From positions 1 to 64,000 of the forward strand of contig PUNE01000062.1 of NCBI GenBank assembly GCA_003551665.1: a DNA stretch of 64,000 nt, read 5' to 3'. Both the position numbers and the translations under genes were made by a program. The stretch's first letter is position 1. Every line of letters begins with the position of its first letter. This document shows positions 1 to 64,000 of this stretch, one piece after another. The notes under the pieces were generated by a model. It made no database searches and was not told the origin of the DNA. It saw only the letters and a list, made by a program, of their open reading frames with translations. This DNA comes from Halobacteroidaceae bacterium. Its GTDB lineage: Bacteria; Bacillota; Halanaerobiia; B1SED10-174.

Positions 1-392
1 AGAATGGTTACCTCGTTTTCCCGGGCCAGCTTATCCATTTTTTCGGCATATTCTGGTTCCTGGGCCCAGGGGTAGGCCATTTCTTCTGCTATGGAAATCA
101 CGTTATGGCCTGCCCTCGCAGCCATTTCAATCTGGGGATATACCTCCCGGACAAAAGAAGATGTGGCAATCAGGACAACATCAGCCCTGGTCTGCAGGAC
201 TTTTTCAGGATCATCACTTACCTTAACTCCAAGGTTATCGGAACCCAGAAGAGCACCCAGGTCCTTACCTACTTTTTCTCCAGGACGTTCAATGCCTCCT
301 ACCAGTTCAACGCCTTCTTTCTCCAAAAGATACTTGCCCATTCCGCTTCCCATGGCTCCAAGGCCCCATAGTATGACTTTTACCTTTTCCAA
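1..392 (-). CDS. ord: 2,4-diaminopentanoate dehydrogenase, N-terminal part (runs off window start)
   Basis: Not in the ORF track. Reverse-complement reading from a TTG at 392 behind GGAGGTG gives LEKVKVILWGLGAMGSGMGKYLLEKEGVELVGGIERPGEKVGKDLGALLGSDNLGVKVSDDPEKVLQTRADVVLIATSSF..., a dihydrodipicolinate-reductase-like NAD(P) fold typical of the ornithine-pathway enzyme. Confidence 0.75.
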   Translation of the reverse strand, partial: MEKVKVILWGLGAMGSGMGKYLLEKEGVELVGGIERPGEKVGKDLGALLGSDNLGVKVSDDPEKVLQTRADVVLIATSSFVREVYPQIEMAARAGHNVISIAEEMAYPWAQEPEYAEKMDKLARENEVTI

Positions 393-619
393 GTTAAACA
401 CCTCCTGAGATATTTTAATCCGTTCTAACCTACTACATTATATGCATAAGAGCATAGAAAGAACCCTCTTACCCCGAAGGCAAGAAGGCGTTTCAAACTT
501 CCACTTATTATCTTCATTGCAACATCGGGGATTCCTGCCTGAATTTTTGCTTTTTTAAAAATTTTATACACTTTCGTATATTCCCCGTCAAAAACAAAGA
601 CGGAACAGGCCGCCTTTAT

Positions 620-1834
620 TTACTCCCCGGAAAATCCGCAGATATCGATTATTAACCCGGTATAAACCTTCAGGGCTATAATCAGGTTTTCTATTGCTAT
701 GCCTTCATCTGCCGCATGGGCCTTTTCCAGGAGACCGGGGCCGAAGACAACAGAAGGAATTGAAAGGTCCCTGACCAGAAGGGCGGCATCGCTCCATCCC
801 CGGAAAGAAGTTGAACCAGGGTCAGTGCCCGTAAATTCTTTTAAATTTCCCCGCAGGGAATTTACCAGGGGAATATCCGGGTCCACATCCAGGGGGATAT
901 TACGCAGGGGGCAGGTCCGGTCCTCCATTGACAGCAGTTCATACTGATATCCGGGATAGGCCAGCTTCAACCGGTTCAGGATTTGTTCCACGTCCTGATA
1001 AAGGCTCTCCAGGCTTTCCTCTGGTGTCCAGCGCCGGTCCAGTTCCAGAAAACAAACCTGGGGAACAATATTGGGATCATCCCCACCGGCAATCACTCCC
1101 ACGTTTATGGAAGGACTTCCTACCAGGGGGTGATGCTTTTTCTGGAGGGTTTCGTTGAGTTTTTCAATTTCTCTGGCCACCCTGGCAGCCATATATATCG
1201 GATTACGACCCTTGTCCGGTGTGCTTCCGTGGGCGGATTTGCCCCGGATAATAACCTTCATCCACTCCATACCCTTGTGGGCAACGCAGATCTTTAAATT
1301 TGTAGGCTCTCCCACAACAGCATAATCAACCTTAAAACCTCTTCGAACCAGATCTACAGTCCCCAGGGAGCACTGCTCCTGGTCAATTACACCCGTAAAG
1401 TGCAGGTCTCCCCTCAGTCTTAATCCCGACCTTTTTACCAGGACCATTGCTAAAAGCATTGCTGCCAGGGAACCCTTCATGTCCACTGCTCCAAGGCCGT
1501 ATAAAAAGCCGTTTTTTAACAGGGGTTGATAGGGAGGAATGGCCATGTTGTAGGGTGGAACTGTATCCAGGTGGCCATTGAAAGCAAGGCTTTTCCCCCC
1601 TCCTTCTCCGGGCAAAGATGCCAGGATATTGGGTCGGTTTTCCATAATATAATCAAGTTTGAGGTCTTCAAAACCCTCTTCCTGGAGATAATTGAAGATA
1701 AACTGCGCCAGACGATCCTCCTGCCAGTCTACCTGTTTATGGCTTGGGATTTTTATCAGTTCCTTCAGTAAATCAAGCAGTTCATCCCGGTCAAATAGTT
1801 GCAGCACTCTATCCCTGGCCTGTTCTTTTTTCAC
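620..1834 (-). CDS. M20 family metallopeptidase/deacylase (ArgE/DapE/ACY1-like)
   Basis: Motifs FNGHLDTVPP, GLGAVDMKGSLAAM, GEPTNLKICVAHKG. The long ORF to 2020 overlaps the upstream gene; GTG at 1834 (VKKEQARDRVLQLF) is the more plausible start. Confidence 0.85.
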   Translation of the reverse strand: MKKEQARDRVLQLFDRDELLDLLKELIKIPSHKQVDWQEDRLAQFIFNYLQEEGFEDLKLDYIMENRPNILASLPGEGGGKSLAFNGHLDTVPPYNMAIPPYQPLLKNGFLYGLGAVDMKGSLAAMLLAMVLVKRSGLRLRGDLHFTGVIDQEQCSLGTVDLVRRGFKVDYAVVGEPTNLKICVAHKGMEWMKVIIRGKSAHGSTPDKGRNPIYMAARVAREIEKLNETLQKKHHPLVGSPSINVGVIAGGDDPNIVPQVCFLELDRRWTPEESLESLYQDVEQILNRLKLAYPGYQYELLSMEDRTCPLRNIPLDVDPDIPLVNSLRGNLKEFTGTDPGSTSFRGWSDAALLVRDLSIPSVVFGPGLLEKAHAADEGIAIENLIIALKVYTGLIIDICGFSGE

Positions 1835-1865
1835 TCCCCATTCCCCTTTCCCCGCTGTGATCCTT

Positions 1866-3437
1866 TTAAAAACCTTTCCGCAAAACCTTACCGGCCTGAA
1901 AACCCGCGACCTCGCCATTTTGGCATACAATTTTACCTTCGATAAGGACTTTCTCAATACCTTCAGGAACTTTCGCGGGGTTTTGGAAAGTTCCTTTAAA
2001 ATTGACCTGATTCTCATCAAAGATTACCAGGTCCGCCCAGTACCCGGGAATAATTGCTCCTCTTTTCCCCATCCTGAATGTTTTTGCGGGGAGTAAAGTC
2101 ATTTTGTAGATTGCCTTTTCCAGACTAACAATTCCTTTCTCCCTGACTATTTCACCCAGAACCCGGGGATAAGAGCCAAAACTCCGGGGATGAGGCTTTT
2201 CTCCCACCAGGATGCTGTCCGTTGCAATGGAACAGAAGGGATCTGCAAATATCTTTTTCCAGTCTTCTTCGCACTGATCAAAAAGAACCACTGTACCGGA
2301 ACCTTCATTTTCCAGGACCAGGTCAATAAAAAGATCTGCACAACCCGCTCCCCTTATTTCGGCTGCTTCTTTGATGGTTTTTTGTTCCAGTTCACGGGTT
2401 CGGGGAAGACTGTTCAACATTATGTTATCCCATCCGGTAACAGTTACTAAAAGATCTTCTCCTTGTTCTAAGTCTCTCTTAATTTTTTCTCGAATTTCAG
2501 TTCTCTCGAGCTTTTTAAGGACTTCCTCCCTCTCCTGGTCCTGAACCCACTGGGGCAGCAGGGCCCACAACATTGTACTTCCCGCCTGGTAGGGGTACTG
2601 ATCCAGAGTAACCTTAACGCCTTCTGACCTGGCTTCACCAATCAGGCCCAGGGTCTCTTCTGCCCTGCCCCAGTTATCCTTGCCGTCAACCTGGTGGTGG
2701 GAAAAATGAATATGAACCCCTGTTTCCCGGCCCAGTTGAAGGGTCTCTTCTACTGCCTCAATAATACGGTCAGCTTCACTACGAATATGGGTAACGTAGG
2801 GAACACCAAAATCAGCTGCAACATAGCAGAGTTCTTTTAATTCTTCGAACCCCGCATAACAGCCCGGGGCATAAATCAGGCCAGTTGAAATCCCCAGGGC
2901 TCCCTGTTTGAAACCTTTCTTCAGGCTTTTCACCATTTTTTCTTTTTCTTCCCCTGTCCATTGCCTTGATTTTAAGCCCATTACTCCCAGCCTTAAACTT
3001 CCATGGCCAATTAAAGTTCCCACATTTAGCATAGGTCCTGCATTTTCCAGGGCAGTCAGGTAATCTTCTACTTCCGGCCAGCTGGAAGGTTCCTCTTTTC
3101 CCAGGACAGGAGCCAGAACTTCTGAAACTAATTCAGCCTTTTCCTCCGGAATGGGGGCCGCAGAGAACCCGCAGTTCCCCACAATTTCTGTAGTAACTCC
3201 CTGCCTGATCTTTCCTCCAACCCCGCCTTTGAGGACCATTAAATCCGAGTGGCTGTGCAGGTCAATGAAACCCGGAGCCAGGACAGATCCTCCCGCATCA
3301 ATAGTTGGGCAATCCTTTTTTTCAATTTTATTCCCGACTTCCCTGATTATCCCCCCTGTTATTAGTACTTCCCCCCAGAAAGAAGGACCACCAGTTCCAT
3401 CTACGATTTTTGCATTTTTAATAATCAGGTTTTCCAT
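1866..3437 (-). CDS. N-acyl-D-amino-acid deacylase (D-aminoacylase), amidohydrolase superfamily
   Basis: MENLIIKNAKIVDGTGGPSFWGEVLI..., GFIDLHSHSD, GNCGFSAAPI, LIGHGSLRLGVMG, typical of D-aminoacylases. Confidence 0.88.
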   Translation of the reverse strand: MENLIIKNAKIVDGTGGPSFWGEVLITGGIIREVGNKIEKKDCPTIDAGGSVLAPGFIDLHSHSDLMVLKGGVGGKIRQGVTTEIVGNCGFSAAPIPEEKAELVSEVLAPVLGKEEPSSWPEVEDYLTALENAGPMLNVGTLIGHGSLRLGVMGLKSRQWTGEEKEKMVKSLKKGFKQGALGISTGLIYAPGCYAGFEELKELCYVAADFGVPYVTHIRSEADRIIEAVEETLQLGRETGVHIHFSHHQVDGKDNWGRAEETLGLIGEARSEGVKVTLDQYPYQAGSTMLWALLPQWVQDQEREEVLKKLERTEIREKIKRDLEQGEDLLVTVTGWDNIMLNSLPRTRELEQKTIKEAAEIRGAGCADLFIDLVLENEGSGTVVLFDQCEEDWKKIFADPFCSIATDSILVGEKPHPRSFGSYPRVLGEIVREKGIVSLEKAIYKMTLLPAKTFRMGKRGAIIPGYWADLVIFDENQVNFKGTFQNPAKVPEGIEKVLIEGKIVCQNGEVAGFQAGKVLRKGF

Positions 3438-3470
3438 CTGTTTACTCCTTCCCGCCCAAACACTTCCACC

Positions 3471-4757
3471 CTAAATCAACCCCAGCAGCCGGGGTACAGT
3501 AAGTGAGATTGCAGGAACAAAGGTGATCAAAAACAGTGCTGCAAGCACGGCAAGAATAAAGGGTAATATTTCTCTCGATATTTTTTCCAGGGAAAGCTTG
3601 GATATTCCACATGCCACAAAAAGGCAGGCCCCCAGGGGTGGTGTCATCAATGCAATATTAAGGTTTACAACCATAATAATGCCAAAATGTAGAGGATGAA
3701 CTCCCATGCTTACTGCAAGGGGATGGAGTATGGGGCCCAGTATTATTATTCCTGCAGTCATGTCCATAAACATTCCCAAAATCAGCATTATTGCATTCAT
3801 AATAAGCAATACGATGTAGGGGTTTTCACTTATGCTCAGAATTGCTCCACCAACCAATTCTGGAATCTGTTCCATGGAAAGGATCCAGCCCAGAATTGCT
3901 GCAGAAGCAAGGATAATAAAAACCGAACCATTGCTTCTGACCATCTGGTAAAGCAGGTCAGGAATATCTCTTAACTTGAGGTTGCGGTAAATAAAAAATC
4001 CAACAATTAAAGCATAAAATACTGCAACGGCAGCAGCCTCAGTAGGAGTAAATACTCCTCCCAGAATCCCCCCCAGGATAATCAAGGGCATCAGGATAGG
4101 AATAATCGCACCCTTTGCACTTTGGCCAACTTCTTTTATGCTTGCTCTTTTTTCACCAATGGGATAATTCCTTTTTTTAGAGATAACCCCGGCAAAAACC
4201 ATCAGGATTAACCCTACCAGAACTCCAGGTACAATCCCCGCTGCAAAAAGCCCGGCAATGGAAACCCTCATCAATGATCCATAAATAACCATGATGATAC
4301 TCGGGGGAATTATGGGACCGATAATTGAAGATGCTGCGGTAACAGCAGCCGCAAAGCCCCGATCATAGCCTTCTCTTTCCATTGAAGGTATCAGCATGGT
4401 TCCCAGGGCAGCAGTATCAGAGACAGCAGCCCCTGTCAAACCCGCGAAGAAAATGCTTACCAGGATATTAACGTGGGCCAGCCCCCCTCTGATGTGACCA
4501 ACAAGAGCATTGGCCAACCTGACCAGTTTGTGAGTTATTTCAATTCGGTTCATAATATCTCCGGCCAGCATAAAAAAAGGCATCGCCATTAAGGCAAAAA
4601 GGTCAACCCCGGAATAAAAACGCCCGGGAACCATTGTCATTAGATGTGGTGCGTCCATTCGCAAAAAGGTCAAAACCGCAGTTATTCCCACCGCAAAAGC
4701 TATTGGAGTTCCTGCTAAAAGAAGTAAAAAGAAAACAATTACCATAAATTCAACCAT
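3471..4757 (-). CDS. dctM: TRAP transporter large permease (DctM)
   Basis: 428 aa, multi-TM, GLTGAAVSDTAALGTMLIPSMEREGYDRGFAAAVTAASSIIGPIIPPSI motif. Confidence 0.93.
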   Translation of the reverse strand: MVEFMVIVFFLLLLAGTPIAFAVGITAVLTFLRMDAPHLMTMVPGRFYSGVDLFALMAMPFFMLAGDIMNRIEITHKLVRLANALVGHIRGGLAHVNILVSIFFAGLTGAAVSDTAALGTMLIPSMEREGYDRGFAAAVTAASSIIGPIIPPSIIMVIYGSLMRVSIAGLFAAGIVPGVLVGLILMVFAGVISKKRNYPIGEKRASIKEVGQSAKGAIIPILMPLIILGGILGGVFTPTEAAAVAVFYALIVGFFIYRNLKLRDIPDLLYQMVRSNGSVFIILASAAILGWILSMEQIPELVGGAILSISENPYIVLLIMNAIMLILGMFMDMTAGIIILGPILHPLAVSMGVHPLHFGIIMVVNLNIALMTPPLGACLFVACGISKLSLEKISREILPFILAVLAALFLITFVPAISLTVPRLLGLI

Positions 4758-4759
4758 GT

Positions 4760-5251
4760 TTATTCCTCCCCTCCGGTCAGGTCAATTACCACCTGCAGTA
4801 TAAGCTGGATCAGGGTAAATAGTCCGGTAAGAGGAACTGCGAGAATTGGCCAGAACATACTTATTCCCAGAGCCGGGGAAACCTGAACCTGGGATCTTAA
4901 AGCCATCTGCCAGCCATAAACTATCAGTATATAGAGAAAATAGCCCATTAGAATATTCGTCATTAATCGAATAATCAGTCTTGCCTTCTCGGGAAAAAGG
5001 TTAAAAATCACATTTATTCGCACATGTTCCCTGTGGCGGAGGGTAATGCTGGCGCCAATCAGAACTACCCAGATCATTAGATAGCGAGCTCCTTCTTCTG
5101 TCCATAAAAGAGGGTCATTTAAAACGTACCGCCAGAAAGTTCCCGCCAAAACAACCACAACCATTGCCCCTCCCATTATTATCAAGGGGTAAGCCGTTAT
5201 TTTTTCCACTATATCTGCGGTTTTTCGAGCCAGGGAATTGATTCCTTGCAA
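4760..5251 (-). CDS. dctQ: TRAP transporter small permease (DctQ)
   Basis: 163 aa, four TM segments, TEEGARYLMIWVVLIGASITLRHREHVRI signature. Confidence 0.9.
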   Translation of the reverse strand: MQGINSLARKTADIVEKITAYPLIIMGGAMVVVVLAGTFWRYVLNDPLLWTEEGARYLMIWVVLIGASITLRHREHVRINVIFNLFPEKARLIIRLMTNILMGYFLYILIVYGWQMALRSQVQVSPALGISMFWPILAVPLTGLFTLIQLILQVVIDLTGGEE

Positions 5252-5314
5252 GTCTTTTCACCTCTCTCCAGTAAGAGGGAGGGGGACAGTCCCCCTCCTC
5301 CTCACCACAAAATC

Positions 5315-6355
5315 TTATTTGGAAAATAGTGCTTTTTGCGCATTTTCCACTGCAGCTAATAGTTCATTAGCCAGGTCGACACCGGCCTGCCCAAGGTCCT
5401 CTTCAATAGTTTCCATTACTGCGGGAACAGCAATGTCGCGGAAAGCAGCAAGTTCTTCAATTGATGGAGCATAAACTTCTATACCTGCTTCTTCCAGGAA
5501 CTGAACTCCCTGCTCAGTTGCATCTGCAAGTAATTTGGTTCCATTGGCTACAAGGTTGGCAGCATAAAGGGCATCGTTAAAAATTTCCCGCTGTTCATCT
5601 GTAAGGTTCTGGTAGAAGGTTTCACTGGTTACCCACCAGTCAGCACCCACCATGTGATTGGTCAGAGTTGCATACTTCTGGACTTCCTGGAGTCCTCCAA
5701 TTGCCATAATGGGAATGGGGTTGTGCTGCCCACCCACAACTCCCATCTGCAGGGCAGAATAGAGTTCATCCCAGGGGACCGGAGTTGCCGAAGCTCCAAG
5801 GGAGCGCATCATAGCGATATGGCTTGGAACGGACATGGTGCGGAAACGAATTCCCTTCATATCGTCAGGAGTTTTAATTGGTCGCTCATTATTGCTCAAT
5901 ACATAAAATCCGGCAGCGTTTACACTTAGGAGCCTGAAACCGGTTTTTTCCAGTAAATCTTCCCTAAGTTTTTGCCCAAATTCACCGTTAAAAACCTCAT
6001 AGAAAACTGAATGGTTGGGGAAGGCAAAGGGAAGGTCAACAACATTAATCAGGGGATAAAATGGGGCAATACCTCCGATTGAAGCCACATTTACCTGGAT
6101 AATATCCCCGAGGGTCTGGTCCATTCTTTCCCTCTGATTGCCCAGAGCACTGGCGGGATAAATCCTCACAGTCATTTCCCCGCCGGATTGGGTTTCCACA
6201 ATATTTTTAAAAACAACAGCGGCTGCATGAACACTTGAGTTTGCAATATCTCCTGGTTCCTCGTGGGCAAGTCTGATTTCCAATACCTGAGCCATGGCTG
6301 TTGAGCTCATCAGGGCAATACACAAAACCATGGCAAAAATTAATAATTTTTTCAC
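5315..6355 (-). CDS. dctP: TRAP transporter substrate-binding protein (DctP)
   Basis: Signal peptide, RLAHEEPGD..., GIRFRTMSVPSHIAMMRSLGASATPVPWDELYSALQMGVVGGQHNPI. Confidence 0.93.
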   Translation of the reverse strand: MKKLLIFAMVLCIALMSSTAMAQVLEIRLAHEEPGDIANSSVHAAAVVFKNIVETQSGGEMTVRIYPASALGNQRERMDQTLGDIIQVNVASIGGIAPFYPLINVVDLPFAFPNHSVFYEVFNGEFGQKLREDLLEKTGFRLLSVNAAGFYVLSNNERPIKTPDDMKGIRFRTMSVPSHIAMMRSLGASATPVPWDELYSALQMGVVGGQHNPIPIMAIGGLQEVQKYATLTNHMVGADWWVTSETFYQNLTDEQREIFNDALYAANLVANGTKLLADATEQGVQFLEEAGIEVYAPSIEELAAFRDIAVPAVMETIEEDLGQAGVDLANELLAAVENAQKALFSK

Positions 6356-6497
6356 TTGATCAAAACCCCTTTCTTTTACTTATTGTTTTGCAAAATCTTC
6401 TCTGGCCAATCCTGCTGCCGGCCACCTCCTTTGAAACTTTTTTTATTTAACCAGGCACAGACCATTAAAAACAAAATTTGTTGACAGAAAAAGAATA

Positions 6498-6513
6498 TGC
6501 AACAACTGTACCA
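6498..6513 (-). promoter_or_regulatory. Sigma-54 (RpoN) -24/-12 promoter upstream of dctP
   Basis: Minus strand reads TGGTAC-AGTTG-TTGCA, one mismatch to TGGCAC-N5-TTGCA; about 140 bp upstream of the dctP start. Confidence 0.75.
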
Positions 6514-6570
6514 ACAAAAACGAAAACAAAAAGAACCCTGCAGCAAAAAGAAAAAAAGCGAAAATAAAAG

Positions 6571-6590
6571 AACCCCTCCGAACAGGGGTT
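6571..6590. terminator. Intrinsic terminator hairpin after the sigma-54 regulator gene
   Basis: AACCCCTCCGAACAGGGGTT with T-rich flank. Confidence 0.55.
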
Positions 6591-6609
6591 TTCTTAAATA
6601 ATAAAAAAA

Positions 6610-6646
6610 TTCCCGATTTCGGGAACCCATTTCCCGGAAACGGGAA
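6610..6646. promoter_or_regulatory. Two tandem enhancer-like palindromes (candidate activator-binding UAS)
   Basis: TTCCCGATTTCGGGAA (6610-6625) and TTCCCGGAAACGGGAA (6631-6646); same 6-bp arms, centres 21 bp apart, about 100-150 bp upstream of the sigma-54 promoter. Confidence 0.75.
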
Positions 6647-6649
6647 TTA

Positions 6650-8377
6650 TTATATTCCCAGATTTTTTATTTTGTTATACAGGGTGGTTTTCCCAATACC
6701 CAGGGCGCGTGCAGCTTTCAATTTCCCCTCTGTGTCCCGGCCATATATATCCAGGTGCTCCCGGATTATTTTCCTTTCATAATCTTCAAGGTTTTCCCTC
6801 AGGTTCCCACCGGAAAAAGAAATCCGGGGAGAAGCCTTGATCATCCTCGCCGGGAGGTTTTCAGTTGTTATATATGCTGATGGTTCCATATTTATGGCGT
6901 ACTCAATTACGTTTTCCAGTTCCCTGACGTTTCCAGGCCAGTCATACTCTTCCAGGGTCCAGCGGGCTCCTTCAGTCACTCCCTGAATTTTTTTATGCAA
7001 GCGGTTGTTGTATTTCTGGATAAAATGCTCCATTAAAAGCATAATATCTTCACGTCTTTCCCGTAGCGGGGGAATTTCCATCGGAATAACATTTAAACGG
7101 TAAAAAAGGTCCTCCCGGAACTTGGAAACCCTGATCAGTTCTTCCAGGTCCTGGTTGGTAGCGGTTAATATCCTTACATCAACATCAATTTCTTTTACTC
7201 CGCCAATTCGAAAAAACTTTCTGTCCTGGATAACCCGGAGGATTTTTACCTGTAATTCCAAAGGCATATCACCAATTTCGTCCAGGAAAATGGTTCCCCT
7301 GTGGGCAAGCTCAAATTTCCCGGGCTTGCCCCCAGCAAGAGCTCCGGTAAAGGCACCTGCTTCGTATCCAAAAAGTTCGCTTTCAAGGAGCTCTCCCGGA
7401 ATGGCCGCACAGTTAATGGAAACAAAGTTTTCTTTTTTCCTCTGGCTGGCCTGATGGATTGCTCGGGCAAAAAGTTCTTTTCCTGTTCCGCTCTCCCCCT
7501 GGATTAAAACAGAAGAACTGCTTCCGGCAACTCTGAGGACCTTCTCTTTAACCTCCAGCAAAACCGGGCTTTTTCCCACAATCTGATCCAGAAAACTACC
7601 TCCATCTGCCTTTGGTTGCCCAAGCAGACTGTGAACTTCCTGGATACTCTTTATGCTTGCTACAACCCCTGAAACCCGAACCCCTTTTATTATGGGATTA
7701 GCGGTTACCAGGAGCCGCAAAGAGCTGTTTTCCCCCTGGTGAAATACTTCCCTGTTACGGAATCCTTCTCCATTCACCAGAACTTCAAGCAGGTCCCCTG
7801 CGGGAAAAATTTTATTTATATGAGAACCCCAGACCCTGCTGGGTCTTTCTCCAAGCAGTTTTCCTGCAGACTGGTTGAAATTTGTTACCATTCCCTGCTT
7901 ATCAATAGCTATTATTCCCTCGTCAATGGAATTAATAACAAGGCCAAGCTGTTCGGTGACCATCCTGATGTCTTCAAAACCTGTTTGTTCTATAAGTTTT
8001 CCCGTAATTAGTTCTCCGATAAAGCCGGAAAGGGTATAGAGTTTTTCTTTATTTTCTAAAAATTCCCTGCCTCCCCCGGCCAGGATTAAAAATCCCAGGG
8101 CTTTTTCTTCAACAAAAAGGGGCAAAACAAAAACTGGACCGGGACTGTAATTCTTTTCCTTCTTATTTCTTCTCTGGTTGTGGGAAAAAAGAGGTTCGTG
8201 AGTCTCTCGGGTCTTTTCCATCAATTCAATGTATTCTTTCCAAAACCGTTTATTCCAATCTCCTGAAGCAGCAATTAGCTCATAGTCTTCATCAAAAAGA
8301 AACGCTTCAAAGCTAAAAAAAGCCGCAAAAGTACTGAGGATATTGCTGCAGCTGTCCTTGATCTTTTTCAACCCCAT
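6650..8377 (-). CDS. Sigma-54-dependent transcriptional activator (GAF-like/PAS, AAA+, Fis-type HTH)
   Basis: GESGTGKELFARAIH, GAFTGA loop (YEAGAFTGALAGG), GTIFLDEIGDMPLELQVKILRVIQ, C-terminal Fis HTH (AARALGIGKTTLYNKIKNLGI). Confidence 0.95.
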   Translation of the reverse strand: MGLKKIKDSCSNILSTFAAFFSFEAFLFDEDYELIAASGDWNKRFWKEYIELMEKTRETHEPLFSHNQRRNKKEKNYSPGPVFVLPLFVEEKALGFLILAGGGREFLENKEKLYTLSGFIGELITGKLIEQTGFEDIRMVTEQLGLVINSIDEGIIAIDKQGMVTNFNQSAGKLLGERPSRVWGSHINKIFPAGDLLEVLVNGEGFRNREVFHQGENSSLRLLVTANPIIKGVRVSGVVASIKSIQEVHSLLGQPKADGGSFLDQIVGKSPVLLEVKEKVLRVAGSSSSVLIQGESGTGKELFARAIHQASQRKKENFVSINCAAIPGELLESELFGYEAGAFTGALAGGKPGKFELAHRGTIFLDEIGDMPLELQVKILRVIQDRKFFRIGGVKEIDVDVRILTATNQDLEELIRVSKFREDLFYRLNVIPMEIPPLRERREDIMLLMEHFIQKYNNRLHKKIQGVTEGARWTLEEYDWPGNVRELENVIEYAINMEPSAYITTENLPARMIKASPRISFSGGNLRENLEDYERKIIREHLDIYGRDTEGKLKAARALGIGKTTLYNKIKNLGI

Positions 8378-8451
8378 TATTGGGCCTCCTCAAGCTAAAT
8401 TATTTTATACTTCGTTTATTTTACTTCTTTTCCTTTATTACCTTGAAGATT

Positions 8452-9132
8452 CTAACCAAGTAATAATTCCTCAAGGCCCTCAATATCTTTTATTGTGACC
8501 TTTTTGCGGTCAAAAGAAATCAGGCCTTCTTCCTGCAACCCTGCAAGTTCCCGGGAAAGGGAGGGCCTGGGAATGTTAAAATAATCGGCAAGTTCTTTCC
8601 GGGAGAATTTCCAGTTAAAACTCGGTTTTCCCTCCTTTTTTGTTTCCCGGAGGAGATAATGCGCAATTTTTTGCCTGATAGTCCCAAGAGAGAGAAGTTC
8701 AATCTTCTCCGATAGCATGATGACCCTGTTGGAAATGGTTTCCATGTAACGCAATAGAATATCGCCGTCCTTTTGGAATAAAGCCAGCAGATCTTCCCGG
8801 GGAAGCCGGAAAACCTCTGTTTTTTCAAGGGCAATTATATCGGCAGGATAGCTGGGATCAACAGAAAACAGAACGCTCTCCCCAAAAGCCTGCCCTTCTT
8901 CAAAGGTAGCCAGAGTAACGGTTTTGCCGGTAGAAAACGATTTTTTTACAGCGACCCGTCCGGAAAGAACTATCCCCAGGAAACCGGCTTTATCCCCCTG
9001 GGGAACTATTTTTTCCCCGGGCTGAAAAGATTTTACTAACAGTCTGCTCCCCTCCAGGAGCTCTTCCAGTTTCCCTGGAGTTTTGTCCTGAAAAATATAG
9101 CATTTTTCTGTCAAAAAAAATTTATTATTCAT
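8452..9132 (-). CDS. Crp/Fnr family transcriptional regulator (HcpR-like by context)
   Basis: cNMP-binding fold plus HTH (FSRKELADYFNIPRPSLSRELAGLQEEGLISFDRKKVTI); divergent from hcp. ATG at 9132 has a GGAGGAGG RBS and is preferred over 9150. Confidence 0.88.
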   Translation of the reverse strand: MNNKFFLTEKCYIFQDKTPGKLEELLEGSRLLVKSFQPGEKIVPQGDKAGFLGIVLSGRVAVKKSFSTGKTVTLATFEEGQAFGESVLFSVDPSYPADIIALEKTEVFRLPREDLLALFQKDGDILLRYMETISNRVIMLSEKIELLSLGTIRQKIAHYLLRETKKEGKPSFNWKFSRKELADYFNIPRPSLSRELAGLQEEGLISFDRKKVTIKDIEGLEELLLG

Positions 9133-9144
9133 TTTCCTCCTCCG

Positions 9145-9156
9145 TAACATTTGTTA
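9145..9156. promoter_or_regulatory. Palindromic operator candidate between Crp/Fnr gene and hcp operon
   Basis: TAACATTTGTTA (perfect 5-bp arms) in the divergent intergenic region. Confidence 0.45.
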
Positions 9157-9206
9157 TCGCATTATTCCTATCGATATACTATACTTTATATTAAATCGTC
9201 GGGGAG

Positions 9207-9890
9207 GTGTTGATAATTAAACAACTACGGAAGATTATCGAAATAGACCAGGAAAAATGCGATGGCTGCGGCCTCTGTGCCGAGGCCTGTCATGAAAAAG
9301 CAATAGAGATCGGCGATGGAAAAGCCCGTCTGGTAAGTGAATCCTACTGTGACGGCCTGGGTGATTGCCTGCCCGCCTGTCCCCGGGATGCTATTAAGAT
9401 TGTAACAAGGGAGGCTGATCCTTTCGACGAGGAAGCCGTCCAGGCCAGGGTTGAAGGAAGGTGCTCCTCGGCAAGTCCCTGCAATATTGCTGCTGCCTCT
9501 AACCCTTCCTCCTCAGCTTTAATGCAATGGCCCATTCAAATCCACCTGGTTCCACCGAGGGCAGAATATTTTCAGGATGCTCAGTTGCTAATTGCCGCTG
9601 ACTGTACTGCCTTTGCAGCTCCAGGTTTGCAAAAAGGTTTAATGGAAAATCGGGTAACTTTAATTGGTTGTCCCAAGCTTGATAACATCCAGGCTTATCT
9701 CGATAAGTTAACCGGAATTTTTAGGGACAACAGCGTCCAGCACATCAGGGTTTTAAGGATGAGTGTTCCCTGCTGTGGAGGGATCGTTGGACTCGTGGAA
9801 AAAGCCCTGGAAAGGGCCGGTAAGGATATCCCCAGGGAAACTATAATCCTGGGAACAGACGGAAAAATCCAGGAAAAGAAAGGAGCTTAA
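9207..9890 (+). CDS. 4Fe-4S ferredoxin-domain protein, hcp partner
   Basis: Two 4Fe-4S motifs: CDGCGLCAEACHEKAI and CDGLGDCLPACPRDAI; directly upstream of hcp. Confidence 0.88.
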   Translation: MLIIKQLRKIIEIDQEKCDGCGLCAEACHEKAIEIGDGKARLVSESYCDGLGDCLPACPRDAIKIVTREADPFDEEAVQARVEGRCSSASPCNIAAASNPSSSALMQWPIQIHLVPPRAEYFQDAQLLIAADCTAFAAPGLQKGLMENRVTLIGCPKLDNIQAYLDKLTGIFRDNSVQHIRVLRMSVPCCGGIVGLVEKALERAGKDIPRETIILGTDGKIQEKKGA

Positions 9891-9893
9891 TCA

Positions 9894-11540
9894 ATGACAA
9901 AAATGTTTTGTTACCAGTGCCAGGAAGCCTTAAAGGGAAAGGGGTGTGATATTCGAGGTGTATGTGGCAAATCTCCAGAGGTTTCCAATCTCCAGGACTT
10001 ACTCGTTTACCTGCTAAAAGGCCTTGCCCTGTTAAGCCAGAAAGCCCGCATTGCAGAAGTTGACCCTGGAGGGGCTCCCCGTTTTATTACCGAGAGCCTT
10101 TTTGCTACAATTACCAATGCCAATTTTTCTGAAGATGATTTCGTAAAAGGGATTGATAAAGCCCTGGAATTGCGTGAAGAGTTAAAAAACAAAATTCAGG
10201 ATTCGGGCCGGAACCTATCTATCCCTGATCACGATGCTCTAAACTGGAAAGGATCCGGAACAGAGAGTTTCCAGGAAAAAGCCGGCAAAGTTGGCGTCCT
10301 CAGAACTGAAAAGGAAGATATCCGTTCCCTGAGGGAACTTTTAACATATGGGCTGAAAGGTATCAGTGCCTATCTGACCCACGCCCGGGTTCTTGGCAGG
10401 GACAACCCTGAAATTTCCCGGTTCATGGAGAAAGCTCTGGTTGCAACTATTGATGAAAGCATCTCTTCAGAAAAACTTACCAGTCTTGTTCTCGAATGCG
10501 GTGAATACGGGGTTAAGACCATGGACCTTCTGGATAAAGCCAATACCGAAGCATATGGAAATCCTGAATTAACCAGGGTGAATATTGGAACTGGTAGTAA
10601 CCCCGGGATTCTGATCAGCGGACACGACCTCAAAGACATGGAAGAACTGCTGGAACAGACCCAGGAAACTGGAATTGATGTTTACACTCACAGCGAAATG
10701 CTTCCCGCCAACTACTATCCCGCTTTTAAAAAATACGATCATTTTATAGGTAACTATGGCAATGCCTGGTGGGAACAGGGCAAAGAATTCAAAAGCTTTA
10801 ACGGCCCTATTCTGATGACCACAAACTGTATTACCCCCGTAAAAAAAGATTACAAAGATCGTCTTTTTACAACCGGTGTTGCAGGTTACCCGGGCTGTGA
10901 ACACATTGAACCCGGTCCCGATGGCCAAAAAGATTTCTCGCCCCTGATTGCCCGGGCCCGCGAATGCAATCCCCCAGAAGAAATTGAAACAGGCGAGATA
11001 GTGGGCGGTTTTGCTCATGGACAGGTTATGGCCCTTGCAGATAAGGTTGTAGAAGCCGTGAAATCGGGGGCAATCAGGCAGTTCTTTGTAATGGCTGGCT
11101 GTGATGGGAGAATGAAAAGCCGCGATTACTATACAGAGTTCGCCCAAAAGCTTCCCCGGGATACTGTTATCCTGACTGCAGGCTGTGCAAAATACCGCTA
11201 TAACAAGCTTCGCCTGGGTGACATTGATGGAATTCCCCGGGTCCTGGATGCAGGGCAGTGCAACGATTCCTATTCCCTGGTGGTAATTGCCCAAAAGCTA
11301 AAAGAGGTTTTTGAACTTAACGACATAAACGAACTCCCAGTTTCTTACAATATTGCGTGGTACGAACAAAAAGCGGTAATTGTTCTGCTTGCCCTTCTTT
11401 CCCTTGGAGTCAGGAATATCAAGCTTGGCCCCTCGCTGCCCGCTTTCTTTTCGCCAGGAGTTGGCAGGGTCCTGCAGGAGAAGTTTGGCCTGAACACAAT
11501 TGGAAATGTCGAAGAAGACCTTGAATACTTTCTTGGTTAG
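9894..11540 (+). CDS. hcp: Hydroxylamine reductase / hybrid cluster protein
   Basis: [90 protein letters not shown]. Confidence 0.97.
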
Positions 11541-11545
11541 AAGGA

Positions 11546-11590
11546 AAACGCCCGGGCCACTGAGGTCCGGGCGTTTCTGTTTTTTATGTC
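11546..11590. terminator. Bidirectional terminator between hcp and OTC
   Basis: AACGCCCGG-N10-CCGGGCGTT followed by T-rich tract. Confidence 0.75.
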
Positions 11591-12549
11591 TGATCTCCCA
11601 TTGTTAGGGCCATCATTGCCATTGCTGTATGCATGCGGTTTTCAGCCTCATCGTAAACTACCCGACCGCGGGGATCTTCCACAACGTCCTTGGTTATTTC
11701 TTCGCCATAAATTGCGGGCAGACAGTGCATTACTATGCAGTCATTCTTGGCCAGGCGGAGCAGATCCATGTTGACCTGGTAGGGAAGGAATATCCTTCGG
11801 CGGTCTTCTTTTTCCTTTTCCTGCTCCTCGGGGCTACCGGGACCCATGCTCAACCAGACGTCGGTATAGATAACATCAACATCTTTTACGGCTTCTTTGG
11901 GGTCATCAATTAGATTGACACTTCCTCCCGTTTCTTCAGCAAAGCGCTTGGCATCTTCAACTGCATCTTTACGGGGGTTATAAACTTCGGGGATTGCCAG
12001 GTTGATGTGCATCCCAACTTTTGAAGCAGCAAACATCAGGGTATGAGCCATGTTGTTTCCATCACCAACAAAGGCCATCTTTATTCCCTTCAGGCAACCT
12101 TTTTTCTCGTAGATAGTCAGAAGGTCGGCCAGTCCCTGGGAAGGATGAGTAAACTCAGAAAGCCCGTTAAGTACAGGAACCCTCGATTTTTCTGCAAGCT
12201 CAACCACGTCTTCATGGGCAAAAACTCTGGCCATTATTCCATCTACATATCGGGAAAGAACCCTTGCGATATCCTCAGTTGTCTCTCTTTTGCCCAGCTG
12301 AATATCATCGGGGCCGAGATAGACAGCATGACCGCCCAGGTTGCTCATTCCAACTTCAAAAGCTACCCTGGTCCGCAGAGAGGGCTTTTGAAAAATCATG
12401 CCCAGTGATTTACCTTCCAACACCCTGCTCTTTTGACCACGGAGTTTTTCCATCTTCAGGGTTTCTGCAGTTTTTACCAGCTGCCAGATTTCTTCGGTTG
12501 TAAGATCCCTTAGAGTAAGGATATCTCTCCCTTTCAAACTTACTGCCAT
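11584..12549 (-). CDS. argF: Ornithine carbamoyltransferase
   Basis: FQKPSLRTRVAFEVGMSNLGGHAVYL, FTHPSQGLADLLTI, FVGDGNNMAHTL, YTDVWLSMG, HCLPAIYGEE. Confidence 0.92.
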   Translation of the reverse strand: MAVSLKGRDILTLRDLTTEEIWQLVKTAETLKMEKLRGQKSRVLEGKSLGMIFQKPSLRTRVAFEVGMSNLGGHAVYLGPDDIQLGKRETTEDIARVLSRYVDGIMARVFAHEDVVELAEKSRVPVLNGLSEFTHPSQGLADLLTIYEKKGCLKGIKMAFVGDGNNMAHTLMFAASKVGMHINLAIPEVYNPRKDAVEDAKRFAEETGGSVNLIDDPKEAVKDVDVIYTDVWLSMGPGSPEEQEKEKEDRRRIFLPYQVNMDLLRLAKNDCIVMHCLPAIYGEEITKDVVEDPRGRVVYDEAENRMHTAMAMMALTMGDQT

Positions 12550-12619
12550 TTACAACGCCTCCTTTTTTATTTTAAGTGTTTTGCTTTCCCACCTTATTAT
12601 ACTCAATCTGAGGTAATTT

Positions 12620-13690
12620 TCAAAGCACAACCTTGTTAACATAGGGCGAGGTCATCGCCCGGAGTAAATTGCCATAATCAACTGTAAAACTGAGGTAATC
12701 CCCGATCCGTAGTTCATCAGGATTATCATTTATATCAACAAGCAGGTGATCGCTGCTTGCACCGAGAATATCAACACCTGGGTCCATTGGTGTCAGGCCA
12801 TCGGGCTGAATATCCTGTTCCCCCACGGCCAGAATTCCTCTCCGCCTTAAACCCCTATCTTCGGGGTTTTTTGGAACGCGACCGAAAGCATCGACTCCAA
12901 CTTTTCCAATGGGTACTGATGGTTTTACCCTGGCCTCGATTAATTCAGCCTGGAGAACAAAAGTGTCTGCCCGGGTACCCGGGAAGGGCTCGGAAAGTGC
13001 TGTATCGTTGCCGATTAAAATGGTTTCCCCTACCCGGAGGTGGTTGATCCCCCGCGGGATCCCTGTTCCAAGAAGGTGCAGGGAGCTGCTGTTACCCCCG
13101 GAAATGTAGCACAGTTCCTTTCCCAGGTCCTGCTGGATTTCCTGGGCAATATCAACCAGTTCACCCAGGTTTTCTTCAGTGGGTAATATTCCACCATAAC
13201 AGGTGAGATTGGTTCCAAATCCCTGCAGGTAAACACCGGGCAGGCTGTTTACCACGCGGGCCGCTTCCCTCACATCATCGGGCAATAACCCTTCTCTTAG
13301 ATCTCCCAGGTCAACCATGAGCATTATGCCGTGTTTTTTTCCCTGCCTTTCTGCCGCACTGCTCAGAGCCTTTATTACCGAGATTTCCGAATTAAGACTG
13401 GCATCGGCAGTCTCCACAACCTCCTCTACCCTGCTGAGCATGGGAAGCCTTAAAAGAAGAAGAGTAACATCATTACCAAAATAATTGCGAAGATTTCGCA
13501 GGTTGCTCAGCCGGGAATCAGCTAAACCGTTTACTCCCCCTTCCAGCATTGCTTTGGCAACATGGACATTTCCACAGGTTGCTTTGGTTACACCGGTTAT
13601 ACTGATCCCATCCCTGAGAGCCAGCTGGGAAATAACGTGGGCATTTTCTTTAATTCTTCCGGTATGGATTATTATCCGCGGAAATGACAT
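12620..13690 (-). CDS. orr: Ornithine racemase (alanine/ornithine racemase family PLP enzyme)
   Basis: MSFPRIIIHTGRIKENAHVISQLALRDGISITGVTKATCGNVHVAKAML..., LMVDLGDLREGLLPDD, SGGNSSSLHLL. Confidence 0.8.
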   Translation of the reverse strand: MSFPRIIIHTGRIKENAHVISQLALRDGISITGVTKATCGNVHVAKAMLEGGVNGLADSRLSNLRNLRNYFGNDVTLLLLRLPMLSRVEEVVETADASLNSEISVIKALSSAAERQGKKHGIMLMVDLGDLREGLLPDDVREAARVVNSLPGVYLQGFGTNLTCYGGILPTEENLGELVDIAQEIQQDLGKELCYISGGNSSSLHLLGTGIPRGINHLRVGETILIGNDTALSEPFPGTRADTFVLQAELIEARVKPSVPIGKVGVDAFGRVPKNPEDRGLRRRGILAVGEQDIQPDGLTPMDPGVDILGASSDHLLVDINDNPDELRIGDYLSFTVDYGNLLRAMTSPYVNKVVL

Positions 13691-13780
13691 TTACTACCAC
13701 CTTTCTTTTATTAAATTCCCCTCAAAAAATGGGGGTTTTGATTGCATAATCAATGAAAAAAGAAGAAGGAGGCGATTAAC

Positions 13781-14860
13781 ATGAACTACCATCTGATAAT
13801 ATCTGGTGAAACCGACCTTGATAGCCCCATGAGCCCGGCCAGAATTTTCGGGGGGATTGAACGAACTCGCCGCCTTGACCTTTTGGTTGAGCTACATAAG
13901 GGGACCAATCCAAACATTTTAAGATCTAAAAACTGTTCACTGAGGACTGACCTGGAACTTATGGAAAAAGCAGGCCTGGTCCAGGCCCAGGGTTCCTCTT
14001 ATCGCCCCTCTTTTTTCCTGGTCCTGGAGGAGGAAATGGAATTTATTCCTGAAATCGCCAGGGAAATTGCCCGAGGGTTATTTTGCCCGATCCAGGATTG
14101 GTTTAGTGAAATAAGGAACTGTTTTCAGCAATTATCCATCAGCCGTTTTGCTGGCTGGGATGAAATGGGCTTTCTGCTGATCGGTTATTATCTCCTGACC
14201 CGGAGCCGCAGAAAAATTGACCTGGCTGCAGGGAAAATTCTGGAAGGAAATCCCCCGGTCCGATCCGCGGGAAGGTACTTCTTCTATTTAATCCAGACCG
14301 AATTCACCGAAATGCTGGGCAGGTTTAAGGATCGCGGCCAGGGTTTTGGAAATTATTACTGCGGAATTTTTGGAACCATCGCTGCTGAGAAAGACGGCAC
14401 CTGCCCGCCATTCGGGATTTTTCCCCTTTTCAAACAACTGGGCCCTGCCCGTGGAAAAAGGCTGGCCCTGGAAGTAATCGAAGCCTACCGGGATTATTTT
14501 TTTTCCGGACAAAAACCCCCGAAAGACATTATTCCTTTTCTTGAGAACCTTCTCCTGCTTGATTCTCAAAAAAACCCACTGGTTCCCTTCATACCTGCGT
14601 CAGATGAAGAACAATTAGCCGTGTTGGGATCAAGGCTAGGAACAAAGATTGGAACTTCTCTTGGCCAGTACTCCTCTTCCTTGCAAAATGCATTTTACAG
14701 TTTTCCCGCTTCTCGCTATTCAACCTTCCAGGAGTTTTACAACTGGTTTTATTACCTGCTTGCTGACAAATGCCTGGAATTACTGGTTGAACAGGGTTTA
14801 ATCGCCCTGCCCCCAAAAGGCTATCAGCCTTTCCTTTCTTTCAATAAGGTGTCAGTTTAA
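13781..14860 (+). CDS. Uncharacterised 359-aa protein with possible N-terminal winged-helix region
   Basis: Long ORF behind AAGGAGGCG RBS and followed by a strong terminator; no family recognised. N-terminal RTRRLDLLVELHKGTN...LRTDLELMEKAGLVQAQGSSYRP resembles a wHTH. Confidence 0.7.
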   Translation: MNYHLIISGETDLDSPMSPARIFGGIERTRRLDLLVELHKGTNPNILRSKNCSLRTDLELMEKAGLVQAQGSSYRPSFFLVLEEEMEFIPEIAREIARGLFCPIQDWFSEIRNCFQQLSISRFAGWDEMGFLLIGYYLLTRSRRKIDLAAGKILEGNPPVRSAGRYFFYLIQTEFTEMLGRFKDRGQGFGNYYCGIFGTIAAEKDGTCPPFGIFPLFKQLGPARGKRLALEVIEAYRDYFFSGQKPPKDIIPFLENLLLLDSQKNPLVPFIPASDEEQLAVLGSRLGTKIGTSLGQYSSSLQNAFYSFPASRYSTFQEFYNWFYYLLADKCLELLVEQGLIALPPKGYQPFLSFNKVSV

Positions 14861-14886
14861 GAGCAGTCCCGGCGGACTGCTCTTTT
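14859..14886. terminator. Bidirectional intrinsic terminator
   Basis: AAGAGCAGTCC-CGGC-GGACTGCTCTTTTT. Confidence 0.85.
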
Positions 14887-14889
14887 TGG

Positions 14890-17328
14890 TTAATCTTTAT
14901 CTATTCTTACCAGTGAGACCACCCTGTCTCCTTTGGCCAGGCGCATAAGGCGGACCCCGATTGTATTTCTGCTCAGACGCGGCAGCTCCTCCTTGATCTG
15001 GAGCCTGATTAGCCTCCCCTGCCGGGTAACAACCATCACTTCGTCCTCTTCCCGGACCATCTTGAAGGCAACCAGCCCGTCCTTTTCTTTATCCCGAATT
15101 CTCGCAGCAATTAAACCCTTGCCGCCCCTCTGTTGCACCCGGTATTCTTCAACCGGTGTTCTTTTGCTGTACCCTTCCCAGGAAACCGTCAGGACCTCTT
15201 CCCCGGGGTGAACTATTTCCATTCCAACCACTTCATCCCCTGGGGCAAGAGTAATGCCCTTTACTCCCTGAGAAGATCTCCCGATTGGTCTCAGGTTACC
15301 CGAGGGAAAGCGAATTGCCTTCCCTTTTTTGCTCACCACCATTATTTCCTGCTCCGGAGATGAGTTGTAGCGGACCGCGATTAATTCGTCATTTTCGCGC
15401 AGGTTCAGGGCTCGCAAAGAGGTATATTTTGATTCATATTCCTGCAGGGAGGTCTTTTTAATCAGCCCTTTTTGGGTCGCCATTAACAGGTGGGCCCCTT
15501 CCTCCTTGTAGGAGCGGATGGGAATTACAGCCGTAATTATTTCTTCGCTTTTTAGTGGCAGAAGATTGATCAGGGCCATGCCCCGTCCCTGCCTTCCCGA
15601 TTCGGGTATTTCATAAACCTTGATCCTGTAAAGATAGCCCCGGTTGGTAAAGAAAAGCAGGTAATCGTGGGTATTGGCCATGAAAATATCCGAGACAAAA
15701 TCCCCTTCCTTGGTATTCATCCCTCTCATGCCCCTGCCTCCCCTGTGCTGGGCCCGGTATGAACCAAGAGTCATCCGGTTAATATAACCTTTGTGAGAAA
15801 GGGTGATCAGGATATTTTCGCTGGGAATAAGGTCTTCCAGATCCAGTTCGGCTGCCTGGGCAACAATCCTGGTTCGTCTTTCATCGTCATACTTTTCTGC
15901 TCTTTCCCTGAGCTCGGTTTTAATAACTTCATCAACAAGAGCCTGGTCTCCAAGAAGGGATTTATAGTAGGAGATCCTCTCTTTCAATTCCTTGTATTCC
16001 TCTTCAATTTTATCTCGTTCCAGGGCCGTTAGCCGCTGCAGGCGCATATCCAGGATTGCCTGGGCCTGGACCTGAGTTAATCCGAATTTTTCCATTAGTC
16101 CCTTGCGGGCGGTTTCTGCATCTGGGGATTTGCGGATTAAGGCAATAACATCGTCCAGGTAATTCAGGGCAATTCGCAGGCCTTCTAAAACATGGGCCCT
16201 TTCTTCTGCCTTGTTTAAAAGAAAACGGGTTCTCCTGGTTATAACATCTCTCTGGTGCTTGATATATTCTTCAAGGAGTTGTTTCAGGTTCATTACCCGG
16301 GGTTGGTTACCCACAAGGGCCAGCATGTTTATCCCAAAATTTAACTGCAGCCTGGTGTGCTTGTAAAGCTGATTCAGAACAACCTGGGGGCGGGATTTTC
16401 GCTTGAGTTCAATTACAATCCTCATTCCGTCCCGGTCAGATTCGTCCCTTAAATCCTGGATTCCCTCTAACTTGTTGTCACGAACCATTTCGGCGATTTT
16501 TTCAATCAAGGCTGCCTTATTAACCTGGTAAGGCAGTTCTGTAACAATAATCCGGGCTTTTCCGCCGGACATTTCTTCTATTTCGGCAACTCCTCTTATA
16601 GTAACGCTACCGTGCCCGGTTTTATAGGCTCTGCGTGCATCTGAGCGCCCCATTAAAAGGCCTCCGGTTGGAAAGTCCGGGCCAGTTATAATATCACAGA
16701 TCTCGTCAATGGTTGCCTCGGGATTATCCAGCAGGTAATTAATTGCCCCGACCACCTCCCGGATGTTGTGGGGGGGAATGTTTGTGGCCATACCCACAGC
16801 AATACCCGAAGAACCGTTTAATAATAGGTTGGGCAGCCGGGCAGGTAAAACCTCAGGCTCCTGCAGGGAATCATCAAAGTTGTCCCGGTAATCCACTGTA
16901 TCCTTGTCAATATCTGCAAGCATTTCCGTTGACATCTGCGCCATCCGGGCTTCGGTATAGCGCATTGCCGCGGCACTGTCTCCGTCAACTGAGCCAAAAT
17001 TTCCGTGCCCATCAACTAAGGGATACCGCATGGAAAAATTCTGGGCCATGCGTACCAGGGTATCGTATACTGCTGTTTCTCCATGGGGGTGGTACTTACC
17101 CAGAACCTCCCCCACCACCCGGGCGGATTTTTTATGGGGCTTGTTGGGAGTCAGTCCCAGGTCGTGCATTGCATAAAGGACCCTGCGGTGAACGGGTTTC
17201 AAACCATCACGAACATCCGGTAGGGCCCGGCCCACGATTACGGTCATGGCATAATCCAGGTAGGCCACTTTCATTTCGTCTTCAATATCTGCGGGGATTA
17301 CACGTCCCGCTTCAATTTTTTCATCCAT
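14890..17328 (-). CDS. gyrA: DNA gyrase subunit A
   Basis: [83 protein letters not shown]. Confidence 0.99.
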
Positions 17329-17343
17329 AGCTCTCTATCACCT

Positions 17344-19537
<2,194 letters not shown>

Positions 19538-19538
19538 C

Positions 19539-20657
19539 TTACTTCCTCCCTTCCCACCTGCAAAATTTTCCATTTTCAACGGTAAAATAGTAACGAGGTT
19601 CTTTTATTTCCTGAAGGTTATTGTCAGTAGTGGTAATTATGGACTGGAGATCTTCGCCTATTAACTTGAGGAGGGCTTCCTGGCGGGCACCATCCAGTTC
19701 ACTGAAAACATCGTCCAAAAGCAAAACAGGGTTTTCTCCTTTTTTCTCTTTCATAAGATCAAGTTCCCCGGTTTTCAAGGCCAGGACGGCTGTTCTTTGC
19801 TGACCCTGGGACCCATAATTTCTTAGTTCTTTTTCCCCAAGCCGGAAGGAAAGATCATCCCGGTGAGGTCCAATTACCGTAACTCCCCTTATTATCTCCT
19901 CTTTCCTTCTCCTTTTCCAGGCATCAATAAAACCCCTTTTCCAATCCTGGCTGGAGCTGTTTTGATCGAGAGTCAGGCTGGCCTCATAGCCTATTTCCAG
20001 CGGCAAATTTTCTCCGGATATTTTTCCATACCGGTTACTTACCCTTTCTTTTAGCTCATTTAAAAATCTTATTCTCCTGGATACAATTTCTGCTCCCAGG
20101 CTGGCAAGTTGCTCATCCCAGGGCTCGAGAGCTCCCTCATCGCTTTTTTTCTCCCCTATTTCCTTCAGGAGGTTATTGCGCTGGGCAAGAACTGAACGAA
20201 ACCGCTGCAGATTGTCATAGTAAAGCGGATACAAAAGGGACATTTCCCTGTCAATAAACTGCCTGCGAACCTGGGGAGAACCTTTAATCAACTGCAGGTC
20301 TTCAGGCCCAAAAAAAATTATCATGAACCTTCCCAGGAGGTCCTTCACCCTTTCCAGAGGATTTTCATTCAACCTGATCCTTTTCCTACCCTGGCTGTAT
20401 CCAACTGAAATAGAAAAAGTATCCTCCAGGCTTTGGATTTCACCCTTCACAAAATAATACTGGTTGTCCCAGTTTACTATTTCCTGCTCAATATTTGTCC
20501 GGGGAGAGTTAGCAGAAGCCAGGACATAAATGGCTTCCAGAAAATTGGTTTTCCCCTGGGCATTTTTTCCCAGAACAATATTTACCCCCGGATTTAGCTT
20601 TATTTCCTCCCGGAAGAGGTTTCTGAAATTATCGGAATATAATCTTTTTAATTGCAA
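19539..20657 (-). CDS. recF: DNA replication/repair protein RecF
   Basis: LYSDNFRNLFREEIKLNPGVNIVLGKNAQGKTNFLEAIYVL, GSQGQQRTAVLALK, LLLDDVFSELD. Confidence 0.98.
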   Translation of the reverse strand: MQLKRLYSDNFRNLFREEIKLNPGVNIVLGKNAQGKTNFLEAIYVLASANSPRTNIEQEIVNWDNQYYFVKGEIQSLEDTFSISVGYSQGRKRIRLNENPLERVKDLLGRFMIIFFGPEDLQLIKGSPQVRRQFIDREMSLLYPLYYDNLQRFRSVLAQRNNLLKEIGEKKSDEGALEPWDEQLASLGAEIVSRRIRFLNELKERVSNRYGKISGENLPLEIGYEASLTLDQNSSSQDWKRGFIDAWKRRRKEEIIRGVTVIGPHRDDLSFRLGEKELRNYGSQGQQRTAVLALKTGELDLMKEKKGENPVLLLDDVFSELDGARQEALLKLIGEDLQSIITTTDNNLQEIKEPRYYFTVENGKFCRWEGRK

Positions 20658-20659
20658 TT

Positions 20660-20878
20660 TTATCCATCCCCGACAATTTTAAGTGACATGACCCCTTCTA
20701 CTTCAATTAAGTCACCTGGAAATAGTTTTTTTCCGGGGACCTTAACAACTTCTCCGTTTACCTTTATTTTTCCTTCTCTGATCATGTTTTTGGATTCGCC
20801 CCCAGTTGAAGTTAGTTCGGCCCACTTCAAAAACTGGGTTAGCTTTATTTCCGGGGTATGGATTTTAATCTCTTTCAT
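20660..20878 (-). CDS. yaaA: S4 domain protein YaaA/RlbA
   Basis: 72 aa, TQFLKWAELTSTGGESKNMIREGKIKVNGEVV; between recF and dnaN. Confidence 0.92.
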   Translation of the reverse strand: MKEIKIHTPEIKLTQFLKWAELTSTGGESKNMIREGKIKVNGEVVKVPGKKLFPGDLIEVEGVMSLKIVGDG

Positions 20879-20888
20879 CTGTTTCCAC

Positions 20889-21995
20889 CTAATTCTGAAC
20901 CGGCATTATTACATACGTGTAGGTAAAATCTTCAAGACTTCTGAAAACACAGGCTGAGCTTTCGTCCTGGAGATTAATGGTTACAGTTTCATTCCGCAAA
21001 ACCTTTAAAACATCGAGCAGGTAGTCCGCAGTAAAAGAAACCTTCATTACTGAGCCTTCTTTTTCCATTGCCACTTCCTCATAAGCCTGGCCAATACGGG
21101 AATCCTTGGTGGTAATAATTAATTCTCCTTCTTTAAATTCGAAATCCACGGTGTTGGAATCCTCCCTGGCAATCAAAGAAGCCCTTCGAACAGCCTGAAG
21201 CAGCTGGTTTCGGTCGATATTGCAGACTGAATTAAAGTCACCGGGGATAACCTCTCTGTAATTTGGAAACTGCCCTTCTTTTAGTCTCGAGGTAATGGTA
21301 AGAGGTGGGAAAGAAAAAAGGAGGTGGTTTCCCTTAAGGGTCAGGTTTACCTCATCTTTCTCCCCGGATTCCAGCAGTCGGGTAAGTTCCTGGAGAGTTT
21401 TCAGGGGTATTATAACCTCTATTTTTTCTTCTGGGGGTTCCCCCGGGAAATCCATTTCCCGGTATGCAAGGCGGTAAGTATTAGTTGCAGCAAGTTCCAT
21501 TTTATTTTCATTTATACTCAGCTGGGCACCGTGCAAAAAAGGTTGATTTTCATCTGTAGAAGCGGCGAATTTTACTTCTTCGATTAGGGTTTTAAGGTCG
21601 CCCTGTTTCATTGTAAAGCTCAACCCTTCCTCAACCTGGGGCAGACTGGGAAAATCTTCCGGGGGAAAACCCCTGATATTATAGGTTGAACCGGCGCATT
21701 TAAGCTCTACGCTGTTCTCCTCCTTCATGGAAAGGCGAACTTTCTCGTTGGGTAGCTCCCTGATAATATTTCCCAGATGCTGGGCAGGAAGAACAACCAC
21801 ACCTGTTTCTTTAACCTCTCCTTCAGTCTGACTCTCGATTCCAATCTCCAGGTCAGTTGCAGCAAGTTTGATTTTGTCTTCCTGGACATCAATTTTTACC
21901 CCGCTTAAAACCGGCATGGTGGTGTGAGAAGACACCGCCCGCTGCACGTCCTGAATAACAGCGGATAAATCTTTTTGCTGAATTGTGAAATCCAA
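20889..21995 (-). CDS. dnaN: DNA polymerase III beta subunit (sliding clamp)
   Basis: LDFTIQQKDLSAVIQDVQRAVSSHTTMPVLSGVKI...; ends YVIMPVQN. TTG at 21995 preferred behind an AGGAGG RBS. Confidence 0.97.
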   Translation of the reverse strand: MDFTIQQKDLSAVIQDVQRAVSSHTTMPVLSGVKIDVQEDKIKLAATDLEIGIESQTEGEVKETGVVVLPAQHLGNIIRELPNEKVRLSMKEENSVELKCAGSTYNIRGFPPEDFPSLPQVEEGLSFTMKQGDLKTLIEEVKFAASTDENQPFLHGAQLSINENKMELAATNTYRLAYREMDFPGEPPEEKIEVIIPLKTLQELTRLLESGEKDEVNLTLKGNHLLFSFPPLTITSRLKEGQFPNYREVIPGDFNSVCNIDRNQLLQAVRRASLIAREDSNTVDFEFKEGELIITTKDSRIGQAYEEVAMEKEGSVMKVSFTADYLLDVLKVLRNETVTINLQDESSACVFRSLEDFTYTYVIMPVQN

Positions 21996-22177
21996 AAGAA
22001 TTCCTCCTTTTTCCGGCGGAAATCTGGCCGCCAATTTTTCTTAAATATAAATTTGAATCAGTAGGAGTAAGAGCAGTAGGTCCTGTTAAAAATGGGGAAA
22101 AGAAAAAAACAATGAGTGAAAACAAGGAGATTGCCTGTCTATATTCCTGGGGAAAAAAAGACAGGCTATCCACATTG

Positions 22178-23533
22178 TTATTTTTTCTTTTTTAGGTTTT
22201 CCTGGAGTTTATTAAGTGTTGAGCGTAGGGTTGCATCCTTTTCTAGCTGGGAAACAATTTTTGAGCAGGCGTGGATAACTGTGGTATGGTCCCTTCCTCC
22301 GAAGGATTGTCCGATCCGAGGTAGAGAAGCATCGGTGAGTTCCCGGCATAAGTACATTGCTATCTGGCGGGGGAAAGCAATATTCTGGGTTCTTTTTTTG
22401 GAAAGCATGTCCTTGGGACGAAGAGAAAAAAACCGGGCCACTCCTTCCTGGATATCCTCAATGGAAAGGGGTTTTGGTTGAGAAAGGGCCAGAATATCCC
22501 GCAAAGCCTCTTTGGCCATTTCTACCGTAATCGGAATGTTTTGCATGGAAGAATATGCTTTGAGGCGGGTCAGGGCTCCCTCCAGTTCCCTGATGTTGGA
22601 CTGAATCTGGTTGGCAATAAAAACAATTACATCGTTGGGGACATTAATTCTTTCTATGCTGGCCTTTTTTCTCAGGATGGCAATCCGGGTTTCCAGGTCC
22701 GGTTTTTGAATATCTGTAATCAGTCCCCATTCAAAACGGGAGCGCAACCTTTCCTCAAGTGTCGGTATATCTCTTGGAGGCCTGTCGCTGGAAATAACGA
22801 GCTGGCGGTTTGCTTCGTGGAGGGCATTGAAAGTGTGGAAAAATTCTTCCTGGGTCCTCTCCTTACCCGCAAGAAACTGGATGTCGTCAACGAGGAGGAT
22901 ATCAATTGTGCGATATTTATTCCGGAAATCAACGGTTTTATCATCACGAATGGAATTAATTAGTTCGTTGGTAAAGGTTTCCGAAGAAACGTAAACAACC
23001 CTTAGGTCAGGATTCTGCCTGAGGGTGTAGTGACCAATGGCCTGCATCAGGTGTGTTTTACCCAGGCCCACGTCTCCATAGACAAATAGAGGGTTATAGG
23101 CCTTGGCTGGGGCTTCGGCAACGGCGAGTGAAGCAGCGTGAGCAAAGCGGTTGCTGTCTCCCACAACGAAGGTTTCGAAGGAGTACTTGGGATTCAGGAA
23201 ATAGGCTCCGGAATTACTCTGGGGGCCGTCAGGTTGAAGATCGCGGTAGGGTTTATGGCTATTGATTTCATTGGGGGAATTATGGATTGTAAATTTAACC
23301 TGGAGAGGGGACTGGGTAATGGTCTGGAGAATCTCCTCAATTAAATCAGAATAACGGCTTTCCAACCAGTCCCGGGCAAATTCATTGGGGACCTCAACCA
23401 GGAGGAACTGGTCCCGAAAAGCAACGGGCTTGGTGGCCTTGAGCCAGGTTTCAAAAGAAGGCCGGCTGAGCTGTTCTTTCATTTTTTCCAGAGTCTGTTC
23501 CCAGATGTTTTCCATTGGTAAATTTGTTGACAT
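22178..23533 (-). CDS. dnaA: Chromosomal replication initiator DnaA
   Basis: [70 protein letters not shown] at 23533 ([11 protein letters not shown]). Confidence 0.99.
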
Positions 23534-23549
23534 ATGTATTCTCCTTTTT

Positions 23550-24050
23550 CCGAAGTTATCCACAACTTTTTAACAGGGGTGTGAAAAAAAATGAGATGAT
23601 CCTGTGCCAACGGCAACTGAAAAACTGTGGATTATTTTTGTAAAAAAACCAAACCCAAAAACCCTTTAATAGAGAGGGTTTGAAGCGATTGAAAAAACTT
23701 GCAGGTAAAAAGAGCCGCAAAAATCCACAATTTTTCCACAGCCTGACTGGGGATCATCAGGATGAAAACAGTAATTATTATTCACAACCTTATTAACAAG
23801 CTGTGGCGGAAGGTTAAAAGGTTCAACACAAAAATATATCCCCTCAAAGTTGGTTCAACTTTTCCAGGGTCTTTTATTTTTTCGCTACAGAAATAAAAAA
23901 CCCTTCCTGTCCTGGAAGGTTAAATTTTTGAATATTACAGGAAGTTTCTTGACGGAGGGTAATAAATAACCTATAATCTTTATAGAATTAATTTTGCTTC
24001 TAAAAACTATAATAAAGCAAAAAAAAATTCTGGTCAATGTATTTTTTTTA
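23550..24050. other. oriC: Replication origin region (oriC), dnaA-rnpA intergenic
   Basis: DnaA boxes TTATCCACA (23556-23564), TGTGGATTA (23626-23634), AAATCCACA (23721-23729), TTTTCCACA (23732-23740); AT-rich; coding-strand switch here. A further CTATCCACA (22166-22174) lies between dnaN and dnaA. Confidence 0.9.
23949..23977 (+). promoter_or_regulatory. Sigma-A promoter for rnpA operon
   Basis: TTGACG-N17-TATAAT about 85 bp upstream of rnpA. Confidence 0.75.
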
Positions 24051-24060
24051 AGGATGGAAT

Positions 24061-24420
24061 ATGATGTCTTTGCCCCGGCAAGAACGACTGCGGGAAAGGG
24101 GGAAATTCACCCTTTTATTTAAAAAAGGAAAATCCCTCGCCGATCGCAACCTGGTTCTTTATTATTATAAATGGAAACCGGAGAGCCGAGAGGCGGGTTT
24201 TTCTGTTGGCAAAAAACTTGGAAATGCAGTTGTTCGCAATCGGATTCGCCGAAAAATGAAAGAAGCTTACCGAACTCTACTTCCCCAGGTTAAAGATGGC
24301 CACCTCCTCCTTTTCATCGGCAGGAGAGGGATTTTAAAGGCCGAGTTTAGTGAGATTCTGGCCAGCCAGAAAAAACTTTTACAAAAGGCCAATCTCTGGA
24401 AGGGAGACGGAAAATCGTGA
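24061..24420 (+). CDS. rnpA: Ribonuclease P protein component
   Basis: LRERGKFTLLFKKGKSLADRNLVLYY..., GFSVGKKLGNAVVRNRIRRKMKEAYR. Confidence 0.97.
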   Translation: MMSLPRQERLRERGKFTLLFKKGKSLADRNLVLYYYKWKPESREAGFSVGKKLGNAVVRNRIRRKMKEAYRTLLPQVKDGHLLLFIGRRGILKAEFSEILASQKKLLQKANLWKGDGKS

Positions 24421-24626
24421 AGAAAGTATTTATTGGTTTGCTAAATTTTTATCGTAACTACCTTTCCCCCCTAAAAGGCCCCACCTGCAGGTATTACCCG
24501 TCCTGTTCTGAATATATGCTGCAGGCAATTGATAGCCATGGAGTATGCCGGGGCCTCCTTATGGGGATCTGGAGAATTTTGCGCTGCAACCCATATAGTA
24601 AAGGTGGTTATGATCCTGTTAAATAA
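24417..24626 (+). CDS. yidD: Membrane protein insertion efficiency factor YidD
   Basis: GLLNFYRNYLSPLKGPTCRYYPSCSEYMLQAIDSHG...RCNPYSKGGYDPV. Confidence 0.97.
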   Translation: MKKVFIGLLNFYRNYLSPLKGPTCRYYPSCSEYMLQAIDSHGVCRGLLMGIWRILRCNPYSKGGYDPVK

Positions 24627-24658
24627 AAACAAGGTCCGGGTTAGGAGGTTTATTTGTA

Positions 24659-25375
24659 ATGGAAATGGTTTTAGGTTTTTTGGGTGACTTGACAGGCTTT
24701 ATAACGATTGCTGAATCCAACGGTGGAATGTTTTCTTTTTTATGGGAAACAATGGGGAGGTTTCTCCGCTTTTTTTATAACATTACTGGTGACTGGGGAC
24801 TGGCAATTATCCTGTTAACCCTGGTTTTAAAATTAATCCTCTACCCATCCTCTGTTAAACAGAACAAGTCCATGCAGGACATGCAGAGGATTCAGCCGGA
24901 AATCAAAGAAATTCAGAACAAATACAAAGACGACAAGCAAACCCAGCAGCAGAAAATGATGGAGCTTTATAAAAAATACAATATCAATCCACTTGCGTCC
25001 TGCTTACCCCTCTTAATACAGCTTCCCATACTGATTGCTCTTTTCCAGACGATTATTCGCCTTGACGAGCTGCAGGGAGCAAGTTTTCTCTGGATAGGTA
25101 GCCTCGGAGAGCCGGATATACCGCTGGCTGTGATGACTGGAGTGACAATGTTTTTGCAGACCCATCTGCAGCAGGCCTGGAGCGGGGCTCCAGCCAATCC
25201 CCAGACCAAGACAATGGGAATGGTCATGCCGGTTCTGATTGTGTTTTTTGGATTGAGCCTTCCTTCCGGTGTTCTGGTTTACTGGTTCACTTCTAACCTG
25301 GCTATGATCGGTCAACAGTACCTAATTCATCGTCGCCAGGGTGTGGCGAAAGGAGAATCTACTGAAAATGGATGA
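24659..25375 (+). CDS. yidC: Membrane protein insertase YidC/OxaA
   Basis: NITGDWGLAIILLTLVLKLILYPSSVKQNKSMQDMQRIQPEIKEIQNKYKDDKQTQQQKMMELYKKYNINPLASCLPLLIQLPILIALF. Confidence 0.97.
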   Translation: MEMVLGFLGDLTGFITIAESNGGMFSFLWETMGRFLRFFYNITGDWGLAIILLTLVLKLILYPSSVKQNKSMQDMQRIQPEIKEIQNKYKDDKQTQQQKMMELYKKYNINPLASCLPLLIQLPILIALFQTIIRLDELQGASFLWIGSLGEPDIPLAVMTGVTMFLQTHLQQAWSGAPANPQTKTMGMVMPVLIVFFGLSLPSGVLVYWFTSNLAMIGQQYLIHRRQGVAKGESTENG

Positions 25376-25997
25376 AATAATCCAGGAAGGAAAAAATGTT
25401 CAGGAAGCTATTGCAAGGGCCCTGGAAAAAATGGGACTGCCCCGGGAAAGAGTTGATATTGAAGTTCTTGATGAGGGCAGCCGGGGTATTCTTGGTATTA
25501 TTTCGAGTAAAAATGCCAGGATAAAAGCCAGGCGAAAAAAAGAAAAGAAAGAAATTGCCCGAGAATTTGTTGAGGGAGTCTGTGAACGTTTGGGCACAGG
25601 GACCCAGGTTAATATTGTCGCTGAAAATGACCACCCCAGGCAGGTAGTCCTGGAAGTTGAAGGGGAAAATATGGGGCTTCTGATTGGAAAGAGAGGTCAA
25701 ACCATTGATGCTCTGCAGTACCTGACTACCCTGATAACCAATAGGGAAAAAGATGAAGAATACCTAAGGGTTATTATAGATGCCGAAAACTATAGAAACC
25801 GAAGGGAAAAAACCCTTGAAGCTCTGGCCAAGAGGATGGCAGAAAAGGCCGCCCGAACCGGAAGAAAGGTTCTCCTTGAGCCCATGTCGCCCCAGGAACG
25901 GCGGGTTATCCACATGACGCTTAAGGATGATGACCGGGTTAAAACCTTGAGTCAGGGAGAAGAACCCTTCCGCAAAGTATGCATAGAGCCCAACTAA
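25368..25997 (+). CDS. jag: Jag/KhpB RNA-binding protein (Jag-N, KH, R3H)
   Basis: LLIGKRGQTIDALQYLTTLITNR (KH), LEPMSPQERRVIHMTLKDDDRVKTLSQGEEPFRKV (R3H); start MDEIIQEG. Confidence 0.95.
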   Translation: MDEIIQEGKNVQEAIARALEKMGLPRERVDIEVLDEGSRGILGIISSKNARIKARRKKEKKEIAREFVEGVCERLGTGTQVNIVAENDHPRQVVLEVEGENMGLLIGKRGQTIDALQYLTTLITNREKDEEYLRVIIDAENYRNRREKTLEALAKRMAEKAARTGRKVLLEPMSPQERRVIHMTLKDDDRVKTLSQGEEPFRKVCIEPN

Positions 25998-26024
25998 CCC
26001 AGTATTTTATTACTGGGTTTTTTT
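25998..26024 (+). terminator. Intrinsic terminator/attenuator between jag and mnmE
   Basis: CCCAGTA-TTTTAT-TACTGGG-TTTTTTT. Confidence 0.8.
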
Positions 26025-26038
26025 AGGAGGCTGATCCG

Positions 26039-27418
26039 ATGAATCGGGAAGATACAATTGCTGCCCTGGCAACACCGCCGGGGATTGGGGCTCTGGGAAT
26101 AATCCGTGTAAGTGGTGCAGAAAGCCATCAGCAGGTAGACCGGATTTTTAAAAACCCAAAAGGGAAAAGGGCCTCCGAAATGAATGGTTATACGGCTGCT
26201 TACGGCCATATAATAGATCCGGATACCGGGGAGAATGCCGACGAGGTTATTATCCTTGTAATGCATGCCCCCCACTCTTATACCGGGGAAAACATGGTGG
26301 AAATAATAGCCCATGGGGGCCCGGTTCCCCTGCAGGCCATTATGGACCTGCTCCTGGACCGGGGTGTCCGCCTTGCCGAGCAAGGAGAATTTACCCGGCG
26401 GGCCTTTTTCAACGGAAAGATGGATCTTGCCCAGGCAGAAGCAGTCGTTGACGTAATTGAAGCCAAAACGCAAAAAGGTCTGAGGCTTGCTCTTGATCAG
26501 CTTGGGGGCAGCCTTTCGCGCTTTATCAGGGAGAGTAGCGAGAAACTCTGGGAAGTTCTTGCTTATTGCGAGGCCTCCATTGATTTTCCTGAGGATGAAC
26601 TGGATGGGTTTACTCTGGAGGATGTTGAACAATATCTGGATCGGGTTGAAAAAGACCTTGAAAAAACCCTGGAAACTTACTCTCGGGGCCGGGCCCTGCG
26701 GGAAGGAGTTCGAACCACAATTATCGGTCGCCCCAATGTTGGCAAATCCACCCTTCTGAATGCTCTCCTGGGTGAAGAAAGAGCACTGGTGACATCAGTT
26801 CCCGGAACCACCAGGGATTCTGTAGAGGAACTAATTAACCTTGATGGTATCCCCCTCCGCCTGATCGACACAGCCGGCCTCCGGGAAACCGAAGACGAGG
26901 TTGAAAAACTGGGGGTTGACCGAACAAGAAAACTCCTGGAAAGAAGCGACCTTATCCTTGCGGTTTTGGATAGTGGAAGCGGCTTCACCGCAGAGGATGA
27001 AAAGATGCTGGCCACAATTCCCCAAGAAAAAAGCCTGGTTGTTGTAAATAAAATAGATCTGGACGAAAGCATTGACCTCACCGGAGTCAGAGAACATTTC
27101 CCTGAAAATGAAATTCTCTTTATTTCCGCCCTTGAAGGCCGGGGACTGGAAAGAGTCCGCCAGGCTATAAAGGAAAGGATTATTGGTTCGGAAAAAGAAG
27201 AAGGCTTCTGGGTAAGTAACCTTAGGCATGAGCGGGCCCTGAAAGAGGCGTTAAAAAGCGTGAAAGCGGCCCGGGAGGGCTGGAAAAGTGGTGTTACCAT
27301 GGACCTGGCCGTTGTTGATATTCGAGGAGCCCTGCACCACCTGGGACAGATTACAGGGGAAACAATAAATCAGGATATTTCCCGGGAAATATTTTCCCGG
27401 TTCTGTATAGGGAAATAG
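26039..27418 (+). CDS. mnmE: tRNA modification GTPase MnmE
   Basis: DTIAALATPPGIGALGIIRVSG, GRPNVGKSTLLNALLGEERALVTSVPGTTRD, C-terminal FCIGK. Confidence 0.99.
   Translation: MNREDTIAALATPPGIGALGIIRVSGAESHQQVDRIFKNPKGKRASEMNGYTAAYGHIIDPDTGENADEVIILVMHAPHSYTGENMVEIIAHGGPVPLQAIMDLLLDRGVRLAEQGEFTRRAFFNGKMDLAQAEAVVDVIEAKTQKGLRLALDQLGGSLSRFIRESSEKLWEVLAYCEASIDFPEDELDGFTLEDVEQYLDRVEKDLEKTLETYSRGRALREGVRTTIIGRPNVGKSTLLNALLGEERALVTSVPGTTRDSVEELINLDGIPLRLIDTAGLRETEDEVEKLGVDRTRKLLERSDLILAVLDSGSGFTAEDEKMLATIPQEKSLVVVNKIDLDESIDLTGVREHFPENEILFISALEGRGLERVRQAIKERIIGSEKEEGFWVSNLRHERALKEALKSVKAAREGWKSGVTMDLAVVDIRGALHHLGQITGETINQDISREIFSRFCIGK
27377..27390. promoter_or_regulatory. Noc-binding site (NBS)
   Basis: ATTTCCCGGGAAAT, exact match to the B. 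subtilis NBS consensus, in the last codons of mnmE. Confidence 0.85.
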
Positions 27419-27429
27419 GAGGAAGGAAA

Positions 27430-29313
27430 ATGTTTGAATATCCCCAGACCTATCAGATTATTGTCATCGGCGCTGGCCATGCAGGGTGTGAAGCAGCTCT
27501 GGCCGCATCCCGCCTGGGATTCAAAACTCTGGTTCTGACCATCGACCTGGACCATATTGCCTTTATGCCCTGCAATCCATCTGTGGGGGGGCCTGCCAAG
27601 GGTCATATTGTCCGGGAAATAGATGCCCTGGGAGGAGAGATGGGGAGAAATATTGATTCCACGATGATCCAGGTCCGGATGCTGAATACCCGGAAAGGAC
27701 CCGCAGTCCAGGCATTGCGGGCCCAGGCAGATAAGAAAAAATACCACCTGCGAATGAAGGAAGTTCTGGAAAAACAAAAAAACCTGGATTTAAAACAAGG
27801 CCTGGTTACCAGGATTTTAGCAGAAGAAGGGCGGGTTAAGGGAGTTGAAACTGCAACGGGGATCCGTTACAGGGGGGAAAAGGTTATCCTGACAACGGGG
27901 ACTTTTTTGCGGGGCAGGATAATTATCGGGGAAGCAACTTTTGACGCCGGACCCAATCAGCAACTTCCAGCAAAAGAACTCTCTCGTTCCCTGCAGGAAC
28001 TCGGTTTTTCCCTGAAACGTTTTAAAACAGGGACCCCTCCTCGGGTTCTCGGGAGAACAATTGATTATGATAAAACTGAACCCCAGCCAGGCCATGCGGG
28101 GTCCCTCTTCTTTTCTTTTCTCCACGAAGGCCGCGAAGGGATTTCAGGACAGCTGTCCTGTCACCTGACCCACACTAACCCCCGGACCCACTCCATTATC
28201 AATGAAAATATCGAGCGGGCACCCCTCTTTTCGGGAGTCATTGAGGGAACCGGGCCCAGGTACTGTCCCTCTATCGAGGACAAGGTTGTGAGCTTTCCCC
28301 GAAAAAAAAGCCACCAGGTTTTTATCGAACCCGAGGGTTTGACAACCGATGAGATGTATTTATCCGGACTTCCCACAAGCCTCCCTGAAGATGTTCAGTT
28401 TTCTTTCCTGCGGACAATTAAGGGTATGGAAAGAGTAGACATGGTCCGGCCTGGATATGCAATAGAATACGATGTAATAGATACCCGGCAATTAAATCTG
28501 GACCTGGAAACAAGGTTGATCCAGGGCCTTTATACTGCCGGCCAGGTTAACGGAACATCGGGTTACGAAGAAGCCGGAGGCCAGGGCCTGATTGCCGGAA
28601 TTAACGCCGCCCTTACCCTGCAGGGCAGAAAACCCCTAATTCTGGACAGGGCCCAGGCCTATATTGGAGTCTTAATTGACGACCTTGTCACCAAGGGAAC
28701 CGAAGAGCCATATCGAATGCTTACTTCCAGGGCAGAATACCGGCTTTTGTTGCGCCAGGATAACGCCGACCAGAGGCTATCCCATATTGGTCGGGAAATT
28801 GGGCTGCTGGGTGATTATCAGTGGGAATTATTCAGGCAAAAGCAGGAAGAAATTGAAAAAATCCTGGAGATCCTTGGAAAAACAAAGATTCGCCCAACTC
28901 CTGAAGTAAATGAGATCCTGCAGGAAAAAACCAGTGGAGGTTTGAATAAGCCGGTTTCTCTGAAGGAAATTTTTCGGCGGCCGGAAATAACCTGGTCAGA
29001 CCTTGTTGACCTGGAACCCGGTTTACCATCCTGTACCCAGGGCATCCAGACCCAGGTGGAAACAATGGTTAAGTACGAGGGATATATTGAGAGGCAACAG
29101 AGGGAAATTGAACATTTCAAAAAACTGGAGAAGAAGATGTTACCCGAGAAAATTGATTATGACAGAGTTCCTAACCTTAGAACTGAAGCCCGGGAAAAAC
29201 TGAAGGATATCCGCCCTATTTCTGTTGGTCAGGCGGGAAGGATTAACGGTGTTTCCCCAGCGGACATTACCTCCCTTTTAATTTACCTGGAGAGGAAGAA
29301 AAAAAATGGTTAG
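27430..29313 (+). CDS. mnmG: tRNA uridine-5-carboxymethylaminomethyl modification enzyme MnmG/GidA
   Basis: IIVIGAGHAGCEAALAASRLG, GGPAKGHIVREIDALGGEMG, TSRAEYRLLLRQDNAD. Confidence 0.99.
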   Translation: MFEYPQTYQIIVIGAGHAGCEAALAASRLGFKTLVLTIDLDHIAFMPCNPSVGGPAKGHIVREIDALGGEMGRNIDSTMIQVRMLNTRKGPAVQALRAQADKKKYHLRMKEVLEKQKNLDLKQGLVTRILAEEGRVKGVETATGIRYRGEKVILTTGTFLRGRIIIGEATFDAGPNQQLPAKELSRSLQELGFSLKRFKTGTPPRVLGRTIDYDKTEPQPGHAGSLFFSFLHEGREGISGQLSCHLTHTNPRTHSIINENIERAPLFSGVIEGTGPRYCPSIEDKVVSFPRKKSHQVFIEPEGLTTDEMYLSGLPTSLPEDVQFSFLRTIKGMERVDMVRPGYAIEYDVIDTRQLNLDLETRLIQGLYTAGQVNGTSGYEEAGGQGLIAGINAALTLQGRKPLILDRAQAYIGVLIDDLVTKGTEEPYRMLTSRAEYRLLLRQDNADQRLSHIGREIGLLGDYQWELFRQKQEEIEKILEILGKTKIRPTPEVNEILQEKTSGGLNKPVSLKEIFRRPEITWSDLVDLEPGLPSCTQGIQTQVETMVKYEGYIERQQREIEHFKKLEKKMLPEKIDYDRVPNLRTEAREKLKDIRPISVGQAGRINGVSPADITSLLIYLERKKKNG

Positions 29314-30034
29314 GCGAGAGGATATTCTTCAGGCCCTGGAGAAAAGAGAGCTTCAGGTTTCCGGGGAAAGCCTGGAGCGGCTTTCCCTCTACTCAGAAAA
29401 ATTGCTTGCCGCCAACAGGGAATTTAATCTGCTGGCCCGAGGCCAAGAAAAGGTTTTTTTAGAGAGGCATCTTGTTGATTCCCTTGTGGCCCTCCCCCTC
29501 CTCTCCCCGTGGCCTGGGCCCTGGGTGGACCTGGGAACCGGAGGTGGCCTCCCGGGACTCCCCCTGGCAATCTGCAGCATGTCCAGGCCAGTTTTTCTGG
29601 TGGAGAGCAAAGAGAAAAAAGCCCGTTTTCTGGAGAAAATTGTAAGCTTAATGGGCCTGGAGAGAGTCCTTGTTCTTAACACCAGGGCTGAAGAGCTTGC
29701 CCGCAATCCTGAATACAGGGAGCAAGCAAATGTGGTAATGGCAAGGGGACTTGCTCCCCTCCCTTCCCTTTTAGAACTGGCCCTCCCCTTAATTCGGGTG
29801 GGAGGAATTCTCCTGGCCTGGAAGGGGCCAGCACTGGATGAAGAACTGGAAAAAAGCCAGCAAGCCCTGGAAATTCTCGGAGGGAAAGCGGGAGAAAGAT
29901 ATTACCAGGGCATTCCCGGGCAGGGACATTTTCTGCAGGTTATTAAAAAAGTTGAAAGTACTCCGGAACGATTTCCCCGCCGGCCAGCAGCAATTAAAAA
30001 AAGACCTCTGGGGGGGAAGGAGAAAAACCAATAA
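29306..30034 (+). CDS. rsmG: 16S rRNA (guanine527-N7)-methyltransferase RsmG
   Basis: FNLLARGQEKVFLERHLVDSLVALP, WVDLGTGGGLPGLPLAI, RGLAPLPSLLELALPL. Confidence 0.97.
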   Translation: MVRREDILQALEKRELQVSGESLERLSLYSEKLLAANREFNLLARGQEKVFLERHLVDSLVALPLLSPWPGPWVDLGTGGGLPGLPLAICSMSRPVFLVESKEKKARFLEKIVSLMGLERVLVLNTRAEELARNPEYREQANVVMARGLAPLPSLLELALPLIRVGGILLAWKGPALDEELEKSQQALEILGGKAGERYYQGIPGQGHFLQVIKKVESTPERFPRRPAAIKKRPLGGKEKNQ

Positions 30035-30131
30035 AATAGAGGGTTTTACGGATATCTTTTACAAGCAGGGAAATGGGGTCCCCGTACAGAACTATAAAAG
30101 TGGAGAAAAACAAGGTGCGGGAGGGGTAACA

Positions 30132-30974
30132 GTGAAGAATCCCCTGGCAAAAATATTCGGGCCGGGCGCTGACCAGAATGAAGAGATAAGGACAGTTAAA
30201 ATTGAAAAAATTTCTCCCAACCCCTATCAACCCCGGACCAGTTTTGGTGAAGAGGAAATTAAAGAGCTGGCTGCTTCCATTAGAGAAAATGGACTCCTGC
30301 AGCCTCTTTTGTTGCGCCCTGCCGAAGAGGGTTTTCAGATCATTGCTGGCGAAAGAAGGTTAAAGGCTTTAAAAGTGCTGGGAAGAGAAGAGGCGCCGTG
30401 CCTGGTGAAAAAAATAGGGGACAGGGAAATGGCCCAGCTGGCTCTCGTGGAAAACCTGCAACGGGAGGACTTGAATTTTTTTGAAGAAGCAACGGGTTAC
30501 CAGAGGATGTTATTTTCTTTTGATATGACCCAGGAAGAACTTGCTGAAAAAATTGGACGCAGTCAGTCGGCCATTGCCAATAAACTTCGCCTTCTTCGCC
30601 TCCCCGCAGCCCTGAGGGATAAAATTATTGAAACGGGTTTAACAGAAAGACACGCTCGAACCCTACTCAAGCTGGGAAACCCTGAAATGCAAAAAAAAGC
30701 CCTGGATGAAGTTATCCGTAAAAATTATTCAGTTGGACAGACAGAAAATCTGGTGGAAAGGTTAAACCAGAAGGAAGAGAAATTTGCAAAGGGAAAAGAA
30801 GGTGGACGGGTTCTTAAAGTTTTTGAAGATACAAGGCTTTATGTGAATACCATCCGAAAAACCGTAAAAGAAATGAAGGAATGGGGACTGGATATTCAAC
30901 TTGAAGAGGAAGAAAAAGAGGACTCCATCTCCTTCCACATCAGGATGCCCAAGCGAAAAAGAGTAGAGGGGTGA
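30132..30974 (+). CDS. noc: Nucleoid occlusion protein Noc (ParB family)
   Basis: ParB motifs (NPYQPRTSF, IIAGERRLKA, ENLQREDLN); GTG start at 30132 gives VKNPLAKIFGPG, resembling the Noc membrane-targeting N-terminus; between rsmG and soj. Confidence 0.88.
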   Translation: MKNPLAKIFGPGADQNEEIRTVKIEKISPNPYQPRTSFGEEEIKELAASIRENGLLQPLLLRPAEEGFQIIAGERRLKALKVLGREEAPCLVKKIGDREMAQLALVENLQREDLNFFEEATGYQRMLFSFDMTQEELAEKIGRSQSAIANKLRLLRLPAALRDKIIETGLTERHARTLLKLGNPEMQKKALDEVIRKNYSVGQTENLVERLNQKEEKFAKGKEGGRVLKVFEDTRLYVNTIRKTVKEMKEWGLDIQLEEEEKEDSISFHIRMPKRKRVEG

Positions 30975-30978
30975 AAGA

Positions 30979-31761
30979 ATGGGCACAGTGCTTGCCATAG
31001 TGAACCAGAAGGGCGGCGTGGGCAAAAGTACAACAGCAGTTAACCTGGGTGCCAGCCTGGCCGAAAGGGGAAAAAAAGTCCTTGTTGTTGATATTGATCC
31101 CCAGGGCAACGCAACCAGTGGTGTTGGGGTAGATAAAAGCAACCTGGAAAAGTGTATCTATACTCTGCTTGTTGAAGAGGTCCCGATAAACGAAATCATC
31201 GTTGAAACCAGCCTGGAGAACCTGGATCTTGTTCCGGCCACCATTGAACTTGCCGGTGCTGAAATCGAGCTGGTTTCTTCTTTTTCCCGGGAGGTTAAAC
31301 TCCGGCGGGCCCTGGAACAGGTCAACGATAATTACGAGTTCACCATAATTGATTGTCCCCCTTCGCTGGGTCTGCTTACCCTAAACGCCCTTGCCGCTGC
31401 CGAAAAAATACTGGTGCCCATTCAATGCGAGTATTATGCCCTTGAAGGCCTGGGACAGCTGATGCAGACAATCAAACTTGTCCAAAATCACCTTAATCCC
31501 GAGCTGGAGATTGCAGGAGTCATTATGACCATGTTTGATTCCCGGACCAATCTCTCGCAGCAGGTCATTGAGGAAGTAAAGAATTTTTTCAAGGAAAAAG
31601 TGTATGGCACTGTAATACCACGGAACGTAAGGCTGAGTGAAGCCCCGTCTTTTGGTCTGCCTATCAGCCTTTATGACCCGCGGTCTAAAGGTGCCCGTGC
31701 CTATCAGGAACTGGCCGAGGAACTTTTATCCCGGCTGGAAGGAGGCGTGAGGAATGAGTAA
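30979..31761 (+). CDS. soj: Chromosome partitioning ATPase Soj/ParA
   Basis: IVNQKGGVGKSTTAVNLGASLAERGKKVLVVDIDPQGNATSGVG. Confidence 0.98.
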   Translation: MGTVLAIVNQKGGVGKSTTAVNLGASLAERGKKVLVVDIDPQGNATSGVGVDKSNLEKCIYTLLVEEVPINEIIVETSLENLDLVPATIELAGAEIELVSSFSREVKLRRALEQVNDNYEFTIIDCPPSLGLLTLNALAAAEKILVPIQCEYYALEGLGQLMQTIKLVQNHLNPELEIAGVIMTMFDSRTNLSQQVIEEVKNFFKEKVYGTVIPRNVRLSEAPSFGLPISLYDPRSKGARAYQELAEELLSRLEGGVRNE

Positions 31762-32602
31762 AAAGCGCCTTGGAAGATGGCTGGAAGCGTTGATCCCCGC
31801 TGGCCGACTTGAAGATGAAGCCAGTAATATTCCCCTGGAAAATATTGAATCAAACCCCTTTCAGCCCAGGGAAGATTTTTCTGATGAATCTCTGGCTGAA
31901 CTTGTAGAATCAATTAAACAGCACGGAATAATCCAGCCCCTCATTGTCAGGAAAAAGGAAGACAGGCGTTATCAAATTGTCGCCGGCGAACGTCGCTGGC
32001 GGGCAGCAAAAAAGGCGGGCCTGAATTCTGTTCCTGTTGTTGTGAGGGATTTTGCTGACAGGGAAATGATGGAAGTTGCACTGATTGAAAACCTGCAAAG
32101 AGAAGATCTTAACCCCATCGAGGAAGCTCTTGCCCTGCAGAAGTTGATGGGCGAGTTCGAATTGACCCAGGAAGAAATAGCCAAAACGCTTGGAAAAAGC
32201 CGATCGGGAATTGCCAATTCCCTGCGGTTGTTAAAACTGGATCCAGAAGTTCAGGAAAATGTTTCACGTGGAACAATTAGCATGGGCCACGCCCGGGCCT
32301 TACTTTCTCTGCCCACCAGGGAAGAGCAGAAGGAGGCGGCCAGGATAATTTTGAAGGAGGGTTTTAATGTTCGGCAGGCTGAAAAACTGGTAACCAGATG
32401 GAAAGAAAACAAAAAAAGCAAAGTTAACCGGCCCTCTTTCCGGGATGAACAAATAATTAAAATCGAACAGGAATTTCACAATTCCCTGGGAACAAAGGTG
32501 GCTATTCGCCCCAGGGGGCCGGAGAAGGGAACCATAAATATTGAATATCGTTCCCTGCAGGAACTGCAGAAGATTTACAGCCTGCTGGGCAGGGATCATT
32601 AG
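31754..32602 (+). CDS. spo0J: Chromosome partitioning protein Spo0J/ParB
   Basis: ENIESNPFQPREDFSDESLAELVESIKQHGIIQPLIV, VAGERRWRAAKKAGL, ENLQREDLNPIEEA. Confidence 0.97.
   Translation: MSKKRLGRWLEALIPAGRLEDEASNIPLENIESNPFQPREDFSDESLAELVESIKQHGIIQPLIVRKKEDRRYQIVAGERRWRAAKKAGLNSVPVVVRDFADREMMEVALIENLQREDLNPIEEALALQKLMGEFELTQEEIAKTLGKSRSGIANSLRLLKLDPEVQENVSRGTISMGHARALLSLPTREEQKEAARIILKEGFNVRQAEKLVTRWKENKKSKVNRPSFRDEQIIKIEQEFHNSLGTKVAIRPRGPEKGTINIEYRSLQELQKIYSLLGRDH
32260..32275. promoter_or_regulatory. parS: parS centromere site
   Basis: TGTTTCACGTGGAACA, exact reverse complement of TGTTCCACGTGAAACA; inside spo0J as in B. subtilis. Confidence 0.95.
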
Positions 32603-32628
32603 TGGGTAAATTGTTAGGAGGTTGGAAA

Positions 32629-33297
32629 ATGCAGGTGCTTATAGTTGGCGGCGGGAAAATGGGCCGTTATCTTGCAAAGGATTTAAGCGAAAAAAACATT
32701 GATGTTGTCCTTATAGAACAGGATCAACAGAAAGCATGCAGGTTAACAGAGGATCATCGGATCAAAGTTGTTCACGGAGATGGTTCTGAACCGGAGGTTT
32801 TGAAAAAAGCAGGGGTTGAAGAAGCAGACGTTGTCCTTGCAGTAACCAATGATGACCACGATAACCTGGCTATCTGCCAGATGGCGGAGCGCCAGTTCCA
32901 CGTTCCCCGGACATTTACAGCGGTAAATACTCCCGGAAACGAAAAACTATTTGAGTGGCTGGGAGTAAATGTTGCTGTGAGCAGCTCTTCGATTCTTGCT
33001 GCCCTTGTTACTCGAGACGTTAATCTTGAAGAAATGACTTCTCTCCTCAACCAGAAGGTAGGGGATTTGAATATGGTAGAAATCAGGGTATGCAACGGAG
33101 CTCCTGTAGCAGGCCGAAAGATCAAAGACATAGATTTGCCAATGGAAGCAATTCTGGTTACAATACTTCGGGGTGATACAGTACTGGTTCCCCGGGGAAA
33201 TACTGTTTTGCGTGATGGTGATAAAGTGCTGGCCCTTGCAGATTCCGACGCACAGGACGAACTGGTTCACCAGCTAAACGGGGGTGCCCTCCGTTGA
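32629..33297 (+). CDS. trkA: TrkA/KtrA-like K+ transport regulatory protein
   Basis: MQVLIVGGGKMGRYLAKDLSEKNIDVVLIEQDQQKACRL..., TrkA-N and TrkA-C domains. Confidence 0.92.
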   Translation: MQVLIVGGGKMGRYLAKDLSEKNIDVVLIEQDQQKACRLTEDHRIKVVHGDGSEPEVLKKAGVEEADVVLAVTNDDHDNLAICQMAERQFHVPRTFTAVNTPGNEKLFEWLGVNVAVSSSSILAALVTRDVNLEEMTSLLNQKVGDLNMVEIRVCNGAPVAGRKIKDIDLPMEAILVTILRGDTVLVPRGNTVLRDGDKVLALADSDAQDELVHQLNGGALR

Positions 33298-34403
33298 CGA
33301 AAAATAAATTTGAAACAATTGATACACCAGCACCTCTGGTCAGGGAAGCGATACTCGTCCGAAACATAACTGATATGGCAGGTTTTGCCCAACAGGCAGG
33401 AGTTGACCTCCGCCCCCACGTTAAGGCACATAAAATTCCCCGGCTGGCCCGAATACAGGTTAACCAGGGAGCGGTTGGGATAACTGTATCCAAGCTGGAT
33501 GAAGCTGAAACAATGGCTGAAGGGGGGCTCAAGGATATCTTCGTTGCATCCCCTATTACTGAACCCAAAAAGATAAAACGGCTTCTTAAACTATCTGACA
33601 GAACTGGGGTTTCTGTGGTTGCTGATAGCCGGGAGGGGGTAGAAGCCCTGGCTCGGGGGGCTTCGGAAAAAGGGAAAAACTTAAAGGTTTTGCTGGCAAT
33701 AGATTGTGGTTTCAACCTCTGTGGCTTGCCTTCTGATGAAAGCGCTGTAAAGCTTGCCAGGCAGATCTGCGAAGAGGAGGCCCTGGAGTTTGGGGGAATA
33801 ATGACTCATGCAGGGCATTCCTACAGGGCAGAGGGTCCGGAAATAGTTCAGGAAATTGGCCTGGACGAAGGAAGGTTAATGGTTGACCTTGCTGCAAGGT
33901 TAAAACAGGAAGGGCTTGAATGTCCCCGTGTAAGCGTGGGATCAACAGCAACGGTGAAAATGGCGGGAATGGTCAAGGGAGTAACCGAAATTTGCCCCGG
34001 AAACTATATTTTCAATGACATGGCGGGAGTTGCCCTGGGTGTTGCTATGGAGGAGGACTGCGCACTAACGGTTTTGACCCGTGTAGTTTCCCGGCCGGCA
34101 GAAGATAGATGTATTGTTGATGCAGGAAGCAAAACTATGAGCCTGGCAAAGGGAAGGCAAAGCGGAACGATGTACGCCGGTTTTGGAAAGGTTAAGGGGC
34201 ATCCTGAGGTTGTGGTAAGTAGACTTGAAGAAGAACACGGTGTTCTTTCTTTGCCTCCCGAGAGCGATCTAAGGGTAGGAGATTTAATTGAAATTGTTCC
34301 CAACAATGCAGGCCTTGTGATTAACCTTGCTCCATCGGTTCACATCATCCGGAACGAGGAACCCTGGGAGGAATGGAAGGTTTCGGCTCGGGGAAGCAAA
34401 TAA
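33294..34403 (+). CDS. D-threonine aldolase/D-serine dehydratase-like PLP enzyme
   Basis: TIDTPAPLVREAILVRNI...LRPHVKAHKIPRLARIQ, GGIMTHAGHSY, VSVGSTATV; overlaps the trkA stop. Confidence 0.85.
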   Translation: MTKNKFETIDTPAPLVREAILVRNITDMAGFAQQAGVDLRPHVKAHKIPRLARIQVNQGAVGITVSKLDEAETMAEGGLKDIFVASPITEPKKIKRLLKLSDRTGVSVVADSREGVEALARGASEKGKNLKVLLAIDCGFNLCGLPSDESAVKLARQICEEEALEFGGIMTHAGHSYRAEGPEIVQEIGLDEGRLMVDLAARLKQEGLECPRVSVGSTATVKMAGMVKGVTEICPGNYIFNDMAGVALGVAMEEDCALTVLTRVVSRPAEDRCIVDAGSKTMSLAKGRQSGTMYAGFGKVKGHPEVVVSRLEEEHGVLSLPPESDLRVGDLIEIVPNNAGLVINLAPSVHIIRNEEPWEEWKVSARGSK

Positions 34404-34468
34404 TTTATTTTTGGGGAAGGAAAAGCCTATTATTTGTAGAAAGTTTAGATTCCTGATGGGGTGAAGTT

Positions 34469-35482
34469 GTGATGAAAAAAAGAGTTTTGTTGAAAAAACT
34501 GAAGAAAATGTTTACTGAAGGGCTTACGGTTTCAATTATTCCCCATTCCGAAGGGTCGTCAATAAGCTTTACTATCCCCCGGGCAGTGCTATTTCTACTA
34601 GTTTTTTTCCTGCTTGGTTATATGGCCTTTTCAACATTTTCCTACAGGGAGTACCTGGCTCGATACCAGGATTCCAAGAAGGTTGTAGCGCACCTTGACG
34701 GTGTCCGGGTGGAGAATGAAAAGCTCAGGCAGGAACTGGTAAGCCTTTTCCGGGAAACGGAGGAATTGCAGCAGGACCTGATTGTTCTTCAGCAGCAGGG
34801 AAGGAAAATCCAGGACCTTCTCTCCGAAGACCTGCAGGAGAATGAAGAACAGGCTGCCCATGTTTCCAGCCTGGGAAATATTTTAAGCTACCAGCCTGTT
34901 GAATTTGAAATTGGAGGGCTGGGAGGAGTAGACACCAGACTCCTTCGGGATGACGCTTTTAGCCTGGCAAAAAGCATGCAGCAGGAACTCAGAAAAATGA
35001 GGGAAGTAATTCCCGCCCAGCGGGAAGGCATGGAAACCCTTGAAGAATCGGTCCGAGAGTACAATGAAATGGTTGCGGCTACCCCCAATATCTGGCCACT
35101 TGCAGACAACGGAAATAGTTACATTTCTTCGGGTTTCGGTTCCCGCAGGGATCCCTTTACCGGGCGGCAGGCTTTTCATGAAGGTGTTGACATTGCCGTC
35201 TGGTATGGTACTCCGGTTCTGGCCACGGCGGAGGGTGTGGTTACATATGCTGGCTGGCGGACCGGTTATGGGTACACGGTTGACATTGACCATGGATATG
35301 GCTTCAAGACTCGTTATGCGCATAACGGAGAGGTGCTGGTTTCTGTAGGGCAGGAAGTTAAGAGGGGAGATGTTATTGCCAAGTCTGGGAATAGCGGAAG
35401 GAGCACGGGTCCTCATCTTCATTACGAGGTGCACGTCAACGGGGTTCCCAAAAATCCCCTGGAGTTCATCAATAATAAATAG
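34469..35482 (+). CDS. M23 family metallopeptidase, membrane-anchored
   Basis: N-terminal TM, coiled coil, SSGFGSRRDPFTGRQAFHEGVDIAVWYGTPVLATAEGVV, TGPHLHYEVHVNG. Confidence 0.95.
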   Translation: MMKKRVLLKKLKKMFTEGLTVSIIPHSEGSSISFTIPRAVLFLLVFFLLGYMAFSTFSYREYLARYQDSKKVVAHLDGVRVENEKLRQELVSLFRETEELQQDLIVLQQQGRKIQDLLSEDLQENEEQAAHVSSLGNILSYQPVEFEIGGLGGVDTRLLRDDAFSLAKSMQQELRKMREVIPAQREGMETLEESVREYNEMVAATPNIWPLADNGNSYISSGFGSRRDPFTGRQAFHEGVDIAVWYGTPVLATAEGVVTYAGWRTGYGYTVDIDHGYGFKTRYAHNGEVLVSVGQEVKRGDVIAKSGNSGRSTGPHLHYEVHVNGVPKNPLEFINNK

Positions 35483-35495
35483 CGAGGTGGGCCTT

Positions 35496-35930
35496 TTGCT
35501 GGGAAGAAAAGAAGAAATCAAGAAAAAAGATGAAGGATGGAAAAAAGAAGAGGTAAAAAGGGACAAGGTTGAAAGTGTAGTGGGCAAGGGCACAAAAATT
35601 GAGGGCAAGATGCACATACCTGGTTCACTGAGAATCGAAGGTAGAGTTGAGGGAGAAGTTAAGGCAGGAGGGGACGTTTTTATCGGCGAAGAAGGCCTGG
35701 TGGTAGCCAATATTCAGGCCCGGAACGTGATTATAGCCGGAGAAGTCCAGGGAAATGTGGACGCTGTAGAAAAACTGGAAATAGTTCCCACAGGAAAACT
35801 CTTTGGCGATATCAAAATAGCCAAGCTCATTATTGAGGATGGGGCAACTTTCAAGGGTAAAAGTGAGGCCCGTAAAGGTGCGGAAAAAACTCCAACCGAG
35901 AGCAAACCTGCAGAGGAAAAACCAAAATAA
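35496..35930 (+). CDS. Bactofilin (polymer-forming cytoskeletal protein)
   Basis: VVGKGTKIEGKMHIPGSLRIEGRVEGEVKAGGDVFIGEEGLVVANIQARNVIIAGEVQGNVDAVEKLEI; TTG start at 35496. Confidence 0.93.
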   Translation: MLGRKEEIKKKDEGWKKEEVKRDKVESVVGKGTKIEGKMHIPGSLRIEGRVEGEVKAGGDVFIGEEGLVVANIQARNVIIAGEVQGNVDAVEKLEIVPTGKLFGDIKIAKLIIEDGATFKGKSEARKGAEKTPTESKPAEEKPK

Positions 35931-35935
35931 CCTTT

Positions 35936-35966
35936 AGCCCAGCCCTCAGCTGGGCTTGTTTTTTTC
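35936..35966 (+). terminator. Intrinsic terminator after bactofilin gene
   Basis: AGCCCAGC-CCTCA-GCTGGGCT then T-rich tract. Confidence 0.85.
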
Positions 35967-35975
35967 GAGGGAGGA

Positions 35976-36860
35976 ATGGATTTGGCAATTTCCTTTATAA
36001 TTAACCCGGAAGCCTGTGGAGGAAAAGCCCTGCACCGCTGGAAAAGGTTTTCTCCTTTCCTGCATAAAGAAGACCTGTATTATAAAGAATATTATACTTC
36101 CCGCCCCCGGGAGGCAGAAGAAATTGCCCGCAGAGTTGGGCCGGTTAGTGATATTGTTTTTGCTGTTGGGGGAGACGGCACCCTTCTGGAGGTTGCTAAT
36201 GGGTTGTGGCAGGAAAATATTCCCCTGGGGCTAATTCCTTTTGGGACCGGAAATGACCTGGGAAAATGCCTGGGTATTCCCCGAACAAGCGAAGGCATTT
36301 TGAAGATGATTAAAAAGCCCAGGACTAAAAGGATTGATGCCGGAAAACTTAACGGGCGGATTTTCTGCAACGTTGTTGGTATTGGTTTTGATGGTGAGGT
36401 GGCCATCTCGGCGGATAATTTTTTGAAAAGCGTTGGGGGAACCCCTGCGTATCTCTGGGGAGTTTTACGGGCGCTTTTTACCTATAAAGCTCCCAATATG
36501 GAAATCGAAATTGATGGAGAAACCATAAAAAAGAAAACCTTGCTGGTAGCAGTGGGTAATGGAAGATACTACGGAGGGGGGCTAAAAATTCTCCCTCATG
36601 CAGAACAGGACGATGGTCTTCTTGACATCTGTGTTATTGACCCCGTCTGGGTAGGAAAACTATTAGTTCTACTTCCAAGGGTTTATGGAGGAGGACATCT
36701 TAAACAACGGGAAGTCAAAACCTATAGGGGGAAGAAAGTAAAAATTACTTCTGACATTCCCGTTATCGTTCAGGCCGATGGCGAAATTATGACCAAAACT
36801 CCTGTGGAACTTGAATTGATCCCCCGGGCCCTTAATTTCATTGTTGGTTCCAGGTCCTGA
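35976..36860 (+). CDS. Diacylglycerol/lipid kinase family protein
   Basis: INPEACGGKALHRW, VGGDGTLLEVANGL, IPFGTGNDLGKCLGIPR. Confidence 0.93.
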   Translation: MDLAISFIINPEACGGKALHRWKRFSPFLHKEDLYYKEYYTSRPREAEEIARRVGPVSDIVFAVGGDGTLLEVANGLWQENIPLGLIPFGTGNDLGKCLGIPRTSEGILKMIKKPRTKRIDAGKLNGRIFCNVVGIGFDGEVAISADNFLKSVGGTPAYLWGVLRALFTYKAPNMEIEIDGETIKKKTLLVAVGNGRYYGGGLKILPHAEQDDGLLDICVIDPVWVGKLLVLLPRVYGGGHLKQREVKTYRGKKVKITSDIPVIVQADGEIMTKTPVELELIPRALNFIVGSRS

Positions 36861-36875
36861 GAAGCAGTATTTTTT

Positions 36876-36889
36876 ATTTCCCGGGAAAT
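36876..36889. promoter_or_regulatory. Noc-binding site (NBS), intergenic
   Basis: ATTTCCCGGGAAAT, second perfect copy in the window. Confidence 0.85.
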
Positions 36890-37018
36890 AATTATTGATC
36901 CCAGTCAAGCATAACACCCGGAAAAGAAAAATATTGATTAGCTCTTTTTCCTTTTTTGGTTTGCAGGGGAAGGAGTTACCGAGACCGAATGGAATAAAAA
37001 AGAGAGGAGGGATCAACT

Positions 37019-37441
37019 TTGCTACCAACAGAATTATTATATTCAGAAGAAGGAGAATGGGTACGTCTTGAAAATGGTTTTGCCTACATTGGAATAGCCC
37101 TCCCCTTTGCGGAGCGACTGGGTCGCCTGCTGGAAGTTGAATTGCCACAAAAAGGGGAAGAAATCGAACAAACAATTGAAATGGGAACAATTGAAGGAGA
37201 ACGTTCTTTTAAAGAATTATTCGCCCCCCTGAGTGGCAGGGTGGAGGAGATAAACGGGGATGCAATAGAAAACTCTGAATTAATACTCCAGGATCCATAT
37301 GGTGATGGGTGGCTTTTAAAGATTTCTGTCCTGGACCGGGAGGAACTTGATACCCTCCTGAGTTCTGAAGATATGGAAATCATTTTGGAAAAAATCAAGG
37401 AACTGGAGGGAGGGGAGGAATTCGATGAATTCGATGAATGA
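37019..37441 (+). CDS. Glycine cleavage H-protein-like protein lacking the lipoyl lysine
   Basis: EGEWVRLENGFAYIGIALPFAERLGRLLEVELPQKGEEIEQ...EGERSFKELFAPLSGRVEEING aligns to GcvH, with R62 at the lipoyl-K position. Confidence 0.75.
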   Translation: MLPTELLYSEEGEWVRLENGFAYIGIALPFAERLGRLLEVELPQKGEEIEQTIEMGTIEGERSFKELFAPLSGRVEEINGDAIENSELILQDPYGDGWLLKISVLDREELDTLLSSEDMEIILEKIKELEGGEEFDEFDE

Positions 37442-37955
37442 GGAACAGATAGAAGAAAAGTTTGAAGAAGCAAGCGCTGCAGTAGATGTCGCTCGTTTTG
37501 AAAAAGCGGAGGAACTGCTCCAGGAAATTCTTGAAGCGGATCCTGAACATGCCGGTGCTCTTAACAAGATGGGAGTTATATATGCCTATAAAAAGGAGAA
37601 AAGTAAAGCCCAGGAATATTTTGAGCAGTCACTTCAGGCTGACCGAAATAACGCCCCTGCTCTAACAAACCTGGCCAATATTCACCTGGAAAAGGAAAAC
37701 CTCCACCAGGCTGAATCCATGTACAATGAAGCATTACGCTACGATCCTGATTATGGGCCTGCCCATAATAATCTTGCAGCCATATATAAAAGGAGAGGCG
37801 AATATGGGAAAATGGTAGCCTCCCTGAAAAAGGCCCGCAAGGCAGGAACGATTAGTGTTGACCATTCGGAAAAATCAATTTTTTTAAATCCGGGGTGCCT
37901 TCTTTTTTTGGGTCTTGTAATCCTTGGTTTAATTTTAATTTTCTGGTTACAATAG
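37425..37955 (+). CDS. TPR-repeat protein with C-terminal transmembrane anchor
   Basis: TPR motifs (AEELLQEILEADPEHAGALNKMGVIYAYKKEKSKAQEYFEQSLQADRNNAPALTNLANIHL) and a terminal hydrophobic helix. Confidence 0.88.
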   Translation: MNSMNEEQIEEKFEEASAAVDVARFEKAEELLQEILEADPEHAGALNKMGVIYAYKKEKSKAQEYFEQSLQADRNNAPALTNLANIHLEKENLHQAESMYNEALRYDPDYGPAHNNLAAIYKRRGEYGKMVASLKKARKAGTISVDHSEKSIFLNPGCLLFLGLVILGLILIFWLQ

Positions 37956-37967
37956 GGGAGGGTTTTT

Positions 37968-38873
37968 ATGGAGGGATTAATGAGTTTTATTGATGATGTT
38001 TTCCCAGAATTCTTGAATTCAGAGCAATTACGAGCCGCGGCTTTAATCGTTGTTCAGATTGCAATAATCCTGGTGGTCGGGCGGGTTGCCCTTCGACTGG
38101 GCCGCATGTTTATTGACAGGGTTTTGCGGGTCAAAAAGGACAAAAAGCAGGTAATGGAAGAAGCCCAGATAATGACCCTGAACAAACTTTTAAAAAATGT
38201 TTTGCGGTATGTGGTATATTTTTTCCTGGCCACAATAGTTCTCTCCCTTCTGGGTATCCCCATTGCTTCTTTGATAGCCGGTGCCGGAGTTATTGGCCTG
38301 GCTATTGGTTTTGGAGCCCAGAACCTGGTCCGGGATATTATTTCCGGGTTCTTTTTCCTTTTTGAAGACCAGTTTACAGTTGGTGATTATATTAAAGTGG
38401 GGAGCGCTGAGGGATTTGTGGAAGAACTGGGCCTCAGGATTACCAAGATCCGTGGTTTCGCCGGTGAAATGTATATTATTCCCAACGGGCACATAGGGGA
38501 GGTTACCAACTTTGCCCGGGAAAACATGAGAGTCAGGCTGGAAATTGGGGTTGCCTATCACGAGAATCTTGACCGGGTAATTGAGGTAATGGAAAGAGTT
38601 TGCCAGGAGGTTACCGACGAACACGAGGGAGTCGCAGAAGCTCCAAAGGTTTTGGGAGTTCAGCGCTTGGGAGATTCCAGCATAGATATATTGATTATTG
38701 GAAGGGCAAAACCCCTGCAGAACTGGTCTCTGGAAAGGCTGCTTCGACTCCGGATCAAGCAGGCTTTTGACCGTGAGGGAATTGAAATTCCGTTCCCCCA
38801 GCGGGTGATTCATACTCCCAAACCAAAAGAAAAAAAGGAGGTTGCAGGTGGAAAGGAAGAAAATTCAGGTTAA
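37968..38873 (+). CDS. mscS: Mechanosensitive ion channel MscS family
   Basis: GAGVIGLAIGFGAQNLVRDIISGFFFLFEDQFTVGDYIKV, IPNGHIGEVTNFAR. Confidence 0.95.
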   Translation: MEGLMSFIDDVFPEFLNSEQLRAAALIVVQIAIILVVGRVALRLGRMFIDRVLRVKKDKKQVMEEAQIMTLNKLLKNVLRYVVYFFLATIVLSLLGIPIASLIAGAGVIGLAIGFGAQNLVRDIISGFFFLFEDQFTVGDYIKVGSAEGFVEELGLRITKIRGFAGEMYIIPNGHIGEVTNFARENMRVRLEIGVAYHENLDRVIEVMERVCQEVTDEHEGVAEAPKVLGVQRLGDSSIDILIIGRAKPLQNWSLERLLRLRIKQAFDREGIEIPFPQRVIHTPKPKEKKEVAGGKEENSG

Positions 38874-39039
38874 TGACCACCTCCGTCTAAAAAAACCCCA
38901 CCCCTGCGGGAGTTTTGAGTGGAAGGTCCTAAGACTTGGCAGTGATTTAAAAATAGAGTGTACAGGGTGCGGGAGAGCGGTAACTGTCCCCCGCTCCAGG
39001 ATAGAAAAAAGGATCAAGGAAATTTTACCGAAGGGGTGA
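38842..39039 (+). CDS. DUF951 family protein
   Basis: VNDHLRLKKPHPCGSFEWKVLRLGSDLKIECTGCGRAVTVPRSRIEKRIKEI. Confidence 0.92.
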   Translation: MQVERKKIQVNDHLRLKKPHPCGSFEWKVLRLGSDLKIECTGCGRAVTVPRSRIEKRIKEILPKG

Positions 39040-39043
39040 TCCT

Positions 39044-40108
39044 GTGCAGATTGGAATTGTAGGCTTGCCCAATGCCGGCAAGTCAACTCTTTTTAATGCC
39101 CTCACACGGGGAAATGCTCTGGCTCAAAGCTACCCTTTTTCTACCGTTGATCCCAACCTGGGTAAGGTTGCTCTCCCTGACCCTTACCTGAGCGAACTGC
39201 AAAAGGTTTTCGGGGCAGGGAAAACAACTCCGGTTGGAGTTGAGTTTGTTGATATTGCCGGTCTGGTTGAAGGAGCCCACAGGGGAGAAGGGCTGGGCAA
39301 TCAATTTCTGGATCGGATTCGCAGAGTGGAAGCAATTGTTCATGTTATTCGAGCCTTTAAGGCGGAAGAGGTGGCCCGTGTTAATCCCGAGGGTAACCCC
39401 CTTACCGATTATCAGATTGTGGAAAAAGAACTTATCCAGGCGGACCTGCAAACTCTAGCAAGACGCAAGGAAAAAACTTCTCCAATGCTAAAAACAGGAC
39501 AGCAAAAATATAAAGATGAATGGGCTGCTTTGACAAAAACAGAAGAACACCTCCGGGAAGAGAAACCCCTCAGGGTTATGGACCGCTCTGATTTTGAAGA
39601 TCGACTGTTGAGAGAATTATACCTTTTAACGGAAAAACCTGTTCTCTGTATCCTTAATGGTTCTCCCGAAGGGGAAAATATAAATATAAAGGGGAAAATG
39701 GAAAAAAATGGGTTGAAAGTAATCCTGGTTGATGCTAAAATGGAGGAAGAATTGGGCCACTTAGAGCCTGACGAGGCCCAAGAGTTGAGGAGGGAAATGG
39801 AAATTGACCCCGCCCTGGACAGGATGGTCAGTGAAGCTTACAGTATGCTAGACCTGATAAAATATTATACGGGGAATGAGAATGAAGTCCGGGCCAGGAA
39901 TATTAGAACCGGCTCCACTCTCATGGAGGGAGCAGCTCGAGTTCACCAGGACATTGCTGCGGGCTTTATCAAAGGGGAAGTAATCTCTGCTCCCGACCTG
40001 CTGGAGGCTGGAAGCTGGAGCAGGGCAAAGGAAGAGGGTAAACTTCGAGCAGAAGGCCGGGATTATGTTATCAGGCCTGACGATGTAATCTACATTCACT
40101 TTCGCTGA
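39044..40108 (+). CDS. ychF: Redox-regulated ATPase YchF (Obg family)
   Basis: MQIGIVGLPNAGKSTLFNALTRGNALAQSYPFSTVDPNLG; C-terminal TGS domain. Confidence 0.98.
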   Translation: MQIGIVGLPNAGKSTLFNALTRGNALAQSYPFSTVDPNLGKVALPDPYLSELQKVFGAGKTTPVGVEFVDIAGLVEGAHRGEGLGNQFLDRIRRVEAIVHVIRAFKAEEVARVNPEGNPLTDYQIVEKELIQADLQTLARRKEKTSPMLKTGQQKYKDEWAALTKTEEHLREEKPLRVMDRSDFEDRLLRELYLLTEKPVLCILNGSPEGENINIKGKMEKNGLKVILVDAKMEEELGHLEPDEAQELRREMEIDPALDRMVSEAYSMLDLIKYYTGNENEVRARNIRTGSTLMEGAARVHQDIAAGFIKGEVISAPDLLEAGSWSRAKEEGKLRAEGRDYVIRPDDVIYIHFR

Positions 40109-40114
40109 TAGAAC

Positions 40115-40143
40115 TTGCCAAGGGTTGCAACTGGTGGTATAAT
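40115..40143 (+). promoter_or_regulatory. Sigma-A promoter for rpsF-ssb-rpsR
   Basis: TTGCCA-N17-TATAAT. Confidence 0.7.
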
Positions 40144-40201
40144 GATGCTTAGTCCATGCCCTGAAAAGGGCCATATGTCCACATGGAGGAGGTGAAGCAG
40201 G

Positions 40202-40528
40202 ATGCGCGATTATGAAACCATGTTCATTATTGATCCCGATCGTAGTGAAGAGGAAATTAATGGCCTGCTGGAGAGGATAAAAAAAATTATCGTTTCCAAC
40301 GGCGGTGAAATTCTGGCAGAAGAGCACATGGGCATCAAAAAGATGGCCTATGAAATTCAAAAAAAGCGGATGGGTTATTATGGACTCTTCCGGTTTAAAG
40401 GGGAGCCTTCGGTAAAAGATGAGCTGGAGAGAAATCTCCGCTTATTTGACGATGTGCTCCGTTTTCTAGTTGTCAGGTTGGAATCGGTTGAAGCCGAACA
40501 GGCGGAGGCCGAAGAAAATAACGAATAG
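40202..40528 (+). CDS. rpsF: 30S ribosomal protein S6
   Basis: MRDYETMFIIDPDRSEEEINGLLERIKKII...IKKMAYEIQKKRMGYYGLFRF. Confidence 0.97.
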   Translation: MRDYETMFIIDPDRSEEEINGLLERIKKIIVSNGGEILAEEHMGIKKMAYEIQKKRMGYYGLFRFKGEPSVKDELERNLRLFDDVLRFLVVRLESVEAEQAEAEENNE

Positions 40529-40540
40529 GGGGTACAGGAA

Positions 40541-40957
40541 TTGATTAACCGTGTTATTTTGTTAGGAAGATTGACTCAGGACCCCCAGATGCGCTATACA
40601 TCGAATGGCACACCCTTAACAAACCTAAGACTGGCTGTTGATCGCCCTTTTACCAATCAGCAGGGGGAGCGAGAAACCGACTTCATTGACGTTGTTGTCT
40701 GGCGAAAGCTTGCGGAACTCTGCGCCGATTACCTTGTCAAGGGACAGAAAGCCGCAGTTGAAGGTCGCCTTCAGGTTAGAAGCTACGAGGTTCAGAGTGG
40801 AGACAATCAGGGCCAGCGAAGGACCGTCTATGAGGTTGTTGCAGAGAATATTCAGTTTCTGGAAAAACCCAGGGGCAGTGGAGGGCAACAACCGGCGTCT
40901 TCCAGTGAAGGTTCTGAAGAGCAGTCTGATTTTAACCCCGACGATGTGCCCTTTTAG
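40541..40957 (+). CDS. ssb: Single-stranded DNA-binding protein
   Basis: [35 protein letters not shown]-terminal DDVPF. Confidence 0.98.
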
Positions 40958-40977
40958 GAAGGAGAAAGGAGGATACT

Positions 40978-41202
40978 ATGCCACGCGGAAAAAGAGGAAA
41001 ACGCAAAGCTTGTGTTTTCTGCGTTGATAAAATAGATTATATTGATTACAAGGAAGTTGGAAAATTACGGCGTTTCATTACCGAACGCGGTAAAATCCTG
41101 CCCCGGAGAATAACGGGGAACTGTGCCAAACACCAGCGGGAGCTGACCGGGGCTATTAAAAGGGCCCGGAACATTGCTTTATTACCCTATACATTAGAGT
41201 AA
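40978..41202 (+). CDS. rpsR: 30S ribosomal protein S18
   Basis: [55 protein letters not shown]. Confidence 0.98.
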
Positions 41203-41204
41203 TA

Positions 41205-41235
41205 AAAAGGGCTCTGGGAAGAGCCCTTTTCCTTT
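41205..41235 (+). terminator. Terminator after rpsR
   Basis: AAAAGGGCTCTGGGAAGAGCCCTTTT. Confidence 0.8.
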
Positions 41236-41293
41236 ATTGGAATTTATTTTTCTCGAGAAATGAAAACAGCAACCCTCCGAGAGGTGAGGACCA

Positions 41294-42226
41294 TTGCAGC
41301 CCGAACAGACCAAGAAAATCCAGGAAGCAGTTTTATTTACCGGGGCCATACTGGTAATAACGGTTTTGGGAATCTACATTCCGTTCCTGGCTTTTTTCTG
41401 GCCGGTTCCTGTGGCCCTTTCTGTTTTGCGCCAGGGAGGCAGAAGTACCATCGGGGGGATTGTTATTGCGGCACTGGCAGCGGGGCTGCTTTGGGATAAC
41501 CAGGTTTTCCTTGCCGTTATTCTGGTGTCAGGCCTGGTTGGATTAATCATGGGCGGCTCTATTGCCGAGGGATTCAGCGGAAAAAGGATTTTGTATTATT
41601 CCGTTGCAGCTGCTGTTTTGAGCCAGGCCATTTTTCTTGCAGTTAATCAGCTGGTCCTGGATGTTAACTACTGGGAGTTGATTGAACAGGTTATGCAGGA
41701 GGCCGCGGCTTTTTATGATGATCCCACACTCCAGGAAGCAATCCCGTCAGCCCTGCAGATTTTTCGGGCTATCTTTCCCACCCTTTTGTTTATTTCCGGC
41801 GCCTTAACAGGGGTTTTTAGTCTGAGTGCCCTCAGGTTCGTTGCTTCGAAATGGCAGATGGAATTGCCAGATATTCTGAACTTCAGGAGCTGGAGAGTGG
41901 ATCCTCGGTTGATAGTTGTCCTGCTGGTGACTCTGGGTCTTAGCCTTCTATTTCCCGGTGTAATATTATTAAATCTCTTTCTCGGAATAATTGTCCTGTT
42001 CTGCGGCGGAGGCTTAAGTGTTATAGCGTACTGGATAGGTAAAAGAGTAAATCAGGTCTCCAGAAGGGTCCTTCTGATTGCTGCTGTTTTTCTTTTAATC
42101 TTTCCTGTACTGGGGGCAATAGTTGTTGGTTTTATAGCCATGTTCATACTCCCCCTGGCAACAGTTTTAGGTTTACTTGATTCTTGGCGTGATTTAAGGA
42201 ATTTAAATCGAGCTGGAGGAGGTTGA
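41294..42226 (+). CDS. yybS: YybS family (DUF2232) membrane protein
   Basis: 310 aa polytopic protein between rpsR and rplI. Confidence 0.8.
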   Translation: MQPEQTKKIQEAVLFTGAILVITVLGIYIPFLAFFWPVPVALSVLRQGGRSTIGGIVIAALAAGLLWDNQVFLAVILVSGLVGLIMGGSIAEGFSGKRILYYSVAAAVLSQAIFLAVNQLVLDVNYWELIEQVMQEAAAFYDDPTLQEAIPSALQIFRAIFPTLLFISGALTGVFSLSALRFVASKWQMELPDILNFRSWRVDPRLIVVLLVTLGLSLLFPGVILLNLFLGIIVLFCGGGLSVIAYWIGKRVNQVSRRVLLIAAVFLLIFPVLGAIVVGFIAMFILPLATVLGLLDSWRDLRNLNRAGGG

Positions 42227-42232
42227 TTTTTG

Positions 42233-42688
42233 GTGAAGATAATATTAAAAGAAAATGTTCCCAACCTGGGACAGGCTGGTGAAGTAGTTAAGGTTGCAGA
42301 TGGGTACGCTCGTAATTACCTTATTCCCCGGGGAATAGCTGAAGAGGCAACTCCGAAGAGTATGGCCCGGGCGGATGAGTACAGGCAAAAACAGGAAGAT
42401 ATGGAAGATTCAATTCGCAGGGAAGCCAGGGAAATTGCCGAGCAAATAAAGAAAACAAAAATGGAAATTGCCATGAAAAGCGGAGAAAAGGGCAAACTTT
42501 TCGGATCCGTTACAAGTGGCGATATCGCCGATTTTCTAAACAGCCAGGGCTATACCGTTGACAAAAAGAAGGTTGAGTTGGAGGAAAATATCAAAACCCT
42601 GGGAACCCATATAGTTCCAATTAAACTGCACCCGGAAGTAGTAGTTGAGCTGGAAGTAATTGTAGAAGAAGAAAAAGAAGAAGAATAG
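42233..42688 (+). CDS. rplI: 50S ribosomal protein L9
   Basis: VKIILKENVPNLGQAGEVVKVADGYARNYLIPRGIAEEAT. Confidence 0.98.
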   Translation: MKIILKENVPNLGQAGEVVKVADGYARNYLIPRGIAEEATPKSMARADEYRQKQEDMEDSIRREAREIAEQIKKTKMEIAMKSGEKGKLFGSVTSGDIADFLNSQGYTVDKKKVELEENIKTLGTHIVPIKLHPEVVVELEVIVEEEKEEE

Positions 42689-42801
42689 ACGGCCTGGAAA
42701 ACCCAGGCGGTGAAAAGGCTGGTTCTATATCCCACACCTGGACGGGGGTGGCTGCCTTTTTCCAGTTGAAAATTGAACCCGGGAGATCATGAGGTGAAAA
42801 G

Positions 42802-44022
42802 ATGCTGCCTGTAATCAGTATTGGAATAAGCATAGTTGTAATACTAATTCTTTTGCGTTGGAAAATTTCTATTGGCCTGGCCATGTTAACCGGGGCAATT
42901 ATAAGTGCAATTGGCGGTGGGCTTTTAGGGCGTCCCATGCTCGAGGTTGCTCGGGTAACCCTATCTCATCCAACGACCTGGGAACTTGCACTAACTATTG
43001 CCTTTGTTTCGGCTCTAGGTAAAATCATGGACAAGACAGGTATTCTGGCTCTCCTGATCGATAGTCTGCAGAAACTGGTCCGGGATACCCGATATATAAT
43101 GGTGGCCATACCCTCTCTTGTAGGGATGCTGATGGTTCCCGGCGGGGCAATTATGTCTGCTCCACTGGTGGAGGAGGTGGGGACCCGCCAAAAAATGAGC
43201 CCTGTAAAAATGGCTATTGCCAACCTTATGTACCGCCACCTCTGGTATTTGATTTTCCCCCTTTTTCCCAGCATGATTCTGGCCTCTCAACTTGCGGATG
43301 TGAATCCTCTTTATATTGTTTTATTCAACCTGCCCCTGGCAGCTCTTGCCTTTATCGTTACCTTCCTGATCCTTTTCCGGAGCAGGGGGAAGCTTAAAAA
43401 TGACCGCTTTGAGGGGGTTAACGGGACCGCATTAAAATCTTTCTTAAAGGCCATAAGTCCGATGCTCATTGCTGTTGTTCTGGCCCTTGTTCTTGGTGTT
43501 TATTTTCCCCTGGCCATTTTTGCCGGGATAATGCTTGTATTTGTCTACCTGCGGCGGGATGAAGGCTACTCTCTCCCTGCCTATTTCCAATTTGTATTTA
43601 ATTCAGTAAACTGGCCCATTTTCCTTGCAATTTTCCCAATAATGTATTTCAAAGATGTACTGGAAGCAGGTGGGGGGGTAGAGCAAATTGCTATCTTTTT
43701 CCAGGAAGCCGGTGTCCCTTTTCCGCTTTTAATGATCGCAATCCCCTTTATTGGAGGTTTTTTCACGGGGTCAAATACTGCTAACATTGGAATTTCTTTT
43801 CCACTGTTTTTGCCAATGTTTCCCGAAGAAAACTACATGATTTACGTGGCATTTATCTATGTTAGCAGTATTGTTGGTTACCTTGTTTCCCCCCTACACC
43901 TCTGTTTGATTTTAACCAAGGAGCATTTCAGGTGTGAGATAGGGAATCTTTATCGATACTTCCTGGTTCCAAGTGGAGCAATTCTGGGGCTTGCATTTAT
44001 CCTGTTCTGGACCCTCAGATAA
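42802..44022 (+). CDS. DUF401 family integral membrane protein
   Basis: 406 aa polytopic; MVPGGAIMSAPLVEEVG, GGFFTGSNTANIGISFPLFLPM. Confidence 0.8.
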   Translation: MLPVISIGISIVVILILLRWKISIGLAMLTGAIISAIGGGLLGRPMLEVARVTLSHPTTWELALTIAFVSALGKIMDKTGILALLIDSLQKLVRDTRYIMVAIPSLVGMLMVPGGAIMSAPLVEEVGTRQKMSPVKMAIANLMYRHLWYLIFPLFPSMILASQLADVNPLYIVLFNLPLAALAFIVTFLILFRSRGKLKNDRFEGVNGTALKSFLKAISPMLIAVVLALVLGVYFPLAIFAGIMLVFVYLRRDEGYSLPAYFQFVFNSVNWPIFLAIFPIMYFKDVLEAGGGVEQIAIFFQEAGVPFPLLMIAIPFIGGFFTGSNTANIGISFPLFLPMFPEENYMIYVAFIYVSSIVGYLVSPLHLCLILTKEHFRCEIGNLYRYFLVPSGAILGLAFILFWTLR

Positions 44023-44026
44023 AGAA

Positions 44027-44064
44027 AACAGGGACTCTTTTTCAAGAGTCCCTGTTATTTTTTT
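44027..44064. terminator. Bidirectional terminator between convergent genes
   Basis: AACAGGGACTCT-TTTTCA-AGAGTCCCTGTT-ATTTTTTT. Confidence 0.85.
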
Positions 44065-44239
44065 GTTCAAATATGCTTTCCAGCTTTTCTTTTAAAAGAT
44101 TTGGTGGGTACTGTTCCAGGTTATCGAGAAGAGCCTGGACCTGTTCGTGCTCCTCCCGGGAAATTTTTCCCTCTTCCCAGAGGTTGTGGTAGATTTCAGT
44201 AAAATAGACCATAATTTCCAGGTCAAGGTTATTCTTCAC
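44042..44239 (-). CDS. Small acidic protein translationally coupled to dnaB, unknown function
   Basis: VKNNLDLEIMVYFTEIYHNLWEEGKISREEHEQVQALLDNLEQYPPNLLKEKLESIFEQKNNRDS; GTG at 44239 overlaps the dnaB stop by about 11 nt. Confidence 0.6.
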   Translation of the reverse strand: MKNNLDLEIMVYFTEIYHNLWEEGKISREEHEQVQALLDNLEQYPPNLLKEKLESIFEQKNNRDS

Positions 44240-45599
44240 CTGGCATGCTCCTCTCAATTGAAAGGTTTTCTGGATCGACAAAGCGGATTCTTTCTTCATC
44301 GAAGAATAAAATGGTGTGGCCTGTCAGTCCGGTCCGGTTTTTGGCAACTATGACTTCGGTATCCCTCTCCTTACCTTCCTGTACGGCTTCTTCCCTTGCT
44401 CCAATGGAGGTATGGGCGTGTCGGTATAGGAAAAGAACACTGTCAGCAATTTCTTCAATATTACCTGAATCCCGGAGGTCAGAAAGTACTGGTCTTTTAT
44501 CAGTCCTTGAGGTAAAGCTTCGGCTGATCTGGGAAAGCAAAAGGATGGGAATATCCAGTTCTGAAGCCATATTCCTCATCTGGAGGACGTTTTCCCCAAC
44601 TGCCCGGGCCATGTTCTGGTGGCTGAAACCTTCTTGGGGAAGCTGTAGAAGCTGGAGATAATCAATTACGGCCAGCCCAAGCCCCCCGGTCTGGGCTTTA
44701 AATTTCCTCAGGCGGGCCCTTACCTGTGAAACAGTCAACCCCCGTTCATCAGAAATCCTCAGCGGAAGGTTGTACAGGTTATCCAGGGCCTGAGCCACCC
44801 GGAGGTCTTCTTCTTCATTGGTTTCTCCCTGGCTGTAACGCCAGCCGTTGATTTCGGCCTCGCTGATTATCATCCGGTCAATGATTTCCTGGGCGTCCAT
44901 TTCCAGACTGATAATTGCTGCGGGAACTTCACGCTTGATTACATTCAGAGCTATGTTCAGGGCGAAGGCGGATTTCCCGACTGAGGTAGAAGCAGCCAGG
45001 ACGCTCAAATGCCCTTTTTTGATGCCTCCCAGAACCTTGTCCAGGGAAATAAAACCGGTTAAAAGCCCGGTATCTACCTGTTTTGACTTGCGGTCCATGT
45101 AAGCCTGGTAGGCTTCCATCAGGGCTTCTTCCATCGTGTAGATATGCCGCTGGGCAAGGCCTTCTGTCGTAGCAGAGAAAATAATTTCCTGGGCCCTTGC
45201 CTGGCACTCTTCCAGCCTGTTGTCCTCTTCCGAAGCCATGTTTTGAATTTGGGCTGCTGCCTTAATCAGTTGCTGTCGTTGGTACCGGGCCCGGATTAAC
45301 TCAACTGAAGGCTTTAATTCTGATGGAGTTAAAAAGCCTGAGGTAAGCTTTTCCAGAAGGTCTTCGGGCTCCGCTGCAATTCCTTCTTTTTTTAACTGAA
45401 TATATAAGCGCGTTCGAGATAGTTCCCCGTGTTCCTGGTACTGCTGCAGCAGATGGTGGTAAATAACCCGGGATTGATTCTGAGAAAAATGTTGGGGCTC
45501 AAGTTGATCAGCAACTTCATCAATTAATTCCGGGTTCTGAAGCAGTATGCCTAAGACCTGGAATTCTTCCTGGGCAAAATCCTGAACCTGTTTAGCCAT
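44229..45599 (-). CDS. dnaB: Replicative DNA helicase DnaB
   Basis: GGIKKGHLSVLAASTSVGKSAFALNIALN, LAVIDYLQLLQLP, LLLSQISRSFTSRTDKRPVLSDLRDSGNIEEIADSVLFLYR. Confidence 0.95.
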   Translation of the reverse strand: MAKQVQDFAQEEFQVLGILLQNPELIDEVADQLEPQHFSQNQSRVIYHHLLQQYQEHGELSRTRLYIQLKKEGIAAEPEDLLEKLTSGFLTPSELKPSVELIRARYQRQQLIKAAAQIQNMASEEDNRLEECQARAQEIIFSATTEGLAQRHIYTMEEALMEAYQAYMDRKSKQVDTGLLTGFISLDKVLGGIKKGHLSVLAASTSVGKSAFALNIALNVIKREVPAAIISLEMDAQEIIDRMIISEAEINGWRYSQGETNEEEDLRVAQALDNLYNLPLRISDERGLTVSQVRARLRKFKAQTGGLGLAVIDYLQLLQLPQEGFSHQNMARAVGENVLQMRNMASELDIPILLLSQISRSFTSRTDKRPVLSDLRDSGNIEEIADSVLFLYRHAHTSIGAREEAVQEGKERDTEVIVAKNRTGLTGHTILFFDEERIRFVDPENLSIERSMPGEE

Positions 45600-46599
45600 C
45601 CTTACCCCTCTCCTTGGCGATCAGTTTTTGCCGGATATCTCCCTTTAACCCACAGATACGGCACGATTCAATAATTCGCTGCATAATCTTTTCTCCAAGG
45701 TAACCAAGACGGCGGGCCAGCTCGTTTAAAGAGCAGCTGGTACTAATAACAAAGGGCAACTCCCTCCCGTAACGATGGTCAATTATCCTGTAGAGCAGGC
45801 TGCTGGAAAAATCCGTGGCCTGTTCATTTCCCAGGTCGTCAATGATTAAAACCGGAGCCTGTTCAATTTCGTTGATGAGCTGGTATTCTGAATAGGGGGA
45901 ATCGGGGGCAAAACTCAGGCGGACCAGGAAAAGAAAATCACTGTATGATATGTAGCGAACAGGTTTCCCGTGTTCCAGCAGTTCGTTTGCAATACAGGCA
46001 AGAAGGAACGTCTTGCCGCTTCCAACGGGACCGTCAATGAGAAGGCCCCGACTGCTACCCTCCTTCAACTGGCCGTGCGCGAACTCTCTGGCCGCCTTAA
46101 AGGCTTTCTTGGCCCGGACCCGGGGGGCTTCTTTTCCACTGGTATCCTGGGAGGGATAGAGGTCGAGGTTGGCTGTAGCAAACCTGGATCGAGAATATCG
46201 GGGAGGCAGGCCGGCTTGTTTACGGATGAAGGAAAGGTCTCTTTCCTGATGACAGGAGCATCGAACATACCCCTCAGGAGTTAGAATTTCCCCACGGTCC
46301 TGGCACTCCGGGCAGTCCCAGCGGGGTTGTTTAAAGTCTTCGGGGACACCCTTCTTATCCAGCAGGCTTTTCATTTTTTTCTTGAGCCCGGTAATCTCCT
46401 GCTGTAGTTGTTCTCTTTCTTCGGTGTCCAGGCCGTGGAAAGTTGCTCCCCGGAGTATAAACTCTTTTTCCCTTATTTCAGAGTCAAGTTCGGCAATTTC
46501 GGGGTGTTCGGAAAAAATTTTATCCCGCCGCCTGGTTGCTTCTTCCAGTTTTTTTTGTTGTTTGGGGGAGGTCATTTCGGGTTTAAACACAAAAGGCAT
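45592..46599 (-). CDS. DnaC/DnaI-like helicase loader (AAA+)
   Basis: CPECQDRGEI...YVRCSC Zn motif, LLIDGPVGSGKTFLLACIANELLEHGKPVRYIS, LIIDDLGNEQATDFSSSLLYRIIDHRY; start MPFVFKPEM. Confidence 0.92.
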   Translation of the reverse strand: MPFVFKPEMTSPKQQKKLEEATRRRDKIFSEHPEIAELDSEIREKEFILRGATFHGLDTEEREQLQQEITGLKKKMKSLLDKKGVPEDFKQPRWDCPECQDRGEILTPEGYVRCSCHQERDLSFIRKQAGLPPRYSRSRFATANLDLYPSQDTSGKEAPRVRAKKAFKAAREFAHGQLKEGSSRGLLIDGPVGSGKTFLLACIANELLEHGKPVRYISYSDFLFLVRLSFAPDSPYSEYQLINEIEQAPVLIIDDLGNEQATDFSSSLLYRIIDHRYGRELPFVISTSCSLNELARRLGYLGEKIMQRIIESCRICGLKGDIRQKLIAKERGKDG

Positions 46600-46619
46600 G
46601 GCAGAACCCCGTCCTCTCA

Positions 46620-47612
46620 TCAATCATCGCGAAACTTATCATAATCCCACCCGGAAGAATCTTCAGGGGGAGTGGTTTCTTTTTGCTGCAGGGCTTCCCG
46701 CGCTTCTTCAATATCAGAAACCCGGGCTTTTTTCAGTAGTTGAATAAAGTTGCGGTCAATATAATTTAGGGAGGGACGCCCATCCCTTTTACTGCGGATG
46801 GCCTCCTGGATTGCCCAGCGGGCTACCTCAACGCTCAGGGCATGGTCATCGCTACCCTTGCTTGTAATCCAGGAATGGAGAATTTCCTTGTGGGAAGGAG
46901 TCATCTCCCACGCCCTGGAAATTCCAAACTCCATTGCCAGTTCGTAAGTTTCCCGGTGCAATCGATCAGCCTTTTGTAGATCTTCGTAGGTAGTAATTCC
47001 ATTTTTATGCCATTCCCGGACAATTCCACGCAGGTAGGGGAGGGGTTTCAAATCGGGATTGTCTTCAATGGCTTTTTTTACCCTCCGGATTAATTCTTTG
47101 ACTGTTTCGGGTGAGAATGTGGTCATTATCTCTTCAATTTCACTGCGGAGTCTATCGGTAAGTTTTTCGGGGGCAAGAATCATGACCAGGCCCTTAACCA
47201 GTTCCTGCTCGGAAACAGGACGGCCAGAAAGTAATTCTCTTAAAAACCTTTCCTCCTGCTCAAGAGTGCCGGGAGCCTCCCGGTAGGAGTGGTCAAGAGC
47301 GGAAAGAAAAATCTGGTAGGAGATAAGGTCACCAGTTTTTTTGAACTCTACAACTCCGGTTTCCTGGAGATCTGAGAGATCTTTTTCAATTTTCTCCGGC
47401 CGGGCTGGAAGCAGGTCTTTTAGCTTTCCCAGATTGATTTCCCCGGAAAGGGATGAACCGCAATGGCCAAGAAGCAGGAAAAAAATAGCCAGCTGGTCTC
47501 CGGTCCAACCGGCAAAAAGCCCATTTTTTAAAGCGGAGGAGGAAAGGGCAATATAGTTTTCCGTCCCCCGCTGGTTATGAAAGTCGAAAAGAAAAATCTC
47601 CTCACCGGGCAT
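46620..47612 (-). CDS. DnaD-domain replication initiation protein
   Basis: C-terminal YELAMEFGISRAWEMTPSHKEILHSWI...VARWAIQEAI...LNYIDRNF matches DnaD/DnaB_2 pattern; start MPGEEIFLF at 47612. Confidence 0.85.
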   Translation of the reverse strand: MPGEEIFLFDFHNQRGTENYIALSSSALKNGLFAGWTGDQLAIFFLLLGHCGSSLSGEINLGKLKDLLPARPEKIEKDLSDLQETGVVEFKKTGDLISYQIFLSALDHSYREAPGTLEQEERFLRELLSGRPVSEQELVKGLVMILAPEKLTDRLRSEIEEIMTTFSPETVKELIRRVKKAIEDNPDLKPLPYLRGIVREWHKNGITTYEDLQKADRLHRETYELAMEFGISRAWEMTPSHKEILHSWITSKGSDDHALSVEVARWAIQEAIRSKRDGRPSLNYIDRNFIQLLKKARVSDIEEAREALQQKETTPPEDSSGWDYDKFRDD

Positions 47613-47743
47613 TTCTGTCACTCCTTTGTTACTGGTAATTCTTCTACGCCCGGAGGAGATTCTCCTTTTACAAATATTTTTGGGAAAAGAGAAAAATAAA
47701 AAAGAAAAAAAGAGGAAAAGGGAAAAAAATACAGAAAATGGAT

Positions 47744-48073
47744 TCAGGTGGTTTTCTCTTTCCATTCCAGTATTTCTTTTATCAGCTTCTGCAGGAACTC
47801 AGCATCTTCGGGGGAGATATCAAGATGGTAAGGGAGGTAGAACTCCCTGGCTAGTTCTGGTTCTTCCATCTGGGAAAAAGTATCGGCAAGAGATACCCCC
47901 AGGGCCCGGGATATTTTATCAATGCTGTGCAGGGAGGGGTTACGTTCGCCCCTTTCCATGCCTCCGATATAGCTGTTATGGAGACCCGAAAGCTCGCCCA
48001 ATTGCTCCTGGGTTAACCCTCTTTCCTTGCGAAGTTGCCGAATTGTTTGGCCAAACCGGGATTTAATATCCAT
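47744..48073 (-). CDS. XRE-family HTH transcriptional regulator
   Basis: FGQTIRQLRKERGLTQEQLGELSGLHNSYIGGMERGERNPSLHSIDKISRALGV. Confidence 0.93.
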   Translation of the reverse strand: MDIKSRFGQTIRQLRKERGLTQEQLGELSGLHNSYIGGMERGERNPSLHSIDKISRALGVSLADTFSQMEEPELAREFYLPYHLDISPEDAEFLQKLIKEILEWKEKTT

Positions 48074-48153
48074 CGCTGTTCCTCCTCACTGAGGTAACCC
48101 TATTATAGTTAAAAGGAAGGAGCAATTGAACAGACGATTAGTATTAAAAGCGG

Positions 48154-48182
48154 TTGACATTAGAGACTATGAGTAGTATTAT
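48154..48182 (+). promoter_or_regulatory. Sigma-A promoter
   Basis: TTGACA-N17-TATTAT just upstream of the Spo0E-like ORF. Confidence 0.75.
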
Positions 48183-48190
48183 ATTGTTAA

Positions 48191-48400
48191 ATGGAAGAAA
48201 AAGGAAGAGAAAAGGAGGTAATTATTATCCGGCGAGAAGACAAAAACATCAACCCTGCGACGGAAATTGAGCGTTTACAGCATTGCCTTAAGAAAATGTA
48301 CGAGGAAAAAGGGGAAGTGGATAAAGAAATGCTGGCCCTGAGTCGGCAAATTGACCGCCTGGTGGTGCAGGAAATCACCTGGCGAACAAAAAAGAGTTAA
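48191..48400 (+). CDS. Spo0E-like small protein (candidate Spo0A~P phosphatase)
   Basis: 69 aa: IERLQHCLKKMYEEKGEVDKEMLALSRQIDRLVVQEI resembles the Spo0E S(Q)xLDxLI helix-turn-helix pattern. Confidence 0.65.
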   Translation: MEEKGREKEVIIIRREDKNINPATEIERLQHCLKKMYEEKGEVDKEMLALSRQIDRLVVQEITWRTKKS

Positions 48401-49818
<1,418 letters not shown>

Positions 49819-49819
<1 letters not shown>

Positions 49820-51072
49820 TGAAAGTTCTGTTAGTCGGTTCGGGAGCGAGGGAGCACGCCCTTGCCTGGAAAATTGCCCGGAGTCCCGACCTAAAAAAAC
49901 TTTTTTGCTGGCCGGGAAACCCCGGGACTGCAGGTATTGCCGAAAATATTAAAGGGGATTATGGTGATCCGGACAAACTGGCTTACTGGGCAAGAGAAGA
50001 AGGAATTGATCTTACGGTTTTTGGCCCTGAAGCTCCCCTTGTTGAAGGCCTTGCTGATAGTTTTGCCCGAAGGGGCCTGAAGGCTCTGGGGCCCGGTCGC
50101 GAGGGTGCCCGCCTGGAGGGGAGTAAAAGCTGGGCAAAAAAGGTAATGGTTGAAGCCGGGGTTCCAACTGCCCAATACCGGGTTGTGGAAACATTTAACG
50201 AGGCGGAAGAACTCCTGGCAGAACAGAGCGGGCCCTATGTCCTCAAGGCCGATGGTCTGGCTGCAGGCAAAGGAGTTCTGATCTGCCCGGACCGGGAAAC
50301 AGCCAGGAAGGAAGCTCGCTCTATACTCGAAGAGGGAAGGTTTGGGTCCGCGGGGAGAAAGCTGGTAATCGAAGAATTCCTGCAGGGGAAAGAAGCCTCG
50401 CTTCTTGCTCTCTGTGCCGGAGGGGATTATCTTCTTTTTGCACCTTCCCGGGACCATAAAAGGCTAAGAACAGGCGATGAAGGCCCAAATACCGGGGGGA
50501 TGGGTGCATACTCACCTGTTCCTGAAATTTCACCTGATGAGCAGGAAAACCTGGGGGAAGTGGTCTTTAGGCCCATTCTGGATTACCTGGAGAATAAGGG
50601 GATTGATTACAGGGGGATCCTTTATGCTGGTTTGATGCTGACTGCCCGGGGCCCCCGGGTCCTGGAGTTCAATGTTCGTTTTGGAGACCCTGAAACCCAG
50701 GCCATTTTACCCCGCCTGGAAAGTGATTTGCTGCCCCACCTTGTTGCCGCAGCAGGGGGAGAAATATTACCCCACCCTCTGGAATGGAAAAAAGAAGCCT
50801 GTCTCTGCGTGAACCTTGTTTCCGGTGGTTATCCCGGTTCCTATCAGAAGGGACAACCCATTTCGGGCCTTGAAGAGCTGAACCCTGATACCCTGGTTTT
50901 CCATGGAGGAACAAGTATTCAGGATAGCCAGCTGGTAACTTCCGGGGGCCGGGTCCTTGGTATTACAACACTGGGCTCAGATTTGAATGAAGCCCGTGAA
51001 AAGGCTTATCAGGAGGCAAAAAAGGTTAGGTTTAAAGGAAAATATTACCGGACTGACCTGGGGAGGTTTTAA
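49819..51072 (+). CDS. purD: Phosphoribosylamine-glycine ligase
   Basis: MKVLLVGSGAREHALAWKIARSPDL, GPNTGGMGAYSPVPE. Confidence 0.98.
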
Positions 51073-51073
51073 A

Positions 51074-51556
51074 ATGGCTAAAGTTGCAATTGTAATGGGA
51101 AGCGATTCTGACCTGAAGAAGATGGAGAAAGCAGCCCAACTCCTTGAGGAGATGGATATTACTTATGAGATGAGAATTATCAGCGCTCACAGGACACCCG
51201 AAGTTGCAAAAGAATTTGCGGCAACGGCTAGAGAAAGAGGTGTCCAGGTGATTATTGCAGGGGCAGGAATGGCTGCCCACCTGGCGGGGGCCATGGCCGC
51301 CCATACTCACCTGCCCATTATCGGAGTACCACTATCTGGAAGCCCCCTGGCCGGACAGGATGCCCTCCTGGCTACGGTTCAAATGCCCCCTGGAGTTCCT
51401 GTGGCAACCATGGCCATTGATGGAAGCCGCAACGCTGCAGTATTCGCCTGCCAGATCCTTGCCCTGCAGGATAAAGAAATTGAGAGAAGATTGCTAGAAT
51501 TTCGCCAGAACATGGCTGCCGGGGTTCAGGAAAAGGATAAAAAGCTTAAGAAATAA
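51074..51556 (+). CDS. purE: N5-carboxyaminoimidazole ribonucleotide mutase
   Basis: MAKVAIVMGSDSDLKKMEKAAQLLEEMDITYEMRIISAHRTPE. Confidence 0.98.
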   Translation: MAKVAIVMGSDSDLKKMEKAAQLLEEMDITYEMRIISAHRTPEVAKEFAATARERGVQVIIAGAGMAAHLAGAMAAHTHLPIIGVPLSGSPLAGQDALLATVQMPPGVPVATMAIDGSRNAAVFACQILALQDKEIERRLLEFRQNMAAGVQEKDKKLKK

Positions 51557-51558
51557 GA

Positions 51559-51588
51559 AAAAAGCCCCCATTTGCAGGGGGCTTTTAC
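51559..51588. terminator. Terminator after purE
   Basis: AAAAGCCCCC-ATTTGCA-GGGGGCTTTT. Confidence 0.85.
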
Positions 51589-51596
51589 CTTTATTC

Positions 51597-51878
51597 TTAG
51601 ATTTTTGCTCCACATTTACTGCAGTAAGCCGAGCTTTCGGGAAGGGCGGAATTGCATGCTTCGCAAAGGACATGTGAATGTTCTTCGGGGTAGTCCTTGG
51701 AAGCGGTTTTTTCCACGGGGGTTTCAGGTTGCCTGTTGAAGGTGAAGAAAAGACCGGCAACCAGGATTAAAATACCCGCAACCACTCTCCAGAAGGCCAG
51801 GTCTACGAGAATGTTAAAAACTGTCATAACTCCAATAATTATCAAGACAATTCCCACGGACTTATTGGTGCTTGACAT
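51597..51878 (-). CDS. Small two-TM membrane protein with C-terminal zinc ribbon
   Basis: Two hydrophobic segments then HVLCEACNSALPESSAYCSKCGAKI. Confidence 0.8.
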   Translation of the reverse strand: MSSTNKSVGIVLIIIGVMTVFNILVDLAFWRVVAGILILVAGLFFTFNRQPETPVEKTASKDYPEEHSHVLCEACNSALPESSAYCSKCGAKI

Positions 51879-51968
51879 TTGGTTTACACCCCTTTCTGGA
51901 AGTTGTCTGGGAGGAAATAGCTTTTTGTTCCAGGATGTTCCTCCAGTTCCTGGGGAGGGTATTAAAAT

Positions 51969-54188
51969 TTATCCGCAGCGGGAAAAACCGCAGTTGCGGC
52001 AGAGAACACACCCGCCTTCGTGTTCAACCTCCATGCCGCAGTCGGGGCAGACATAGGAACCGTTGGTGGCAAAAATATCGGGTTTTGACTGGCCATTGTT
52101 CTGATGGCGGTTGATAACATCCTGCTGGATGGCCTTGTTATTTTCAACGAATTCCAGATATTCCTCGATAGCCCGGCCGATGGCATCGGGGCAGGAAGTG
52201 TTATCAACTCCTTTGCGCTTCAGGGCTGCAGCACAGCGTATACCCCGCAGCTGCTGGATGATTTCCTTGGGCGGGACTCCTGCTCTCAGAGACAGTGAAA
52301 TAAGGCGGCTGGTGGCTTCAGACTGGGAGTGACAGCCTCCGCCCCGGCCTGTGGAGGTAAATACTTCACAGATACCATCATTGTCGGAATTTATAGTAAT
52401 ATAAAGTTTGCCGCAACCAATTTCTGTTTTGGTAGTTGTTCCTACCGTAACCCGAGGCCTGGGTCTTTTGCTCTTCGGCTTATCATCAGTTTTCCCGGTA
52501 GTAAGAACCTGGGAGTCCCGGCTCCCGTCTCTGTAGATGGTTACCCCTTTGCACTTGAGTTCATAGGCCAGCTGGAAAACCCTTGCAACATCCTGGGGAG
52601 TTGCTTCATTCCGGAAGTTGACGGTTTTGCTGACTGCATTGTCCACGAATTTCTGGAAGGCAGCCTGCGTTTTAATGTGGCGTTCGGGGTCAATTGCATG
52701 GGCGGTAAGGAAAATATCTTTAATATTTTCGGGGATTCCCTCAATCTCATCCAGAGGGTCCCCCTGGGAAACTTTCCTGATAATTTCTGGGGAATAGAAC
52801 CCTTCCTCGCGGGCAACTTCTTCAAAAAGGGGATGAACTTCAGTCAGAGTGCTGTCCAGAACATGACGCTGGTAACTGAGGGCAAATAGAGGTTCGATTC
52901 CACTTGAGGCGTTGGCAATTATGCTGATTGAACCGGTGGGGGCAATTGTTGTCAGGGTTGCATTCCGGCGGGGTTTTTTAAAGATGCTGGCCGGGAAATT
53001 GGGGAATGTTCCTCTCTTTTCAGCCAGCTCTTCCGAAACTTTTTCGGATTCCCTGTGAATAAAGCCCATGACTTCCTCGGCAAGGCGCAGGGATTCGGGA
53101 GATCCATAGGGAATTCTTAGTTTAATGAGCATATCTGCCCAGCCCATAACTCCCAGGCCGATTTTCCTGTTGCCCAGGGCCATATCCTTTATCTGTGGCA
53201 GGGGGTAGTTGTTCATATCTATAACGTTATCTAAAAAGCGGATAGAAATCCTGGTTACATCCCGGAGGCGGTCGTAGTCGATTGCAGGGCCCTGCTGGGT
53301 TTTCCGGACCATTTGGGAAAGGTTGATGGAGCCCAAATTACATGCTTCATATGGTAAGAGAGGCTGTTCCCCGCAGGGGTTGGTACTTTCAATATCCCCG
53401 AGCTGGGGAGTGGGGTTGCCAGCATTAATTCGGTCCAGGAAAATAATCCCCGGTTCTCCATTTTTGTGGGCCATGGTGACTATCCGATTAAAAACTTCCC
53501 GGGCATTTAACCTCCCTGTTTCCTCTCCGGTCTGAGGATTAACCAGGGGATAATCTTCCCCTGCAGCCACTGCCTCCATGAACTTTTCAGTCAACCCCAC
53601 GGAAATATTAAAATTATTAAGCCGGTCGTTCTCTTCCTTGCAGGAAATAAACTCTAGGATGTCGGGATGGTCCACATTGAGGATACCCATGTTGGCTCCC
53701 CGGCGTTTTCCGCCCTGTTTAATAGTGTTGGTCGCGGAATCAAAAACCTCCATGAAAGAAATTGGACCAGAGGCAACGCCACCGGTAGAAAGAACCCGGT
53801 CATTTTTTGGTCGCAACCTGGAAAAGGAAAAGCCCGTCCCCCCTCCACTTTTGTGTATCAGGGCTGCAGATTTTACAGCGTCAAAAATACCCTCCATTGT
53901 ATCTTCAATGGGAATGACAAAACAGGCCGCAAGCTGCTGCAACTCATTTCCCGCATTCATAAGGGTGGGTGAATTGGGTAGAAAGTCAATGTCGGTCATA
54001 ATACGAAAAAAATCTTCCGCATCTCTTTGAGAGTCTTCTCCGTAATTGGTACTTGCCTGGGAAATATTTTCCGCTACTCTCCGGAAGAGTTTTTCCGGAT
54101 TTTCCAGTGTTGCCTGATCCCCCTCTTTTTTCAGGTAGCGGCTTTCTAAAACACGCAGGCCGCTATCGGACAACTTAATTTCTGCCAT
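51969..54188 (-). CDS. nrdJ: Vitamin B12-dependent (class II) ribonucleotide reductase
   Basis: PNSPTLMNAGNELQQLAACFVIPIEDTMEGIFD, GKRRGANMGILNVDHPDILEFI, C-terminal Zn ribbon CPDCGMEVEHEGGCVLCRNCGFSRC. Confidence 0.96.
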   Translation of the reverse strand: MAEIKLSDSGLRVLESRYLKKEGDQATLENPEKLFRRVAENISQASTNYGEDSQRDAEDFFRIMTDIDFLPNSPTLMNAGNELQQLAACFVIPIEDTMEGIFDAVKSAALIHKSGGGTGFSFSRLRPKNDRVLSTGGVASGPISFMEVFDSATNTIKQGGKRRGANMGILNVDHPDILEFISCKEENDRLNNFNISVGLTEKFMEAVAAGEDYPLVNPQTGEETGRLNAREVFNRIVTMAHKNGEPGIIFLDRINAGNPTPQLGDIESTNPCGEQPLLPYEACNLGSINLSQMVRKTQQGPAIDYDRLRDVTRISIRFLDNVIDMNNYPLPQIKDMALGNRKIGLGVMGWADMLIKLRIPYGSPESLRLAEEVMGFIHRESEKVSEELAEKRGTFPNFPASIFKKPRRNATLTTIAPTGSISIIANASSGIEPLFALSYQRHVLDSTLTEVHPLFEEVAREEGFYSPEIIRKVSQGDPLDEIEGIPENIKDIFLTAHAIDPERHIKTQAAFQKFVDNAVSKTVNFRNEATPQDVARVFQLAYELKCKGVTIYRDGSRDSQVLTTGKTDDKPKSKRPRPRVTVGTTTKTEIGCGKLYITINSDNDGICEVFTSTGRGGGCHSQSEATSRLISLSLRAGVPPKEIIQQLRGIRCAAALKRKGVDNTSCPDAIGRAIEEYLEFVENNKAIQQDVINRHQNNGQSKPDIFATNGSYVCPDCGMEVEHEGGCVLCRNCGFSRCG

Positions 54189-54245
54189 AACAAAACCATC
54201 CCCCTCTTTCTATGTAATAAAAATGCCAGGTCCGATTCCATTCTA

Positions 54246-54261
54246 ATACAATATATTGTGT
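54246..54261. promoter_or_regulatory. NrdR box 1
   Basis: ATACAATATATTGTGT, 15/16 to ACACWATATATWGTGT. Confidence 0.85.
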
Positions 54262-54277
54262 TTGTCCATAGCGAATA

Positions 54278-54293
54278 ACCCCATATATTGTGT
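54278..54293. promoter_or_regulatory. NrdR box 2
   Basis: ACCCCATATATTGTGT, 14/16 match; 32 bp from box 1. Confidence 0.8.
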
Positions 54294-54473
54294 CGGGGAT
54301 TACTTTCAGCCCCCTAATTACCTTTATTCCGGATTTTTTTAAGAGAAAGGGCAGGAAGCAACACCAAAAAACCCGAATGTTTTTTGCTAAAAAAGGGAAA
54401 AAGTTCGGTTTTTTATTGAACCGGACAGCGGGTTATGTTAAAGTAAAATTAGATTGCAGAGGAGGGAAATTCT

Positions 54474-55868
54474 TTGCCCAGTAGAGATATTTTTGCCAAC
54501 CTCAGTCCATGGGACCACCGGTATTCAACCCGGGAAAAGGATTTTTCAGAGCTGAGCCGTTTTTTTTCCGAAGCTGCCCAGATTAAATACCAGGGGCGGG
54601 TGGAGTTAGCCCTGGTTGAAGAGCTGGTGGAAAGAGAAGTCTGCCCTGTCGGGGTAGCCGAAGAGCTAAAGGAAGCATTGGCCAGACTGGACCCGGAAGA
54701 AGTTTACCGGGAAGAGAAAAAAACAAGACATAATATTCGGGCCCTTGTTAATGTCCTTTCCCGTCAGGTTTCCCCGGAGAACAGACCATTTATTCACCTG
54801 TCTGCAACTTCAATGGATATTGTTGATACAGCAAATGTGCTCCGCTTCAGGGAAGCTCACCGGGACTTAATTTCTCCTCTCCTGAGGGAGGTAATTTTAA
54901 TATTTTGCGGCCTTGTTCGCCGGGAAAAGGGTACCCTGCAGGTGGGGAGAACCCACGGCCAGCATGCAGTACCCATAACCTTTGGTTTTGCCCTTGCCCA
55001 CTATCTGGACCGCCTGGGTCGAGCAGCGGAGGAGAGCCAGCGTTGCTGCGAGGAGCTCTGCGGGAAAATGGCCGGGGCAGTGGGAGCCTATAATGCTTCC
55101 AGTGTGCTGGTTAAAGACCCAATTGAACTGGAAAAAGGAGTTTTAAGCCGTCTTGGTTTGAAACCTGCTCCCATCAGCACCCAGATTGTCCCCCCGGAAT
55201 ATATGTTGAATTATCTGCACAGCATTGTTGTTGCCTTTGGAGTTCTGGCAGATTTTGCCGATGATATGCGCCACCTGCAGCGAACGGAAATCGGAGAGGT
55301 AGGAGAATTTTTTGCCCCCGACCAGGTGGGATCCTCAACAATGCCCCAGAAGAGAAATCCAATAAATTTTGAACATATAAAAAGTTTATGGAAAACAATT
55401 CAGCCCCGAATGCAGACAGTTTACATGGACCAGCTATCGGAGCATCAGCGAGACCTGACCAATTCAGCCTCGTCGCGGTTTTATGTTGAAATTCCTGTAG
55501 GGTTTTACCTGGCCCTGCAGAGACTTCGGGGGGTTCTGGAGAGATTTTCCGTTGACCGGGAAGCAATGCTGGCCAACCTGAAAAAAGAGCAGGACCTGGT
55601 TCTGGCGGAACCTCTCTATATTTCTCTTGCGGCACATGGACATCCTGAAGCCCACGAAGTTGTCAGGAAATTAACCCTTGAAGCCCAAAAAAGGGAGATA
55701 GGGTTACACGAAATTCTCGGTGAGAAAGAGGAAATTCAACCTTACCTGGAGAGGATGGGGGATGAACAGAGATTAATTTTGCAAGACCCCTCCCGTTACA
55801 CCGGGGTTGCGGAAGAAAAAGCAGGAATGATTGCCAGTCACTGGGAGGAAAAAATGGGGCCCAAATAG
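54474..55868 (+). CDS. purB: Adenylosuccinate lyase
   Basis: GRTHGQHAVPITFG, GSSTMPQKRNPINFEHIKSL; TTG start behind GGAGGG. Confidence 0.96.
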   Translation: MPSRDIFANLSPWDHRYSTREKDFSELSRFFSEAAQIKYQGRVELALVEELVEREVCPVGVAEELKEALARLDPEEVYREEKKTRHNIRALVNVLSRQVSPENRPFIHLSATSMDIVDTANVLRFREAHRDLISPLLREVILIFCGLVRREKGTLQVGRTHGQHAVPITFGFALAHYLDRLGRAAEESQRCCEELCGKMAGAVGAYNASSVLVKDPIELEKGVLSRLGLKPAPISTQIVPPEYMLNYLHSIVVAFGVLADFADDMRHLQRTEIGEVGEFFAPDQVGSSTMPQKRNPINFEHIKSLWKTIQPRMQTVYMDQLSEHQRDLTNSASSRFYVEIPVGFYLALQRLRGVLERFSVDREAMLANLKKEQDLVLAEPLYISLAAHGHPEAHEVVRKLTLEAQKREIGLHEILGEKEEIQPYLERMGDEQRLILQDPSRYTGVAEEKAGMIASHWEEKMGPK

Positions 55869-55907
55869 GGGCAAACTGCAGAAATTATGATGCTACATTA
55901 AAAGGAG

Positions 55908-57317
55908 ATGGATCAGATGGAAGGAAAGCATTTCCTCCCGGAAAAATGGGAGGATAAGTTCCGGGAAGAGTGCGGTTTGTTCGGGGTGGCAAGCTCCAAG
56001 AAGGATGCTCCCCAGTTAACTTTTTTCGGACTGCATGCCCTTCAGCACAGGGGACAGGAAAGTGCTGGAATTGTAGTAGGAAACGGAGATGACCTTGAAG
56101 GAAAAAAGGGAGCGGGTCTGGTAACCCAGGTTTTTAACCAGGAAAATTTAGAGGATTTCCATGGAAAGCTGGGAATAGGGCATGTCCGCTATTCAATGGC
56201 GGGAGCAAACCTTGATGCTAATATGCAACCTCTCCTGATCCGGTCCCTGAAAGGCAGCATGGCCCTAGCTCACAACGGAAACCTGACAAATGGACATGAA
56301 TTGAGGCAGGAACTGGAGAATAATGGCTCCATATTTCACTCAACCCTTGATATGGAAATTCTTGCTCACCTCCTTGCCCGTCCTGGCTTTACTGATTTTG
56401 AACAGGCTCTACGCGAAAGCCTGCTAAGCCTAAAAGGAGCCTATGCCCTGGTTATATTGCGTGGGGAAACTGTTTATGGAGCCCGGGACCCGCAGGGTTT
56501 CCGGCCCCTTATTATTGGAGAAATCGATGGGGATTATATGCTGGCTTCAGAAAGCTGCGCATTCCATACTATCGGGGGGCGGGTGGTCCGGGAAGTAGAA
56601 CCGGGAGAGGTGGTTAAATTACGTGCGGGGAAGCTGGAAAGTTTCCGATTTTCCCGGCCCGGGCCTCAGAAATTTTGTGTTTTTGAATATATCTACTTTG
56701 CCCGCCCGGACAGCTCTTTCAGTCTGGACAATGTCCACAGGATCCGCCAGAAGATGGGCAAGCAGCTTGCTTCAGAATATTTCCCGGAAGGAGACCTTGT
56801 TATTCCCGTTCCTGATTCGGGAAATTCTGCCGCCCAGGGTTATGCCCAGGCCCGAGGCCTGCCATTTGAGCTGGGTTTGATCAAAAACAAATATATTGGA
56901 CGTTCTTTTATCATGCCCCGTCAGGACATGCGAGAAACCCAGGTAAAACTCAAGTTGAGCCCTATTCGGGAATTGATTGAAAACAGGAGGGTAATCCTGA
57001 TTGATGATTCCCTGGTCCGGGGAACTACCAGTCGGTATATAGTTAAAATGATCAGGGAGGCAGGTGCCAGATCTGTTCATCTGGGGATATCATCTCCTCC
57101 CGTTAGCTTTTCCTGTTATTACGGCCTTGATACCACGAGGCGCCAGGAGCTTATTGCGGCACGGAAAAATACTGCGGAGATCGCGGAGCACGTGGGAGTT
57201 GATTCGCTTGGCTATCTTTCTCTGCAGGGTTTGCAAAAATTATTTGGTAAAGACCTGGGGTACTGTGACGCCTGTTTCAGTGGAAATTATCCCCTGAAAA
57301 CTGAGTGCAGTAATTAG
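55908..57317 (+). CDS. purF: Amidophosphoribosyltransferase
   Basis: ECGLFGVASSKKDAPQLTFFGLHALQHRGQESAGI, VILIDDSLVRGTTSRYIVKMIREAGA. Confidence 0.98.
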   Translation: MDQMEGKHFLPEKWEDKFREECGLFGVASSKKDAPQLTFFGLHALQHRGQESAGIVVGNGDDLEGKKGAGLVTQVFNQENLEDFHGKLGIGHVRYSMAGANLDANMQPLLIRSLKGSMALAHNGNLTNGHELRQELENNGSIFHSTLDMEILAHLLARPGFTDFEQALRESLLSLKGAYALVILRGETVYGARDPQGFRPLIIGEIDGDYMLASESCAFHTIGGRVVREVEPGEVVKLRAGKLESFRFSRPGPQKFCVFEYIYFARPDSSFSLDNVHRIRQKMGKQLASEYFPEGDLVIPVPDSGNSAAQGYAQARGLPFELGLIKNKYIGRSFIMPRQDMRETQVKLKLSPIRELIENRRVILIDDSLVRGTTSRYIVKMIREAGARSVHLGISSPPVSFSCYYGLDTTRRQELIAARKNTAEIAEHVGVDSLGYLSLQGLQKLFGKDLGYCDACFSGNYPLKTECSN

Positions 57318-57336
57318 GAAGGAGAGAGAAAATTTT

Positions 57337-58359
57337 ATGGGAAAGAAGGGGTGGACCTACCAGAAAGCCGGGGTGGATATAGAAGCCGGAGATAGGGCTG
57401 TGGAAAGGATCAAAAAAATGGCCCGCAGTACTTTTGCCGGGCATGATATTGTTGAAGCGCCCGGAGGATACAGCGGAGTTTACAAAACCCGGGATGGGCG
57501 GCTTTTGCTGGCCACCTGTGACGGGGTGGGAACCAAGCTCCTTATTGCCAGGGAAATGGGAAATCACCGGACCGTTGGAATTGACCTGGTTGCCATGAGC
57601 ATCAATGATCTGCTTGCCCAGGGGGCCACCCCATTATTTTTCCTGGATTATATAGCCGTGGGAAAACTTGCTCCCGACCACGTGGAAGAACTGGTTGAAG
57701 GAGTAGTTACAGGCTGCCGGGAGGCGGGTTGTGCCCTCCTGGGAGGAGAAACCGCAGAAATGCCCGACCTTTATGCTCCCGGAGATTACGACCTGGCCGG
57801 TTTTGCTGTGGGCACAGCAGTGGAAGAAGACCTCCTGCCCTCGATGGATATCAATGCAGGAGATTTACTGCTGGGTTTTCCCTCCACGGGAGTCCACAGC
57901 AACGGGTTTTCCCTGATCCGGAAGGTATTGCTGGAAGAGGCTGGAATGAAATTAAAAGAGACTCCTCCGGGTTGGAAGGCAACACTGGGCGAAGAACTTC
58001 TTCGTCCAACGGCAATTTATTCTCAACCCCTGCAGGTTATCAGAGAAAAATTCCGGGTTAAAGGGGCAGCCCATATTACAGGAGGAGGGCTCAGGGGGAA
58101 TGTTCCCAGACTATTAACACCGGGGCTCTCCTGTGAAATATGGTCTGAAAGGATTGCCTCCCGCCCGGTTTTTGAACTGATAGGGGAAAAAGGTGGAATA
58201 GCTCAGGTGGAAATGGAGAATACCTTTAACATGGGCATGGGAATGGTGGTTGCTGTCGATCCGGAGGAAGGAGAAAAAGCCCGGGACTTGCTTAACCAAA
58301 AATTTTATGACGGGGAGTATAAGGCGGAAATAATCGGCAAAATTAAGAGGGGTGAATGA
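57337..58359 (+). CDS. purM: Phosphoribosylformylglycinamidine cyclo-ligase
   Basis: YQKAGVDIEAGDRAVERIKKM, CDGVGTKLLIA, HITGGGLRGNVPRLL. Confidence 0.98.
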   Translation: MGKKGWTYQKAGVDIEAGDRAVERIKKMARSTFAGHDIVEAPGGYSGVYKTRDGRLLLATCDGVGTKLLIAREMGNHRTVGIDLVAMSINDLLAQGATPLFFLDYIAVGKLAPDHVEELVEGVVTGCREAGCALLGGETAEMPDLYAPGDYDLAGFAVGTAVEEDLLPSMDINAGDLLLGFPSTGVHSNGFSLIRKVLLEEAGMKLKETPPGWKATLGEELLRPTAIYSQPLQVIREKFRVKGAAHITGGGLRGNVPRLLTPGLSCEIWSERIASRPVFELIGEKGGIAQVEMENTFNMGMGMVVAVDPEEGEKARDLLNQKFYDGEYKAEIIGKIKRGE

Positions 58360-58363
58360 AGTC

Positions 58364-58978
58364 ATGGGTCGAAAAAAAGTGGGGATCATGGTTTCAGGGA
58401 GAGGGACTAACATGCAGGCCATTATTAATGCCTCGCGAGATCCAGGATTCCCTGCGGCAGTTGATCTGGTAATTTCAGACCGGGAAGATGCACCTGCCCT
58501 GGAAAAAGCCCGGAGGGACAATATTGAAGCGCATTTCATTCCCGGTATTGGCCGGGAGTGGGAGGATAAGGCTTTGAAATTAATTGAACATAATGAAATA
58601 GACCTGTTGTGCCTGGCAGGATTCATGAGGGTTTTGAGCCCCGTTTTCCTGAAACAGGCTCCTCCGGTAATGAATATCCACCCATCCCTTTTGCCGGCTT
58701 TTCCAGGGTTAAATGCCCAGAAGCAGGCTCTTGATTATGGGGTGAAGGTAAGTGGATGCACTATCCATTTTGTTGATTCTGGAGTTGATTCCGGGCCAAT
58801 AATTCTCCAGGAGGAAGTAAGGGTGGCCCAGGATGATAGTGCAGCCGACCTCGCAGAAAGGATTTTGGAGGTTGAACACAGGCTGTATCCCCGGGCGATA
58901 GAACTCTGGGCAAAGGGAAAACTGGAGGTAAAAGGCCGAAAGGTTGAGATAAAAGAGGAGGCAGAAAACGATGGCTAA
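58364..58978 (+). CDS. purN: Phosphoribosylglycinamide formyltransferase
   Basis: KKVGIMVSGRGTNMQAIINA, NIHPSLLPAFPGLNAQKQALDYGVKVSGCTIHFVDSGVDSGPII. Confidence 0.98.
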   Translation: MGRKKVGIMVSGRGTNMQAIINASRDPGFPAAVDLVISDREDAPALEKARRDNIEAHFIPGIGREWEDKALKLIEHNEIDLLCLAGFMRVLSPVFLKQAPPVMNIHPSLLPAFPGLNAQKQALDYGVKVSGCTIHFVDSGVDSGPIILQEEVRVAQDDSAADLAERILEVEHRLYPRAIELWAKGKLEVKGRKVEIKEEAENDG

Positions 58979-60494
58979 GCGTGCCCTGATTAGTGTTTAC
59001 AATAAGAAGGGGCTGGAAAAACTGGGGCCAGCTCTCAAGGAACTTGGCTATGAAATCATATCCACCGGGGGAACAAAAAAGTTCCTGGAACAGAGCGGGG
59101 TTAAATGCCAGGAGGTGGCAAAAATAACGGGCCAGGCAGAACTCTTTTCCGGGAGAGTGAAAACCCTCCACCCTGCCATACATGCGGGTATACTTGCGCG
59201 AAGGAGCAACCCTGAAGATATGGAAGAACTTAAAGCCTTGGGTTTTGGCCCCATTGACCTGGTGGTAGTCAATCTCTACCCCTTCGCCGCTGTCCGCAGG
59301 GGAGGAGGCAGTCACGAGGAAATCCTGGAAAACATTGATATTGGAGGACCTGCAATGGTCAGGGCTGCTGCAAAAAACTATTCGGATGTTCTTGTTGTGG
59401 TGGATCCGGAAACCTACTCCTGGTTGCTGGAAAAATTGAAGGAAGAAAGCATTACCCTGGAGGACCGAAAAAATCTTGCCCGAAAAGCCTTTGCCCACAC
59501 CTCTGCCTATGAACTGGAAATTTCGGATTATTTTTCTCCCGAGGAAGAAAGGGTCTTCCCCATCCGGGCTGAAAAAGTTCGTGATCTCCGTTACGGTGAA
59601 AACCCCCAGCAGAAAGGAGCCCTTTATTCCAGGGAGAAAACCAAGGGCACCGTTGTCGGCAGCCGACAGCTAAGCGGAAAACCCCTTTCTTATAATAACC
59701 TCCTGGACACTGAAGCTGCCTGGCAGGCAGTCCTGGAGTTTCCCGATCCAGCCTGGGTCCTTGTTAAACACGGGAATCCCTGTGGGCTGGCAACAGACAA
59801 AGACAGCCTGGAGGCCCTCCAGAAAGCTCGAAAAACAGATCCCCAGTCTGCTTTTGGAGCGGTGGTTGCTTGCAACAGCGAGGTGAGGGAAAGGGAAGCT
59901 AAAAATCTCGCGGAAGAGCAGTTCGTGGAAGTTTTGGTTGCTCCGGAGATCACCTCGGCTGCCAGGAAGGTTCTTCAGCAAAGGTGGAAAAACATACGCT
60001 TGCTGGAGGCCGGGGGTTATCCTACGGAAATTTTTAAAGAACCCGAAATCCGCTCTGTCCTGGGAGGTTTTCTTGTCCAGGAGAGAGACCGTCCTGCAAG
60101 GGAAAAGCTGGAAATCAGGGTTGTTAGTTCCCTGGAACCATCGGAGGAGGAAATGGAAGAACTATTATTCGCCTGGCAGGCTGCCAAGCACGTGAAGTCC
60201 AATGCCATCCTTCTTTCCAAAAATCGAGCCACAGTGGGGATTGGAGCAGGGCAGATGAGCAGGGTGGATGCTACCCGTATGGCCATCTGGAAGGCCGGAA
60301 AAAAGGCGAAAGGTTCATTCCTGGCATCCGATGCTTTTATTCCTTTTGCGGATACTCTGGAACTGGCCCATTCGGCGGGCGTAAAAGCAATCATTCAGCC
60401 GGGGGGTGCCAAAAGGGATGCAGAAGTTATTGCAGCAGCGGATCGCCTGGGCCTGGTAATGGTTTTTACGGGAAGGCGTCATTTCCGCCACTAA
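58971..60494 (+). CDS. purH: Bifunctional AICAR formyltransferase/IMP cyclohydrolase
   Basis: ALISVYNKKGLEKLGPALKELGYEIISTGGT, FSGRVKTLHPAIHAGIL, GIGAGQMSRVDATRMA. Confidence 0.98.
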   Translation: MAKRALISVYNKKGLEKLGPALKELGYEIISTGGTKKFLEQSGVKCQEVAKITGQAELFSGRVKTLHPAIHAGILARRSNPEDMEELKALGFGPIDLVVVNLYPFAAVRRGGGSHEEILENIDIGGPAMVRAAAKNYSDVLVVVDPETYSWLLEKLKEESITLEDRKNLARKAFAHTSAYELEISDYFSPEEERVFPIRAEKVRDLRYGENPQQKGALYSREKTKGTVVGSRQLSGKPLSYNNLLDTEAAWQAVLEFPDPAWVLVKHGNPCGLATDKDSLEALQKARKTDPQSAFGAVVACNSEVREREAKNLAEEQFVEVLVAPEITSAARKVLQQRWKNIRLLEAGGYPTEIFKEPEIRSVLGGFLVQERDRPAREKLEIRVVSSLEPSEEEMEELLFAWQAAKHVKSNAILLSKNRATVGIGAGQMSRVDATRMAIWKAGKKAKGSFLASDAFIPFADTLELAHSAGVKAIIQPGGAKRDAEVIAAADRLGLVMVFTGRRHFRH

Positions 60495-60511
60495 CTTAAT
60501 GACTGAATAAT

Positions 60512-60555
60512 AAACCCCTGCAGTTCTTATTTTCATAAGACCTGCAGGGGTTTTT
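60512..60555. terminator. Terminator after purH
   Basis: AAACCCCTGCAG...CTGCAGGGG-TTTTT, extended inner stem. Confidence 0.9.
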
Positions 60556-60572
60556 GTCCACAGAAAGGGAAA

Positions 60573-60597
60573 AGTTATCAACAATATGTTGATAACT
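60573..60597. repeat. Perfect 11-bp inverted repeat
   Basis: AGTTATCAACA-ATA-TGTTGATAACT at the stop codon of the beta-propeller gene. Confidence 0.8.
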
Positions 60598-61513
60598 ATA
60601 GGCGGAGGTAGGCTATCCCATCGGGATGAATACCGGCAGGGATCCGTTTTTCTTCCTCGAGGGAGGTCATGTTGATAACTGAAATGTCGTTGGTTTTATT
60701 GTTGGCGGTAAAGGCTTTATCTCCTTCTGGGGAGAAAACCGTTCCTCCCGGCCAGATACCAAGAGGGATCCTTTTTATTTCCCAGGGGCGTTTTTCTTCC
60801 ACACGGGGAAAAACCGTGTCAATAACTGAAAGGTTATTGGCTTCCCGGTTGGGAACCAGGCAGTACCGTCCATCAGGAGAAAATACAACGCGAATGGGGC
60901 AGCGGCCGAGCCGTAGTTTATGCATTACCTGGAAACTCTGAATATCGATACAGAACAGGGTATCATCCTCCTGGTTGGCAACATAAAGAATTTGAGATTC
61001 GGGATGGACCGCGGCTCCCTCTGGTCCACCTCCAACGGGGAAATGGTTGGTTAGTTCTTTTTTTTCCGGATCAAATACCGTGATATTATCGCTCCCGATG
61101 TTGGGGATGAAAATTTGGTCTCCTTCTGGTGTTAAGGCGATCATGTGGGAATGTTTTTGGAATGTGGGAATTACATGGGTAACCTTTTCCTGGGCTGTAT
61201 CAATGAGAAAAATCTTGGCAGAAAAAGTTGAGGCAATGAAGAGCTTTTGACCATCAGGACTCAACCCTACTCCATGGGGAAAATCAAAATCCGGGTGGGC
61301 AAGTCTGTTGCTTACCTCCATTTTTTCGTTGTCCAGTATATTAAGCCGGTTACCGAGGGAACAGGTGATATAGGTTTTTTTGCCATCGGGAGAAATAACC
61401 ACTTCGTGGGGGTTATGGTCTACATCGATTTTTTTATGGGTTTTGCCCTGTACCGGGTCAATAAAAGAGACAGTATCTTCATCCTTGTTTAAGACCACAA
61501 GAAAGTCGGGCAT
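60596..61513 (-). CDS. YVTN/40-residue beta-propeller repeat protein, no signal peptide seen
   Basis: About seven repeats such as HPDGIAYLRL, GPEGAAVHPESQILYVANQEDDTLFCIDI, SPDGRYCLVPNREANNLSVIDT. Confidence 0.88.
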   Translation of the reverse strand: MPDFLVVLNKDEDTVSFIDPVQGKTHKKIDVDHNPHEVVISPDGKKTYITCSLGNRLNILDNEKMEVSNRLAHPDFDFPHGVGLSPDGQKLFIASTFSAKIFLIDTAQEKVTHVIPTFQKHSHMIALTPEGDQIFIPNIGSDNITVFDPEKKELTNHFPVGGGPEGAAVHPESQILYVANQEDDTLFCIDIQSFQVMHKLRLGRCPIRVVFSPDGRYCLVPNREANNLSVIDTVFPRVEEKRPWEIKRIPLGIWPGGTVFSPEGDKAFTANNKTNDISVINMTSLEEEKRIPAGIHPDGIAYLRL

Positions 61514-61540
61514 AATAACCCTCCTTTTCCGGTTTATTGG

Positions 61541-62431
61541 TTACATTTTTCGCAGTGCTTCAACACGTTCATTGATAGGAGGGTGGGTGCTGAAAAGGTT
61601 GTTGGCCCCTTTGGTGCTGAAGGGGTTGACTATAAAAAGTGGTGCTGTGGCCTGGGAAGCATTTTTCAACTTCTGGGGCTGGGATGAAATTTTCTCCAGG
61701 GCGCTGGCCAGTCCCTCGGGGTAACGGGTAATCATTGCCCCGTCTGCATCGGCAAGAAACTCCCGTTTGCGGGAAATTGCAAGCCTTAAAAGCTGGGCGA
61801 ATAGAGGTGCAAGGATGGCCATGAGAATTCCCAGGATCATAATAACCGCTTCGGGACCTGCTCCTCTGCGACTGCTCGAAGAAGAGCGCCGCATGCTCCT
61901 GAAAAAGAATGAGCGCCGCATCCATTCGCTTAAAAGCACTATTGCCCCAACCATTACTGCCGCCAGTGTTGCCAGCCGGGTGTCATAGTTTTTAATATGG
62001 GCCATTTCGTGGGCCAGGACTCCTTCAATTTCAACCCGGTTTAATCTTTCGATCAGGCCTGTTGTTACGGCAACTACGCCTTTTTCGGGGTTGCGCCCGG
62101 TTGCAAAAGCATTGGGAGTTGGATCATCGATTATATATAGCCCTGGGGTGGGGAGTCCTGCTCCAATTGCCAGGCCTTCAATGGAATGAACCAGGTGGGG
62201 GTATTCTTCTTTTTTTGCGGGGCGGGCCCCTGTTGCTTTAAGGACAATGGTGTCGCTGTAATAGTAGGAGCCGAAACAGAGCAATAGAGCGACCAGAAAT
62301 GCAATAATAAGCCCGAAGTATCCGCTCCCGGTGTACTCCCCGAAAATAAAGCCTACGGCAGCGAAGAGCAGAATGAAAAGGAACATTAGCAACCAGGAGT
62401 TTCTCCTGTTTCTTGCAATAGCCTGGTACAA
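61541..62431 (-). CDS. htpX: Membrane-associated zinc metalloprotease HtpX
   Basis: GVLAHEMAHIKNYDTRL, AISRKREFLADADGAMITRYPEGLASALEKI, STHPPINERVEALR. Confidence 0.95.
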   Translation of the reverse strand: MYQAIARNRRNSWLLMFLFILLFAAVGFIFGEYTGSGYFGLIIAFLVALLLCFGSYYYSDTIVLKATGARPAKKEEYPHLVHSIEGLAIGAGLPTPGLYIIDDPTPNAFATGRNPEKGVVAVTTGLIERLNRVEIEGVLAHEMAHIKNYDTRLATLAAVMVGAIVLLSEWMRRSFFFRSMRRSSSSSRRGAGPEAVIMILGILMAILAPLFAQLLRLAISRKREFLADADGAMITRYPEGLASALEKISSQPQKLKNASQATAPLFIVNPFSTKGANNLFSTHPPINERVEALRKM

Positions 62432-62446
62432 AGAAAGCCCTCCTCT

Positions 62447-63013
62447 CTATCTTTCAAAAGAAACCTGCTGAGGCTCCCGTTCCAATCCTTCGATTTCCAG
62501 GTAGTCCCGGGTTTTAAAACCAAAGACTCCGGCGAGAAGGTTGTGGGGGAACATCTGCAGCTTGGTATTATAAGCCATTACCGAATCATTGTAAAATTGT
62601 CGGGCGAAAGCAATCTTGCTTTCGGTTCCGGCCAGTTCTTCCTGGAGCATCAGGAAATTTTTGTTGGCCTTGAGGTCGGGATAGTTTTCTGCAACGGCCA
62701 GAAGTCGATGTAAATTCCGGGTCAGGTCGTTTTCTGCCTTTTCCTGTTCTTTGACGCTTGCAGCAGCAATGGCCCGGGTCCGGGCTTCAGCAATCTGGGT
62801 CAGTGTTTCTCGCTCGTGACGGGCGTAGGCCTGAACTGTTTCCACCAGGTTGGGGATCAGGTCGTAGCGACGTTTTAACTGGACGTCAATCTGCGACCAG
62901 GCGTTATCGACTCGATTGCGGTAAATTATGAGCCGGTTATAAATAAAAATTATGCCAAGCCCCAGTATACCAAAGAGGATAATTAAGATCTGGGAAAATT
63001 CCAAATATCCCAC
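62447..63013 (-). CDS. lemA: LemA family protein
   Basis: YNRLIIYRNRVDNAWSQIDVQLKRRYDLIPNLVETVQAYARHERETLTQIAEARTRA. Confidence 0.96.
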   Translation of the reverse strand: MGYLEFSQILIILFGILGLGIIFIYNRLIIYRNRVDNAWSQIDVQLKRRYDLIPNLVETVQAYARHERETLTQIAEARTRAIAAASVKEQEKAENDLTRNLHRLLAVAENYPDLKANKNFLMLQEELAGTESKIAFARQFYNDSVMAYNTKLQMFPHNLLAGVFGFKTRDYLEIEGLEREPQQVSFER

Positions 63014-63127
63014 CTTCTTTCCCTTGTTTTGGTATTATATATTCTTTAGCCGTCCCGGTTATCCTGCATGGGAAATATTGACCACTTAAGCCCGTTGTGA
63101 TAATATTAGAAAGGATCGAAAAAAAAG

Positions 63128-63157
63128 TTGAAAAAAAGCCAGGGGTTGTGCTATAAT
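63128..63157 (+). promoter_or_regulatory. Sigma-A promoter for tRNA-Phe
   Basis: TTGAAA-N18-TATAAT. Confidence 0.65.
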
Positions 63158-63198
63158 CTACACAGCAATCAGATAAATCAGGATAAATGTTTAGGCGT

Positions 63199-63274
63199 GG
63201 TGAGATAGCTCAGTAGGTAGAGCAGAGGACTGAAAATCCTCGTGTCCCCAGTTCGATTCTGGGTCTCACCACCA
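63199..63274 (+). tRNA. tRNA-Phe (GAA), CCA encoded
   Basis: 76-nt cloverleaf; GGTGAGA/TCTCACC acceptor, anticodon loop CTGAAAA, T-arm with GTTCGATTC. Confidence 0.96.
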
Positions 63275-63323
63275 TTTTTTTATTATGCTTGGGAAAAACT
63301 GCACAAGAGAGGAAGTGGATTAA

Positions 63324-63965
63324 TTGAAAGGATTTAAGATTCCGAAGACCACTGTTGAGCGGCTTCCCATTTACTACCGGGCCCTTTTGGGCATGGAAAA
63401 ACGAGAAATTGAAGTGATTTCCTCTCAGGACCTCGGACAGAGGATTGGAATTCCCTCCGCCCAGGTCCGAAAAGACCTTTCCTATTACGGGGAATTTGGC
63501 CGGCGGGGTGTCGGTTACGAGGTCCCAATTTTACGGCGGCATTTACAGAAAATTCTGGGTTTGGAAAAACCCTGGCCCATGCTTATTGTGGGAGCAGGAA
63601 ACCTGGGACGGGCCCTGATTAACTACCAGGGTTTTCTGCGACACGGGCTGGAGGTTAAAGCTGTTTTTGATAATGACCCCCGGGTAATTGGTACATATAT
63701 CCATAACCTGAAAGTGGAAAATCTGGAAGAAATGGAAGAAAAAATCCAGCAAGAAGGAATAAAACTGGGGGTAATTGCCGTTCCTGCTGAGGCTGCCCAG
63801 GAGGTAGCGGACAGGATGGTTAATAGCGGTATTAAAGGAATATGGAACTTTTCACCCGAACATCTCCATGTTCCCGAAGATGTTAATTTACGCAACGAGG
63901 ACCTTTCTGTAAGCCTTATGGCCCTTGTTTATCACCTCAATTATTCCATTGAAAGGAGCGAATAA
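63324..63965 (+). CDS. rex: Redox-sensing transcriptional repressor Rex
   Basis: TVERLPIYYRALLGMEKREIEVISSQDLGQRIGIPSAQVRKDLSYYGEFGRRGVGYEV, GAGNLGRALINY. Confidence 0.97.
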   Translation: MKGFKIPKTTVERLPIYYRALLGMEKREIEVISSQDLGQRIGIPSAQVRKDLSYYGEFGRRGVGYEVPILRRHLQKILGLEKPWPMLIVGAGNLGRALINYQGFLRHGLEVKAVFDNDPRVIGTYIHNLKVENLEEMEEKIQQEGIKLGVIAVPAEAAQEVADRMVNSGIKGIWNFSPEHLHVPEDVNLRNEDLSVSLMALVYHLNYSIERSE

Positions 63966-64000
63966 ACGGGTTTGAAGGGGAAAAAGGGATTAAAAGGATA

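Follow-up and report, generated by a model that had tools for sequence, protein, structure and literature searches.

The window analysed here, a 64-kb stretch (64,000 nucleotides) of the genome of a salt-loving anaerobic bacterium (G000), carries the gene for a predicted sigma-54-dependent activator (EBP) followed on the same strand by dctP, dctQ, dctM, a D-aminoacylase-type amidohydrolase gene and an M20 ArgE/DapE-type deacylase gene, in that order (Table 1). The preliminary description of this DNA had placed an activator with a GAFTGA motif here, and the 575-residue product indeed has matches to PAS and Sigma54_activat, an AAA+ domain with both GAFTGA and Walker A, and a C-terminal Fis-like HTH. 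The last of these is weak, the HTH_50 match (E = 8.7e-06) scoring 25.8, just below the curated cut-off of 27. As listed, the M20 reading frame shares 155 bp with the end of the aminoacylase gene (1866-2020, minus strand), and its true start is probably later; the order of these two genes is swapped relative to that in G053 and G034, two of the relatives described below.

Table 1. Features of the dctP locus and their positions in the window
Feature	Position	Strand	Remarks
M20 ArgE/DapE-type deacylase	620..2020	-	true start uncertain, ORF overlaps amidohydrolase
D-aminoacylase-type amidohydrolase	1866..3437	-	
dctM	3471..4757	-	
dctQ	4760..5251	-	
dctP	5315..6355	-	TRAP solute-binding protein; target operon predicted to start here
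Predicted sigma-54 promoter, TTGGTACAGTTGTTGCA	6498..6514	-	-24 GG at 6512-6511, -12 GC at 6500-6499
Second terminator-like hairpin, AACCCCTGTTCGGAGGGGTT + CTTTTATTTT	6571..6590	-	not seen in relatives G053, G034, G056
T7 tract after hairpin of the two dyads, on EBP strand	6603..6609	-	possible intrinsic terminator of EBP gene
Proximal dyad TTCCCG-N4-CGGGAA, TTCCCGATTTCGGGAA; predicted EBP dimer site (UAS 2)	6610..6625	.	~-131 from predicted start; conserved in G053, G034, G056; half site at G042 contig edge
Distal dyad TTCCCG-N4-CGGGAA, TTCCCGGAAACGGGAA; predicted EBP dimer site (UAS 1)	6631..6646	.	~-152 from predicted start; conserved in G053, G034, G056
EBP, sigma-54-dependent activator	6650..8377	-	PAS, AAA+ with GAFTGA, Fis-like HTH; PrdR-like, under PrdR cut-off

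Upstream of dctP, where an RpoN-type promoter had been proposed on the minus strand, lies the top-scoring sigma-54-like site of the entire window, TTGGTACAGTTGTTGCA. It has the GG-N10-GC arrangement of -24 and -12 elements, precedes the predicted target operon and is conserved at five dctP loci. Its 17-base pattern had five exact matches in the 2.87-Mb genome, and the reversed control had none. The preliminary description had made its proposal depend on the presence of rpoN, and the gene is found at G000:C148:7188. The dctP leaders of the window (6425-6436, minus strand) and of G053 (L037, approximately 13185-13196, minus strand) also share the stretch AAAGGAGGTGG-(A)CCGG, which resembles a strong ribosome-binding sequence but lies at a long distance before the start of dctP; it may belong to a small upstream ORF or have another leader function.

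Between this site and the EBP gene are two 16-bp dyads, both with perfect arms, whose centres at 6617.5 and 6638.5 are 21 bp apart, as had been described previously for two palindromes with identical arms. The whole paired element is 37 bp long, and the best sigma-54 site lies 96-132 bp downstream of the dyads. They had been said to abut the stop codon of the activator directly; the adjacency holds, whereas direct contact does not, since the TAA is at 6652-6650 and the dyads begin 3 bp past it on the minus strand. No Rfam family matched within positions 1-14000 of the window. Other exact single TTCCCG-N4-CGGGAA sites (C51:11288 and 11621) were set aside, being inside or beside long ORFs with no nearby sigma-54 site.

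Complete dyad pairs are present at the dctP loci of three relatives, G053 (a Halanaerobiales MAG, record JADQBU010000047), G034 and G056, making four such loci with the window. The EBPs or DctPs of these relatives are only 47-63% identical to those of the window (EBP, 52% in G053 and 47% in G034; DctP, 62% in both). In G053 and G034 the EBP, dctPQM, M20 and aminoacylase-type genes all run in one direction, and the pair sits past the EBP stop as it does in the window; what we take, from the starts of their ORFs, to be alanine dehydrogenase- and alanine racemase-like genes adjoin the G053 operon. On the EBP strand, the pair reads TTCCCGTTTCCGGGAA-ATGGG-TTCCCGAAATCGGGAA in the window, TTCCCGATTATCGGAA-ACCAA-TTCCGGGAAACGGGAA in G053, TTCCTGTTTTCCGTAA-ATTAA-TTCCTGGAAACAGGAA in G034 and TTCCCGCTTTCCGGAA-TTTTT-TTCCCGGAAGCGGGAA in G056. 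The 21-bp spacing is kept at all four loci and TTCC in 15 of the 16 half-sites; spacers and flanks vary.

Because a 20-base tandem pattern had been fixed from the window, G053 and G034 before the G056 locus was seen, the G056 pair, which matches it without a mismatch, counts as an independent success. At two or fewer mismatches the four genomes have no match besides their respective dctP pairs, and a few other sites have three. A search for the exact tandem pair in 59 genomes of the class returned only the window's own copy, because the relatives carry substitutions. With a looser pattern, a 398-genome sample of the phylum yielded matches at 0-1 mismatch only in G000; the 15 other phylum genomes that matched all did so with two mismatches, and these were treated as chance.

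The promoter is conserved together with the dyads. When genome contigs were scanned with a DctP alignment, G053 was recovered again, along with G042, G056 and one distant match, and a sigma-54 site stands at all five of the closest dctP loci: besides that of the window, these are CTGGCACAATTAATGCA (G053), CTGGTATCATAATTGCA (G034), CTGGTATTATAATTGCA (G042) and TTGGCACAAAAAATGCA (G056), each of which retains GG-N10-GC. In the next group of dctP loci, the eight that could be analysed (L097-L099, L101-L103, L105 and L107) have neither dyads nor a good sigma-54 promoter; the only weak site is that of L103, 6 bp before its start. Dyad and promoter thus co-occur. The preliminary description had tied its proposal to conservation of the palindromes in orthologous loci and had suggested scanning the genome and its relatives for dyad pairs upstream of sigma-54 sites, and in G053, G034 and G056 the pair was found at the same spacing and with the promoter. 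At G056 the pair is approximately 350 bp from the promoter, and the EBP was not found in this genome (contig edge; MAG 76% complete). The dctP contig of G042 breaks within the second dyad (L089:1), suggesting that the paired palindromes interfere with assembly.

A second family of loci in the same class (L041-L051, with corrinoid methyltransferase-type operons) encodes EBPs that are 42-45% identical to that of the window and has paired dyads of its own, TTCTCA-N3-TGAGAA at 18-bp spacing. Like those of the window, these stand at or behind the EBP stop, often overlapping the stop codon itself (L046, L049, L050 and L051), with a sigma-54 promoter 100-200 bp further on. Thirty-two of 43 copies of this dyad lie at most 500 bp upstream of a sigma-54-like site, in stretches that make up approximately 9% of the scanned DNA (22 sites x 500 bp / 126 kb); because the loci were chosen for their EBPs, the enrichment is suggestive only. 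Some promoters with no EBP gene ahead of them are likewise preceded by pairs (L045:3342 and L048:4305). From their position upstream of sigma-54 sites, in some cases away from EBP genes, and from their conservation, we infer an enhancer role for the paired dyads of this EBP group, whose genes appear commonly to carry such dyads at their 3' ends. Perfect copies also occur upstream of paralogous EBP genes at L046:936, L049:8151 and L050:6682, without a sigma-54 site in that orientation, which suggests autoregulation.

What the preliminary description did not see is that the dyads, lying behind the EBP gene, also resemble a terminator. On the EBP strand they pair with one another into a hairpin followed by a T-rich tail. 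This is clearest in the window, where a G+C-rich stem and T7 tract behind the ORF scored as terminator-like and a 106-nt fold of the region gave z = -2.7. At each of the four loci the dyads form one extended stem, being more alike as inverted copies (13-14 of 16 identical) than as direct copies (10-12 of 16); 89% of the cells of this stem pair, the folds range from -15 to -24 kcal/mol, and 5-7 of the next 8 bases are T. Ten of the 16 stem pairs are invariant and covariation is no better than shuffled, counts that carry little weight with four sequences. Wherever the EBP gene is present (three of three loci) the dyads lie behind its stop, where a terminator would also be expected, and hairpin and T-rich tail are kept. 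Terminator-like hairpins centred on CTCA-N3-TGAG, with stems of 12-20 bp that are longer than the dyad, also stand behind paralogous EBP genes (approximately L041:8602-8640, L045:5445-5475 and L048:6215-6260), a hint that EBP genes of this class reuse an enhancer/terminator design. A literature search of incomplete coverage returned no account of a UAS that also serves as the terminator of an EBP gene.

The main idea to be weighed against an enhancer is consequently that the dyads are the intrinsic terminator of the EBP gene and nothing else, an RNA hairpin with a 16-bp stem and U-rich tail that parts EBP from dctP transcription with no protein bound. The terminator-like score and fold of the window, the fold energies and T-rich tails of the four loci, the pairing along the extended stem and the position directly behind the EBP stop codon are all consistent with this. 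The inner stem of a hairpin, however, need not be a repeat of the outer one, and the idea is weakened because the half-sites repeat TTCC beyond what mere pairing would demand; the changes in the stem are mostly avoided, not compensated. The tail is weak in G034 (TTAATTAT), the G056 pair has no ORF end within the 150 bp available before it, and the equivalent pair in L046-L051 is followed, behind the EBP stop, by A and not T. Moreover, the pair tracks the sigma-54 promoter across dctP loci. Termination is thus the weaker candidate for a sole explanation, and we consider it unlikely to be one.

Binding of a different regulator, such as a LexA-like or MarR-like repressor controlling dctP or the EBP gene, deserves mention because a palindromic DNA site by itself names no protein. 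We regard it as quite improbable: none of the four genomes has a second match within two mismatches, which indicates that the site is local, the EBP gene is the only regulator gene kept beside the dyads, and the paralogous EBP family is laid out alike around a dyad of its own. Chance palindromes in a repeat-rich intergenic region might also be suspected, since single perfect 6-4-6 dyads are fairly frequent, with 35 in 64 kb, yet a pair of them with the same arms occurs once in 64 kb and arose in only 6 of 20,000 dinucleotide shuffles of region 6356-6660. Conservation in three relatives refutes this idea, to which we give practically no credence.

We propose, with considerable confidence, that the dyads serve the adjacent EBP as its upstream activating sequence, from which it would activate the dctPQM-aminoacylase-M20 operon via sigma-54. 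This enhancer reading is well supported by the presence of rpoN, the conserved dyads upstream of a conserved promoter, the uniqueness of the pair in each genome and the dyads of the paralogous EBPs; with it, the local circuit and the regulator recognition motif put forward in the preliminary description gain support from the three relatives. From what is established for EBPs in general, dimers would bind next to each other on the two dyads, at a distance of two helical turns, oligomerise on a signal, and loop to the sigma-54 RNA polymerase waiting at the dctP promoter, with ATP-driven opening of that promoter as the outcome. Judging by gene content, the operon products would provide a route for the uptake and hydrolysis of N-acyl (probably D-) amino acids, and the regulon of this EBP is predicted to consist of this one operon. 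Since on the EBP strand the pair also yields a hairpin ahead of a T-rich tail, termination of EBP transcription may be a further role. That the 37 bp have two jobs, as DNA the enhancer of the activator and as RNA the intrinsic terminator of the gene that encodes it, is a possibility that we advance tentatively; were it true, bound EBP could also affect EBP read-through.

The locus closely fits the pattern described for EBPs of the Clostridiales in a comparative study in which UAS motifs were identified for 263 EBPs, falling into 39 groups (Nie, Dong and Yang 2019, PMC6615313). In that study, 65% of the EBPs have a single target operon, 32 groups have multiple UAS, and the distance from UAS to the downstream promoter is mostly 100-250 bp. 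The local regulons described there resemble the window in having the EBP gene beside one target operon, multiple UAS dyads approximately 100-250 bp upstream, a TGGCA-N-TTGCW promoter and a target in amino acid catabolism. The window differs in its order (Halanaerobiales), in its TTCCYG-type dyad and in its target, a TRAP and aminoacylase operon that is absent from Table 1 of that study.

Among NCBIfam models, the best for the window EBP is PrdR, the proline reductase regulator (NF041552, residues 123-572), although the score of 446.5 bits is far below the curated equivalog cut-off of 795 bits. The PrdR motif is given as a TGT-N10-12-ACA type in PMC6615313, from which the window dyad differs, and the window operon is without prd genes. 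Relative to the EBPs of L041-L051, the dyad and the HTH helix both differ (SRATLYRKL there, GKTTLYNKI in the window), and these matched HTH and motif changes offer material for studying the specificity of Fis-type EBPs. The predicted switch is of a type familiar in bacteria, of which the window adds a new and well-formed case. It supplies a concrete conserved motif, TTCCYG-N4-CRGGAA paired at 21 bp, as the predicted site of an uncharacterised activator, in a host group for which few sigma-54 circuits have been described, as well as a clear one-operon regulon prediction for N-acyl amino acid uptake; a specialist would be surprised only by the possible overlap of enhancer and terminator.
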